From: Candidatus Saccharimonadota bacterium
GTDB lineage: Bacteria; Patescibacteriota; Saccharimonadia; Saccharimonadales; Saccharimonadaceae
Direction: 5' to 3'
DNA: 49,523 nt
NCBI GenBank assembly: GCA_017433245.1
Contig: JAFRHO010000007.1
Span: forward strand, 1-49,523
Positions 1 through 49,523 of this stretch are shown one piece after another; position 1 is the stretch's first letter, and each line of letters begins with the position of its first letter. A program made the position numbers and the translations under genes. The notes under the pieces are model-generated. The model was not told where the DNA came from. It worked only from the letters and a program-made list of their open reading frames with translations, and did no database searches.

Positions 1-1
1 A

Positions 2-1405
2 TGGGGCTATACTCTTACTTCTAATCCAAATAGCAGTACTGTCTTCTCCCCATTATCCACTACGGCCTCAGTTATTAAGACTCCATCCCAAACTGCCTCT
101 TCAGAAGCAGATATTAATGATACTTTTGATATTAACTATGGTGCTAAAGTAGATAATACAGTAGAAGTCGGTAATTACCAAATGGCTAATAACGGTGCTA
201 TAGTCTATTATCTTACTATGGATACTACTTGTACTCAATATACAGTATCCTTTAACCCTAATGGTGGTACTGGGACTATGGAAAATCAGGGAATTGAAAC
301 AGGAGAACCCACTAAACTTACCAGTGCAGATTCTTTAACCGCTCCACAGGGAGCATTGTACACCGATGCAGGCAATAACACTATTACTGGTGACCCAGAT
401 AAACTCTGGACCTTCTGGGGTTGGAATACAAGTGTAGATGGTACAGGTGATTGGTATAAAGATAAAGAAGCAGTAGAAAATCTCACAAGTGTAGGTTCTA
501 CTATTACTCTCTATGCGCAATGGAAACAAGCCACATTGGCCGATATGACAACCGGCACCTCAGTAACGACTGAAAAAGTTATAGATCACAACCTTATGCA
601 AGATATGAAACCAGAAGTCTGTTATAATTCTACTGCTTATTCTACAGATACCAGTTCAGATGCTCATAATCCATATGATGCATCTACTAATCCAAATGGT
701 TATCATACTATCACCCTATTAGATTATCGTGGTAAAGTCACTACAGGTGAAAACCCAGAATCCCCAGAATCATACACTGTCTCCAAACTCCCAGACAATC
801 TCTGTTGGATGACTAAAGACTTGAATCTAGGTAGGGAATCAGGTGGAGAGAACAATAATGGCACTGTTACTCTCACTCCTGATGATACTGATATCACAGC
901 AAATTTCACTCTTCCGGCTTCACCTACAACTTATACCACTGGTACCGTCGGTTACTATACTCCACAAATCTTGATTAACCACACCGTTACATCATATACT
1001 GTAAATGGTGTTTCGTATTCTCCTACTATTGGTCACTATTCCTGGGCTGCTGCTACTGCTACTAACACATCAATTACGGCTAGTGGCGAAATCACTACTT
1101 CTATCTGCCCTAAAAACTGGGACTTACCAACTCGTATGCAGTTCTATAATCTAAGAAGCGTGGGTTCAGTCACTAGCGCCACCATTGCTCATTCTGCTCC
1201 ATATAACTTCGTTTATGGAGGTTATCGTTATGCAGCCGAAGGGTATTATAATCAGACCAGTTATGGTTATTATTGGACCTCAAGTAATAGTAGCTCTAAT
1301 TATGGTTATTGGAATTATGTTTATAGCGGTGGTATTTATAACAGTTCCACTTCATCTGGGTATAAATACTATGGTGCTAATGTTAGGTGTGTAGCTTCGT
1401 TGGGA
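2..1405 (+). repeat. Long direct repeat, copy 1 (5' third of the giant surface gene)
   Basis: This stretch is nearly identical at DNA level to 5351-6760. The offset is 5349 at the start and 5355 at the end because the second copy has two extra codons in the TFTLP region. Long runs, for example around 640-850, match almost base for base, so the duplication is recent or kept alike by gene conversion. Confidence 0.85.
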
Positions 1406-4400
1406 AATATTACTATAAACTATAATGGTAACACAAATGATGGCGGTTCTACTGCCAGTCAAGAGAATGTGGAGATTACTGCTACCAAAGCTGCAAATAA
1501 TGGTTACATTAAGAATGGCTATTGGTTTAATGGGTGGAATACTGAGCCAGACGGTAGTGGTATATCTATTAGTGCTGATGCGTCTGTTTCTTCACTTAAT
1601 CCTAAGCCGAATAGCATCATTACTTTGTATGCTCAATGGTTGCCACAATACACGATCACCTATGTAAACAATTGCAAAACTTATGCAAGAACTAATTCTT
1701 CGTGCACTCAATCTGTCTCAAATGATACTAGTACACAAAGTATTGCTTTAGATAATAGTGGTGATGGTAGTGGCCCACTTGCTGCCTATAACAAGTGGAC
1801 TCTCGCTGGCTGGAAGATTACCGGCTGGACTACCAATGCCGATGGTTCTGGAACGGAATATAGAGTCAGTAGTACCTACACAGTACCAAGTGGTTCTAGT
1901 GCAGGCAGTGGTATTACTCTCTATGCCCACTGGGTTCCACTTTACTCCATACAGTATGATGGTAATGGCGCCAGTAACCCTAATGGTATGGGCACGACAA
2001 ATATCAGTGGCGTAAAAAGCGTTAAACAGATTAACGTAGGTGAGGGAGATTCTGTAATCCTTTTGCCTAGTAACTTTAAACGTGCTGGCTATGGTTTTGC
2101 TGGTTGGTCTACTAATCCAAATGCTACAGTAACTAGCGGTGATAAAATCTATGGTCCCATGGAAACCATAGACGCTCCCGCTTATCCAAATAACGGTACT
2201 AATATTATTACTTTGTATGCTGTCTGGATAGCGGCTGAGAGAGATGGTAGTAATGGCCTAGTCTATCTCCAAGATTTTACCACTAGTGATTGTGCTGCCC
2301 TTACGAAGACAGATTTCGATTCTTCTACTGGTATAATTACTCCAGGGAGTGTTATTGCTCTAACCGACAAACGTGATAACCAGGTCTATACAGTAGCTAA
2401 ACTTGCCGACAATAATTGTTGGATGATAGAGAATTTGCGTCTAGAGCATGCTGGCACTGTAGGAGATAGTATCAATGATAATGGTGTGACAAACCAAAGC
2501 CTTTCCCAGGGGTATGGTGGTTCTACTGGCATTTATGGTCATTTTGTCGGTCTTGCCGATTCGGAAACACGTTTTAATGGTGTGACAACTTCAAATACTA
2601 TTTATAAAGCTTCGGCCGCTTCACCAATTGATACATATGATCCTGTCAATAATATCTTAGAAGATATCGGTTTATCTAATTTTCCATCTTATCGCTTCCC
2701 ACGCTATAATAATAGCAATACAAATAGTTTAGTAGACGGCATTACATATACACAAGACTTTATTAAGGCTTCTAACCCAAGCGATAGCGGTACTAATTAT
2801 CGTACTAATTCGAATCTCTTTTCTTATGGCAATTATTATACTTGGCCTGCCGCCATAGCAAATACAAACTACTATTTGGGCCCAATTACTTCTGAATCTG
2901 CCGGTACTTCCATTTGTCCAACTAATTGGCATTTGCCATCTAGTGGTGGTACTACTAAGGAATATGGTATTCTTTCCCAAAATTATGGTGGTACTGGGGG
3001 AAGTCAATATTCTGCTAAAGATGGTGGTGAAGATATGAGTAAACGTCTTCGTACTTTTCCAAATAATTTTCTTTATGCCGGTAGTTTCACTGGTACTTAC
3101 ATCGGAAGTCGTGGTTCGAGCGCTTACTATTGGAGTAGGTCGGCGCTTGCCGGTGGCAGCTATGACTACCTTTCTTATCGTTTGCATTTTAATTCTGTGA
3201 ATTTCCATCCATCTGACGATGAAAGAAAGTTTTACGGCTTTACTGTTCGTTGTCTTATGAACCCATCCATGGTAGAAGTTGTTTTGGATAACAATGATAA
3301 TACGAGTTTTATCTCAAGAATCTATGGTGTACCAGATAATTTTGTAGATTTACCTCAAATTTCCAGAGCGGGGTATAGGTTTATTGGTTGGAATACTGCA
3401 GCGAATGGTTCCGGTACAAATTATACCAATAGTTATGCTATTCCGCCGGACTTATCTACGATTACTCTTTATGCTCAATGGAAGCCGGTCTATTCCATCC
3501 AATATGACGGTAACGGAGCAGATAATCCTAATGGTATGGGTACAACTGACGCAAATGGCATTAAGAGTGTAAAACAAACTGAGATAGTCGAAGGTATCAG
3601 CGTAGAGCTACTTGCTTCTAATTTCAAACGAGCAGGATATGGTTTTGCAGGTTGGTCTACAGATCCAGACGCTTGGGCTCACTTTACGGACAATGACAGC
3701 ACGAACGACCCAATCATCTATGGTCCAATGGAAACTATCTCTGCTCCCGCTTATCCGAATAACGGCACTAGTATCAATACTATGTATGCAGTCTGGGTCC
3801 CAGCCAAAAAAGATGGCAGCAACAATCCAATTTATTTACAAGAATGGGATAATCCAACTGACACTACCGATGGTTGTGCTGCTCTCACTTCCACTAGCTT
3901 CAATAGTACCACTGGTAAAATCACTGCTAGCAAGAATAGTATTATTGCATTGACTGACAAGCGCGACGATGAAGTATATGCCATTGCCAAACTAGCCGAC
4001 GATAATTGTTGGATGATAGAAAACTTGAGACTAGAGCACGAAGGCACCGTAGGGAGCAATAAGAACGATTCAAGCGTCACGAATGAGTCTCTTTCCCAAG
4101 GTTATGGTGGCACTCCTAGTGTTTATGGTACTTTTGTAGGCTTACCAAATTCAGAGTCATCTTGGGACACTACGTCTAATAGTATCTACAAATCTTCCGC
4201 CAATCCACCAGTAGATACTTATGATCCAATTAATAATGTGCTAGAAGATATTGGCACTACTAATTATCCAAGCTATCGTTTCCCCCGCTATAACAGTGAC
4301 AACACAAAGAGTCTAATAGATAGCACTACCTATACTCAAAACTATACCAATACTTCGAGTCCATCTGGTAGCGGTACTTTCCCGAGGGTAAATCTCTACT

Positions 4401-4846
4401 CCTATGGCAACTACTATACTTGGGCGGCCGCGAAAGCAAGTACTAACTATTTTGGAAGCTCTTCTGTCTCTGAATCAGTCGATACATCTATCTGCCCGGC
4501 TGGTTGGCACTTACCTAGTAGTAATGGGGCTAGCAAAGAATACGGTACTCTTTCTCAGAGCTATGGTGGAACCGGAAATAATCAGGGTAGCACCGCTAGT
4601 GCGGGCGATGTTATGTCGGAACGTTTTCGCCGTTTTCCTAACAATTTCCTTAACTCTGGCTATTTCAACGGTTCATCCGCGAGCGAGCGCGGCTCGAGTG
4701 GTCAATACTGGAGTAGGACGGGGGTTAGTTACGGCTACGATCCTAACTCTTATTACCTTTCCTTGGATTCTACTTCATTATTCCCGTCTTGCAACTATTA
4801 CGTTAGAAACAATGGTTTTAGTGTGCGTTGTCTGATGGGAAGTTAG
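2..4846 (+). CDS. Giant secreted InlB-repeat/FISUMP surface protein, 5' end outside window
   Basis: The reading frame is open from base 2, so the start lies upstream; alignment with the downstream paralogue suggests about 113 residues (signal peptide and part of the N-terminal domain) are missing. Listeria-Bacteroides repeat units are visible, each ending in LYAQW, LYAHW or LYAVW-like motifs (six of them). They alternate with three FISUMP-type modules (Fibrobacter succinogenes major paralogous domain) at about 780-1400, 2400-3265 and 3985-4843, recognised by CWM, CPxxWHLP, YYWSR and a final VRC motif. It ends in VRCLMGS, with no LPXTG and no C-terminal membrane helix. The family occurs on secreted surface proteins; the exact binding partner is unknown. 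An adhesin or host-contact role is inferred. Cysteines are paired within modules, suggesting disulfides. Confidence 0.9.
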   Translation, partial: WGYTLTSNPNSSTVFSPLSTTASVIKTPSQTASSEADINDTFDINYGAKVDNTVEVGNYQMANNGAIVYYLTMDTTCTQYTVSFNPNGGTGTMENQGIETGEPTKLTSADSLTAPQGALYTDAGNNTITGDPDKLWTFWGWNTSVDGTGDWYKDKEAVENLTSVGSTITLYAQWKQATLADMTTGTSVTTEKVIDHNLMQDMKPEVCYNSTAYSTDTSSDAHNPYDASTNPNGYHTITLLDYRGKVTTGENPESPESYTVSKLPDNLCWMTKDLNLGRESGGENNNGTVTLTPDDTDITANFTLPASPTTYTTGTVGYYTPQILINHTVTSYTVNGVSYSPTIGHYSWAAATATNTSITASGEITTSICPKNWDLPTRMQFYNLRSVGSVTSATIAHSAPYNFVYGGYRYAAEGYYNQTSYGYYWTSSNSSSNYGYWNYVYSGGIYNSSTSSGYKYYGANVRCVASLGNITINYNGNTNDGGSTASQENVEITATKAANNGYIKNGYWFNGWNTEPDGSGISISADASVSSLNPKPNSIITLYAQWLPQYTITYVNNCKTYARTNSSCTQSVSNDTSTQSIALDNSGDGSGPLAAYNKWTLAGWKITGWTTNADGSGTEYRVSSTYTVPSGSSAGSGITLYAHWVPLYSIQYDGNGASNPNGMGTTNISGVKSVKQINVGEGDSVILLPSNFKRAGYGFAGWSTNPNATVTSGDKIYGPMETIDAPAYPNNGTNIITLYAVWIAAERDGSNGLVYLQDFTTSDCAALTKTDFDSSTGIITPGSVIALTDKRDNQVYTVAKLADNNCWMIENLRLEHAGTVGDSINDNGVTNQSLSQGYGGSTGIYGHFVGLADSETRFNGVTTSNTIYKASAASPIDTYDPVNNILEDIGLSNFPSYRFPRYNNSNTNSLVDGITYTQDFIKASNPSDSGTNYRTNSNLFSYGNYYTWPAAIANTNYYLGPITSESAGTSICPTNWHLPSSGGTTKEYGILSQNYGGTGGSQYSAKDGGEDMSKRLRTFPNNFLYAGSFTGTYIGSRGSSAYYWSRSALAGGSYDYLSYRLHFNSVNFHPSDDERKFYGFTVRCLMNPSMVEVVLDNNDNTSFISRIYGVPDNFVDLPQISRAGYRFIGWNTAANGSGTNYTNSYAIPPDLSTITLYAQWKPVYSIQYDGNGADNPNGMGTTDANGIKSVKQTEIVEGISVELLASNFKRAGYGFAGWSTDPDAWAHFTDNDSTNDPIIYGPMETISAPAYPNNGTSINTMYAVWVPAKKDGSNNPIYLQEWDNPTDTTDGCAALTSTSFNSTTGKITASKNSIIALTDKRDDEVYAIAKLADDNCWMIENLRLEHEGTVGSNKNDSSVTNESLSQGYGGTPSVYGTFVGLPNSESSWDTTSNSIYKSSANPPVDTYDPINNVLEDIGTTNYPSYRFPRYNSDNTKSLIDSTTYTQNYTNTSSPSGSGTFPRVNLYSYGNYYTWAAAKASTNYFGSSSVSESVDTSICPAGWHLPSSNGASKEYGTLSQSYGGTGNNQGSTASAGDVMSERFRRFPNNFLNSGYFNGSSASERGSSGQYWSRTGVSYGYDPNSYYLSLDSTSLFPSCNYYVRNNGFSVRCLMGS

Positions 4847-4942
4847 CTAGGCCAGGTAAACAAACTCCAAATTAATGGAGGTGTCTGCATTGACAAACGG
4901 ACCTTCTGAAAAACAAACTCCCCACAAACTTCCACAAAACCC

Positions 4943-4971
4943 TTGTATTTTATTCACGAGCATTATATAAT
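4943..4971 (+). promoter_or_regulatory. Promoter of the second giant surface gene
   Basis: TTGTAT at 4943-4948 and TATAAT at 4966-4971 are separated by 17 bp. The expected start is near 4978, giving a leader of about 34 nt with AAAAGG upstream of the ATG at 5012. The rest of the 165-base gap 4847-5011 holds only a weak CTCCA/TGGAG hairpin near 4868-4884 and no gene. Confidence 0.75.
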
Positions 4972-5011
4972 AGAATCATCAAAAGTCATACATAGATAAA
5001 AGGTGTTTAAC

Positions 5012-8000
5012 ATGCGTACAAAAACAAATCGTCTCGCAGTGCTAGGGCTACTTGTAGCTTATTTTCTGTTCTCATTCCAAATAAATGCTAGCAGTGCTTC
5101 AGCTTACACTGCATCTATTACTACGAATGACTCTATTTCATTTGATATCTCTCCTTCAGGTGATGGTACTTCTATTCATAGTGAATCCATTAACGTTCAA
5201 TCAGACTGTAGAGCAGGATATAACCTTACTATAGCTACTCCAGAAGGTAGTAGTCTATATAAGTATGAGAATAATACTCAAGCAGGAACCGCTTCCTTTA
5301 CAGCAGTAGATGGTACTTCTGCACTAAATAGTGATAATAACACTAACAAATGGGGCTATACATTAACCACTAATCCAACCAGTAGTACAGTCTTTCTTCC
5401 ACTCTCGTCTACTCAAGCAGTCCTAAAGACTCCATCTCAAACTGCCTCTTCAGAAGCAGATATTAATAATACTTTTGATATTAACTATGGTGCTAAAGTC
5501 AGCGATTCAGTTGACCCAGGTACTTACCAAATGGCTAATAACGGTGCCATTGTCTATTACTTAACTATGGATACCACTTGTACCCAATACACAGTATCAT
5601 TTAATGCTAATGGTGGTACTGGTACTATGGAGAATCAGGGAATTGAAATTGGAGAATCTACTAAACTAACTAGTGCAGATTCTCTAACCGCTCCACAGGG
5701 AGCATCGTACACCGATGCAGGCAATAATACTATTACTGGTGACCCAGACAAACTCTGGACATTCTGGGGTTGGAATACTGCTATAGACGGTACAGGTGAT
5801 TGGTATAAGGATAAGGAAGAAGTAGAGGATCTTGCAAGTGTAGGTTCAACTATTACTCTTTATGCTCAATGGAAACAAGCCACATTGGCTGATATGACAA
5901 CCGGTACCTCAGTAACGACTGAAAAAGTTATAGACCATAACGAAATGCAAGATATGTCTCCAGAAACCTGTTATAATTCTACTGCCTACTCTACGGATAC
6001 TAGTTCAGATGCTCATAATCCATATGATGCATCTACTAATCCAAATGGTTATCATACTATCACCCTATTAGATTATCGTGGCAAAGTTACTACAGGTGAA
6101 AACCCAGAATCCCCAGAATCATATACTGTCTCCAAACTCCCAGACAATCTCTGTTGGATGACTAAAGACTTGAATCTAGGTAGGGAATCAGGCGGAGAGA
6201 ATAATAATGGCACAGTTACGCTTACTTCGGAAGACACTGACCTTGCAGACGATGCCACCTTTACTCTTCCGGCTTCACCTACTGCTTATACAACTGGTAC
6301 TGATGGTTACTATACTTCGCAAATCTTGATTAATCACACAGTTCCTTCGTATACTGTAAATAGCATTTCTTATTCTCCCACTATTGGTCACTATTCTTGG
6401 GCTGCAGCTACTGCTACTAATACTTCTATTTCAGATACTGGCGATATCGCTACTTCAGTTTGCCCTAAGAACTGGGATTTACCAAATCGTATACAGTTTT
6501 ATAACTTAAGAACCAAAGGTTCAATTACTAGTTCCACTATCGCTCATGAGGCTCCATATAACTTTGTTTATGGTGGTTATCGTAATGCAGCCGAAGGGTA
6601 TTATAATCAGACTAGCTATGGTTATTATTGGACTTCAAGTAATAGTAGTGCTGGTTATGGTTATTGGAATTATGTTTACAGTAGCGGTATTTATAGTAGC
6701 TCTACTTCATCTGGCTATAAATACTATGGTGCTAAAGTAAGGTGTGTCGCTTCGCAGGGTGGAATCACGGTGAATTATGACGGTAATGGCACGACGGAGT
6801 ACCCGACTACTGGAGAAGTGGCTTCGCAGACGAATGTTGAAATTAATAGTGCAAGTGCGCAGCCTGGTACAGGGTTTACCAGATTTGGTTGGACTTTTAG
6901 TAATTGGAATACGGAGCCCGATGGTAGTGGGATATCAGTTGCTGCAAACGCTTCTCTTTCAGCTTTAGGTTTTAGTCCAAACGAGACTATTACTTTGTAT
7001 GCTCAGTGGAATCCACAATACAATATTACTTATGTGAATAATTGTTATTCTTATGCTAGCAACAGTGCAGCTTGTACTCAAGATGATTCTGTTAATACTA
7101 GCGAACAAAAAATTAATATAGATTCTTCCGGTAATGGTTCTGGAACCCTGGCGGGTTACAATAAGTGGACTATGAGCGGCTGGAAAATAAAAGGTTGGTC
7201 TATTGTGTCAGATAATGCCAGTGGTGCAAATGCTGAATACCAGGTAAGTGAAAGATATCAGGTTACGAACGCGAATGCTGGAGATGGAATTACTTTGTAT
7301 GCGCACTGGGTGCCGGTTTATTCTATACAGTACGATGGCAATGGTGCAGATAACTCGAACGGAATGGGTACTATTAATGCTAGTACTGGCGTTAAGACTG
7401 TAAGACAAATAAACATAGGTGAGGGTGACCCAGTTAGATTGCTTGCATCTAATTTTAAGCGTGCAGGATACAGTTTTGTTGGGTGGTCGACCAATCCTAA
7501 CGCTACTGTTAATGGTAATGATAAGATTTATGGTCCTAATGAAAGAATAACGGCTTTTCCATATCCTAATAATGACTCTGGCATCATTACGCTTTATGGG
7601 GTTTGGATTGAGGCGGAAAAGGATAGCAATAATAATCCGATTTATCTCCAAGATTTTGGTCCTACAGAATGTAGTAATCTTACTAGGGCTAGTTTTGATA
7701 AGACTACAAAGGAAATAACTGCTGGTAGTGTGATTGCTTTGACTGATAAGCGTGATAATGAGGTGTATGCTGTGGCTAGGCTTGCGGACGGTAGATGTTG
7801 GATGATTGAGAATTTAAGACTGGAGGCACCTAATACCGTGGGAAATAATATGAACGATTCTAGCGTAACAAACGAAAGCTTGTCTCAAGGTTATGGTGGG
7901 GTGTTTACTGGTCTTGCCAATGCTGAGGCGGTATCTGCTTTTAAAACTACTAATGCGAATAGTTTATATAGCCTTGTGGCGGATGGTAATAAAAATGTAA

Positions 8001-9925
8001 TTGAAGGTGGTGATCAGTATCGTTTCCCGAGATATAATAATGATAACATCGTCAATGCATTATCTAGCCCGAGTTACACTGTGAACCTTGCTGACCCATA
8101 TGTATCAAATCCATCTACTACAGGTACTTACCCAACATCTTCTGTATCTTCATATGGAAATTATTATACGTGGAGTGCTGCAATGGCGAATACGAATAGC
8201 GGTGCTTCTTATACTTCTTTATGTTCTTCGGGCTGGACTTTACCATCTGGCGATAGCAAGGTTGGGAACTTTAGTTTGCTGTATCAGGCTTATGATGGAG
8301 AGAATAATGAACATTTTATTTCAAATTTATTACGTAGTTATCCAAATAATTTTATGTTGTCTGGTGAAGTATATATTCGTAACTCACCAACTCTTTATGG
8401 ACGAGGGTCTAGCGGTTATTATTGGAGTAGAACAAGCGATTCGAGTATTTTGGCATATTATTTGTTAATGCAAAATGGTGCTGGGACCCGTAATGATGGG
8501 AGTGTTGGTCCAAGTAACTCAGACGGGAGAGGCTATGGGAAGACTGTGCGTTGCTTCGTTGATGATTCTTATTCCATTCAATATGATGGCAATGGTGCAG
8601 ATAACCTTAATGGTATGGGTACTCTTGATGTATCAACTGGCGAAAAGAGTATACAACAGACAAACGTATCTGAAGGGATGGACGTAAACCTTCTTGCTTC
8701 CAATTTTAAACGTGATGGCTATGGTTTTGTGGGTTGGTCTTTTGATCCAGATGCTTGGACTCACTTTACAGATGATGATACAACCAATGATTCAGATATC
8801 TATGGTCCAGCTGAGACTATAAAAGCCCCAGCACGTCCGGCTAGTGGTATAAAACCTTTGTATGCTATTTGGGCGCCTGCTAAAACTAGTGGCGGCAACC
8901 CAGTTTACTTACAGGATTTTGGTGTTTCAGAGTGTGCTACATTGACTGAAACTGATTTTGATGCTACTACTGGTCGGATTATCGTTGATAAAGATAACGT
9001 AGTTGCTTTAACTGATAAACGCGATAATCAAGTTTATACCATTGCTCGACTCGCTGATGGTAACTGTTGGATGGTTGAGAACTTAAGGTTGGAGTCTGCT
9101 GGGACAATGGGCAATAATGTTAATGATAGTAATGTGACTAACCAGTCTTTGGCTCAGGGTTATGGTGGCACTATAGGCCAATATGGTAGTTTTGTGGGGC
9201 TGGCTGATCCAGAATCCAGTGGATTTAATAGTAATGCTGTTGCGAATAGTGTGTATAAATCATCGGCTAGTTCGCCAGTAGATACTTATGATCCGATTTT
9301 GGGAACTTTGGAGGATATAGGTACAACTAATTCACCGGGTCATCGTTTCCCGCGCTATAATAATACTAATACTAATAACTTGGTAGATGAACCTACATAT
9401 GTTCAAGATTATTACATTCCGTCAAATCCCAGCGATGTTAGTGGTAATTACCGTATTGATTCTAATATACATTCTTATGGGAACTATTATTCTTTTGCTG
9501 CTGCGATGGCGAATACTGATTATTTTGCTGATTCTTCTAGTTCTGAATCTGCTGGAACATCGATTTGCCCATACGGTTGGCATTTGCCATCGAGTGGCGA
9601 TACCACGAAAGAATTCGCTATTCTTTCTCAGAGTTACGGTGGTACCGGTGGCGAACAAAATGCTACTAGTAGCGATGGTGCTATTATGAGTAGGCGTTTT
9701 CGTACCTTTCCTAACAATTTCCTCTATTCTGGTGGCTTTAGTGGCTCGTCCGTAGGTGATCATGGTACGACTGGCTTTTACTGGAGTCGATCAGCGTATA
9801 GTCGTGATAACGCTTACTATCTGCGTCTAAGCTCTAGTTATTTCAGTCCATCAACTGTCTATGGGCTTATGGGTAACCTTAAATATTTTGGATTTAATGT
9901 GCGCTGCCTCGTTTCGGGGTCGTAA
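5012..9925 (+). CDS. Giant secreted InlB-repeat/FISUMP surface protein, paralogue 2
   Basis: This 1,637-residue protein starts at the ATG at 5012, behind AAAAGG, rather than at the in-frame GTG at 5003. A signal peptide covers residues 1-31 (hydrophobic core LAVLGLLVAYFLFSF, cleavage after SASA). An N-terminal domain follows up to about residue 195. Five Listeria-Bacteroides repeats end in LYAQW, LYAQW, LYAHW, LYGVW and LYAIW. Three FISUMP modules lie at about nt 6130-6755, 7770-8560 and 9045-9920, the last ending VRCLVSGS. Compared with the upstream paralogue it lacks one repeat between FISUMP modules 2 and 3. No sortase motif or C-terminal helix is seen, so retention would depend on the N-terminal domain or another system. 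Codons are T/A-ending, unlike the G-ending housekeeping genes. Confidence 0.92.
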   Translation: MRTKTNRLAVLGLLVAYFLFSFQINASSASAYTASITTNDSISFDISPSGDGTSIHSESINVQSDCRAGYNLTIATPEGSSLYKYENNTQAGTASFTAVDGTSALNSDNNTNKWGYTLTTNPTSSTVFLPLSSTQAVLKTPSQTASSEADINNTFDINYGAKVSDSVDPGTYQMANNGAIVYYLTMDTTCTQYTVSFNANGGTGTMENQGIEIGESTKLTSADSLTAPQGASYTDAGNNTITGDPDKLWTFWGWNTAIDGTGDWYKDKEEVEDLASVGSTITLYAQWKQATLADMTTGTSVTTEKVIDHNEMQDMSPETCYNSTAYSTDTSSDAHNPYDASTNPNGYHTITLLDYRGKVTTGENPESPESYTVSKLPDNLCWMTKDLNLGRESGGENNNGTVTLTSEDTDLADDATFTLPASPTAYTTGTDGYYTSQILINHTVPSYTVNSISYSPTIGHYSWAAATATNTSISDTGDIATSVCPKNWDLPNRIQFYNLRTKGSITSSTIAHEAPYNFVYGGYRNAAEGYYNQTSYGYYWTSSNSSAGYGYWNYVYSSGIYSSSTSSGYKYYGAKVRCVASQGGITVNYDGNGTTEYPTTGEVASQTNVEINSASAQPGTGFTRFGWTFSNWNTEPDGSGISVAANASLSALGFSPNETITLYAQWNPQYNITYVNNCYSYASNSAACTQDDSVNTSEQKINIDSSGNGSGTLAGYNKWTMSGWKIKGWSIVSDNASGANAEYQVSERYQVTNANAGDGITLYAHWVPVYSIQYDGNGADNSNGMGTINASTGVKTVRQINIGEGDPVRLLASNFKRAGYSFVGWSTNPNATVNGNDKIYGPNERITAFPYPNNDSGIITLYGVWIEAEKDSNNNPIYLQDFGPTECSNLTRASFDKTTKEITAGSVIALTDKRDNEVYAVARLADGRCWMIENLRLEAPNTVGNNMNDSSVTNESLSQGYGGVFTGLANAEAVSAFKTTNANSLYSLVADGNKNVIEGGDQYRFPRYNNDNIVNALSSPSYTVNLADPYVSNPSTTGTYPTSSVSSYGNYYTWSAAMANTNSGASYTSLCSSGWTLPSGDSKVGNFSLLYQAYDGENNEHFISNLLRSYPNNFMLSGEVYIRNSPTLYGRGSSGYYWSRTSDSSILAYYLLMQNGAGTRNDGSVGPSNSDGRGYGKTVRCFVDDSYSIQYDGNGADNLNGMGTLDVSTGEKSIQQTNVSEGMDVNLLASNFKRDGYGFVGWSFDPDAWTHFTDDDTTNDSDIYGPAETIKAPARPASGIKPLYAIWAPAKTSGGNPVYLQDFGVSECATLTETDFDATTGRIIVDKDNVVALTDKRDNQVYTIARLADGNCWMVENLRLESAGTMGNNVNDSNVTNQSLAQGYGGTIGQYGSFVGLADPESSGFNSNAVANSVYKSSASSPVDTYDPILGTLEDIGTTNSPGHRFPRYNNTNTNNLVDEPTYVQDYYIPSNPSDVSGNYRIDSNIHSYGNYYSFAAAMANTDYFADSSSSESAGTSICPYGWHLPSSGDTTKEFAILSQSYGGTGGEQNATSSDGAIMSRRFRTFPNNFLYSGGFSGSSVGDHGTTGFYWSRSAYSRDNAYYLRLSSSYFSPSTVYGLMGNLKYFGFNVRCLVSGS
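5351..6760 (+). repeat. Long direct repeat, copy 2
   Basis: Second copy of the DNA repeat at 2-1405. Similarity fades just after the VRCVAS codons of the first FISUMP module; the later modules are only protein-level homologues. Confidence 0.85.
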
Positions 9926-9953
9926 AGTGTTACTTGTTTCTAGTATTTGGTGC

Positions 9954-9959
9954 TATAAT
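9954..9959 (+). promoter_or_regulatory. Extended -10 promoter of the aquaporin gene
   Basis: TGCTATAAT is an extended -10 (TGN-TATAAT). No clear -35 is seen at 17 bp. The start would be near 9966, leaving a short leader that holds the GGAGG site at 9973-9977. Confidence 0.6.
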
Positions 9960-9983
9960 GGAATTAGTTAATGGAGGAAATAT

Positions 9984-10673
9984 ATGAAAAAATATTTAGC
10001 GGAGTTTATCGGCACGATGGTACTCGTGCTGATTGGTTGTGGTACGGCCATGGCGGTGGGCTGCGACCCGGCGTTTGGGAGTGGTTATATATTGACCGCG
10101 TTTGCGTTTGGGTTGGGGCTACTTACGATGGCGTACTCGATTGGCAATATTTCGGGTTGCCACATTAATCCAGCAGTGTCAATCGCGATGCTGGCGTCTG
10201 GAAAGATGTCGTGGAAGGAGTTCGGTTGCTACGCGGTGTCGCAGGTACTTGGGGCACTCGCTGGTGCGGGGTTACTCGCACTAATCTTTAACGGTGCAGG
10301 TATTATGGATGCAACCGGGGGATATGGTGCAAATGGACTTGACGGAGTAAATGGTAATGCATGGATTGGGCTATTGGTGGAGATCCTACTGACATTTGTG
10401 TTTGTAATTTCTATCCTGGGCGTTACTTCAGAGAAGGCTAAACATGGTCATGTGGCGGGAATTGTAATTGCGTTTTCGCTAGTCGCGGTACATATTCTAG
10501 GCATTGGTTTGACAGGTACGAGTGTAAACCCAGCGAGGTCAATTGGGCCGGCCTTGGTAGCAGCGTTTTCTGGTAACGGTGCGCCGATGGGGGTAGTGTG
10601 GGTGTTTATCGTGGGGCCGCTGCTAGGTGGTCTCTTGGCAGCCTATACTTATAAGGCTTTGGAAAAGAAGTAG
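9984..10673 (+). CDS. aqpZ: AqpZ-type aquaporin
   Basis: This 229-residue MIP-family channel should sit in the cytoplasmic membrane and pass water along the osmotic gradient. Six hydrophobic segments are visible, with two NPA half-helix motifs at residues 62-64 (CHINPAVS) and 182-184 (TSVNPARS). The selectivity filter reads F42, H170, T179 and R185, with spacing equal to E. coli AqpZ F43/H174/T183/R189 (20 residues before the first NPA, then 9 and 6). That favours water over glycerol, because GlpF-type channels have a small residue in place of the His and an Asp after the second NPA Arg. The start is fixed by GGAGG 6 bases upstream. It is a single gene between the surface proteins and a terminator. 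Osmotic adaptation on a host surface is an inference. Confidence 0.95.
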   Translation: MKKYLAEFIGTMVLVLIGCGTAMAVGCDPAFGSGYILTAFAFGLGLLTMAYSIGNISGCHINPAVSIAMLASGKMSWKEFGCYAVSQVLGALAGAGLLALIFNGAGIMDATGGYGANGLDGVNGNAWIGLLVEILLTFVFVISILGVTSEKAKHGHVAGIVIAFSLVAVHILGIGLTGTSVNPARSIGPALVAAFSGNGAPMGVVWVFIVGPLLGGLLAAYTYKALEKK

Positions 10674-10685
10674 AGTACTGAGTTT

Positions 10686-10721
10686 AAAATGGCGTCGTGT
10701 GATAAAAACGACGCCATTTTT
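10686..10721 (+). terminator. Rho-independent terminator after aqpZ
   Basis: A perfect stem TGGCGTCGT / ACGACGCCA with an 8-9 nt loop is flanked by AAAA and TTTTT, so it may work in both directions. Confidence 0.9.
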
Positions 10722-10724
10722 GTG

Positions 10725-10754
10725 TTGACGGAAGGTAATGCAGATTGTTATAAT
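10725..10754 (+). promoter_or_regulatory. Promoter of the 10781 gene
   Basis: TTGACG at 10725-10730 and TATAAT at 10749-10754 are 18 bp apart, followed by AGGAGGA before the ATG at 10781. Confidence 0.85.
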
Positions 10755-10780
10755 GGTACAAAGTAATAAAAGGAGGAATA

Positions 10781-11344
10781 ATGGCAGAGAAACCAAACAA
10801 AGGTATGGTAATTGGAATTGCGGTGGCGGTTGTTGCGGTGATTGCTATCATTGTTGGTGTTATTATAGCAAAAGGTAACGAGGGTGGTGTCGGTGAAGGC
10901 GGCGATGGGACGGAAGCTGGACAGGTTGAAGGTGTGAACAATATGGATTTTTCGGATATTAATGTTACAGTTGAATATGGCGATTATGACGGGATGTACA
11001 CGTTATCAAAGAGCATTCAAAATGGCGAGATGCTTGGCCAGATTGTGAAAATTGAGGGCGACGTGTCGCATCCGATGAGTAAATATTCAATTGTAGAAGA
11101 AGACGAAAATGGTTCAAAGATTGGTACTGAATTTGTGATTGAAGGGCTTGATGAAAGTGAGTACCCATCAGATGGTGCTCGTATAGTAATAACCGGTGAA
11201 GTGATTGAGAAAGAGCCACTTTATTATGTGATTCGGACTGCACCAGAGTATGTTGAGGTGATTGAGGAGAGCGATGACATGGAGGGTGAAGAGTATATAG
11301 AAGAAGAGTATTTCGAGGATGATTATTCAGAGGATGGAGAATAA
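10781..11344 (+). CDS. Single-pass membrane protein with OB-like extracytoplasmic domain and acidic tail
   Basis: The 187-residue protein has a short Lys-containing N-terminus, one membrane helix at about residues 8-30 (VIGIAVAVVAVIAIIVGVII), a Gly-rich linker and a globular part at about 50-155. That part has alternating beta strands (GQIVKIEGDV, KIGTEFVIEGL, ARIVITGEVIE) that resemble the OB-type tRNA_anti-like domain; this is a fold guess, not a firm match. The last 35 residues are almost all Glu and Asp. A strong AGGAGGA site fixes the start. It has its own promoter and lies between the aquaporin terminator and the rpsO promoter, so it is monocistronic. The function is unknown; an anchored, outward-facing ligand-binding or ion-binding domain is possible. 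Confidence 0.75.
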   Translation: MAEKPNKGMVIGIAVAVVAVIAIIVGVIIAKGNEGGVGEGGDGTEAGQVEGVNNMDFSDINVTVEYGDYDGMYTLSKSIQNGEMLGQIVKIEGDVSHPMSKYSIVEEDENGSKIGTEFVIEGLDESEYPSDGARIVITGEVIEKEPLYYVIRTAPEYVEVIEESDDMEGEEYIEEEYFEDDYSEDGE

Positions 11345-11361
11345 CCCCTTGCTGGTGAGCG

Positions 11362-11390
11362 TTGACCTCGAGAGAGAGATGTGATATAAT
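11362..11390 (+). promoter_or_regulatory. Promoter of rpsO, predicts a leaderless mRNA
   Basis: TTGACC at 11362-11367 and TATAAT at 11385-11390 have a 17-bp spacer. Only six bases separate the -10 from the ATG at 11397, so transcription should start at the A of the start codon. No Shine-Dalgarno site is present. Confidence 0.85.
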
Positions 11391-11396
11391 ACCCCT

Positions 11397-11663
11397 ATGA
11401 TAACAAAAGAGAATAAAACCAAGGCTATTGCCAAGGTCGCCCGCAATAAGGCCGATGTTGGTTCTCCTGAAGTACAAGTTTCAATTCTCACTGAGCGGAT
11501 CAAAGAAGTGACCGAGCATGTGAAGAATAATAAACATGACTTTATGGCCAAAAGAGGTTTAATGCAGATGGTAGGGAAGCGCAAGAAATTGCTACGCTAC
11601 CTGGAAGAGACCGATTTTGAGCTATATAAGAAGACTGTTAAGAAGCTCGGCCTCAGGAAGTAA
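11397..11663 (+). CDS. rpsO: 30S ribosomal protein S15
   Basis: The 88-residue protein has the full S15 length and signature, including GSPEVQVSILTERI, the HD-containing NKHDFMAKRGL loop and GKRKKLLRYL. S15 binds 16S rRNA at the three-way junction of the central domain and is an early assembly protein. The start is the first ATG after a -10 box, with no ribosome binding site. It sits upstream of pnp, a common rpsO-pnp neighbourhood, but here a minus-strand gene and two hairpins separate them. The stop codon lies inside the left arm of a 126-nt inverted repeat, so mRNA decay or termination may be tied to translation of the last codons. Confidence 0.97.
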   Translation: MITKENKTKAIAKVARNKADVGSPEVQVSILTERIKEVTEHVKNNKHDFMAKRGLMQMVGKRKKLLRYLEETDFELYKKTVKKLGLRK

Positions 11664-11778
11664 AATTTCGGCAAGCTACTTCGTTAGCGCCTGTGCTACG
11701 CAGGAGACGTACGATAAGTACGTCTCCTTTGCGTTGCTCGGCGCTGCCTCGTATCTTGCTCGAAATTTTACTTCCTGA
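11653..11778. repeat. 126-nt long imperfect inverted repeat overlapping the rpsO stop
   Basis: The outer arms TCAGGAAGTAAAATTTCG (11653-11670) and their exact complement (11761-11778) pair over 18 bp. The inner part keeps pairing with few bulges (GCAAG/CTTGC, GCGCC/GGCGC, TACGCA/TGCGTT) and ends in a perfect GGAGACGTAC/GTACGTCTCC stem with a GATAA loop. It covers the end of rpsO and nearly the whole gap after it. It may be a MITE-like element, an RNA stability element or a processed small RNA. Confidence 0.85.
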
Positions 11779-11785
11779 AAATGAC

Positions 11786-11812
11786 AAACCCGCCTGTAAC
11801 AGGCGGGTTTTT
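11786..11812 (+). terminator. Rho-independent terminator after rpsO
   Basis: A perfect 11-bp stem AAACCCGCCTG / CAGGCGGGTTT with a three-base loop TAA ends in TTTTT. It also lies directly downstream of the minus-strand gene that ends at 11816 and could stop that transcript too. Confidence 0.92.
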
Positions 11813-11815
11813 GAG

Positions 11816-12352
11816 TTATTGTATTATAGCAGAATCAAGTTTGTTCTGCTTCAACAAGGCCTCTTTGCGCTTTCTTAACGAAGGCATCTCTAGGTTGTTT
11901 TTGCGTACGAACATCTTGATAATCTCGTTGCATTCGATGCAAAGACTTGAACGTTCAGCTCCCTCTGCTCGCGTTACCTCTTCTGCCTTCTCAAGGAAAA
12001 GCTTGAGCCCCTCGTCATCTCGGAAGAATTTCTCCAAGATATCGATATACTGAGTAAGGACTCCTTTGTGGCTGCTGTCGCCCAGGAGAGCCTTCTTGGT
12101 AACACGATTTAACTCCTCCTGTGCGCGATTGCGTCGATTGCTCGGAATAATCGTGCAAGCAATGCAATCAGTCTTGTGTGTGACAATGATAGTAAAAAAC
12201 ACATCATTGACGCACTGGTACCGAATGGGCCTAAATAGTTCGACGACAGGATCGTCGCATTCCCCTGGAGTGGGGATTTGTCCGTCAATTGTTATATGCG
12301 CGTTTGCATTTAATTCGTCAAAGCTCCAAGCAGATACTCTTGTTGATAACAT
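11816..12352 (-). CDS. Hypothetical protein with two CxxC pairs
   Basis: The 178-residue cytoplasmic-looking protein has no signal peptide or membrane helix. The N-terminal half is beta-rich and contains DCIAC; the C-terminal half is helical and charged, contains CIEC, and ends in a basic RKRKEALLKQNK segment. The two CxC/CxxC pairs could bind a metal, which is inference. I do not recognise a family. The gene is supported by a strong -10/-35 promoter on this strand, by AGGGGG seven bases before the ATG, and by a terminator just after its end. It is divergent from pnp, with the two promoters interlocked, so the two could be regulated together. Confidence 0.7.
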   Translation of the reverse strand: MLSTRVSAWSFDELNANAHITIDGQIPTPGECDDPVVELFRPIRYQCVNDVFFTIIVTHKTDCIACTIIPSNRRNRAQEELNRVTKKALLGDSSHKGVLTQYIDILEKFFRDDEGLKLFLEKAEEVTRAEGAERSSLCIECNEIIKMFVRKNNLEMPSLRKRKEALLKQNKLDSAIIQ

Positions 12353-12398
12353 AACTACCCCCTTTTAAGATACTATAAGTGAACAACTTATCTGTGCT

Positions 12399-12427
12399 AT
12401 TATAGCATATTTTGCGTAAAAATGCAA
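12399..12427 (-). promoter_or_regulatory. Promoter of the minus-strand 11816-12352 gene
   Basis: Read on the minus strand, TTGCAT (12427-12422) and TATAAT (12404-12399) have a 17-bp spacer. Its spacer contains the -35 of the plus-strand pnp promoter. Confidence 0.82.
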
Positions 12428-12440
12428 GGTTTGGTATAAT
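12412..12440 (+). promoter_or_regulatory. Promoter of pnp, interlocked with a divergent promoter
   Basis: TTGCGT at 12412-12417 and TATAAT at 12435-12440 have a 17-bp spacer. The element overlaps the divergent promoter at 12399-12427, so both polymerases cannot bind at once. Confidence 0.8.
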
Positions 12441-12446
12441 AATATG

Positions 12447-12611
12447 TAGAAAATTAACATATTTGGGAAGACGGCAGATGCTGTTTTCGAAATGGCTATT
12501 TATCTCCTCTTCGGGAGCGCTCAAGGGCACTTGCCCAAGGTTACTCCCTTAGATGAGACACACTTATTTCGAACGTGACACCTGAAGTTTTCCCAAGAAA
12601 GGATTATTTTT
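12447..12611 (+). promoter_or_regulatory. Structured 5' leader of pnp
   Basis: The leader is about 165 nt. Three nested stems can be drawn: TTCGAAAT (12486-12493) with ATTTCGAA (12566-12573), GGGAG (12513-12517) with CTCCC (12544-12548), and GGGC (12525-12528) with GCCC (12533-12536). The AAAGGA site before the ATG at 12612 lies outside the outer stem. In Enterobacteria the pnp leader hairpin is the target of RNase III and PNPase autoregulation; whether this leader does the same is inferred. Confidence 0.6.
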
Positions 12612-14786
12612 ATGGATATTATAAACCCTAATGGCAAGAAGACGGTGCGGGTTACGTCCGAGTGGTTAGGGCGAGAGTTGACCTTAGAGGTAAATAGGGT
12701 CGGTTTTCGCACGACTTCGTCGGTTCTCGTAACCTATGGAGATACCGTGGTACTGGGGTCGGTAGTGGTGGGAACGAAGCCTGTGGTGCAGGATTTCTTC
12801 CCTCTGTCGATTGATTATGAAGAGAAATGGTATGCCGCAGGTAAAATTTCTGGCTCGCGCTTTATTAAGCGTGAGGGAAAGCCGGCGGATGAGGCGGTGC
12901 TAGTTGGGCGCTTGATTGACCGACCGATTCGTCCTCTGTTTCCTAAGGGATATCGTCAAGAAATACAGGTAGTTTGTACAGTGTTGTCGATGGATCCGTC
13001 GTTTAGACCGGACTGTGTGGCGATGATTGCGGCTTCTTCGGCTCTCATGAATGCAGGTGTGCCGTTTGATGGTCCAATTGCAGGGATTCGGATTGGACGT
13101 ATCGGGGGTGAATTTAAGGGTTTCTTGTCTGCAGAGGAAAGAGAACAATCGCCAATGGATCTTGTGGTGGCTTGTAAAGATGGCAAGGTGATGATGGTAG
13201 AGGCTGGCATGAAGGAAGTGCCAGAGGAGACTATTATCGAGGCGATGCACTGGGCGGTAGATAATGTGAAACCGGTGTTGGATTTACAGAGAGAACTTGC
13301 TAAGCAAGTTGCAGCAGTACCGCAGGAGTACGAATTGGTACTTCCAGATGAAGAGATTTTGAAAGAGGTGGCGGACTGGACGAAAGGAAAATTTGGTTCG
13401 AAAATTCGTGGAAATGTGATGGAGCGGGCGCAGGTACTTGACGATATCAAGTATGCAATGCATGACGAATTTGCTCTTTCTAAAGGACAGGGTGAGACGG
13501 ATAATGAGAAAGTGGAATGGTACGATGCGAATTTGCGTGATGTGTATGATCAGGCGTTTGAGCTTGCCGTGCATAAGGAGGTGCGTCGTGGAATTGTAGA
13601 GGAAGGCGTAAGGCCAGATGGACGTAAATTGGATGAGGTGCGACCACTGTCGTCTCAGGTGGGGATTTTGCCACGAGTACATGGCTCTTCTCTATTTACG
13701 CGTGGTGTAACACAGGCGATGAATATCGTAACACTCGCACCTTTGTCGTATTGTCAAGATGTAGACACGATGGAGGTGACGGATGGAAAGCGACGCTATA
13801 TGCATCATTATAATGCGCCGTCTTATACGGTAGGTGAGCCAGGGCGAATTGGCTCGCCAGGGCGACGTGAGATTGGGCATGGCTATCTGGCGGAGCGAGC
13901 GTTATTGCCAGTATTGCCGTCTGAAGAGGAGTTTCCATATGCGATTCGTTCTGTGACCGAGATTATGTCACAGAATGGTTCGACCTCGATGGCGGCGACT
14001 TGTTCGTCGTGTATGGCTTTGATGGACGCAGGTGTGCCGATTAAGCGACCGGTATCAGGCGTGGCAATGGGCTTGATGGTAGACGTACCAAAGGGTACTG
14101 AAATAACAGAGAAAGACGTTGATAAGGCATATGTATTAACAGATCTCATGGATGCAGAGGATTTCGCAGGCGATATGGACTTCAAGGTGACTGGCACTAC
14201 TGAGGGTGTGACGGCGCTTCAGATGGATATGAAAGTGCATGGACTTCCAGTAGAGATTATGGAAAAAGCGTTGAAGCAGTCGCATGAGGGTAGGATGTTT
14301 ATCTTGAAACATTTAACTGAAGTAATTGCGAAGCCACGCGCGGAGATTTCAGAATATGCACCAAGGATTGAGAAATTGATGATTTCGCCAGAGAAAATTG
14401 GCGCCGTAATCGGTAAAGGTGGCGAGATGATTAATAAGATTACAACAGAGACGGGTGCTGAGGTAAATATCGAAGATGATGGCCTCGTAACAGTGGCTGG
14501 CAATGACCCAGAGAAGATTAAGAAGGCACTGGATTGGATTAAGTCGTTGACTGAGGAGCCAGAGGTAGGTAAGATTTATGAAGGAACAGTGATGACGATT
14601 AAGGACTTTGGCGCATTCGTGAATATCCTCCCAGGGATTGATGGAATGTTACATATCTCACAGATTCGGGAAGGTAAGAGGTTGAAGTCGGTTGATGAAG
14701 TATTGAAAGTTGGCGATAAGGTGAAGGTACGTCTAGTGGCGATTGACCATGGGAAGTTGAGCCTGTCGATGATTGGGGTAAAGTAA
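12612..14786 (+). CDS. pnp: Polyribonucleotide nucleotidyltransferase (PNPase)
   Basis: The 724-residue enzyme degrades RNA 3' to 5' by phosphorolysis and has the normal family length. Two RNase PH domains are separated by the alpha-helical linker; the first begins with the GRELTLEVNRVGFRT strand region and holds RFIKREGKP. The second contains the RGVTQAMNIVTLAP strand and the active-site stretch AEDFAGDMDFKVTGT near residue 520. A KH domain (VIGKGGEMINKI, about 590-650) and an S1 domain (GKIYEGTVMTIKDFGAFV, about 652-722) bind the RNA. The start is preceded by AAAGGA. It is single, ends in its own terminator and has a long structured leader that suggests post-transcriptional control. Confidence 0.97.
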   Translation: MDIINPNGKKTVRVTSEWLGRELTLEVNRVGFRTTSSVLVTYGDTVVLGSVVVGTKPVVQDFFPLSIDYEEKWYAAGKISGSRFIKREGKPADEAVLVGRLIDRPIRPLFPKGYRQEIQVVCTVLSMDPSFRPDCVAMIAASSALMNAGVPFDGPIAGIRIGRIGGEFKGFLSAEEREQSPMDLVVACKDGKVMMVEAGMKEVPEETIIEAMHWAVDNVKPVLDLQRELAKQVAAVPQEYELVLPDEEILKEVADWTKGKFGSKIRGNVMERAQVLDDIKYAMHDEFALSKGQGETDNEKVEWYDANLRDVYDQAFELAVHKEVRRGIVEEGVRPDGRKLDEVRPLSSQVGILPRVHGSSLFTRGVTQAMNIVTLAPLSYCQDVDTMEVTDGKRRYMHHYNAPSYTVGEPGRIGSPGRREIGHGYLAERALLPVLPSEEEFPYAIRSVTEIMSQNGSTSMAATCSSCMALMDAGVPIKRPVSGVAMGLMVDVPKGTEITEKDVDKAYVLTDLMDAEDFAGDMDFKVTGTTEGVTALQMDMKVHGLPVEIMEKALKQSHEGRMFILKHLTEVIAKPRAEISEYAPRIEKLMISPEKIGAVIGKGGEMINKITTETGAEVNIEDDGLVTVAGNDPEKIKKALDWIKSLTEEPEVGKIYEGTVMTIKDFGAFVNILPGIDGMLHISQIREGKRLKSVDEVLKVGDKVKVRLVAIDHGKLSLSMIGVK

Positions 14787-14791
14787 TCCGT

Positions 14792-14825
14792 AAAACACCC
14801 TGCTAAAGGCAGGGTGTTTTTTTGT
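14792..14825 (+). terminator. Rho-independent terminator after pnp
   Basis: A 12-bp stem AAAACACCCTGC / GCAGGGTGTTTT with a five-base loop is followed by a run of T. Confidence 0.93.
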
Positions 14826-14857
14826 TGTTGTAAAAGCGTTAGTTTATTACATAAGCA

Positions 14858-14886
14858 TTGACTTTTTGGGCTTGGTATGATATAAT
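14858..14886 (+). promoter_or_regulatory. Promoter of the Thr-rich surface protein gene
   Basis: TTGACT at 14858-14863 and TATAAT at 14881-14886 have a 17-bp spacer. The start near 14893 gives a leader of about 40 nt with AGGAG at 14922-14926. Confidence 0.88.
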
Positions 14887-14933
14887 TGTATGAAGAAAAG
14901 GGTTATTTGGAGTTAACTATTAGGAGTAATAAA

Positions 14934-16703
14934 ATGAGGAATATCTTTAAATTACCTAAATTTAAAAAAGTACTTATGAGCACAGTATTAATTATTGGTA
15001 CTGTGGTACCTAGTTTGACACCTTTGTTTAGTGATTATACGGCGGAGGCGGCTTCTGGTAACAATTTGAGCAGTATTTACCCGTCCAAGATGACGAAAAT
15101 GAAGTTGTCGCTGGTGTATACGGGTAAGGAGATTGATGGGACAGTGAACTCGACGCAGAGTTTTGCGATTACGGATAAGTATTTTATTGTGGTACAAGCA
15201 CATTCGACGAAGGAAAATGCGGGGTGGATTGTGGCTACGAATTATAAAAAACCAAGTTCCACTCCTGCTTGGAAGACGAAATATAATATAGGACACGGTA
15301 ATGGGGCGACTTGGAATAGTAAAAAGAACCAAATTGTAGTAATTGATGGTTCGACCAAGTATTTCTTTAATGCGAATAATGGTAAATTTGTTACTAAGGT
15401 GGCCACCGGTCCATCTGGTTCTAGCATTGCATATGATGCTAAAAATGATCATTATATTCAGACTAGTGGGCATGGTGCAACTTCTGGCCAGATTTTGAAT
15501 GGTAACTTTACGCTAATCAAGACTTTTGATGCTGGCCATAGATTAGTAAATCAAGATGTGGCTTATCATGACGGCTATATTTATAAGATTGGATGGGGTG
15601 GTTGTAATTATTTTAAGAATCATAATCGAGCCGATGATGCTACTTATTGTAGCAAGTATTTCGGTGAAGGGTCGAACGTGGTTTATCAGTTCGATTCGAA
15701 TGGTAAATATATGAATGCGTATTATACTGATGCTGGGTTTGGGGAGCTTGAAAGCATGGCTTTCGGTACAGATGGTACGCCATATTTAATGTTTAACGGT
15801 AAACCAGATAGTTCACATTATTCAGTTTATAAGTTGAACAATTTAAGTAAGCCTGCTAGCGTGCCGCAGATTACGGCGGTGACCACAGCTAAGCCGGCTA
15901 CTACGACTACGACGACTACTAAGCCGGCAACTACAACGACGACTACTAAGCCGGCTACTACTACAACAACTAAGCCAGCTACTACAACAACTACTAAGCC
16001 GGCTACGACTAGTACGACTACAACTACCAAACCTACAACTACCAATACGACCACAACCAAGCCGGTAACTACGGCCACTACGACGACTAAGCCAGCGACT
16101 ACGACGACTACGACGAAGCCGGCAACCACTAACACTACAACTACTAAACCAGCTACTACTAGTACAACTACTGCAAAGCCAGCAATAACTAATACTAATA
16201 CTACGACTAGTAAACCGGTGGCTAGTACCACGACCACTACTACTGCTCAGCCAGTAACTACCAGTAGAACTACTACCACAACGACTACTACTACAAAACC
16301 ATCGGCTACAAGTGGAAATACTACTGTTTCTACTACTGTCAATACGACCAAACCGGCAGTTACTAGTACGACTACAACGACGAAGCCTACTACCACTACA
16401 AATACGGTCAGTACAACTTCGACTTCTGTTGCTGTGCCGACTATTGTAGATACTAGTGTGGGGACTGATACTGGTGTTCAGGTCAGCGTAAATACTGAAG
16501 ACAATACTAAGACGAATGTAAAATCTGACGATAGAGCTGATGTTGATGAAATGGTTGAGATAGAGACGCCAAAAGCTGGTAAAACTATGACGGTTGATGA
16601 TGAGCCATCTAAGATTAGCAGGATTGTGATTGCATTGGCAGTACTAATTGGGGCTTTGGCGATTCTTTATTACTTAGTCGTGATTTTCCGTTATTCGCGA
16701 TAG
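14934..16703 (+). CDS. Anchored surface protein with beta-rich head and Thr/Pro stalk
   Basis: The 589-residue protein starts at the ATG at 14934, seven bases after AGGAG; the longer in-frame TTG start at 14886 overlaps the -10 box and is rejected. An N-terminal hydrophobic segment ends in AEAA, a likely signal peptidase site. A globular head (about residues 40-310) has repeating beta motifs with SIAYDAKNDHYIQT, QDVAYHDGYIYKIGW and SMAFGTDGTPYLMF, suggesting a beta-propeller-like fold. A stalk of about 180 residues built of KPATTTT-like units follows, then an acidic stretch, a C-terminal membrane helix (residues 560-585) and a short basic end. This head-stalk-anchor layout is typical of adhesins; the ligand is unknown. 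The Thr-rich stalk may be O-glycosylated (inference). Confidence 0.85.
   Translation: MRNIFKLPKFKKVLMSTVLIIGTVVPSLTPLFSDYTAEAASGNNLSSIYPSKMTKMKLSLVYTGKEIDGTVNSTQSFAITDKYFIVVQAHSTKENAGWIVATNYKKPSSTPAWKTKYNIGHGNGATWNSKKNQIVVIDGSTKYFFNANNGKFVTKVATGPSGSSIAYDAKNDHYIQTSGHGATSGQILNGNFTLIKTFDAGHRLVNQDVAYHDGYIYKIGWGGCNYFKNHNRADDATYCSKYFGEGSNVVYQFDSNGKYMNAYYTDAGFGELESMAFGTDGTPYLMFNGKPDSSHYSVYKLNNLSKPASVPQITAVTTAKPATTTTTTTKPATTTTTTKPATTTTTKPATTTTTKPATTSTTTTTKPTTTNTTTTKPVTTATTTTKPATTTTTTKPATTNTTTTKPATTSTTTAKPAITNTNTTTSKPVASTTTTTTAQPVTTSRTTTTTTTTTKPSATSGNTTVSTTVNTTKPAVTSTTTTTKPTTTTNTVSTTSTSVAVPTIVDTSVGTDTGVQVSVNTEDNTKTNVKSDDRADVDEMVEIETPKAGKTMTVDDEPSKISRIVIALAVLIGALAILYYLVVIFRYSR
15880..16430 (+). repeat. 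ACT/ACG-rich stalk-coding repeat
   Basis: Degenerate units encode K-P-A/T followed by 5-8 Thr, about 20 units long, with ACT, ACA, ACG and ACC codons mixed. Because codons vary, the DNA is less slippage-prone than a pure triplet repeat, but unit-number variation is expected between strains. The complementary strand reads as an artificial Val-rich frame. Confidence 0.85.
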
Positions 16704-16711
16704 ACTCAGAT

Positions 16712-16740
16712 TTGGGTTTTAAAGGGGTTTGTTATATAAT
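16712..16740 (+). promoter_or_regulatory. Promoter of lepA, predicts a leaderless mRNA
   Basis: TTGGGT at 16712-16717 and TATAAT at 16735-16740 have a 17-bp spacer. Seven bases separate the -10 from the ATG at 16748 and no Shine-Dalgarno site is present. Confidence 0.75.
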
Positions 16741-16747
16741 ATAGGGA

Positions 16748-18520
16748 ATGGAAAAGATACGTAATTTTTGCATCATTGCGCACATTGACCATGGTAAGTC
16801 GACGATTGCGGATCGGATGATGGAATTGACTGGTACGGTAGAGAAGCGCGAGATGAAGGCGCAGCTCCTTGATTCGATGGAATTAGAGCGCGAAAAGGGT
16901 ATTACGATTAAGTTGACGCCAGTGACGATGCAGTGGAATGGTTATGTGCTGAATTTGATTGACACGCCGGGGCATGTGGATTTTTCGTATGAGGTGTCGC
17001 GGTCTCTTCAGGCAGTGGAGACGGCGGTGTTGGTGGTGGACGCGACGCAGGGGATTCAGGCGCAGACACTCGCGAATGTGTATTTGGCATTGGAACAGGA
17101 TCTCACAATTATTCCGGTGATTAATAAAGTAGATTTGCCGGCGGCGGATGTGGAAGGGGTAGCTGCGCAGATTATGAATTTATTGGGTTGTTCTAGGGAA
17201 GAGATTATCGAAGCGTCAGGTAAGACGGGATTTGGGGTGGATAAGATTCTCGACGCAGTGGTGGAGCGGGGACCGGAGCCGAGAACACTTAATACTGGTA
17301 TGACGAGGGCGCTGATATTTGATTCGTATTTTGATGATTATCGGGGGGTGGTTTTGTATGTGAGGATTTTCGAGGGGGAGATTCGCAAGAATGCGGAGAT
17401 ATTGATGATGGCGGCGGGGGTGAAGGGGTTAGCGCTTGAAGTGGGTGTGCTGACGCCGAAAATGACATCGCGAGAATCGTTGAAGACGGGTGAGATTGGG
17501 TATATTGTGACGAATCTGAAGACGACACGCGAAGCGAAAGTGGGTGATACAGTGACGCTTGCAAAGGAGCCAGCGTTGGAAGCTTTGCCGGGGTATAAGA
17601 ATGTACTACCGTTTGTGTATGCGGGGTTTTTCCCGGTGTCGAACGATCAATATAAGGAACTGAAGGAAGCGATTGAGAAGTTGTCACTGAGTGATTCGGC
17701 TTTACGTTATGAGCCGGAAAATTCACCGGTGCTAGGGTTTGGCCTGAGGATTGGATTCCTAGGGCTGCTACATATGGATATCATTCGAGAAAGGTTAGAG
17801 AGGGAATTTGGGCTGGACCTCATCGTAACGAACCCATCGACGAATTATGAAGTCGTGATGAATAATGGTGAGATTCGGGAGATAAAGTCGGCGTCGGATT
17901 TGCCAGATCCGTCGGAGATACGAGAAATCCGGGAACCGTGGGTGAAGGGGGAGATTATCTTGCCGAAATCGATGATTGGGAATGTGTTGAATTTAATTAA
18001 TGAGAAGCGGGGGCATCAGACGAATTTGTCGTATATTGAAGATCGGGCGGTGATTGATTTTGAGGCGCCGATGGCGAATCTGTTGACGGATTTTTATGAT
18101 CAGTTGAAGTCGGCGACGTCTGGGTATGCGTCGTTTAATTATGAGCTGGATGGATATCGGGCGGAAGACTTGGTGCGAGTGGACTTCTTGGTAGGGGGAC
18201 ATAAGATGGATGCACTGTCGGTGATGGCACACCGTTCGGAAGCAGATGGAATCGGGCGTGAAGTGACGAAGAAACTGAAGGAAGTGATTCCCAGGCAGAA
18301 CTACGAGGTGGCACTGCAGGCGGCGATTGGGGCGCGGATTATTGCACGAGAAACGATTGGTGCGTATCGAAAAGATGTAACGGTAAAGATTCATACTGGT
18401 GATAGAGACAGGAAGGCGAAATTACTTGAGAAGCAAAAACGTGGCAAGGCGCGAATGAAACGATTTGGCAAGATTGATATTCCGTCAGAAGCATTTACAG
18501 TGATGTTAAAACGTGATTAG
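16748..18520 (+). CDS. lepA: Elongation factor 4 (LepA) GTPase
   Basis: The 590-residue translational GTPase acts on the ribosome and is linked to back-translocation or 30S biogenesis. GTPase motifs are AHIDHGKST (residues 11-19), GITIKLTPV (switch I), DTPGHVDF (72-79) and NKVD (126-129). The LepA-specific parts are GFLGLLHMDIIRERLEREF and the C-terminal domain with ALQAAIGARIIARETI, RKDVTVKIHTGDRDRK and LLEKQKRGKARMKRFG. These distinguish it from TypA/BipA, which lacks this C-terminal domain. The length fits the family. It stands alone with a leaderless promoter, and the next promoter overlaps its end region. Confidence 0.97.
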   Translation: MEKIRNFCIIAHIDHGKSTIADRMMELTGTVEKREMKAQLLDSMELEREKGITIKLTPVTMQWNGYVLNLIDTPGHVDFSYEVSRSLQAVETAVLVVDATQGIQAQTLANVYLALEQDLTIIPVINKVDLPAADVEGVAAQIMNLLGCSREEIIEASGKTGFGVDKILDAVVERGPEPRTLNTGMTRALIFDSYFDDYRGVVLYVRIFEGEIRKNAEILMMAAGVKGLALEVGVLTPKMTSRESLKTGEIGYIVTNLKTTREAKVGDTVTLAKEPALEALPGYKNVLPFVYAGFFPVSNDQYKELKEAIEKLSLSDSALRYEPENSPVLGFGLRIGFLGLLHMDIIRERLEREFGLDLIVTNPSTNYEVVMNNGEIREIKSASDLPDPSEIREIREPWVKGEIILPKSMIGNVLNLINEKRGHQTNLSYIEDRAVIDFEAPMANLLTDFYDQLKSATSGYASFNYELDGYRAEDLVRVDFLVGGHKMDALSVMAHRSEADGIGREVTKKLKEVIPRQNYEVALQAAIGARIIARETIGAYRKDVTVKIHTGDRDRKAKLLEKQKRGKARMKRFGKIDIPSEAFTVMLKRD

Positions 18521-18522
18521 TA

Positions 18523-18531
18523 TGATACAAT
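18523..18531 (+). promoter_or_regulatory. Extended -10 promoter of the 18538 operon
   Basis: TGATACAAT fits TGN plus a -10 hexamer (TACAAT at 18526-18531). Six bases lie before the ATG at 18538, so a leaderless mRNA is predicted. Confidence 0.65.
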
Positions 18532-18537
18532 AGAGGT

Positions 18538-19062
18538 ATGAAGAAGACTAAGCAATTTATATATTATATCATACTTTTGCTTATTTGTCTAGTGGGAGTG
18601 GTACCGGCGGTGTCGGCGCTCTCTAAAACTCAGGAGGCAGGGATTTCTGATCATTGTGAGACGATAAAAGATAATTTGAAAACGATTCAGAAAAGCGATG
18701 CTAGGGCGCGAGTATATCTTGGTGGAAGGTTCGAGACGATTTTGAATAAATATGTGACGCCACTCAATGTGCGTTTGGTGGAAAATAGTATGTCGACGGC
18801 TAGTTTGATTGAAAGTCAGAATACGTTAACTAGTAATAAGACAAAGTTTACGAACGATTATGTAGGGTATCAGCAAAAACTCGAAGAACTGGTGGCTATG
18901 GATTGCAAGAACGAACCGGCGAGTTTTTACGAGAAACTGAAACTAGTACGAGAGGAGCGAAAGAAGGTTGAGAAAGACGTCCAGAAAATGAAAACTGCTT
19001 TGTCTGAGTATGTGGAGTTGGTGGGAAAATTAAAGGAGAGGTTGAATGCAGAATCAAAATAG
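18538..19062 (+). CDS. Exported coiled-coil protein
   Basis: The 174-residue protein has a signal peptide (residues 1-27, core IYYIILLLICLVGVVPAVSA) and then an all-helical mature part rich in Lys and Glu, with heptad-like stretches at about 90-170 (QQKLEELVAM, REERKKVEKDVQKMKTAL). Two cysteines (HCETI and DCKNE) could pair outside the cell. No family is recognised. It overlaps the following gene by 17 bp and is therefore translationally linked to it. The pair probably works together at the envelope. Confidence 0.75.
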   Translation: MKKTKQFIYYIILLLICLVGVVPAVSALSKTQEAGISDHCETIKDNLKTIQKSDARARVYLGGRFETILNKYVTPLNVRLVENSMSTASLIESQNTLTSNKTKFTNDYVGYQQKLEELVAMDCKNEPASFYEKLKLVREERKKVEKDVQKMKTALSEYVELVGKLKERLNAESK

Positions 19063-19468
19063 CTCAGAGAAGAAGAAACTTGAACGAGGCGGCAGGAATC
19101 TGGTGCTTCTCGGAATAGTGTCGGTGCTGATTGCATTGATGACGACTGGGGTTTCGCTTGCGATTTATCATAATTCAGGTGATATTTATCTAGATAGATC
19201 AAGACCGGGTTTCTTGCCGGATGAGGAAGAAATTGAAGATGAAAATGAGAAGGAAGAAGAAAAAGAGTATGATTTTGCAAGAGACGGTAAACTAACGAGG
19301 GAAGACATGGAAGAATTCATCAAGAATTTGAAGGAAGAAACTAAGGCGATTGATGAATACAAAAAACCGTTCGGTGAGGAAGTTTTGTCGGATGAGCGAT
19401 TAGGTATTCCGGTGGAAGAAAAGTCAGCTGAAGAGCCTGCGGAAGTACCGATGGAGGAGCAATTATAA
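19046..19468 (+). CDS. Single-pass membrane protein with acidic extracytoplasmic tail
   Basis: The 140-residue protein starts at the ATG at 19046, behind AAAGGAG, inside the end of the previous gene. A basic N-terminus is followed by one helix at about 21-43 (LVLLGIVSVLIALMTTGVSLAIY). The rest is strongly acidic (EEEIEDENEKEEEKEYD) and ends in a Pro/Glu segment. No family is recognised. The overlap with the exported coiled-coil gene suggests a two-part envelope complex. Confidence 0.72.
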   Translation: MQNQNSSEKKKLERGGRNLVLLGIVSVLIALMTTGVSLAIYHNSGDIYLDRSRPGFLPDEEEIEDENEKEEEKEYDFARDGKLTREDMEEFIKNLKEETKAIDEYKKPFGEEVLSDERLGIPVEEKSAEEPAEVPMEEQL

Positions 19469-19475
19469 GGGGTCG

Positions 19476-19515
19476 AAGTATAAACTTGATTTTTATTAAG
19501 AAAAAGCTTATACTT
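19476..19515 (+). promoter_or_regulatory. Promoter with flanking 8-bp dyad, fibro-slime gene
   Basis: TTGATT at 19486-19491 and TATACT at 19509-19514 have a 17-bp spacer. AAGTATAA (19476-19483) and its exact complement TTATACTT (19508-19515) flank the -35 and cover the -10, as an operator for a dimeric repressor would. A weak hairpin is the alternative. AAAGGAGAGG precedes the ATG at 19530. Confidence 0.6.
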
Positions 19516-19529
19516 AAAGGAGAGGTTTC

Positions 19530-20687
19530 ATGAAGCAAAAGAAGCAAGCAAAAAAGCAGAAGATAAAGGGTTATAAGAAGACCTGGGTTTTTGGTGTGCT
19601 GGCGATAGTGGCGTTTGTAGTGGTGCTAGGGCTTTTGTTCGCAGGGATGGCGAGTACAATAAACAGTGTAAAGGAAGTGGCAGTATCGAGAGAACCAGCG
19701 GCAATTTTGGCAAGTGCTGGGGTGTCGGAGGATAGAGAGGTGCTTTTGCCGGTGTCTTATTATGATCAAAGATCTGATGAATGTGTGAATTTGTATGATG
19801 TAGCGCAAAGTGAAGTATTGTATAAGAGACAGTTCGGATGGGAGAATTGCGGCTACTATCATAAGGAGATTGAAAAAGGCATGGTAGAGTATGAACTAGG
19901 AGATGGTTACCTACCGGTACTAAAGGCCGGAAATTTAACGTCAAATAGGGGGCTTGGAGATGCTACCAGATGGTTTACGGCAATAGATGGTAAAAGTGCA
20001 AGTTATATTGGTGCGATGAAAATGGAATATATTTCGGAGGGGGCGAAGTTCTTCTTCAATCGAGATGATTTTTATCCGTTGGACGATGCGAAATTTAGCG
20101 ATGGTGATACGGTAAATTCGGATGGGCATAACCATCTGTTTACAATGGGGTTTGCAGTGCCATTTACAGTACTTGGTAGTGGTGAAGAGAGTTTTGAAGT
20201 GGTGGCCGATGATGATACGTTTGTATTTGTGGGAGATAAGCTGGCGATTGATTTGGGTGGAGTACATGATGTGGCGAATGGTAGGTTTTTGATTCAAGAA
20301 AACGGTGAAGTATATGCAGCATCTGGTAATGAAGAGCTGGCGTTTACTGGTATAACATTGGAAAAAGGCAATGGCTCAATGGTGAGGATTTTTCACGCAG
20401 ATCGTGACGCGAATGATTCGGTGTTTAATGTAACTTTTTCAGGTATGAATATTACGATTGTTGATACTAAAATGGCGCAAAATGGAAAGGGTGATAGTAT
20501 GCAGATTGCATATGACCCAACTGATCCGACTTATGAGGCGCCGTTAGGTCAAAGTGTAATTGTGAGGCCAGATACCACTAAGGGCTATATGCTAATGGCC
20601 ACGATTGAAGGTGTGATGGTGGTGGTGTTTTCGATTTTTACTGCAGTGACCGTAAAAGTAGTATTGGATAGAAAAAACAAAAAGTAG
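19530..20687 (+). CDS. Membrane-anchored fibro-slime domain protein
   Basis: The 385-residue protein has a very basic N-terminus, one helix at about 19-42, an extracytoplasmic region, and a second helix at about 352-376 followed by a short basic end. The region at about 198-320 matches the fibro-slime (PA14-like) domain: DDDTFVFVGDKLAIDLGG at about 227-244, VHDVANG, and a final FHADRDANDSVFNVTF strand. The DDD and the DLGG-V-H residues correspond to the calcium site of that family. The domain occurs in Fibrobacter and Myxococcus extracellular slime and in eukaryotic PA14 lectins, so glycan binding is a reasonable inference. It is convergent with tsaB, one base apart, with no terminator between. 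Confidence 0.82.
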   Translation: MKQKKQAKKQKIKGYKKTWVFGVLAIVAFVVVLGLLFAGMASTINSVKEVAVSREPAAILASAGVSEDREVLLPVSYYDQRSDECVNLYDVAQSEVLYKRQFGWENCGYYHKEIEKGMVEYELGDGYLPVLKAGNLTSNRGLGDATRWFTAIDGKSASYIGAMKMEYISEGAKFFFNRDDFYPLDDAKFSDGDTVNSDGHNHLFTMGFAVPFTVLGSGEESFEVVADDDTFVFVGDKLAIDLGGVHDVANGRFLIQENGEVYAASGNEELAFTGITLEKGNGSMVRIFHADRDANDSVFNVTFSGMNITIVDTKMAQNGKGDSMQIAYDPTDPTYEAPLGQSVIVRPDTTKGYMLMATIEGVMVVVFSIFTAVTVKVVLDRKNKK

Positions 20688-20688
20688 A

Positions 20689-21021
20689 TTATTTACGAGG
20701 CGCGCTGATATTGGCGGGACGACCATAATCTGGTATAATGATTGGTTTTTCGTTACCGTGGTGGTCTCTCAGAGGGATATTAAGTTCGTGAGCGAGTGTA
20801 TTGACGATACTGGCACCGATACGAAGGCCTGTGAAAGAACCAGGGCCGGACATGAATTCGATTTCGGTGATGTCTTGCCAAGTTTGGTTGGTCTCCGCTA
20901 GTTTGTCGTGAATGAATCCTAGAAGTTGCTCGGCGAGGTCGTTGGCGAAAACGTGCTTATATTCTTTGTCGTCGAGTTTGAGGATAGTCTCTGGGGTACT
21001 GGTATCTAAATATAGTTTCAT
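20689..21021 (-). CDS. tsaB: TsaB, short form (t6A synthesis)
   Basis: The 110-residue protein matches only the N-terminal half of the usual 220-240-residue TsaB. It starts KLYLDTSTPE and holds the conserved SGPGSFTGLRIGAS loop. TsaB binds TsaD and TsaE in the complex that adds threonylcarbamoyl to A37 of ANN-decoding tRNAs. The C-terminal half of the ASKHA fold is absent and the frame ends cleanly, so it is a real short protein, not a visible frameshift. The 4-bp ATGA overlap with tsaE shows the pair is one operon. tsaD and tsaC are not in this window. Confidence 0.88.
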   Translation of the reverse strand: MKLYLDTSTPETILKLDDKEYKHVFANDLAEQLLGFIHDKLAETNQTWQDITEIEFMSGPGSFTGLRIGASIVNTLAHELNIPLRDHHGNEKPIIIPDYGRPANISAPRK

Positions 21022-21416
21022 GAGATAATATCCCTCCCGTCTTCGGTGTAGTTAATCGTAATAGTAGTGCGGTCATCGGGCAAAAGATTAGTGACAGATT
21101 CACCCCATTCGATAACGATGATATTGTCGGGATTTTGAAGGTTCTCCTGTAAATCTTCTAGCATAATTCCTGGGTCGGGAAGACGGTAAAAATCGTAATG
21201 AATGAGATAACCGTGGTTATTAGGCAAAGCGTAAGATTTTGAAATGGTGAAACTGGGGCTAGTGACGGATTCAGTAATGCCAAGCCCAGCGGCGAGACCA
21301 CGCACGAAGGTGGTTTTACCAGCGCCAACGTCGCCAACTAATTCGATGATATGAGGATTTTTGGTGGCAAAACTACGACCATAATCAAGCATTTCCTGTT
21401 CAGAGCGTATTTTCAT
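21018..21416 (-). CDS. tsaE: TsaE ATPase (t6A synthesis)
   Basis: The 132-residue P-loop ATPase has the Walker A GDVGAGKTTF, the switch region SVTSPSFTISKSY, the HYDFYRL strand and the IVIEWGE motif, all typical of TsaE. It regulates or resets the TsaB-TsaD complex by ATP hydrolysis. The length is close to the family norm. The promoter -10 TATAAT (21428-21423 on this strand) ends six bases before the ATG, so the message should be leaderless. tsaB follows with an ATGA overlap. Confidence 0.93.
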   Translation of the reverse strand: MKIRSEQEMLDYGRSFATKNPHIIELVGDVGAGKTTFVRGLAAGLGITESVTSPSFTISKSYALPNNHGYLIHYDFYRLPDPGIMLEDLQENLQNPDNIIVIEWGESVTNLLPDDRTTITINYTEDGRDIIS

Positions 21417-21422
21417 CTTTTA

Positions 21423-21431
21423 ATTATAGCA
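21423..21431 (-). promoter_or_regulatory. Extended -10 promoter of tsaE-tsaB
   Basis: On the minus strand TGCTATAAT (TGN-TATAAT) lies six bases before the tsaE ATG at 21416; leaderless mRNA predicted. Confidence 0.75.
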
Positions 21432-21507
21432 TAGATTACCTAGAATCACCCTGAGAGTATCTTTGATTGTTATGATAATTATGAAAAAAATATTAAACAA
21501 AAAGTTA

Positions 21508-21516
21508 TGGTATAAT
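21508..21516 (+). promoter_or_regulatory. Extended -10 promoter of surface module A
   Basis: TGGTATAAT (hexamer 21511-21516) lies six bases before the ATG at 21523; leaderless mRNA predicted. The divergent gap to tsaE is 106 bp, very A/T-rich. Confidence 0.75.
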
Positions 21517-21522
21517 TAATGT

Positions 21523-21936
21523 ATGGTTAACAATAAGCATAATGTTGATACTAAAACGTTGGTTATTGTACTGTCTTCTTTGTTGCTTGTGGCGATTGCG
21601 TTGGTGGTTGCTATTGTGTTTTTGCCAATGGCTAATAAACGGAATAATGATTATAGTGAAGATAATCTTGCTAAAGAATGTTTGGAAGCAGGTGAAGACA
21701 TGGATTTGTCAGAATGTTTAGAGGACAAGTCATTCTCATATTTTGAAGAGGGTGATTGTGAGAAGGCGTTGAAGGTTTATGATGATGTGCCGGTAGGATT
21801 GGTTAGCAAAGTGGAATTAGCGCATCTTTACGATGAAGCTTACTCGTTAAGTCTTTCTTGCGATGATGAATCTTTACAAAACTATTGGATGGGAAAGAAT
21901 GATGAAATTTCGAACCAGTTGGAGGCGACTGATTGA
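21523..21936 (+). CDS. Anchored 137-residue protein, module A
   Basis: A short cytoplasmic N-terminus, one helix at about 14-36 (LVIVLSSLLLVAIALVVAIVFL) and an acidic helical extracytoplasmic part with four Cys in CLEAGEDMDLSECLED and GDCEKALKVYDDVP, SLSCDDE. The second half looks like one TPR-type helix pair (FEEGDCEKALKVYDD). A paralogue of identical length lies at 26651, in front of a paralogue of the next gene. The stop TGA overlaps the ATG of the next gene by one base, so the two are translationally coupled. It likely helps export or anchor the large partner (inference from fixed pairing). Confidence 0.8.
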   Translation: MVNNKHNVDTKTLVIVLSSLLLVAIALVVAIVFLPMANKRNNDYSEDNLAKECLEAGEDMDLSECLEDKSFSYFEEGDCEKALKVYDDVPVGLVSKVELAHLYDEAYSLSLSCDDESLQNYWMGKNDEISNQLEATD

Positions 21937-24900
21937 TGAAAAGGAATGTAATAGTAATAGTATCAATATTTAGCTTGAGTTTGATTGTTCCATTGTTGAC
22001 TGATGGGCGCGCCTGGGCTGATGGGGCAGCACAACCAGGTGGAACTAGTTATGGTTCTGGTTCAGTCCCTATTTGTAGCGCAGAGTACTCTGGCATTCAT
22101 CAGCCTACATGTGAAGTAAATGGTGGAGGCAAGAGCTGGCGTATATATAGGGTAAGGGGCAATGGTCTTTCAGACTTAAATAATTTTACTGTGCCAAGTG
22201 GCCAGAAAAAATGGAAGGTCGTTCAAGGATCATATGGCGGAAAAGATGTCACTGGTTCGAAAGGGGTGCTTTCGGATTGTGTGAAAAATGATGTTCCATA
22301 TATTGTAATTTTTGGTTTGAATAGAGTGGTAGTATCAGGAGCTACTCCAGAGTTTTATGTTTCTTTAAGTCGAGAAAAGCCAGGTGGCGAATGTGGGAAA
22401 AACAGGGGTTGTTATTATAAATGGAACCATTACAATGAACTGGTAAAGAATATTAGTACGCCTCCTTATAATTCTAAGATTGCAAATAACACATTCTATG
22501 ATGGTCAGATTGTGTCGAAAGACCTTGCGAAGAAATTATATACTGATGCAGGGTTGAAATCATCATTAAGCTATACTAAGGTTGGGGCATTTTGTGCTTG
22601 GGATACAAAACCGCCTGAGTATACTTTGACTGCTTATGCGAGAGAATATGATGGGTCTTCAAATCCTTTGTTAAACAACGGGAAACCGATTGATGATGAT
22701 TCGTACAATGCTAATGAATCTGCATCGGTCAGTAATATGCATTTTGCGAAACCTGATGGTTATAGTTGGTTCAAATGGGATGTAGGTGGTTCGATTTGTC
22801 CAAATGAAACTGACAGTGAATGCGAGAATGATTCGATGCCGGCAAAGAGTACATCGGTAGCGGCTTATTATCTTCGAGATAAATTCGAAGGTAGAACTTT
22901 GGTGAGTGGGGCTGGTACTGGTGATACTGGCTTTGTAAAGACAAATAAGAGTGTTACTGTGGAATTGGATAATTGTGACAATGGGTGTACGGTCAAATTT
23001 GATCATCAAATGAAGAGGACTCAGGGTGTGGGTGCATCTTCGTATAGTATTTCGAGAGTTTCTAATTTATCATCTGCGGCCAGTGGTAATATGGGGTCTG
23101 GTAGTTTTTCTCAGACTGGACCGGCTTCGGTGCGGGATAGTGGTGATATAACTCTATATAGTGGTAATGTGGTTTGCGAAACATTAACGTTTCAACCACA
23201 AACTATTGCTGGTTCTAGTACGGCCTATTCGCAGGTTTGTGTGATAGCCAAAGCTCCGGCGCAGGTCGGTTCGTTTATTGATGCACAAGTGCGCGATCAA
23301 GACTCTGCCGATACTTACCATTCGTGGCAACATGAGATATATGGAAAACCTGGTGATAAAATTGAGTTTAAATCGTGGTATACTCCTACTGTTCAGGCAA
23401 TGGCTAATCGCGTGGTTAACATCATAAATAATACTGATGTTGGTTCGAAGGCATTAAAGGAACATGATGGTTGGAATAATGGCTATGATGTTAATAGTAA
23501 TATAGATGCATTAAAGTACCAAAAACAAGGCACTATTGGTGATACGACTACTTTGTCTGGGGAGAATAGTCATAATGCGGTTTCTAGTAATGCTGGCTCG
23601 TACATCTATGAAAAGGCTAGAACGAATGGATTGATAAAGAAAGTTCCGTTTAGTGTATCGTTTGGCGTTACTGCAGCTGCGAGTCCGAAAATCACTGCTA
23701 CGGTTGTTTGGGATGAAAAATCTGGAACGGCGTATGCACGTATTCCGTATAATTTCGTGAATTCAGCTACTGTTGATACTTCAGAAGATACTTTATTGTA
23801 TGCTGGAGAATCTAAGGATATTGAATCTTCTATCATTGTCCATCCAAAAGCTAATTCAATGACTATGAAAGATGGCGACAAAGAATATGCCACTAAGATT
23901 GGTGGTCAAGTAAACTATCGGTATATTGTATATACTCCTGGAGACATTAATAATCTTCCGGCAGCTAGGAAGGTGGATGGTGATAGGGATATTGATGATT
24001 TTTGTAATTATTTCCAAACTGCACTGAATTGTACTACTAGCGCTGTGAGGGGTTCTAAATCTGATGTTGTTGCTAATAACGATTATACAAAAGAGAATAA
24101 GGTGACGCTGAATCCCATCTCCTTCGTAGTAGATGATACTTCAGCCGGCAGTAAGAGATGTGTGGCGGTAGCAGTTTTCCCAGCCGACAGTGGCACTGAT
24201 GGCAATTACGATGACACAGAATACAAGGATTCTGATGGTGTGAGTCATTGGAGCATATCTGATTCCAAGTGTTATACTGTTGCTAAGCGTCCTAATCTTC
24301 AGGTGCTAGGCGGCAATATTTATTCCAGTGGTGGGATTCAAACTAGTTTGAGTATGAAGAAGCATTTGGCTGGGTTTAATAATTACGATGCATGGACAAC
24401 TAGCGATAATGCATACATCTTTGGTTCTTGGGGAGAGCTTGGACTTATTAATACGAATAGTGTTAAAGGATTTGCTAGTGGAGCTGGTTTAGGTTATCTA
24501 AAAAACGATAATGGGACAACTTGGCCAGCTTCAGTTTCAAATGATTTGATACAGGGTGACCATCCTGGTGGTTATTTGGGTAAATACGATTACTGTAAGC
24601 TAAGTTTGCTTACTTTAGCAAACGAATTGTGCCATAATAGTGGTGAAATTGCTGGCAATATAGGTACGGGAAGTGCTGTCAATGGTATAAGTAATGATAG
24701 AATGTCGATTCAGAATTTGGCTGAATCTTTGAGAATTGAGTCATCTCCTGTAACTGATGCTGGCGGTGGAATAACTATAAATGATGATGCTGCAACATAT
24801 TACGATATAAATAATAATGCAGTGATAAATGAAAGTATTATACCGTTTAATAAAACTATTCTGATACATGCAACTGGCAATATTACGGTTGCTGGTAATA

Positions 24901-25313
24901 TTAATTATCAACAAATTCCATATGACAATATATTGAATACTCCGAAGTTAGTTATTTATTCTGATGATACAATTATGATTAATTGTGGCGTTAATAGAAT
25001 AGATGCACTGTTGGTCGCAAAAACTGTCAATACTTGTGATAATGGTAATGACACTAATTCGGCGATAAATTCTAACCAGTTGTTTATTTATGGGGCTGTG
25101 ATAGCAAACGAATTGAAGGCTAATCGTACTTATGGGGCAGCAACTGGCGTTAATTCGATGGTATCAGCAGAGATAATTGATTTTGATCCGACGTTATATT
25201 TGTGGGAGGGAACTAATAATGATGCAGATGAGACTGGTAGTTCGGATGATGACTCCGAAAAAAACCTAAACTTAGAGTCTGTATATTTACGTGAGTTGGC
25301 GCCAAGACTTTAG
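21936..25313 (+). CDS. Large secreted surface protein, module A
   Basis: The 1,125-residue protein starts at the ATG at 21936, ten bases after GGAGG. A signal peptide covers residues 1-28 (ends RAWADG). A conserved N-terminal domain with ICSAEYSGIHQPTCEVNGGG and GGGKSWRIYRV extends to about 215. A Listeria-Bacteroides-like repeat lies near 225-320. A middle region has Ig-like strands including TSEDTLLYAGESKDIESSI. The C-terminal domain (about 780-1090) starts after CYTVAKRPNLQVLGG and has beta-helix-like turns (GGNIY, GNITVAGNINY, DDTIMINCG). The end reads AEIIDFDPTLYLWEG, an acidic linker, then YLRELAPRL. The final motif is shared with the paralogue at 27064 and may be a sorting or docking signal. 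No membrane helix follows it. Confidence 0.85.
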   Translation: MKRNVIVIVSIFSLSLIVPLLTDGRAWADGAAQPGGTSYGSGSVPICSAEYSGIHQPTCEVNGGGKSWRIYRVRGNGLSDLNNFTVPSGQKKWKVVQGSYGGKDVTGSKGVLSDCVKNDVPYIVIFGLNRVVVSGATPEFYVSLSREKPGGECGKNRGCYYKWNHYNELVKNISTPPYNSKIANNTFYDGQIVSKDLAKKLYTDAGLKSSLSYTKVGAFCAWDTKPPEYTLTAYAREYDGSSNPLLNNGKPIDDDSYNANESASVSNMHFAKPDGYSWFKWDVGGSICPNETDSECENDSMPAKSTSVAAYYLRDKFEGRTLVSGAGTGDTGFVKTNKSVTVELDNCDNGCTVKFDHQMKRTQGVGASSYSISRVSNLSSAASGNMGSGSFSQTGPASVRDSGDITLYSGNVVCETLTFQPQTIAGSSTAYSQVCVIAKAPAQVGSFIDAQVRDQDSADTYHSWQHEIYGKPGDKIEFKSWYTPTVQAMANRVVNIINNTDVGSKALKEHDGWNNGYDVNSNIDALKYQKQGTIGDTTTLSGENSHNAVSSNAGSYIYEKARTNGLIKKVPFSVSFGVTAAASPKITATVVWDEKSGTAYARIPYNFVNSATVDTSEDTLLYAGESKDIESSIIVHPKANSMTMKDGDKEYATKIGGQVNYRYIVYTPGDINNLPAARKVDGDRDIDDFCNYFQTALNCTTSAVRGSKSDVVANNDYTKENKVTLNPISFVVDDTSAGSKRCVAVAVFPADSGTDGNYDDTEYKDSDGVSHWSISDSKCYTVAKRPNLQVLGGNIYSSGGIQTSLSMKKHLAGFNNYDAWTTSDNAYIFGSWGELGLINTNSVKGFASGAGLGYLKNDNGTTWPASVSNDLIQGDHPGGYLGKYDYCKLSLLTLANELCHNSGEIAGNIGTGSAVNGISNDRMSIQNLAESLRIESSPVTDAGGGITINDDAATYYDINNNAVINESIIPFNKTILIHATGNITVAGNINYQQIPYDNILNTPKLVIYSDDTIMINCGVNRIDALLVAKTVNTCDNGNDTNSAINSNQLFIYGAVIANELKANRTYGAATGVNSMVSAEIIDFDPTLYLWEGTNNDADETGSSDDDSEKNLNLESVYLRELAPRL

Positions 25314-25316
25314 ATA

Positions 25317-25325
25317 TGATAAAAT
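25317..25325 (+). promoter_or_regulatory. Extended -10 promoter of murC
   Basis: TGATAAAAT (hexamer 25320-25325) lies seven bases before the ATG at 25333; leaderless mRNA predicted. Confidence 0.6.
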
Positions 25326-25332
25326 ATAGTTT

Positions 25333-26586
25333 ATGAAAGTGTATATTTCAGGAATAGCTGGGACTGGGATGGGTCCTTTGGCTTTGATGGCAAAGACTGC
25401 TGGATTTGAGGTATGCGGTTCGGATCTTGCTAAGGGAGCAATTTATGATGAATTAATAGAGGCAGGGATTGAAGTGAGGATTGGCTCTCAAGATGGGGAG
25501 TTTTTGCAGGAAAAGCTGACAGATGGGGTGGATTGGTTTGTATATACTTCGGCTTTACCGGAAGATCATGCTGAGTTAGTGATGGCTAGAGAAGCAGGCA
25601 TTAAATGTACAAAGCGAGACGATTTTACGGCGTTTCTGGTAGAAAAATTGGGTTTAAAAATGATAGCAGTGGCGGGGACGCACGGTAAGACAACTACGAC
25701 GTCGATGATAATATGGTCGGGACTAAAATTGGGGCTTCCGGCGGCATATATTGTAGGAACGACGTTGGGATTTGCGTCGAGCGGGGTATATCATAAGGGG
25801 GATAAGTTCTTTATTTATGAGGCGGATGAGTATGATAGAAACTTTTTGAAATATCATCCGTGGTTGGCAGTGATTCCAGCAGTGAGTTATGACCATCCAG
25901 ATATCTATCCAACTAAGGAGGATTATAAAGCAGCATTCGAACAGTTTAAAGCACAGAGTGAACATGTATTGGAAGACGACGAAAATGGCCTAAGGCGAGA
26001 TGGTGAAAAGATTGATACAGTCTTTGAGTTGAGTCGGTTTAAACTGGCAGGTTTGGTGCGAAAGAAAGATGCGATGTTGGCGGCAGAGACAGTAAAACTA
26101 ATGGATGAAGAATTGCAGGATGATGCGATTGTTCAGATTTTGAATGAGTTTCCGGGCGTGGGAAGACGTTTTGAAAGACTAAGAGATGGTTTGTATTCTG
26201 ATTATGCACATCATCCAGAAGAGATTGCAGCAACTATAGAAGTGGCGCGAGATGAATGTAGATTGCGAAATAAGAAAGGTATAGTGGTGATTTATCAACC
26301 ACATCAGAATGTACGTCAACACGAAGTGCGAGATGAGTATCGTAATGCGTTCGTGGGCGCAGATAAGGTGATGTGGCTACCAACATATTTAACGCGAGAG
26401 GATCCTAGACTTGAAATTATTAAGCCAGATGAATTTATTGAGGGGTTGTCTAATAAAGAAGTGGCCGAGGCAGTAGAATTAGGCGGTGAGTTGGAAAGTA
26501 AGATTAAGCAATACTTGGTTGATAACTATTTGGTAGTATTAATGACGGCTGGTCCGGCAGATGAATGGCTGAGGGCGAGATTTTAG
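25333..26586 (+). CDS. murC: UDP-N-acetylmuramate--L-alanine ligase (MurC)
   Basis: The 417-residue Mur ligase adds L-Ala to UDP-MurNAc in the cytoplasm, using ATP. Motifs are the N-terminal GIAGTGMGPLALMAKTAG nucleotide-binding loop, the ATP loop AGTHGKTTTT (114-123), YEADEYDRNFL, the FPGVGRRFE stretch and DYAHHPEEIAATI. Those last two are typical of MurC. It is somewhat shorter than the usual 450-480 residues. It lies alone between the two surface modules A and B, both with their own promoters. Mpl, which ligates tripeptide to UDP-MurNAc, shares several motifs and is the alternative. Confidence 0.9.
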   Translation: MKVYISGIAGTGMGPLALMAKTAGFEVCGSDLAKGAIYDELIEAGIEVRIGSQDGEFLQEKLTDGVDWFVYTSALPEDHAELVMAREAGIKCTKRDDFTAFLVEKLGLKMIAVAGTHGKTTTTSMIIWSGLKLGLPAAYIVGTTLGFASSGVYHKGDKFFIYEADEYDRNFLKYHPWLAVIPAVSYDHPDIYPTKEDYKAAFEQFKAQSEHVLEDDENGLRRDGEKIDTVFELSRFKLAGLVRKKDAMLAAETVKLMDEELQDDAIVQILNEFPGVGRRFERLRDGLYSDYAHHPEEIAATIEVARDECRLRNKKGIVVIYQPHQNVRQHEVRDEYRNAFVGADKVMWLPTYLTREDPRLEIIKPDEFIEGLSNKEVAEAVELGGELESKIKQYLVDNYLVVLMTAGPADEWLRARF

Positions 26587-26617
26587 TATAAGTTGGATAT
26601 TTATACGGTTTTTTTTG

Positions 26618-26644
26618 TTGACAATAAAATGTTTATGCTATAAT
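26618..26644 (+). promoter_or_regulatory. Promoter of surface module B
   Basis: TTGACA at 26618-26623 and extended -10 TGCTATAAT (hexamer 26639-26644) have a 15-bp spacer. Six bases separate it from the ATG at 26651; leaderless mRNA predicted. Confidence 0.75.
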
Positions 26645-26650
26645 TAATAT

Positions 26651-27064
26651 ATGGCAGAAAGACAGAATCCATTTGATACTAAGGTTTTGGTTACGGTGTT
26701 GTCGTTGTTGTCGGTTGTAGCAGTTGTGTTGATAGTGGCTAATATATTAGTGCCAGTTCTGAATGGCAGAAAATATGATTTTAGCGATAATAATCTTGCG
26801 AAGGAATGTTTGGAAATGGAGGATGATTCGTTAGCGGAGAGTTGTATAGAGGAGAAGGTTTATTCGTATTACGACGAGGGTGATTGCGAGAATGCATTGA
26901 AGGTATACGATGATATACCAGATGGTTGGTTCGAAGAAGATTCTATGGGGTATTTTTATGATGATGCATATTCGATAAGTCTTTCCTGTGAGGATGAGTC
27001 GTTGCAGGCGTATTGGGAGAATAAAAATAATATGTTTTCAAATCAGACGGAGGCAAGAAATTGA
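26651..27064 (+). CDS. Anchored 137-residue protein, module B
   Basis: Paralogue of the 21523 gene with exactly the same length. It has DTKVLVTVLSLLSVVAVVLI as membrane helix, the conserved NNLAKECLEMEDDS and EGDCENALKVYDDIP motifs and the same Cys positions (CLEM, SCIEE, GDCEN, LSCEDE). The stop TGA overlaps the ATG of the next gene by one base. Its repeated pairing with a large secreted partner supports a shared function such as assembly or retention of that partner. Confidence 0.8.
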   Translation: MAERQNPFDTKVLVTVLSLLSVVAVVLIVANILVPVLNGRKYDFSDNNLAKECLEMEDDSLAESCIEEKVYSYYDEGDCENALKVYDDIPDGWFEEDSMGYFYDDAYSISLSCEDESLQAYWENKNNMFSNQTEARN

Positions 27065-30000
27065 TGAGAAGAAGAATTATAGTTGGAATGATAGCAATAG
27101 GTTTGGGCGTATTGTTTTCTGCTTTACCTAGTAAGGGAGCTTCGGCTGTTGAAACTGGTAATGGTGGAACCGGGTCGGGTTCCGGTTCAGTTCCGACTTG
27201 TTCGGCAGAATACTCTGGCATTCATCAACCTCAATGCGGGGTAAATGGTGGGGGGAAGAGTTGGCGTATCTATAAAGTCAATAAAAACACTACTAATCTT
27301 ACAAGACTGAATTCGCTTAATTCTGTGCCAAGTGGTAAGAAAAAATGGAGGGTTGCACAGAGCGATACTGCTGGTGGGAATGATATTACTGGTAGTAATG
27401 GTCTATTGCAAAAGTGTGCCAGTAAAGGTTATCCATATATTATTCTGTTTGGTTTAAATACCGTTGCGGTAGCAAGTAACGCTACTCCAACTTTTTATGT
27501 AATGTTTAATCGAAATAAGAAGAATAATAAGTGTTCGAATAACAGGGGATGCTATTATAAGATGAATACTTATGATAGCATAAGTAGTGCTGCGGATTTG
27601 CAAAATAAGATAAAGAATAATACGTTTTATAGTGGACAAACGTTAACAAATGCAGCGGCTCTTGGTTTTTATAATAAAGAGTTAAAAGATGAGGGTAAAA
27701 GTACTGTTACGTCGAGTGCTTTTAAAGCTGTTGGTGGTTTTTGTTCTGATGGGGATGATGTTACTACTTCTGTTAAATACACATTAACGGCAAAATCGGT
27801 TGATACGAGTGGTGCTTCGCTAGCAAGTGTTGCTGGACTTGGTGATGATACTGATACCACGGATAGCGGTGATGAGGCTAGCGTTGTTCATGGTAGTAAT
27901 TATTATTATGAATTCCAGCATTGGAGTAATTATGCGAATGGTTCGGATAATATTGGGACTGGGACTGAGTATAGTAAAGTATTGACTTCTGATTATACTG
28001 TGTACGCAGTGTTTAGGAAATATCGCTTTACATTAACTGCTGCGTCAAGACAAATTAATAGTACTACTTCGTTGGCGGGCGTGACGGGTTTGAGTAATAC
28101 TAGCATGACCGTTGACAGGGGTGGGACAGCCACAGTCTCGCATGGTAATACCGAGACTGGTTTCACATTTAAATGTTGGAGTGAAGTAGAAAATACGGAT
28201 TGTTCTAGTAACGCGGGGACTGGAGCGAGCTATACGGTGAGTGATATGCAAAGTCATAAGACAATTTATGCTATATATGAGCCTTTCTCGGCAACTTCTA
28301 CGTTAGACATAAAAATCAAAAATTCGTCTAGTACAATTGATGCTTATAAGGATTATACAGATAATGATATTTATGCGAAACCAAATGACGTGATTGGTTA
28401 CAAGGTGACATATGCTCCTTTGGCGCAGGGTGGTGTTAATTTGAAGCCCCAACAAATAAAGATTGACAGTAGTGCAGCACAAGATAATGATGAGACTCCG
28501 CTTACTTTGCGTGTGCTATTTAATAATAAAAAAAGTACATCTTTGGGGGTTTGGTCAAATAATTTGATGGTTAGTGGGGGCTTAGGAAGTTATAGCGATC
28601 CGTTTGAGTATGAAGTCGGCGTAACGGATTCAAAGTCATTTGAGGCTACAAGCGAAGGGTCTCCTAGCACGTATTCTGTTCTTCCTAGTAAGGCAGGGAA
28701 TACATTGACTCAGACAGTCAGTTTGCAGCGTAACGCTAGTGGTACTACTCCGAAATCAGTAAGTATTGGTGTGAATGCCGGTAAAAGCATGGCAACTGTC
28801 GGGACTAGTTTAAGCGATTCTGTTAGAGTTAAAGTACCTTTTAATTTTGAGAATACTACTAGTGTTATTACACCGGAGGATACTCTTGTGTATGCTGGTG
28901 AGTCAGCTTCTTTCGATATTAGTATAAAGGTAAATAAAAGGCATAATGCTGCTTTAGATAGTGATTATGCCACGAGGGTGCCTGGCGCTAAATGGAAAAT
29001 TGGTATTAGCTATAATGGTAGTGCGTATAGTTGGGGTAATATTTGGAGCGGTACTTTAAATAATTCTGGTAATATGGACCCTACAAACGATGAAAAGAAA
29101 ACAGGCTTACCTATGACGATTCCTGATTTGAGTGCTGGGTCTAGAATTTGTATTCAGTCTGCTGTTTATCCGAAGGATAGTCACGATGATTTAAACTTGA
29201 GCCAGACTGCTTATGATGTCAATGATGCTGATTCTTGGGCTTATTCGACGCCGAAATGTTATACTGTCGCTAAACGTCCTAGCCTCCAAATTTGGGGTGG
29301 CAATATCTATACTGGTGGTGAGATTAATACTTCTTTGAGCAAGAAGAGACACTTGGCTGATTATAATAATTATAGTACGACATTGAATGATGAACAGTTG
29401 TATATCTTTGGCTCTTGGGGAGAATTAGGTATGGTATCGGTTGGTAAAGTCACTGGTTTTGCTAGTGGCGCGGGGTTAGGATACCTAAACAATGCTTGGC
29501 CGAATACGTTAGCTAATGATACTAGTAGCAAACAGGATCCTCGTCCTGGAGGATATTCAGGTGGCTATAATTTCTGTAAATTAAGTCTGCTGACTATGGC
29601 TAATGAAGTGTGTAAGAATAGCAATAGGGTTGCTGGAAGTGTGGGTAACCAAAGTGCAACTAATGGCATCAATAACGACAAGAATGCCATTGCGAATTTA
29701 GTTGAGGCATTGGGCGTGGGGGAGTCTGCTGAAGTTGGCGAGGGTGGAATTAATATAAATGCGGACACGGCTAAGTATTATAATGCTAATAGTAAGGTTA
29801 CGGTAAATGGTGGTACTTTACCAAAGAATAGAACAGTGTTGATATATGCAGAAGACGATATAACTATTTCTGGCGACATTCATTATGAGCAAAATGGATA
29901 CAGTAATTTGCTAGATGCTTCAAAAGTTGTGATTTATTCTAAAAATAATATTTTGATTGATTGTGGAGTTACCAGAATAGATGGATTGTTGATAGCTAAT

Positions 30001-30285
30001 GTAGTGAATACTTGTGACAAGGATATTAATTCTAGGGATAGTTCTAGACAGTTGGTGATTTATGGTGCTGTAATAGCAAATCGATTAGAAGCTAACCGTA
30101 CTTATGGTGCTGCGGCCGGTGTTAATTCGATGGTATCGGCGGAGATAATCGATTTTGATCCAACATTGTATTGGTGGAAAGGATTCAATAACGAAGAAGA
30201 CGAGTCAGAAGAGTCAGATGATGAATCAAAGGATGAATCAACTTTCGATGCGGTTTATCTACGTGAGTTGGCGCCAAGATTGTAG
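27064..30285 (+). CDS. Large secreted surface protein, module B
   Basis: The 1,073-residue paralogue of the 21936 protein starts at the ATG at 27064, behind GGAGG. Signal peptide residues 1-28 end in SKGASA. The N-terminal domain has CSAEYSGIHQPQCGVNGGG and GGGKSWRIYKV. Two Listeria-Bacteroides-like repeats (YTLTAKS and FTLTAAS starts) lie at about 235-410, one more than in module A. The beta-rich middle contains ITPEDTLVYAGESASFDISI. The C-terminal domain begins at CYTVAKRPSLQIWGG and the end is AEIIDFDPTLYWWKG, an acidic linker and YLRELAPRL, as in module A. The two proteins are clear duplicates with divergent middles, so they may bind different ligands. Confidence 0.85.
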   Translation: MRRRIIVGMIAIGLGVLFSALPSKGASAVETGNGGTGSGSGSVPTCSAEYSGIHQPQCGVNGGGKSWRIYKVNKNTTNLTRLNSLNSVPSGKKKWRVAQSDTAGGNDITGSNGLLQKCASKGYPYIILFGLNTVAVASNATPTFYVMFNRNKKNNKCSNNRGCYYKMNTYDSISSAADLQNKIKNNTFYSGQTLTNAAALGFYNKELKDEGKSTVTSSAFKAVGGFCSDGDDVTTSVKYTLTAKSVDTSGASLASVAGLGDDTDTTDSGDEASVVHGSNYYYEFQHWSNYANGSDNIGTGTEYSKVLTSDYTVYAVFRKYRFTLTAASRQINSTTSLAGVTGLSNTSMTVDRGGTATVSHGNTETGFTFKCWSEVENTDCSSNAGTGASYTVSDMQSHKTIYAIYEPFSATSTLDIKIKNSSSTIDAYKDYTDNDIYAKPNDVIGYKVTYAPLAQGGVNLKPQQIKIDSSAAQDNDETPLTLRVLFNNKKSTSLGVWSNNLMVSGGLGSYSDPFEYEVGVTDSKSFEATSEGSPSTYSVLPSKAGNTLTQTVSLQRNASGTTPKSVSIGVNAGKSMATVGTSLSDSVRVKVPFNFENTTSVITPEDTLVYAGESASFDISIKVNKRHNAALDSDYATRVPGAKWKIGISYNGSAYSWGNIWSGTLNNSGNMDPTNDEKKTGLPMTIPDLSAGSRICIQSAVYPKDSHDDLNLSQTAYDVNDADSWAYSTPKCYTVAKRPSLQIWGGNIYTGGEINTSLSKKRHLADYNNYSTTLNDEQLYIFGSWGELGMVSVGKVTGFASGAGLGYLNNAWPNTLANDTSSKQDPRPGGYSGGYNFCKLSLLTMANEVCKNSNRVAGSVGNQSATNGINNDKNAIANLVEALGVGESAEVGEGGININADTAKYYNANSKVTVNGGTLPKNRTVLIYAEDDITISGDIHYEQNGYSNLLDASKVVIYSKNNILIDCGVTRIDGLLIANVVNTCDKDINSRDSSRQLVIYGAVIANRLEANRTYGAAAGVNSMVSAEIIDFDPTLYWWKGFNNEEDESEESDDESKDESTFDAVYLRELAPRL

Positions 30286-30289
30286 AGTT

Positions 30290-30298
30290 TGATATAAT
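30290..30298 (+). promoter_or_regulatory. Extended -10 promoter of radA-ruvC-ruvA
   Basis: TGATATAAT (hexamer 30293-30298) lies nine bases before the ATG at 30308. No Shine-Dalgarno site; leaderless or near-leaderless mRNA predicted. Confidence 0.7.
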
Positions 30299-30307
30299 AT
30301 ATAGAAT

Positions 30308-31660
30308 ATGAAGGTAAAATCTCAGTTTGTTTGTCAGCAGTGTGGTGCTGTTTATGCGAAGTGGGTGGGTCAGTGTTCGAATTGTTCGGCATGGAATTCG
30401 TTAGTGGAACAAGTGGCGGCTAATACTAGCACTAGTGCGAAATCGGCACTGGCTAAAGGTAAGGCATCGGGTAAAAAACTGGATTATGTGAAGATTGCGA
30501 CAATTACACCATCGGATGCGAAGGCGAGACTGGTGACAGAATTTCGTGACCTTAATACCGTACTTGGTGGTGGGATATTGATGGGGTCAGTGTCGCTTCT
30601 CGCTGGACAACCAGGGATGGGAAAATCGACACTCTTGATGCAGATTTGTGCAGAGGTAGCTAAGACTCATAATGTACTCTATGTGTCAGGTGAGGAATCG
30701 GCAGGACAAGTGAAACTGAGAGCAGTGAGACTGGGCGCGGAGTCGGATAAGTTGTCGTTTGCGGCGTCGACATCGGCGAATGATATCGCAAAGACGATTG
30801 AAACGGGCGAGTTTGACCTCGTGATAGTGGATTCGATTCAGACCTTGGCGATGGACGAGATTTCGTCGGCGCCAGGGACGGTGTCGCAGGTGACGAACTG
30901 CGGGAATCTAATTATTCGGGCGGCGAAGTCAACGGATACGGCGGTGATAATTGTGGGACACGTAACAAAGGACGGAACTCTGGCTGGGCCGAAAGTGCTA
31001 GAGCATTTGGTAGATGTGGTGTTGAATTTTGAGGGAGATAGATATGGTGGGTTTAAGACAATTCGGGCGGTGAAAAACCGATTCGGGGCGACAAATGAAG
31101 TGGCGATATTTGAGATGGCTCAAGGTGGTTTGAGAGAAGTAGCAAACCCATCAGAAGCACTGCTGGCGGAACGAACGAATACAGATGGGTCAGTGATATT
31201 AGCGACTCTAGAAGGGAATCGGCCGATATTAGTGGAAATACAAGCACTGGCGACTGGGTCGAATTTTGGTTATCCAAAACGGACGGCGAGTGGATTTGAT
31301 TTAAATCGGTTGAATTTATTGATTGCGGTACTAGAGCGGCGGACGAAACTACGTTTGTCGGATAAAGATATTTTTGTAAACGTGGTGGGGGGGATAAAAC
31401 TGTCAGATTCAGCAGCTGACCTTGCAGTATGTATGGCAATAGCATCAGCAGTGGCGGGACGAAAGTTGGATGAGAAATACGTAGTGTTCGGTGAGGTGGG
31501 GTTAGGTGGTGAAATTCGTTCGGCGTTTCGAGCGGATCAGCGGATTGCAGAGGCGAAGAAACTAGGTTTTAAGCATGCGATTGGTCCTGCGACGATACGA
31601 GATAAATTTGTAATTCCGGTGAAGGATTTGCGTGAAACTCTAATTAGGTATGTGAAATGA
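30308..31660 (+). CDS. radA: DNA repair/recombination protein RadA (Sms)
   Basis: The 450-residue protein has a zinc finger at residues 9-26 (CQQCGAVYAKWVGQCSNC), a RecA-like ATPase with Walker A AGQPGMGKSTLL, Walker B LVIVDSIQTL, the RadA-specific KNRFG motif and a C-terminal Lon-like domain with GGIKLSDSAADLAVCMAIASA. RadA is a branch-migration helicase in homologous recombination. The length is normal. ruvC overlaps its stop by ATGA and ruvA follows, so three Holliday-junction processing proteins are in one operon. Confidence 0.97.
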   Translation: MKVKSQFVCQQCGAVYAKWVGQCSNCSAWNSLVEQVAANTSTSAKSALAKGKASGKKLDYVKIATITPSDAKARLVTEFRDLNTVLGGGILMGSVSLLAGQPGMGKSTLLMQICAEVAKTHNVLYVSGEESAGQVKLRAVRLGAESDKLSFAASTSANDIAKTIETGEFDLVIVDSIQTLAMDEISSAPGTVSQVTNCGNLIIRAAKSTDTAVIIVGHVTKDGTLAGPKVLEHLVDVVLNFEGDRYGGFKTIRAVKNRFGATNEVAIFEMAQGGLREVANPSEALLAERTNTDGSVILATLEGNRPILVEIQALATGSNFGYPKRTASGFDLNRLNLLIAVLERRTKLRLSDKDIFVNVVGGIKLSDSAADLAVCMAIASAVAGRKLDEKYVVFGEVGLGGEIRSAFRADQRIAEAKKLGFKHAIGPATIRDKFVIPVKDLRETLIRYVK

Positions 31661-32187
31661 GAATACTGGGAATCGATCCGGGGATTGGGATTTGTGGGTT
31701 TGGCTTAATTGAGACTTCGGGTCGAGATGGAGCCAAGGCACTAGATTTTGGCGCAGTGACAACAAAAGTAGATGCACCGATTCCGGCTCGACTATTGGAA
31801 TTATATAATTCTTTAGTGCAAGTGTTTGATGAATGTAAACCAGAAATGGTGGCGGTGGAGAAATTGTTTTTTTCGAAGAATATTACGACAGGAATTGTGG
31901 TGGCGGAAGCGCGTGGGGTAGTCTTATTGGTAGCGGAGCAAAGGGGGATTCCGGTATACGAGTATTCGCCGAATCAGATTAAGCTGTCGCTTGCAGGGTA
32001 TGGGTCGGCAACGAAAACACAGATGGAAGAAATGGTGAGGATACATTTAGGATTAGATAAGAAGCCGAAGCCGGATGATGCAGCGGATGCGCTAGCGGTG
32101 GCGATTACGTGTGGATTTTTGTATAAGCAAGGGATGGATGATAAGTACAAGTTTTCGAATTCGCGAGGGCGTAATAATAGGAAATAG
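31657..32187 (+). CDS. ruvC: Holliday junction resolvase RuvC
   Basis: The 176-residue nuclease cuts Holliday junctions as a dimer. The four acidic catalytic residues are D7 (GIDPGIGICGFG), E68 (VAVEKLFF), D141 and D144 (KPDDAADALAVAI), with the same spacing as E. coli D7/E66/D138/D141. The start ATG overlaps the radA stop (ATGA). The C-terminus is a short basic tail (RGRNNRK). ruvB is not in this window. Confidence 0.96.
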   Translation: MRILGIDPGIGICGFGLIETSGRDGAKALDFGAVTTKVDAPIPARLLELYNSLVQVFDECKPEMVAVEKLFFSKNITTGIVVAEARGVVLLVAEQRGIPVYEYSPNQIKLSLAGYGSATKTQMEEMVRIHLGLDKKPKPDDAADALAVAITCGFLYKQGMDDKYKFSNSRGRNNRK

Positions 32188-32211
32188 TATATATTATATA
32201 TAGGAGGATAA

Positions 32212-32796
32212 ATGATAGCACATATTAGGGGGATAGTGGAAGAAAAATTTGGTAATAATGGACTGATTGTAGATGTATCTGGGGTGGGGTATGAAATATT
32301 AGTGCCGGCGCCGGATTTTGAAGGTGCGACGCTTGGTGAAGAGCGGAAGTTCTATACATATCATGCGGTACGAGAAAATGCAGAAGAATTATATGGGTTT
32401 TCGTCATTAGTGGCGAAAAAGCTATTTGAATTATTGATATCGGTTCAGGGGATTGGTCCGAAAGCAGGGATTGCGATTATGTCGCTTGCGGAAGCGGAGG
32501 AAGTGCGGAATGCAATAGCGAATGGCGATACAGCATTCGTGTGCAAGGCGGCTGGGGTAGGCAAGAAGAGCGCGGAAAGGGTAATTGTGGATCTTCGCGA
32601 TAAGGTGGGGATTCCTTCGCGGTATGGAGCGACGGAAGTTAAAGGTGGTCAAGCAGGCGAATCTGAGTCAGATGAGGCACTTGATGCGTTGATTGCGTTA
32701 GGGTTTCCGCTTAAGGAGGCGACAGCAGCGCTGGAGAAAGTACCGAAAGATTTGCCGGTTGAGGAGCGAGTGCGACAAGCCTTGAAAAAAGGATAG
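32212..32796 (+). CDS. ruvA: Holliday junction branch-migration protein RuvA
   Basis: The 194-residue protein contains the N-terminal OB domain (MIAHIRGIVEEK, VSGVGYEILV), two helix-hairpin-helix motifs (SVQGIGPKAGIAIMS, KAAGVGKKSAERVIVDL) and the C-terminal RuvB-binding three-helix domain (DEALDALIALGFPLKEATAAL). AGGAGG at 32202-32207 lies five bases before the ATG. It is the third gene of the radA operon. Confidence 0.96.
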   Translation: MIAHIRGIVEEKFGNNGLIVDVSGVGYEILVPAPDFEGATLGEERKFYTYHAVRENAEELYGFSSLVAKKLFELLISVQGIGPKAGIAIMSLAEAEEVRNAIANGDTAFVCKAAGVGKKSAERVIVDLRDKVGIPSRYGATEVKGGQAGESESDEALDALIALGFPLKEATAALEKVPKDLPVEERVRQALKKG

Positions 32797-32810
32797 AAGT
32801 GTGGTAGAAT
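32782..32810 (+). promoter_or_regulatory. Promoter of rplS-rnhB
   Basis: TTGAAA at 32782-32787 (within the end of ruvA) and TAGAAT at 32805-32810 have a 17-bp spacer and a TG extension. The leader is about 26 nt. Confidence 0.7.
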
Positions 32811-32842
32811 ATAGTGTAATTGATTAATAATAAAGGTAAGGT

Positions 32843-33340
32843 ATGAGTTTTTCGATATTAAAACAGATTGGTGACGCACAGAAAAAGAAGGCCGTGGTGG
32901 ACGTGCGACCTGGTGATACTGTACGGGTCACGCAGAAAATTAAAGAAGGTAATAAGTTCCGTTTGCAGACGTTTGAAGGTGTAGTGATTCGAGCTGATCG
33001 TAAGGAATCACATACTGCGCGAATTGTAGTCCGGAAGGTTACTTCAGGTGTGGGGGTGGAGAAGTCATATTTGATTCATTCGCCACTAGTGGAGAAGATT
33101 GTGATTACGAAGCGTTCGAAAGTACGTCGAAATAATTTGTCGTATTTACGTGAGCGCTCTGGTAAGTCGGCAAGGCTTGCTGGTCGCGATTTCGACCGTG
33201 TAGCAGTGAATGATGTGACGGTGCCAGAGGAACCAGTCGAGGAAGCTCCGGCTGAGGAAGTAGTGAAAGAAGAAGCGGAAGTTGAGGTTGTAGAAACCCC
33301 AGTAGAGAAAGAAGAGAAAGCTGATAAGGCTGAAGCCTAA
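32843..33340 (+). CDS. rplS: 50S ribosomal protein L19 with acidic tail
   Basis: The 165-residue protein has a normal L19 core (residues 1-115: PGDTVRVTQKIKEG, QTFEGVVIRADRK, YLIHSPLVEKI, VRRNNLSYLRERSGKSARL). A C-terminal extension of about 50 residues is made almost only of Glu, Val, Ala, Pro and Lys (EEPVEEAPAEEVVKEE). L19 sits at the interface of the 50S and 30S subunits. Tails of this kind are unusual in longer-studied bacteria. The TAA stop overlaps the ATG of rnhB by one base. Confidence 0.95.
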   Translation: MSFSILKQIGDAQKKKAVVDVRPGDTVRVTQKIKEGNKFRLQTFEGVVIRADRKESHTARIVVRKVTSGVGVEKSYLIHSPLVEKIVITKRSKVRRNNLSYLRERSGKSARLAGRDFDRVAVNDVTVPEEPVEEAPAEEVVKEEAEVEVVETPVEKEEKADKAEA

Positions 33341-34308
33341 TGGCGATACTCGGAATAGATGAAGTTGGACGCGGACCCCTAGCGGGTCCGCTTGTTGTGG
33401 GTGCAGTAATCTTGCCAGAGGATAAACCGGAATGGGTAGAAGAGTTACGCGATTCGAAGAAGTTAAGTGCGAAGAAACGTGAAGTCTTAAACGAGGTGAT
33501 TTTGAAGGGGGCAATTGCGACAGGATTGGGTTGGGTGTCGGCGGTGGAACTGGACGAAGTGGGGATTTCGGAAGCTTTGAGGATAGCAACCAGTCGAGCT
33601 GTGAAGTCAGTTCAGGGACTTCACGCGCCATTTTCACAGATAGTAATTGATGGAAAAGTGAATTTTCTGAAGGGTACAGCGTTGGAGAAGTTTGTTTCGA
33701 CTATGCCGAAGGCGGATAATCTAGTGAAAGAGGTGTCGGCGGCGTCGATTATTGCGAAAGTGGCACGGGATCGATATATGACGGAACTAGCGGAGAAATA
33801 TCCGCAATATGGGTTTGAACAGCACGTGGGGTATGGAACAGCGAAGCACATGACAGCGATTAATGAATTTGGAATTTGCCCGGAACATCGGAAGAGCTTT
33901 GAGCCAATTCGGAGTATGGTGGGTTTTTCGCGTGCAGGTTCGCGGGTAGAGCCGAAAAAGAACACGAGTTTAGTAGGGAGCATGGGGGAGGATGCAGTAG
34001 CTCAATATTTAACTGAACATAAGCATATAATAATAGCACGAAATTATCGGACGCCATTTTATGAGATTGATATTGTGTCGGTAAGGGAAAGGCAGATTTA
34101 TTTTACAGAGGTGAAATATCGGAAAGATGATTTACGCGGTGGAGGATTAGCGGCGGTAGATAAAAGGAAGTTAAAGCAAATGGAGTATGCGGTAGAGTGT
34201 TTTATGAAATATTATGCAAAGAAATATGGTGGAATGGAGCCTTTGCTTGCGGTAGCAGATGTGGCGGGAGATGATTATATAGTCAAAGAGTGGTTAGAGA
34301 TCAACTAA
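33340..34308 (+). CDS. rnhB: Ribonuclease HII fused to YraN/UPF0102 nuclease-like domain
   Basis: The 322-residue protein joins two families. Residues 1-195 are RNase HII, with catalytic D7 and E8 (GIDEVGRGPLAGP), D104 (IVIDGKVN) and D144 (ARDRYM), plus the GYGTAKHM substrate loop; it removes RNA from RNA-DNA hybrids. Residues 212-322 are a YraN (UPF0102) restriction-endonuclease-like domain with GEDAVAQYL, YEIDIVS (E242, D244) and FTEVKYR (E257, K259). The linker (196-211) is short. The two genes are often neighbours in bacteria, so the fusion supports a joint role in replication or repair. The frame is continuous and the start overlaps the rplS stop. Confidence 0.93.
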   Translation: MAILGIDEVGRGPLAGPLVVGAVILPEDKPEWVEELRDSKKLSAKKREVLNEVILKGAIATGLGWVSAVELDEVGISEALRIATSRAVKSVQGLHAPFSQIVIDGKVNFLKGTALEKFVSTMPKADNLVKEVSAASIIAKVARDRYMTELAEKYPQYGFEQHVGYGTAKHMTAINEFGICPEHRKSFEPIRSMVGFSRAGSRVEPKKNTSLVGSMGEDAVAQYLTEHKHIIIARNYRTPFYEIDIVSVRERQIYFTEVKYRKDDLRGGGLAAVDKRKLKQMEYAVECFMKYYAKKYGGMEPLLAVADVAGDDYIVKEWLEIN

Positions 34309-34311
34309 AGC

Positions 34312-34353
34312 AAAGATACTCTAATGTTCGATATGGCGGATTAAGAGTCTTTT
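34312..34353. terminator. Possible bidirectional terminator between rnhB and ychF
   Basis: AAAGATACTCTAA and TTAAGAGTCTTT pair as a bulged stem with flanking A and T runs, between two convergent genes. Confidence 0.4.
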
Positions 34354-34359
34354 GGCTAA

Positions 34360-35349
34360 CTAGACATTGAATTTGAACTCGACGACGTCGCCGTCTTGCA
34401 TACGATAGGTTTTACCTTCGGTACGGAGGAGTCCGGCTTCTTTGACGGCTTTTTCGGAACCGAGGCGAGCGAGGTCGTCGTATTTACAGATATTAGCGGC
34501 GATAAAGCCCCTTTGAAAGTCAGTGTGAATGGTGCCGGCGGCTTCGGGGGCAGTAGAGCCTTTCTTGATAGTCCAGGCGCGGCATTCTTTCTTGCCAGCA
34601 GTGAGGAAGGATTGGAGGCCTAAGGTCTCGTAGGCGGCTTTGATGAGTTCGCCCAGAGCATCGTCTTTGACACCATAGGATTCAAGGAATTCTTTGCGCT
34701 CTTCGCGGTTCATGCCGGACATTTCTTCTTCTAATTTGGCATTTACGAAAATCGCTTGGGCAGGTTTGACGAGGTCTTTTAGTGCGGATTGGAGAATAAT
34801 GTCTGTAAGGCCGTTTTCGTCGACATTAAACATATAAATGACGGGTTTGTCGGTGAGGTAGGGGATGTTTTCATCTGTTGGGTCTTTCTTGCGCTTTCCC
34901 TCGACTTTGGCTTTGGTTTCTTCGTCGGCGAGTTGTAGCTCGAGGTTGATGATGTCGATATCGTCTTTGGCTTGACTTACGATGTCCTCCTCGGGCTTGT
35001 TGTCGGCTCTTACTATATCGTTATTCTTGAAGGCTCTAACTACGTGACAGATTGCTTGGCATTCGCGAATGTGGGCGAGGAATTTATTGCCGAGACCTTC
35101 GCCCTTGGAAGCTCCTTGGACTAAGCCGGCGATGTCGACGAATTCAACGGTGGCAGGGACCACTTTGTTAGTTTCGTACATTTTAGCAAGAACGTCTAGA
35201 CGCTCGTCGGGGACAGGAACGATGCCGACATTTGGCTCAATGGTAGCAAAAGGATAGTTGGCGGCGAGCGCGCCAGCGTTGGTGAGTGCATTAAATAGTG
35301 TAGATTTACCGACGTTGGGTAAACCGACGATTCCGATCTTTAAATTCAT
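34360..35349 (-). CDS. ychF: Redox-regulated ribosome-binding ATPase YchF (OLA1)
   Basis: The 329-residue Obg-like ATPase starts at the ATG at 35349; an in-frame TTG six bases upstream is less likely. Motifs: P-loop GLPNVGKSTLFNALT, DIAGLVQGASKGEGLGNKFL (switch II, with the YchF-specific helix), and the noncanonical NVDENG in place of NKxD, as known for ATP preference in this family. The C-terminal TGS-type domain holds GTIHTDFQRGFIAA and the end is DGDVVEFKFNV. It binds ribosomes and is a conserved stress regulator. It is convergent with rnhB. Its 5' end (first seven codons) is duplicated at 36545. Confidence 0.96.
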   Translation of the reverse strand: MNLKIGIVGLPNVGKSTLFNALTNAGALAANYPFATIEPNVGIVPVPDERLDVLAKMYETNKVVPATVEFVDIAGLVQGASKGEGLGNKFLAHIRECQAICHVVRAFKNNDIVRADNKPEEDIVSQAKDDIDIINLELQLADEETKAKVEGKRKKDPTDENIPYLTDKPVIYMFNVDENGLTDIILQSALKDLVKPAQAIFVNAKLEEEMSGMNREERKEFLESYGVKDDALGELIKAAYETLGLQSFLTAGKKECRAWTIKKGSTAPEAAGTIHTDFQRGFIAANICKYDDLARLGSEKAVKEAGLLRTEGKTYRMQDGDVVEFKFNV

Positions 35350-35417
35350 AACCAACCTGTGATATCTGTTATTGTTGTCATAATTATAACATAGTTTGGT
35401 ATATAATATAATGTATG
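35329..35417. repeat. 89-bp direct repeat, copy 1 (ychF 5' end plus divergent promoter region)
   Basis: This stretch and 36545-36633 align without gaps with seven mismatches in 89 bases. It contains the start codon and first codons of ychF (minus strand), the ychF -10 ATTATA (35383-35388), the plus-strand TATAAT (35402-35407) and the ATG of the MFS gene. Confidence 0.92.
35383..35388 (-). promoter_or_regulatory. -10 box of ychF
   Basis: TATAAT on the minus strand, about 33 bases before the ATG at 35349, so ychF has a leader of about 27 nt. A second, divergent -10 lies at 35402-35407 on the plus strand. Confidence 0.6.
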
Positions 35418-36521
35418 AATAATCGGGTGAGATTCAATTTCTTCTTATTTATCTCGACCTTTGCGAGGGCATTGATTGAGGTTTTTATTTCTCTATTTCT
35501 GTTTAAAAATGGTTTTTCGATTGATTCGATACTTTTGTTTTATTTACTAGAGAACTTGGTTGCTTTATTTATCTCATATTTTTTTGTGAAAATTGGAGAG
35601 AGATTTAACTACTCTATTGTAATGCAGATTGGTGTGGCTTCATTTGTTGTATTGCAATTTGCCTTAAATAATATGGCTTATGACTCTTTATTTATAGTAA
35701 TTGTAGCGTTTTTGTATTCATTGTATAGACGAGGATATTGGGTGGCGAGAAGATATTACGTAACTGAAGTAATACCAAAGAGAGATTCATCGGGGCCATT
35801 TAGCATTATGATGGTTATATCGGAAATAGCATCAATTTTGGCAGGATTCTTGGGTGCATCATTACTGGATGGATTCAATGTGGCAATTTTGACTGCAATT
35901 TCTTCCAGTTTATTGTTTGTGAGCATAATTCCTTTATTGGGAATAGAAAGTAAAACAAAAAGAACTAAAATTGAATTAATTAAGAATTTGAAGAAATACG
36001 ACAAGAAAAATTATTTGGCTTTTTCACTATACGAAATTAATAACGTATTGGCGTTTATTTTTCCGATTTTTATTGCCATTTATATTAAAGATACGTATGT
36101 AATGGCTGGGGCCGTAAATGCAATTGGTAGTTTAGCTATAATTGTGTTTATTTTGGTCTATGGAAAAATAATTAAAAAGCGGAATTATTTTGTGCTTAGT
36201 TCAATTCTTTTTGTCTTAATATGTTTTGTTAAATTATTGCCCCTAGATTATTTCATATTGATAATATGCTTTTTGGAAAGTTTTATCAAGAAAATGCAGG
36301 AGCAATCAGCTAATAAAATATATTTCGAAAATAGGAATAATATGGACTTAACACATTATAATTTGATATATCAACTACTTGAGGCATTAGCTAGAGCGAT
36401 TGTAGTTGTTCCCCTAATATTCATGAAGGACATGAGATTAATGATAGTGTTTGTTTTGACTGTAATTAGTATTGAGTTGGTTATTTATGCTTGTTTAAAA
36501 AAGAATCAGAGATTGAAATAA
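35415..36521 (+). CDS. MFS transporter
   Basis: The 368-residue membrane protein has about 10-12 hydrophobic segments with the loop between the second and third starting KIGERFNYS, and a basic loop YRRGYWVARRYYVTE. It resembles major facilitator permeases; the substrate cannot be read from the sequence. The start is the ATG at 35415, seven bases after TATAAT (35402-35407), so a leaderless mRNA is likely. The ATG four bases earlier meets a stop after three codons. Its A/T-rich codon use differs from the ychF and rnhB neighbours. The gene lies exactly between two copies of the 89-bp repeat, suggesting it is a later insertion with the duplicated promoter. Confidence 0.8.
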   Translation: MNNRVRFNFFLFISTFARALIEVFISLFLFKNGFSIDSILLFYLLENLVALFISYFFVKIGERFNYSIVMQIGVASFVVLQFALNNMAYDSLFIVIVAFLYSLYRRGYWVARRYYVTEVIPKRDSSGPFSIMMVISEIASILAGFLGASLLDGFNVAILTAISSSLLFVSIIPLLGIESKTKRTKIELIKNLKKYDKKNYLAFSLYEINNVLAFIFPIFIAIYIKDTYVMAGAVNAIGSLAIIVFILVYGKIIKKRNYFVLSSILFVLICFVKLLPLDYFILIICFLESFIKKMQEQSANKIYFENRNNMDLTHYNLIYQLLEALARAIVVVPLIFMKDMRLMIVFVLTVISIELVIYACLKKNQRLK

Positions 36522-36544
36522 GATAGGTTGGTTTAAAAATTTAA

Positions 36545-36633
36545 GATTCCGATCTTTAAATTCATAACCAACCTGTGATATCTGTTATTATAGATATAAT
36601 TATAACATATTTTGGTATATAATATTATATATG
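36545..36633. repeat. 89-bp direct repeat, copy 2
   Basis: Carries a dead fragment of the ychF 5' end and the promoter region, now placed before the 36631 gene. Compared with 35329-35417 it has substitutions only (seven), all in the A/T-rich part between the -10 boxes and at the start codon. Confidence 0.92.
36618..36623 (+). promoter_or_regulatory. -10 box of the nuclease operon (in repeat copy 2)
   Basis: TATAAT lies seven bases before the ATG at 36631; leaderless mRNA predicted. The promoter was gained with the duplicated block. Confidence 0.7.
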
Positions 36634-36921
36634 GATGAGAAAAAAGAACATAAAAAGATTTTACATACAGAATGGTCGATTACTGAGCCAATAAAACTGG
36701 ATGATGTTTGTGTTTTAGAGTCTACGGGGCAAGAATTTCTATGTTCAAAAATTATTCCATACGAACAATTTGAGTATTTATATTTTGGAAGTTTTGACTT
36801 TAAAGAAATACTTTTTGCAGTTCAGTGTAGGTTGGATGGTAAAAATTATTTGAAGGTATTATCTGAGAAATCACAACAAGAATTCGCTTATAATCTATAT
36901 AGGGCTGAGGTAAAGAAATGA
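36631..36921 (+). CDS. Small partner protein of the repeat nuclease
   Basis: The 96-residue protein has no membrane segment. It shows KLDDVCVLESTGQEFLCSKIIPYEQFEYLYFGSFD and alternating strand-like stretches. I do not recognise a family. It overlaps the start of the next gene by ATGA (36918-36921), so the pair is translationally coupled. An inhibitor, specificity or immunity partner for the nuclease is plausible from the arrangement alone and not shown by the sequence. Cysteines at residues 27 and 38 may form a pair. The A/T-rich codon use matches the nuclease. Confidence 0.72.
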   Translation: MDEKKEHKKILHTEWSITEPIKLDDVCVLESTGQEFLCSKIIPYEQFEYLYFGSFDFKEILFAVQCRLDGKNYLKVLSEKSQQEFAYNLYRAEVKK

Positions 36922-38735
36922 ATTTTGAGAAATTACCTTCTGTGCCTGATGCGTATGACAAAACAAAAGCGAAAGCGATTCAGGAAGAGACTGGTAAAAA
37001 AGTTTTGGAAATGATAAGTTTAGATGATGTAAGAGATAACGATGTGGAACAAATTCCAAATGATTATCTTACGATAAACGGGATATCCAAGAAGATTGGC
37101 ATAGATAATAGACTAATAAAGAAAAAAATTGAAGAATTGAATATAATAGGAAATGTTTTTAAACATAAGAACGGTCGTCCTTTTGTTTGTTATTCTCCTG
37201 ATGAACAGGAACAAATATTTAATTCATTGAGATATCTTTTTTCAGCGGAGCGAGTTCCGGAAGGATATTTAACTATCCAGGGGTTGTCAAAAGAAATAGG
37301 AACAAGTCCTAGGATATTGAAGGAAAAAATAGATGAATTGCGGTTGGAGGGTAAGGAGTATAAAGATTCTGGGGGGAAGTTGCATGTGTATTTTTCTAAA
37401 GAACAACAAGAATTGGTTCGTGATTCTTTGAAACATTTTATTAGAACAGAACAAGTTCCAGAAGGGTATCAAACAGCTAATAGTCTAGCTGAAGAGCTAT
37501 CAGTTAACAATAGAATTATAAAAAAGGCTGTAGAAGAACTTCAACTGAAGGGGAGTGATTATAAAAACAGTTTGGGAAGAGTTTTTACTTTCTTTTCTCC
37601 AGAAGAACAAAGACAGATAATTGACTCGTTAGGGTATCTTCTTTCTGCGAAACAAGCTCCGGAAGGATACTTAACTATTTCAGGGTTATCGAAAGAGATT
37701 GGAATAAGTGTTGATATCATTAGAGAAGGGATAAGAAAACTAAATATAGATGGCGATGAATATAAAGATGATAGAGGGCGCATTTTTACCTTCTTTTCTC
37801 CAAACGAACAGGCTCAAATTCGTGACTTTTTAGAATCCTATATTATGGCAGAACAAGCTCCGGATGGGTATTTAACAATTAATGATATTTCGCAATTAAT
37901 TGGGATAAAGAGTAGAAAACTAATAAAGGAAAAGATTAAAGAGCTGAAACTGGTTGGGAATAAATTCAAAGACAAAAAAGGTCACATATTGACTTTTTAT
38001 TCTCCAGAGGAATGTCAGTGCATTTATAATTCTTTAAACTATTTATTATCGAAAAGCGAGGCTCCAGATGGTTTTTTAACTTATAATAGGATTGCGGATT
38101 CAATTGGCGTTAGCGATTCAACTATCAAAAATGTAATAGAAGAACTAGGTGTGTTAGGGAGTCAATATAAAGATGGGGTAGGTAGAGTAGCTACCTTTTA
38201 TTCTCCAGAAGAGCAAAGTATATTATTGGAGGCAATTGAATCGAGAAGATTTAACGTAAGCTTTCCGGAGAATGCCGCAGCTTTTTATTTTGAGAGTGTT
38301 GGACAAAGAATTAGACAAAGCTTTCGTCCTGATTGGCTTAAAAATCCAGATACTGGAAGGAATTTAGAAATAGATATTTTTGTTGATCCGCCAGGAATAG
38401 GAATAGAATATGATGGTAGTTTTTACCACCAAAATATCGAGCGGGATACAAAAAAGGATAGTATAGCACAAGAGAGCGGATATCATATTATTCATATTCG
38501 CGAAGATGGCTGTCCAGAAATGCCTGAAGGTTCTTATTGCATAAAACGTAAAAATAATCATGATGATACGGATTTAGGAGAGTGTATAAAAAAGTGTTTT
38601 GAGATGTTAGATATTCCTGCACCTGATATTGATGTTGCTCGTGATAAAAAAGATATCATGGCGTTTATGCGACAAAGGGTACTTGATAAACTTGATTCGG
38701 CTAGGACGTTTGAAGAATTATCGGTTGCTTCTTAG
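36918..38735 (+). CDS. Six-repeat HTH array fused to a Vsr-like PD-(D/E)XK nuclease
   Basis: The 605-residue protein has six tandem units starting at residues 47, 114, 181, 248, 315 and 383, that is every 67 (last 68) residues. Each reads P-(E/D)-G-Y-L-T, then SKEIGI-type helix-turn-helix, KIDEL-type helix, a basic KYKD/GR loop and FYSPEEQ. This looks like a winged-helix or HTH unit. A nuclease domain follows at about 446-560 with LEIDIFV (E484, D486), GIEYDG (E497, D499), H504 and R509-D-x-K; the pattern matches Vsr/DUF4379-like restriction nucleases. A helical tail ends the protein. The role is unknown: modular recognition with DNA cleavage, as in defence or a selfish element, is inferred. 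A 96-residue partner precedes it with ATGA overlap. Confidence 0.8.
   Translation: MNFEKLPSVPDAYDKTKAKAIQEETGKKVLEMISLDDVRDNDVEQIPNDYLTINGISKKIGIDNRLIKKKIEELNIIGNVFKHKNGRPFVCYSPDEQEQIFNSLRYLFSAERVPEGYLTIQGLSKEIGTSPRILKEKIDELRLEGKEYKDSGGKLHVYFSKEQQELVRDSLKHFIRTEQVPEGYQTANSLAEELSVNNRIIKKAVEELQLKGSDYKNSLGRVFTFFSPEEQRQIIDSLGYLLSAKQAPEGYLTISGLSKEIGISVDIIREGIRKLNIDGDEYKDDRGRIFTFFSPNEQAQIRDFLESYIMAEQAPDGYLTINDISQLIGIKSRKLIKEKIKELKLVGNKFKDKKGHILTFYSPEECQCIYNSLNYLLSKSEAPDGFLTYNRIADSIGVSDSTIKNVIEELGVLGSQYKDGVGRVATFYSPEEQSILLEAIESRRFNVSFPENAAAFYFESVGQRIRQSFRPDWLKNPDTGRNLEIDIFVDPPGIGIEYDGSFYHQNIERDTKKDSIAQESGYHIIHIREDGCPEMPEGSYCIKRKNNHDDTDLGECIKKCFEMLDIPAPDIDVARDKKDIMAFMRQRVLDKLDSARTFEELSVAS
37056..38252 (+). 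repeat. Six tandem 67-residue units in the nuclease
   Basis: Units begin at nt 37056, 37257, 37458, 37659, 37860 and 38064. They are conserved as protein (P-G-Y-LT, I-KEIG, G-x-YK, FSPEEQ) but diverged as DNA, which indicates an old duplication kept for function. Confidence 0.85.
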
Positions 38736-39072
38736 ATTTTCCTAACTCTTTTAATAAAATGTCTGAAAAGCCACGCTTTCTGTGGTCTGGTTTTGGTAAG
38801 GGGATCTTGATTGAAAGCGGGATAAAAGAATCAGGTAGGTTTGGAAATTCCCAAATTTTAAATGTTGACTAAAATATCATTATGTGTTATTATGGTTATG
38901 TAATAGTTCAATTCGCCCATTCGCGTGCTATTGCCGTAGAAATTGAGGTCTGACAAGACTGAATAATGGAGTAAGTTGAAAATCTTCTTCATGAATGGCA
39001 AAAATATCAAATAATTTTGGTGTTTTGCTATTTGTGAAGGAGATTTTTTGCAGAACACCAGGAAGGAGTAAA
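38736..39072 (+). promoter_or_regulatory. 337-bp gap: promoter and long leader of the methyltransferase gene
   Basis: TTGACT (38865-38870) and TATTAT (38888-38893) have a 17-bp spacer. The start near 38900 gives a leader of about 170 nt. In it lie an eight-codon frame ATG-TAA at 38991-39014, a stem GGTGTTTTGC (39019-39028) with GCAGAACACC (39050-39059; one G-U pair), and in its loop AAGGAG followed by a short TTG frame that stops at 39071, one base before the real ATG. The first 130 bases of the gap contain no gene. A translational attenuator is possible. Confidence 0.55.
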
Positions 39073-39840
39073 ATGAAAAACAACGAGTACGACTTTTATG
39101 GCTTGGTCAAGAATTGGGACTTTAGTTCCATAAAACGCACATCAGAAGGATTGACGGATTGGGATATGGCGACAATTATTCGCAAATACGCCACCAAGGA
39201 TTCCAAGATACTTGATCTTGGCACTGGCGGTGGTGAAAAAGTTCTCAAGACCTTTCCGGCGGTCTCAGAAATACTTGGCACGGATTATTCTGACGCCATG
39301 ATTAAGACGGCTAAGCACAATCTCAAAGAATCAGGTAAGAAGAATATTACTTTTAGGCTAATGGACAATTTGTCTATGGACACACCGGATGATTATTACG
39401 ACATTGTTACGGCTCGGCACACTTGTATCGATCCGGTTCAAATTTATAAAACCTTAAAGTCGGGTGGTGTGTTGATTGTACGGGGTGTAGACCAGCTGGA
39501 TTGCTGGGAACTCAAGCGACTATTTGACCGTGGTCAAGCTTTCCGTGACGAAAAACCAATCAGTCGGATTGACTATGAGGCTATTATGGATGCTGGATTT
39601 AAAGACGTTGAGTTGGTACCGATTCATATACGAGAATACTATCATTCACCACAAGGTCTTTTGACTCTATTGCACAGGACGCCAATTCTAGAGGATTTTT
39701 CTGAAACTCATTTGGAGAATAATTTTTTGCATCACGAAATCGAACCAGAGATCTTTGAAAGATATGTGGCAGAACACGATACTTCTAAGGGAATTTTGCT
39801 AATTCGGCGATACTATGGCATTACTGCAAGAAAACCGTAG
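39073..39840 (+). CDS. Class I SAM-dependent methyltransferase
   Basis: The 255-residue protein starts at the ATG at 39073, behind GGAAGGAG; an in-frame ATG at 38995 would read through the hairpin and is less likely. The Rossmann core has motif I ILDLGTGGGEKVL, LGTDYSDAMIKTAK (motif II), MDNLSMDTPDDYYDIVTAR (motif III/IV) and LKSGGVLIVRG. The C-terminal part is unique (HIREYYHSPQGLLTLLHRTPIL). The substrate cannot be assigned; similar small methyltransferases act on small molecules or rRNA, and a long attenuator-like leader would fit an inducible resistance gene. Codon use is more balanced than in the neighbours, a hint of transfer. Confidence 0.85.
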   Translation: MKNNEYDFYGLVKNWDFSSIKRTSEGLTDWDMATIIRKYATKDSKILDLGTGGGEKVLKTFPAVSEILGTDYSDAMIKTAKHNLKESGKKNITFRLMDNLSMDTPDDYYDIVTARHTCIDPVQIYKTLKSGGVLIVRGVDQLDCWELKRLFDRGQAFRDEKPISRIDYEAIMDAGFKDVELVPIHIREYYHSPQGLLTLLHRTPILEDFSETHLENNFLHHEIEPEIFERYVAEHDTSKGILLIRRYYGITARKP

Positions 39841-39870
39841 AGTCGTTGAGCTAATCATGGCATAAAAGTG

Positions 39871-39876
39871 TATAAT
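39871..39876 (+). promoter_or_regulatory. -10 box of the 39884 gene
   Basis: TATAAT lies seven bases before the ATG at 39884; leaderless mRNA predicted. Confidence 0.7.
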
Positions 39877-39883
39877 AATAGGT

Positions 39884-40570
39884 ATGATAAGGCAGGTTTT
39901 GTTTGATGGTAAAGTTGAAGTGGGGATTTCGGAGATTGGCGATGGGAATATGAGGTTTTTTGATAACGGAAATGAAGCTGACGTCATCGAGAATCAAGAA
40001 AAACTAGGGAAAATCTTGGAATTAGACGGTAATAAGATAGCAAGAATTAGAACTATTTATGACGATAGGGAAAGCTTCACGGATTATTACGAGATTACGG
40101 ATAGGAATGTGTCTGAATACGCAGTCGTTAATCCCGAGAGGCAAATTCCGGTTTCTGATGGACTAATTGTTGATTCTTGCGATGTTGGCATTTTGCTACC
40201 GCTGGCTGATTGTTTGGGGATTGTGGTTTTTGATGAAGAACATCAAGTGGTTGGTTTACTTCACTCTGGTAGACAAAACATAGAACAATATGGACCAAAG
40301 AAATACATTGAGTATTTCGTGGAAAACTTTGATAGCAATCCAGGAGAGTTAAAGGTGTATTTTTCGCCTCATGCGCTTAATTATCAATTATTCAAATATA
40401 ACAATAAGACTTTGTCCGAGGTGGCAAGAGAGCAGTTGGCGGAGGCGGGTGTCTTATTGGAAAATATTATAGATTACAGGGTTGATACTGTTAAAAATAC
40501 TAATCTGCCTTCTAATTCCAGCGGGGATAAAACTCGAAGATTTGCTATAGTTGTGAGGCAAATACATTGA
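39884..40570 (+). CDS. Divergent PgeF/YfiH-family (LACC1-like) protein
   Basis: The 228-residue protein contains the family signature LPLADCLGIVVFDEEHQVVGLLHSG, where the Cys (ADC) and the His (LLHSG) belong to the metal triad of YfiH/PgeF proteins. These cleave purine nucleosides or, in older annotations, oxidise polyphenols. The first His, usually in a Q-x-H motif before this, is not visible; the matching region reads ARIRTIYDDRESF. HSGRQN stands in for the usual HAGWRG. The length is slightly below the 240-260 norm. Activity is therefore doubtful or altered. It is a single gene after the methyltransferase. Confidence 0.78.
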   Translation: MIRQVLFDGKVEVGISEIGDGNMRFFDNGNEADVIENQEKLGKILELDGNKIARIRTIYDDRESFTDYYEITDRNVSEYAVVNPERQIPVSDGLIVDSCDVGILLPLADCLGIVVFDEEHQVVGLLHSGRQNIEQYGPKKYIEYFVENFDSNPGELKVYFSPHALNYQLFKYNNKTLSEVAREQLAEAGVLLENIIDYRVDTVKNTNLPSNSSGDKTRRFAIVVRQIH

Positions 40571-40636
40571 TAATGATCGCCGTTGCCGGGCAAATATTCA
40601 ATTATTATTATGCAATAGTGTTTTTTGATGCATTTT

Positions 40637-40665
40637 TTGGAAATGACGAATGACTATGGTACACT
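40637..40665 (+). promoter_or_regulatory. Promoter of the metallopeptidase gene
   Basis: TTGGAA at 40637-40642 and TGGTACACT (hexamer 40660-40665) have a 17-bp spacer. Six bases separate the -10 from the GTG at 40672; leaderless mRNA with a GTG start is predicted. Confidence 0.6.
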
Positions 40666-40671
40666 TAGAAT

Positions 40672-41640
40672 GTGAAAAAGAATAATCTTTGGAAGTCTAT
40701 TCTACTGGTGTTAGTGATTGTGATAGCGGCGGCGATATTGTTGAACCGGCAGTGGATTTATGACTGGTGGAGAGGGCTTTCTTATCAACCGATAGGGGAA
40801 ATGGGGCGGATTATGCAGGATTTGGGATTGACTGGTAGGGGAGAGTTCTTATTTAAAGCAGCGCAGCCGGTGCTGAGTTCGCAGGACGAGTTTAATACAA
40901 AATGCCGTACGGTGATGGACGAGGAAATGGCGGTACTAGGATGCTATACGGATGGAGATATCTATGTGTATAATATTGAGTCGGCGGAACTGGATGGAAT
41001 TAGGGAGTTGACGACAGCGCATGAACTGCTCCATGTAGTATGGGCGAGGATGAGTGAGGGGGAGCGGAATGAGTTGGTTCGGCCTTTAACGCAGGTTTTT
41101 GATAGTCATCAAGATATCTTGAGTAATGAACTTGATGCATATGATACAAGTCAGAAACAGGAAGAGTTGTTTGTGCGAGCGGGGACGGAGATAGCAAATT
41201 TACCGACTGAACTAGAGAAGGTGTATGGGGAGATTTTTACTGATCAGGATGCGATAGCGGGGTTCTATAATAAGTATATTAGAGTGTTTAAAGTGATGGA
41301 AGCGGAAATGAAAGAGTTGTCGAGGCAAATGGAGACGATTCAGGGGGAGATTGACCGGTTGACTGCGGAGTATGAAACTAGAGTGAGTGCGTTAGATGCG
41401 GAGATTACGAATTTTAATAGTTGTGCGGAGACGGCGGGGTGTTTTGCGACGGAATGGGAGTTTTACTCGAAGAGAGCAGTATTGGTGCAGGAGCAGGAGG
41501 CACTCGAGGGGATATACAATCAGATAAATGGATTAGTGGATGAATATAATGGCTTGGTAGAGAAGTATAATGCGGATGCGACGCGGACGGAAAAATTGAA
41601 TAGAGTGATGAATTCAAGTAGTCGGCCGGAGAAGTTGTAG
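40672..41640 (+). CDS. Membrane-anchored HExxH metallopeptidase-like protein with coiled coil
   Basis: The 322-residue protein has one N-terminal helix (residues 9-24, SILLVLVIVIAAAILL). The outside part holds TTAHELLHVVWARM, an HExxH zinc motif, and further on RAGTEIANLPTELEKVYGEI, where the Glu could be the third zinc ligand. A coiled coil with EMKELSRQMETIQGEIDR follows, then CAETAGCF (a likely disulfide). It fits an anchored extracellular peptidase, but the peptidase family is not identified. The start is GTG, placed directly after the -10 box. Confidence 0.78.
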   Translation: MKKNNLWKSILLVLVIVIAAAILLNRQWIYDWWRGLSYQPIGEMGRIMQDLGLTGRGEFLFKAAQPVLSSQDEFNTKCRTVMDEEMAVLGCYTDGDIYVYNIESAELDGIRELTTAHELLHVVWARMSEGERNELVRPLTQVFDSHQDILSNELDAYDTSQKQEELFVRAGTEIANLPTELEKVYGEIFTDQDAIAGFYNKYIRVFKVMEAEMKELSRQMETIQGEIDRLTAEYETRVSALDAEITNFNSCAETAGCFATEWEFYSKRAVLVQEQEALEGIYNQINGLVDEYNGLVEKYNADATRTEKLNRVMNSSSRPEKL

Positions 41641-41678
41641 TTTTTGGTTTCGTGGGGGTGTGATTTTGGGTGAGTTTG

Positions 41679-41687
41679 TGGTATGAT
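41679..41687 (+). promoter_or_regulatory. Extended -10 promoter of the HNH nuclease gene
   Basis: TGGTATGAT (hexamer 41682-41687) lies six bases before the ATG at 41694; leaderless mRNA predicted and this decides the start over the upstream in-frame GTG at 41670. Confidence 0.6.
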
Positions 41688-41693
41688 GTGCCC

Positions 41694-42455
41694 ATGAAAT
41701 TGAAGAAGCGAAGGATATTTGTGGTGCTTGCGGCGCTGGCTTTAGCGGTGACGTGGCTAGTGGTGAATCCGGCGAGTTATGAGGAGATTTTTACTCTCGT
41801 GGAAGACACGGGAGCGGAGGACGGGGTTTCTGATGAGGATATTTTGGTGCCGGGTGGGGTTAATGATTCGGTTGATAATGACGTGAAGTCTGGAAGACTG
41901 GCGGTGGATGTATTAGAGGAGCTGGAAGTGAAGGGACGAGCACCAAAGAAGGGATATGAGCGGAGCCAGTTTTATGAGGATTGGCCTTTGATTGATGGGT
42001 GTTCGCTGAGGCAAAGAATAATTCGGCGAGAATTGGGTGATTCGGCGATACTGAACGGATGCAATGTGGTAGCGGGGGAATATGATGAACCGTATACAGG
42101 CGAGCATATGGTATTTACGGAAAAATCGCAGATTTCGGCGAAGATTCAGATTGATCATGTGGTGGCCTTAAGTGATGCGTGGCAGAAGGGAGCGCAGTAT
42201 TTATCGGCGGAGGTGAGGTATGAGATAGCGACGGACCCACTGAATTTACTTGCAGTGGATGGAGAAGCGAATCAGAACAAGTCGGACGGGGATGCGGCGA
42301 CGTGGTTACCGCCAAACAAGAAGTTTCGCTGCCAGTATGTGGCAAGGCAGGTATCGGTGAAGTTTAAATATGGGCTTTGGGTGACACAAGCAGAGAAAGA
42401 GGCAATCTTAAGAATTTTAGAAAACTGTCCAAATGAGGCGGCGATTGGTGTATAA
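41694..42455 (+). CDS. Secreted or anchored DUF1524-type HNH nuclease
   Basis: The 253-residue protein has a basic N-terminus, one hydrophobic segment at about 9-24 (VVLAALALAVTWLVV), an acidic linker and a C-terminal HNH-type domain. Catalytic-looking residues are IDHVVALSDAW (His), NLLAVDGEANQNKSDGD (Asn, Asn, Lys) and WLPPN, as in GmrSD-type and actinobacterial secreted HNH nucleases. Cysteine pairs at GCSLRQR, GCNVVAGE and RCQY. An outside location suggests nucleic acid degradation for nucleotide uptake, needed by an organism that probably cannot make nucleotides; this is inference. Confidence 0.88.
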   Translation: MKLKKRRIFVVLAALALAVTWLVVNPASYEEIFTLVEDTGAEDGVSDEDILVPGGVNDSVDNDVKSGRLAVDVLEELEVKGRAPKKGYERSQFYEDWPLIDGCSLRQRIIRRELGDSAILNGCNVVAGEYDEPYTGEHMVFTEKSQISAKIQIDHVVALSDAWQKGAQYLSAEVRYEIATDPLNLLAVDGEANQNKSDGDAATWLPPNKKFRCQYVARQVSVKFKYGLWVTQAEKEAILRILENCPNEAAIGV

Positions 42456-42481
42456 TATATGTAATATAAGTGGAGTTAATC

Positions 42482-43165
42482 ATGAAAAAATACATCTGGA
42501 GTGGGATAATTGGTGGGCTAATACTAATTATCGGGGCGTTTTTACTAGGGCGATTTGCCTTTCCGAATACTTTGACGAGTCTGCCGGCGCCGGAATTGTC
42601 TGAGGGCCAGAGAGGGGAACTAGGAATTGACAAGAATGTGAATGAAGAGACGATTGATTCGTATCTGGGGCGGAGCGATGCGGTGTATCGGGACCTCCGA
42701 ATGCTGGAGGATCCGGGAAATTATGAGGCGATTGGAGGTGATTCGTATCTCTCTGGGTTTGTGAATGGGTTTGAGTTGGTGCCGTATCCGTATATTGTAA
42801 ATGTGAAGGGGTTGCCTGATGAAGTAGGCAGCACTTATGATGGCAAGACGTTATTCCATCAGCATTCAGATGGGTCGTATTCGGAGAATTATGAGGAGTC
42901 GATGAGTATTTTGGAATCGCTATTCCCGAGAGATAAGGTGATTTTCTTGATGTGTGGTGGTGGGGGATACTCTGGAATGATGAAGAATCTGTTAGTGGAA
43001 CTTGGCTGGGATGAGTCGAAAATCTATGATGTAGGTGGATATTGGTATTATGGCGGAGAGAATAATGTGGACGTAAAGCGAGTGAATGATAAGGGTGAAG
43101 TGGTCTATGATTTCTATAAAGTACCGGTACATGAGATAGAGTTTGATAAATTGACGGAGAAGTAG
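42482..43165 (+). CDS. Membrane-anchored rhodanese-like protein
   Basis: The 227-residue protein starts at the ATG at 42482, behind TGGAG; an in-frame GTG at 42470 is the alternative. One helix at about 4-24 is followed by an outside domain with rhodanese-type strands, ending VIFLMCGGGGYSGMMKNLLVELGW, where the Cys sits in a six-residue active loop (CGGGGYS). The loop size fits sulfurtransferase-like proteins. It lies two bases before a thioredoxin-like gene, which suggests a shared redox or sulfur role outside the cell. The substrate is unknown. Confidence 0.8.
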   Translation: MKKYIWSGIIGGLILIIGAFLLGRFAFPNTLTSLPAPELSEGQRGELGIDKNVNEETIDSYLGRSDAVYRDLRMLEDPGNYEAIGGDSYLSGFVNGFELVPYPYIVNVKGLPDEVGSTYDGKTLFHQHSDGSYSENYEESMSILESLFPRDKVIFLMCGGGGYSGMMKNLLVELGWDESKIYDVGGYWYYGGENNVDVKRVNDKGEVVYDFYKVPVHEIEFDKLTEK

Positions 43166-43166
43166 T

Positions 43167-43679
43167 TTGGGCGCTGAGAAAAAGAAGCAGAAAAACGTGT
43201 TTGGTCTATTGGCGGCATTGGTGGTGACGCTACTAGGCGGAGTATTGTTCGTGGGAGCGGTGAGCGGATGGTTTAGTAATGTTGCGGTGGTGTTAGATAC
43301 AGAGTATTATTGTGATGAAAGCTGTAATAGTGAGATGATGGAATTATCTGGTGCGGAGTATGAGCGGTTGATAGCAGAAAGGAAGTCGTTTGTAGTATTT
43401 ATCGATCAGGGTGGATGTACGACGGCAGACAGATTGAAAGGCTATATGAAAGATTATGCTATGGAAGCGGGTGTGAAAGTGTATCGGATGATGTTTGCTG
43501 ACGCGCGGGAGACATCGTTACACGAATATGTTAAGTATTATCCATCAGTGGCGGTAGTATCGAAAGGCAAGGTAGTGGCATGGCTTCGGGCCGATAGCGA
43601 TGAGGATGCGGGCTATTATAACGATTATGAGGCATTCAAGAAATGGGCGCGAGGGGTGGTTGTGGAAAAGTCTAAATAG
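43167..43679 (+). CDS. Membrane-anchored thioredoxin-like protein
   Basis: The 170-residue protein starts at TTG at 43167, one base after the preceding stop, with GGAG seven bases before it. A helix at residues 11-33 is followed by CDESC and a thioredoxin-like core (KSFVVFIDQGGCTTADRLKGYMKD, YPSVAVVSKGKVVAWLRAD). The usual CxxC is CTTA, so only one catalytic Cys remains; this suggests an isomerase-like or non-reducing role. A TTG start with a good ribosome site is a credible choice because no other start gives the helix. Confidence 0.7.
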   Translation: MGAEKKKQKNVFGLLAALVVTLLGGVLFVGAVSGWFSNVAVVLDTEYYCDESCNSEMMELSGAEYERLIAERKSFVVFIDQGGCTTADRLKGYMKDYAMEAGVKVYRMMFADARETSLHEYVKYYPSVAVVSKGKVVAWLRADSDEDAGYYNDYEAFKKWARGVVVEKSK

Positions 43680-43708
43680 TATTCTTAAATGAAACTAAAA
43701 ATAATGGG

Positions 43709-43816
43709 TTGACATTTGGCTTGTGGTTATTTATAATGGGAGATGTTAAAGGTTATACATCCCATTAACATAAAATAACAACTAATTTCCACCTAGAGTG
43801 GAAGGAGAAAAATAGT
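43709..43816 (+). promoter_or_regulatory. Consensus promoter and structured leader of the WxL-like gene
   Basis: TTGACA (43709-43714) and TATAAT (43732-43737) are perfect consensus with a 17-bp spacer, the strongest promoter in the window. The leader of about 73 nt contains a GATGT/ACATC stem and a TTCCAC/GTGGAA hairpin that covers part of the GGAAGGAG site, before the ATG at 43817. Confidence 0.85.
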
Positions 43817-44506
43817 ATGAAAAAATCAATAATTGCAACTGGTGCAGCTTCTTTGGCACTCGCTGCGATGCCTGTAGTTGGTGTGTTCGCTGTTGATACG
43901 TCTACATCAACGGTGACGGATGAGATCGTTGTGACGGTTCCTTCGTCTTGTGCAATTACCTCAACTCAAACTAATACTTCAGAAGGTGTGGGTGATGGGC
44001 TTCACACTGATAATAGTTATGCAGTAACCATGCAAAACGGTGAGTTGCGTCAGGATATCGGTGCTACTAGTACTCATGCAGCTGATCAGAATGCTGGTAG
44101 TGCGATTTCGATTGCCTGTAACGATACTTCTGGCACGCCGGCTGGTCCTTCTTGGTCTTTGACTGCGCAAGGTGGTGAATACAGTGGTGATACCTTTGTT
44201 GCAAGTACGGAGATGGATGCTGCTGGTAGTGGTACGAACATTCAGACTAGTATTGCTGAAGGTTCCACGACTGGTACGACTTCTTCATGGGCAATGAAGG
44301 TAAACGGTGCTACTGGTGTTAGTATTGCGAATAGTTTTGACAATTGGCATGTGATTCCTGGTGCGACTAATAATACGATTGCTACGGGAAATGGTGCTGT
44401 CGAGGCTGTGATTACTCCGGTTTATCGTGTTTATATTGGTACTGCTCAGGAGACCGATACTTACACAGGCCATGTGACTTACACTTTGACTAGCCCAAGT
44501 GCTTAA
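43817..44506 (+). CDS. Secreted WxL-like surface protein
   Basis: The 229-residue protein has a signal peptide (residues 1-26, ends VGVFA). The mature part is rich in Thr, Ser, Gly and Ala. PSWSLTAQGG resembles the first motif of WxL domains, and VTYTLTSPSA at the C-terminus takes the place of the second, so a WxL-like cell-surface binding domain is inferred. A Cys pair (SSCAIT, IACNDT) may form a disulfide. A DUF916-like protein 1.4 kb downstream supports this, since WxL proteins and WxLIP proteins are partners in Firmicutes. A paralogue starts at 49009. The consensus promoter predicts very high expression, as for a coat protein. Confidence 0.8.
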   Translation: MKKSIIATGAASLALAAMPVVGVFAVDTSTSTVTDEIVVTVPSSCAITSTQTNTSEGVGDGLHTDNSYAVTMQNGELRQDIGATSTHAADQNAGSAISIACNDTSGTPAGPSWSLTAQGGEYSGDTFVASTEMDAAGSGTNIQTSIAEGSTTGTTSSWAMKVNGATGVSIANSFDNWHVIPGATNNTIATGNGAVEAVITPVYRVYIGTAQETDTYTGHVTYTLTSPSA

Positions 44507-44520
44507 TTAAGCTTTATATG

Positions 44521-44552
44521 AATATAGCCTCTGATTGGAGGCTATATTTTTT
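44521..44552 (+). terminator. Rho-independent terminator after the WxL-like gene
   Basis: A perfect 11-bp stem AATATAGCCTC / GAGGCTATATT, loop of six bases, then TTTTTT. Confidence 0.93.
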
Positions 44553-44562
44553 GTCTAAGGTG

Positions 44563-44571
44563 TGATATAAT
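44563..44571 (+). promoter_or_regulatory. Extended -10 promoter of the 44596 gene
   Basis: TGATATAAT (hexamer 44566-44571), leader of about 18 nt, GAGG before the ATG at 44596. Confidence 0.65.
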
Positions 44572-44595
44572 TGTGAAAATAAAAGCGAGGTTAAA

Positions 44596-45171
44596 ATGAG
44601 TGATAGAGATAAAGATAGGAAAAAGAAGGCTTTGATTCGCGCCGTAGCATTTGCATTAATTATTGCTTTCGTGGCGATATTAATTCTACTTTTAACTAAT
44701 AAGAAAGAAACGTTGATTACCCAAGGAACACAGGACAGTAATGCTACTTTATTAAAGTGTGAGATAACTCATTTTGAGGACGCATTTTTCAAGTATAGCA
44801 CAGTACAAAATACCAAACACGAGATAGATATTTCGTTGTTAGATGACAGGATCAGTAAGATGACTTATGATTATACCGGTACTTATAATTCTATGGAGGC
44901 TGCTGTTAGTGCGGAGGCAAGATTGCACGCTGACTATAATAAGTACATGAGTCAAGCGGGATTAAGTCCAGAATCATATAATCCAGTTTTCAACGCTGTA
45001 AAGACGAAGGTGAGAATATCGCTTTATGCTGAACTTAAGAAGATGAATAGTGTGATTGGAAAGATTTTTTCACTAGATGAGGACGAAGTGAAGCATCTAG
45101 GTGATTATGGCGCAAGTGAAATGAAAAAGATTTATGAGAAAAAGGGTTTTGCTTGCTCTCTAAAAGACTAG
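44596..45171 (+). CDS. Anchored lipoprotein-like hypothetical protein
   Basis: The 191-residue protein has a very charged N-terminus (SDRDKDRKKK), one helix at residues 14-34 and an outside domain with a Cys at each end (LLKCEITHF, FACSLKD) and KHEIDISLLDDRISKMTYDYTGTYNSM. It faintly resembles DUF1307/YehR-type domains but I cannot confirm the family. The next gene starts 31 bases on, behind AGGAGG, so it probably belongs with the DUF916-like gene in one operon. Confidence 0.72.
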   Translation: MSDRDKDRKKKALIRAVAFALIIAFVAILILLLTNKKETLITQGTQDSNATLLKCEITHFEDAFFKYSTVQNTKHEIDISLLDDRISKMTYDYTGTYNSMEAAVSAEARLHADYNKYMSQAGLSPESYNPVFNAVKTKVRISLYAELKKMNSVIGKIFSLDEDEVKHLGDYGASEMKKIYEKKGFACSLKD

Positions 45172-45202
45172 CAGTTATAATTAGGAGAATAAAAGGAGGA
45201 AA

Positions 45203-46156
45203 ATGAGAAAAAAGAATAAAATACTGATTCTAGGTGGCGTAGTGATCGCGTTGGTTTTGGTGGTACTGGGCGTTATAAATGTTGCGGCTTCGTCGGTGTC
45301 GTTGGTTGTATCGCCTCCGACACAGAAAATGATTTTGGCTCCAGGTGATAAATATACTAATTCTATAGTAGTGTCGAACGCGAATAATAGTATAAAAGAT
45401 TTGAAATACACAGTGCGTATTGGTTCTTATAGTGAGAGTAAAGGTGAAAATTCTAAAGACGATTATGGTGATGTTGATGTGGTGAGTGTCAGTAGTTACA
45501 ATCAGATGATGGAGTGGATTACGTTCGACAAGAAATCTGGCACAGTGGCTCCTAACGAAAAGGACGTGGTAACATATACGATTAATGTGCCTGAAGATGC
45601 GCCGGCCGGTGGTCAGTATGCATCTGTGATTATCCGTGATGATACTGATAGTGATAAAGATGGCAACGGTAATGTAGCAATTAAGAGTAATTTTCAATTT
45701 GCGACGATTTTATATGCAGAAGTAACTGGTACTACGAGGAAAGAAGGAGAGATAATTGATAATTCGATGCCTTCGTTTTTGCTAAATGGCCCACTTACTG
45801 CTGAGGCGATGGTGAAGAATAATGGTAATGTGCATACTGATGCGGAATTTACTTTACAAGTGTGGCCATTGTTTTCAGACGAGGAGCTTTGCACAAATGA
45901 GGAGGAGCCGGAGACGAGTTTGATTTTACCAGATACTGAGCGATATCATGCACAAACGTGTGATTTGCCTTCATTTGGTATATTTAATGCAAAGCAGGTG
46001 GTGAAGATTTTTGATAAGACTTCGATTGTGGAGCGTACAGTGATAATTTGTCCGCTGTGGTTGCTATTCGTGATTCTATTTGTGATTATTGCATTGATTA
46101 TTTGGATATTTATGAAGGTGAGAAAACGTAAGAGTTCTAGAAAGGACGATGAGTAA
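45203..46156 (+). CDS. DUF916-like (WxLIP-type) anchored protein
   Basis: The 317-residue protein has an N-terminal helix (9-27), then VSLVVSPPTQKMILAPGDKY, VVSNANNSIKDLKYTVRIG and GTVAPNEKDVVTYTINVPEDAPAGGQY, which match the beginning of DUF916 (WxL-interacting protein) domains. A second beta domain includes SFLLNGPLTAEAMVKNNGNVH. A C-terminal helix (CPLWLLFVILFVIIALIIW) and a basic tail anchor it, as in Firmicutes WxLIPs. AGGAGG lies five bases before the ATG. It likely holds or displays the WxL-like proteins made nearby; this is inference from the family. Confidence 0.82.
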   Translation: MRKKNKILILGGVVIALVLVVLGVINVAASSVSLVVSPPTQKMILAPGDKYTNSIVVSNANNSIKDLKYTVRIGSYSESKGENSKDDYGDVDVVSVSSYNQMMEWITFDKKSGTVAPNEKDVVTYTINVPEDAPAGGQYASVIIRDDTDSDKDGNGNVAIKSNFQFATILYAEVTGTTRKEGEIIDNSMPSFLLNGPLTAEAMVKNNGNVHTDAEFTLQVWPLFSDEELCTNEEEPETSLILPDTERYHAQTCDLPSFGIFNAKQVVKIFDKTSIVERTVIICPLWLLFVILFVIIALIIWIFMKVRKRKSSRKDDE

Positions 46157-46175
46157 TTCTTGACTTGAACGACAG

Positions 46176-46203
46176 ATACCGCCTTAACGAGGCGGTATTT
46201 TTG
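46176..46203 (+). terminator. Rho-independent terminator after the DUF916-like gene
   Basis: A perfect stem ATACCGCCT / AGGCGGTAT with a five-base loop and a run of T. Confidence 0.93.
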
Positions 46204-46284
46204 TGGGATGTGGGAATTGTGGCATGTCTGGTGCAATTTTATATGATTTTGTGATTTATAGATGATATTTCTTTATATTGACGG

Positions 46285-46313
46285 TTGACTCTTGGGCAGG
46301 GATGGAGTATGAT
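46285..46313 (+). promoter_or_regulatory. Promoter of the Xre-helicase pair
   Basis: TTGACT at 46285-46290 and TATGAT at 46308-46313 have a 17-bp spacer. The leader is about 58 nt, with GGAGGG before the ATG at 46378. The rest of 46204-46377 holds no gene. Confidence 0.75.
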
Positions 46314-46377
46314 TGGAGTAGAAGTGAGTTGTTGGTACAATGCCAGCAAATGAAATGTAAATAATGATGGAGGGAAA

Positions 46378-47061
46378 ATGGGTGAAACTACAAGGTTACT
46401 GAAGGGGATTATGAAGACGTCGGGGTGGACGCAGGAGCAGGTGGCGACGAAGCTTAGAGTAAGTTATCCGACGATGAATGCGTGGGTGAATGGGAAGACG
46501 AAACCGCGGCAGGCTATGATGGACAAGATACGAAGGTTGTATTTGGCGCAGGATATTACGGATGATGTGGAACCGACTTATGTGACATTAGTGAACGTGC
46601 CGAGACGATTAAAAGTAGATGACATGGTGATTTTGGAAAAGGATCCTAGCAATGATTACGATGATGAGGCGATTTTGGCGATGATGATGGATGATGATAG
46701 AAATGTGTGGTTGGAAGAAGATGCTGCTACTGGTGACGATGGTAGTGGCGGCGATGAGGTTGATGGGGGTGATGATCAGGCTGATGAGGATGACGGTGGC
46801 TTGGAAGCCGATGAGGAAGATGAAATATTTGGTGGGAGAGTTGCACCAATTGAGGTGGGAGACATTTCGAAAACTTATTGCTTGGCGGATGATTTTATGT
46901 ATGTGGCGAATTCGATTAGTACGGTGGTGAGAGGGACGAATTCGGCGGGGAGGATTTATGATAAGTTTGAGAAGGCGGCGCGGGCGCGAGTGCTATTTAT
47001 ATTCCATAAGACAGCGATAGCGAGGGTGGTAGAATGGGACTATGTGGAAGAGGGGGAGTGA
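46378..47061 (+). CDS. Xre-type HTH protein with HIRAN-like domain and acidic insert
   Basis: The 227-residue protein starts with an Xre-type helix-turn-helix (TRLLKGIMKTSGWTQEQVATKLRVSYPTMNAWVNGKTKPR, residues 4-43; split here only as a description). Residues 64-105 and 160-222 (LEKDPSNDYDDEAILAM and YVANSISTVVRGTNSAGR) resemble the two halves of a HIRAN domain, a single-stranded DNA end binding fold. Between them lies an insert of about 50 residues, mostly Asp, Glu and Gly (GGDEVDGGDDQADEDD). It overlaps the helicase gene by 20 bp. Recruiting the helicase to DNA or regulating it is a reasonable inference. Confidence 0.72.
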   Translation: MGETTRLLKGIMKTSGWTQEQVATKLRVSYPTMNAWVNGKTKPRQAMMDKIRRLYLAQDITDDVEPTYVTLVNVPRRLKVDDMVILEKDPSNDYDDEAILAMMMDDDRNVWLEEDAATGDDGSGGDEVDGGDDQADEDDGGLEADEEDEIFGGRVAPIEVGDISKTYCLADDFMYVANSISTVVRGTNSAGRIYDKFEKAARARVLFIFHKTAIARVVEWDYVEEGE

Positions 47062-48874
47062 TGTTAGTGTTCTTACGGTGCAAAGGTGGTTCCGAGAGTC
47101 AGTAACGTATGAGGGGGAGCCGTACACGATTGATTATGAACAAGCGGCAGCGGTGGCGGATGAATCACTGAATACGATTGTGGTGGCGCGAGCTGGGTCG
47201 GGGAAGACACGGACACTGGTGGCAAAGATTGTGTACCTGGTGGCAGTGCTGGGTGTGAAGCCGGATGAGATAATGGCGTTTGTGTTTAATGCGAATGCGG
47301 CGAAAGAGATTAATGAGCGGCTTTCGAAGATGCGAGTGGATGGCGAAGCTGTAATTGGGGGCGGGAATGATGTAGCTGAGCGAGAGGGCGATGATGGTGG
47401 TGTGGTGAAGATTGCGAGTACTTTTCATGCGTTTGCGAGAAAGACAGTATGTCGAGTGTGTAAGGGGGAGAAGAGGTGCGGGAAGATTTTGGCGAGTGAG
47501 AAGGAGGAGTATATTTTGGAGATAGTGCGACGAATGGTGGATGATGTGAAATGGCGGTCTAGGATAGTGTGTTTTGTGAAGGGTCAGGGTGAGTTGAAAC
47601 CGGTTGGGGATATGGAGAAGGTGACTAGTGATGTGGCGAAGTTGGATGAAGAAGAATTGGAGAGGTTTGCGTCGATGATGGTGCAGTTTGTGAACCGAGT
47701 GCAGCAAAAGTATTTGGGTGGTGAAGTGACGGTGAAGGAGGTGGCTGAGGAGTATATATGTAGGGAGGAGGTGACGGAAAGAGAGAAGGCGTTTGTGGAG
47801 CTAGGAGTGGAGGTGTTTCGGAGATACCATTGGTATTTGCTAGATGCGAAGAGGGGGCTTGGTGGATTTCAGGAATATGGGACGGATTTTAATCTGATTG
47901 TGTCGTGGGCGAGTCGATTGATTGCGAGTGGGCGAGAAGAGGTGGTGAAGTTGCTAGGTGGAAAGAAGTATATATTAATAGATGAGTATCAGGATTTTTC
48001 GCAATTATTCTTGGCAGCGGTGGGGGCGATACGGATGGTGGCTGGTTCGGCACGACTGTTTGTGGTGGGGGATGATTGGCAGGCGATTAATCGGTTTGCG
48101 GGGAGTGAGGTGGAGTATTTTAAGGAGTTTGAGAAGTTTTTCCCTGATGGAGTGCGGCGATGTGAGATTACGACGAATTATCGGTGTGACCGCGAAGTGG
48201 TGGAAAGGGCGCGGAAGTTTATGGCGAAAGCGATGGGGGAGAAGGGTGAGTTCAGAGCATTTTCGCGGAGGATGGGGAAAGTGATGGTGGTAGACCCGAG
48301 AATGACGGAGTGTGAGCTGCCGCTGGTAAAATACGACAGGAGAGCGAATGGGCAAGATGTGATTTATGCAGAGATGGCGCGAAGAATGCTGGGGAGAGAA
48401 CCGAAACGGAAGACGGTGCGGTACGTGAAGACGGTTTTTGAATTAATACGGGCCAATCGGAAGGCGCAAGAGATACTGCTACTACATAGGAATAATGAGA
48501 TGAATCTGGAAGGGATGAACCTGGTGGGATTGACGCGAGGGCTAAAGTGGGGACTGGAGCGGATGGGAGTGATGAGCGCAGAGGAGTTTGATGCGAAGGT
48601 GCGGGTAATGACTATGCATAAGTCGAAAGGGCTGGAGGCGGAGGTGGTGATTATTCTGGAGGCGGACGAAGGAGTGATACCGAAGTTGTATCCGGATACG
48701 CTGTTATATGGGATGTTTGGGGAGACTTTAGACGTGGCGCTGGATGATCAGAAGCGGTTGTTCTATGTGGCGATGACGCGGGCGAAGCGGCGACTGTATA
48801 TTATACATGATGGAAGTGGCGGAGCGGGATTTGTGAAATATCTTGGGAGAGGGGTGGAGAGATGGGGCGAGTGA
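47042..48874 (+). CDS. UvrD/Rep-type superfamily 1 DNA helicase
   Basis: The 610-residue helicase has Walker A ARAGSGKTRTL, motif II LIDEYQDFSQL, motif III VGDDWQAINRFAGS, motif IV TTNYRCDREVV, motif V MTMHKSKGLEAEVVII and motif VI LFYVAMTRAKRRLYI. It is shorter than UvrD (about 720). A Cys-containing insert (VCRVCKGEKRCG) near residue 140 could bind zinc. The 20-bp overlap with the Xre/HIRAN-like gene shows close coupling. The start at 47042 is uncertain; a GTG at 47078 is the alternative. It may repair DNA or, because of its partner, act against foreign DNA; the latter is speculation. Confidence 0.9.
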   Translation: MWKRGSDVSVLTVQRWFRESVTYEGEPYTIDYEQAAAVADESLNTIVVARAGSGKTRTLVAKIVYLVAVLGVKPDEIMAFVFNANAAKEINERLSKMRVDGEAVIGGGNDVAEREGDDGGVVKIASTFHAFARKTVCRVCKGEKRCGKILASEKEEYILEIVRRMVDDVKWRSRIVCFVKGQGELKPVGDMEKVTSDVAKLDEEELERFASMMVQFVNRVQQKYLGGEVTVKEVAEEYICREEVTEREKAFVELGVEVFRRYHWYLLDAKRGLGGFQEYGTDFNLIVSWASRLIASGREEVVKLLGGKKYILIDEYQDFSQLFLAAVGAIRMVAGSARLFVVGDDWQAINRFAGSEVEYFKEFEKFFPDGVRRCEITTNYRCDREVVERARKFMAKAMGEKGEFRAFSRRMGKVMVVDPRMTECELPLVKYDRRANGQDVIYAEMARRMLGREPKRKTVRYVKTVFELIRANRKAQEILLLHRNNEMNLEGMNLVGLTRGLKWGLERMGVMSAEEFDAKVRVMTMHKSKGLEAEVVIILEADEGVIPKLYPDTLLYGMFGETLDVALDDQKRLFYVAMTRAKRRLYIIHDGSGGAGFVKYLGRGVERWGE

Positions 48875-49008
48875 GGTGGTATATGCGGGTGTTGGGGTAT
48901 TGATAACTTCGCGCGCGGGGGGGGTAGTATTAATATAATGATTATGCTAATATGTAATTATATATAAAAAGTCATATTATTAATAATTATAATAAAAGGG
49001 CTCCATAC
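48875..49008 (+). promoter_or_regulatory. Gap with a G8 tract upstream of the last gene
   Basis: The gap holds a GCGCGC stretch followed by G8 (48917-48924), then an A/T-rich part with TATAAT (48934-48939) and AAAAGGG (48995-49001) before the ATG at 49009. TTGATA at 48900-48905 is 28 bp from the -10, too far for a normal -35. Confidence 0.5.
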
Positions 49009-49523
49009 ATGAGTTTAAACGCAACACTCACTAATAAACCACAGTTACCTATTGCTGTGTTATTATTATTCATGACTATACTAACTAGTATGACTATACT
49101 AACTGCTACTATATTATCTTCTTCTATTGTCTCTGCAGACGACAATACTTCCATAGTAGACGAAATAAACATAACAGTCCCAGTATCATGTACTATTTCT
49201 GGTACAGGACAGAATACACATAATGCTAATATTAATAATGGACTATATGAAGATGATATAGGCACAACTGCTCTACATGCATTCTGTAATGATAATGAAG
49301 GATTCGCTATATATGCAGCAGGATATACAGGAAATGAAGTAGGAGGAGAGAGTAGTAATAAACTAGTAGGAACAAATGCTAGTAATAATGCAACTATAGA
49401 ATCTGGCACTGCTACAACTGCTGGTAATCCTGATATATCTAACTGGGCGATGAAACTACAAATAACACAAGATTCTGGTGATACAGCAGGCACTAATGCT
49501 TTCACCATTGATTCTGCTCCTAA
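49009..49523 (+). CDS. Secreted WxL-like surface protein 2, 3' end outside window
   Basis: The frame starts at the ATG at 49009 and runs 171 codons to the edge without a stop. A signal peptide covers about residues 1-44 (two hydrophobic stretches, ends SIVSADD). The mature part matches the 43817 protein: VDEINITVPVSCTISG (compare VTDEIVVTVPSSCAITS), DIGTTALHAF, CNDNEGFAIYAAG and NWAMKLQI. The WSL motif of that paralogue is GFAIYA here, so the motif is not fixed. Codon choice is A-ending (ATA, GGA, ACA, CTA), unlike the neighbouring helicase, a hint of separate origin. Confidence 0.82.
   Translation, partial: MSLNATLTNKPQLPIAVLLLFMTILTSMTILTATILSSSIVSADDNTSIVDEINITVPVSCTISGTGQNTHNANINNGLYEDDIGTTALHAFCNDNEGFAIYAAGYTGNEVGGESSNKLVGTNASNNATIESGTATTAGNPDISNWAMKLQITQDSGDTAGTNAFTIDSAP

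Follow-up and report, generated by a model that had tools for sequence, protein, structure and literature searches.

A Saccharibacterium encodes a 605-aa protein, P0001, in which six tandem winged-helix units are joined to a single C-terminal nuclease domain. We read it as a sequence-specific DNA endonuclease of the EDxHD/Vsr-like (homing-endonuclease) type, encoded by a free-standing gene, served by a coupled regulatory partner, P0002, and carried as cassette cargo; we put the probability of this reading at roughly 55%. Saccharibacteria are tiny parasitic bacteria, and the source genome spans 0.69 Mb in 15 contigs and is 78% complete. The window, that is the whole stretch of 49,523 nucleotides that was analysed, holds both genes, and their ORFs lie where an earlier note on this DNA had placed them, with the stop of P0002 and the start of P0001 overlapping by 4 nt (Table 1). 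The pair has a G+C content of 30–34%, against 49% in neighbouring ychF, and this AT-richness fits the expectation for acquired DNA.

Table 1. Features of the nuclease locus and its surroundings, in positions of the window
Feature	Position	Strand	Basis
Primary element copy; overlaps ychF codons 1-7; without hairpin left arm	35314..35420	+	sequence comparison
MFS transporter gene; neighbouring cassette, outside the nuclease system	35415..36521	+	Pfam; element-bounded
Internal cassette-boundary element; inverted-repeat hairpin and copy of ychF 5' end and promoter region	36515..36636	+	
P0002, 96-aa small partner	36631..36921	+	ORF
P0001, 605-aa winged-helix-array nuclease (predicted)	36918..38735	+	ORF
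Winged-helix unit 1 (predicted)	37056..37256	+	period 67, alignment A3
Winged-helix unit 2 (predicted)	37257..37457	+	period 67, alignment
Winged-helix unit 3 (predicted)	37458..37658	+	alignment; best HTH_11 stretch aa 186-212
Winged-helix unit 4	37659..37859	+	AF2 model; VIA Z 9.3 to 8csh
Winged-helix unit 5; longer by one residue (68 aa)	37860..38063	+	alignment, AF2 model
Winged-helix unit 6	38064..38264	+	AF2 model; RacA DNA-binding domain matches here
Vsr/EDxHD-like PD-(D/E)XK nuclease domain (predicted); E451 D486 E497 D499 H504 D510 K513 E529	38253..38627	+	A4 alignment, fold matches 3r3p, 1cw0, 1vsr
Possible degenerate element copy 3' of nuclease gene; partial matches only	38802..38900	+	

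Anatomy of the array nuclease

The first residues of the six units are 47, 114, 181, 248, 315 and 383. The earlier note had found them at these residues and had called their 67-residue spacing constant; the positions were correct, and the spacing is 67, 67, 67, 67 and 68, the extra residue sitting in unit 5. Self-identity of P0001 reaches 0.345 at lag 67, compared with at most 0.149 across lags 20 to 120 in 2000 shuffles. The HTH-like core described earlier for each unit was confirmed by Pfam HTH_11 (PF08279), which matches repeatedly, in 5 stretches with 59.3 bits (cut-off 25; E 3.4e-16), and by an AlphaFold2 model of residues 248-605 (units 4-6 and the nuclease; 25 aligned rows). The model has a pLDDT of 90 and a pTM of 0.56, and because the pTM is low it does not fix the placement of the units and the nuclease relative to one another. 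Each modelled unit is a winged helix, consisting of a helix-turn-helix, a beta hairpin and a helix. Units 1-3 are assigned as predicted winged helices by sequence.

The closest structural match of a unit is the DNA-binding domain of pSK1 Par on centromere DNA (8csh; Z 9.3, 53/53 residues, rmsd 1.2), followed by RacA and MerR-family proteins (5i44, Z 7.6). The winged helices of MerR, RacA and pSK1 Par act singly, usually in dimers, whereas P0001 has six in tandem on a nuclease. Neither a NUMOD profile nor DUF4379 (PF14311) appeared among Pfam matches to P0001 up to E 10, and when P0001 was compared by sequence with solved structures, only chance matches came back.

Residues 446 to ~570 form an alpha-beta-beta-beta-alpha-beta core in the model. 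Its fold matches the catalytic domain of I-Bth0305I (3r3p; VIA Z 7.9, 94/97 residues) and Vsr (1cw0 and 1vsr; Z 7.6-7.7), in agreement with the Vsr-type PD-(D/E)XK pattern that had been read from the sequence. Other PD-(D/E)XK nucleases (Bax1, NGO0050, Can2) match about equally and a Z of 7-8 is middling, so that the Vsr and I-Bth0305I matches set the fold and not the exact branch. A PHROG homing-endonuclease profile matches P0001 at E 1.7e-5. Pfam MTES_1575 (PF18741) scores 19.6 bits, below its cut-off of 38.2, and P0001 is not counted as a member.

In an alignment of 22 relatives, two of them from viral contigs (a phage-like one and one bearing giant-virus-like genes), E451, D486, E497, G500, D510 and K513 are invariant, and conservation reaches at least 90% at S448, Y457, E484, Y498, D499, H504, G521 and E529. 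The acidic residues and histidine listed in the earlier note (E484, D486, E497, D499 and H504) are thus real; it missed the invariant E451, and its R-D-x-K motif gave way to a conserved basic motif D510-x-x-K513 in the 22 relatives. The conserved E, D, H and acidic pair make up a predicted EDxHD/Vsr-like active site, and the modelled core fold places P0001 in the EDxHD/Vsr-like homing-endonuclease superfamily. A stand-alone nuclease domain with the shared signature PDWLKN..TG.NLE.D was seen on a viral contig with giant-virus-like genes, as judged by eye (L050 5177-5560).

The anatomy of P0001, as predicted from sequence and model, supports well the modular DNA-reading nuclease that had been proposed. 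Three outcomes named beforehand as fatal to that proposal were repeats of another fold, loss of the acidic residues and no conserved pairing with the small gene; what was found is a modelled winged-helix fold, conserved acidic residues and a small gene kept in L005 and G442.

Relatives with other arrays

Matches to the nuclease profile occur in 18/174 genomes of the genus. Most are proteins of 400-980 aa in which the nuclease is embedded in a DUF4379-type zinc array (in L037, Pfam confirms DUF4379 in 11 stretches with 538 bits), and the earlier statement that such nucleases usually carry zinc repeats is therefore true of this genus. The five nucleases of non-zinc type form a single clade in the maximum-likelihood tree (support 100/99); three genomes have arrays of the 67-aa winged helix, one has an HTH-like repeat of 53 aa and one has mTERF repeats. 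The protein with 53-aa repeats branches first, the mTERF and 67-aa proteins form a subset (99/97), and the three winged-helix nucleases group together at 88/81. Because one clade holds three array types, the array has been exchanged around one nuclease in this small group. It looks as though the nuclease has been retargeted in nature by swapping its reader.

The mTERF member (L048 17429-18622, G434:C17 end; Pfam mTERF 6.2e-20) carries its repeats after the nuclease. Ahead of its nuclease it keeps a short stretch that can be aligned to the last part of a winged-helix unit (78 columns including gaps, 37% identity), which suggests that it may descend from a winged-helix form. The 53-aa member (L033 7461-8588 and L122 1480-2464, both G442) is found with a P0002 homologue. 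In G442 an ORF of 53-aa repeats lies near the end of contig 36, and the end of contig 13 has the same repeats and the nuclease; most likely the two ORFs are one gene split by the assembly, the contig ends being without exact overlap. The L006 relative, taken from genome_contigs, is cut off inside its array. No further member of the clade was found in a 393-genome sample of the class at 1e-20. A scan of viral contigs with the nuclease alignment gave only zinc-type or stand-alone distant relatives. A tblastn search of phages gave only Listeria phages, several annotated as DUF4379, with the nuclease domain alone covered, and a plasmid search gave one zinc-ribbon protein and nothing else.

The winged-helix units are found on other proteins as well. 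SF2 helicases (ResIII-like) of other Saccharibacteria end in C-terminal arrays of P0001-type units (L108 3704-6136, L115 1331-3640, L119 3334-5922), and four further proteins (L109, L111, L113 and L114) fuse such arrays to a common N-terminal domain without known family. Since units of the same profile occur on helicases and on another N-terminal domain, the unit is a predicted DNA-reading module in use across the class. Such arrays apart from this nuclease would suit a P0001 that is a DNA-binding regulator with a catalytically irrelevant, vestigial nuclease fold, but the active-site residues are kept in 22 relatives with very different arrays, and we regard this explanation as highly improbable.

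Units also diverge and duplicate within an array. Over their first 51 residues, units 2 and 6 of L005 are identical but for a single residue, the mark of a recent module copy. Amino acid identity between L005 units is 45% in the HTH and 77% in the wing, and the many synonymous differences in the wing point to constraint, not fresh copying. The window protein has no such contrast (HTH 42%, wing 41%). An exceptionally variable recognition helix is thus true of L005 and false for P0001, and no code is claimed.

Engineered ZFNs and TALENs place tandem DNA-reading modules on one nuclease domain. P0001 has the same plan; it is natural, is built of other modules and has no known code. Vsr shares the fold of the nuclease domain; it consists of one small domain that deals with T:G mismatches and has no array. 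I-Bth0305I, an EDxHD homing endonuclease, has the same predicted catalytic fold, and its nuclease domain is likewise attached to a long DNA-binding region of several motifs (PMC3943268, which also describes the NUMOD principle). P0001 differs from it in having six uniform 67-aa winged-helix units in place of heterogeneous motifs, in lying outside an intron and in being encoded with a partner. CapR/DUF4379/DUF723-like repeats with EDxHD/Vsr-like domains have been described as a large unrecognised outgroup of homing endonucleases (PMC12350094). The DUF4379/CapR type has a homologous nuclease (mostly E 1e-16 to 1e-24 in the genus) and long arrays of ~55-60-aa repeats; in P0001, by contrast, the repeat is a winged helix and not a zinc treble clef, the nuclease is C-terminal to the array and not inside it, and a partner gene is present. 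NUMOD-type add-ons are also DNA-reading modules added to homing nucleases (PMC3943268, PMC12350094), but P0001 matches no Pfam NUMOD family and has a uniform long array. P0001 is thus a variant of known array-bearing homing-type nucleases with a different reader. Literature searches returned only array nucleases of the zinc type; long uniform winged-helix arrays on a nuclease are undescribed as far as we found.

The partner protein and the proposed mechanism

The AF2 model of P0002 is an SH3-like beta barrel with a C-terminal helix (pLDDT 89.5). No sequence family was found in Pfam, NCBIfam, PADLOC or PHROG, and no firm fold match; the best has a Z of 5.0, various SH3-like barrels and kinases follow at lower values, and we therefore do not deduce a function from the fold. 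The pairing with the small gene recurs: a gene 70% identical to P0002 occupies the same position before the nuclease gene in L005, and on contig 36 of G442 a homologue precedes and overlaps the ORF of 53-aa repeats, the array type of the same clade. Members of the family thus stand before two arrays of the 67-aa type and one of the 53-aa type. Searches of the mTERF genome (G434), of a set of zinc-type nuclease genomes and of the viral contigs gave no homologue. Elsewhere, proteins of this small SH3-like family stand directly after or beside unrelated proteins (L121, L123-L126, L128 and L129).

For this pair we infer DNA binding, the length of the site, cleavage, homing and the role of P0002 as follows. 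The six units would lie in tandem along the DNA and jointly read a long site, and the single PD-(D/E)XK domain at the end of the array would make a metal-dependent cut. P0002, translationally coupled, most likely binds to P0001 and regulates it. Specificity would shift as units diverge or duplicate and, over longer times, as the whole array type is replaced. The pair would move as accessory cargo, here as one cassette at ychF. Homing is proposed because of kinship to homing endonucleases; the gene is free-standing in the cassette array, as some homing endonuclease genes are, and not within an intron, an intein or a broken host gene, and so it lacks the signature of classical homing. A wider proposal, which we consider less likely than not, is that the family is an evolvable platform in which a cutter with a dedicated regulatory partner is retargeted by unit duplication and divergence and by exchange of array type among winged helix, other HTH repeat, mTERF and zinc ribbon; there might even be a readable code of unit to base step. 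If a unit does match a base step, the array would be a new modular scaffold for reading DNA. The small clade can serve to test how homing-type nucleases change targets, and P0002 offers a handle on the restraint of such a nuclease.

The main rival is a nuclease that defends its host. Here the array would read a sequence conserved in phages, plasmids or competing mobile elements, incoming DNA would be destroyed, and P0002 would restrain the enzyme. The accessory cassette location and sparse distribution of the pair fit a defence gene equally well; a small protein encoded with the nuclease and the greater divergence of the HTH than of the wing between L005 units also speak for it. Searches of defence libraries, on the other hand, returned generic HTH matches and no PADLOC defence family beyond these, and the pair has no coupled methyltransferase or other self-marking gene. 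A methyltransferase downstream was rejected as a modification partner; by Pfam it is not a DNA methyltransferase and resembles small-molecule enzymes, and it turns up in G002 and G447 with no such pair beside it. Kinship of fold and family favours a selfish, homing nuclease, and we consider defence rather unlikely.

The small coupled gene also raises the idea of a toxin-immunity or addiction pair, with a nuclease that harms a competitor or a cell that loses the cassette and with P0002 as immunity protein. Translational coupling and co-inheritance in L005 and G442 are as such a pair would have them. No secretion or delivery domain was found with Pfam, however, several P0002 relatives lie beside other proteins without the nuclease, and the mTERF relative has the nuclease in a genome where no P0002 homologue was found. 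This makes a toxin-immunity pair improbable. The roles first suggested for P0002 (inhibitor, cofactor or immunity factor) and for the system (defence, selfish or anti-competitor element) stay at the level of what we infer.

A cassette array at ychF

A ~100-nt element precedes the MFS gene and again precedes P0002, the two copies being 91% identical. The ychF-proximal copy contains ychF codons 1-7 in reverse, and internal copies have, besides this, the left arm of an inverted repeat, which in the window reads AGGTTGGTTTAAAAATTTAAGATTCCGATCTTTAAATTCATAACCAACCT. The P0002-P0001 pair is one cassette of this array in the window. The MFS cassette corresponds to the second cassette of G403: 1259 bp match at 94.8% DNA identity, and the match begins and ends within the element. 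In G403 its right neighbour is another gene and not the pair.

The element is present in 124/170 genomes of the genus. At every ychF locus read (the window, L073 and L160-L179), the array opens with a copy whose start lies at -34 to -41 relative to that of ychF. A further 1-4 copies follow, all pointing one way; differing genes lie between them, and the spacing is mostly 0.3-2 kb and in one case 6 kb. As in an integron, a primary site is followed by hairpin sites and short cassettes in a shared orientation. This is a genus-wide, integron-like cassette array at the 5' end of ychF, in which the primary site has no hairpin and the copies that separate the short cassettes do have one. A tyrosine recombinase (PF00589) was absent from the source genome at its 78% completeness. 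At least one is present in each of 8/8 relatives, though in G141 and G001 it lies away from the array, and no recombinase tied to the array was found in the source genome or the relatives searched. A literature search found no report of a ychF cassette array. We regard it as a second finding, at least as interesting as the nuclease, that merits its own study.

The nuclease might act on the cassette site itself and promote insertion or shuffling of cassettes. The pair lies within the array in the window and probably also in L006, where the element directly follows the P0001 homologue. The element is widespread in the genus, however, while the nuclease clade is confined to a handful of genomes, and the L005 pair comes after tRNA-Val, at a place where no element was detected. 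A role at the ychF site is therefore very unlikely, and cargo of the array remains our preferred description of the pair.

Cassette contents at ychF vary and include, by eye, transporters and NDT-like, MazG-like, GNAT, Nudix and other genes. The commonest, at 10/102 ORFs, encodes a ~130-aa protein on either strand (L166:5104-5571, L160:8986-9375, L164:8444-8833). Elsewhere in the window, at 33340-34308, a ribonuclease HII is apparently fused to a YraN-like domain, as judged by eye.
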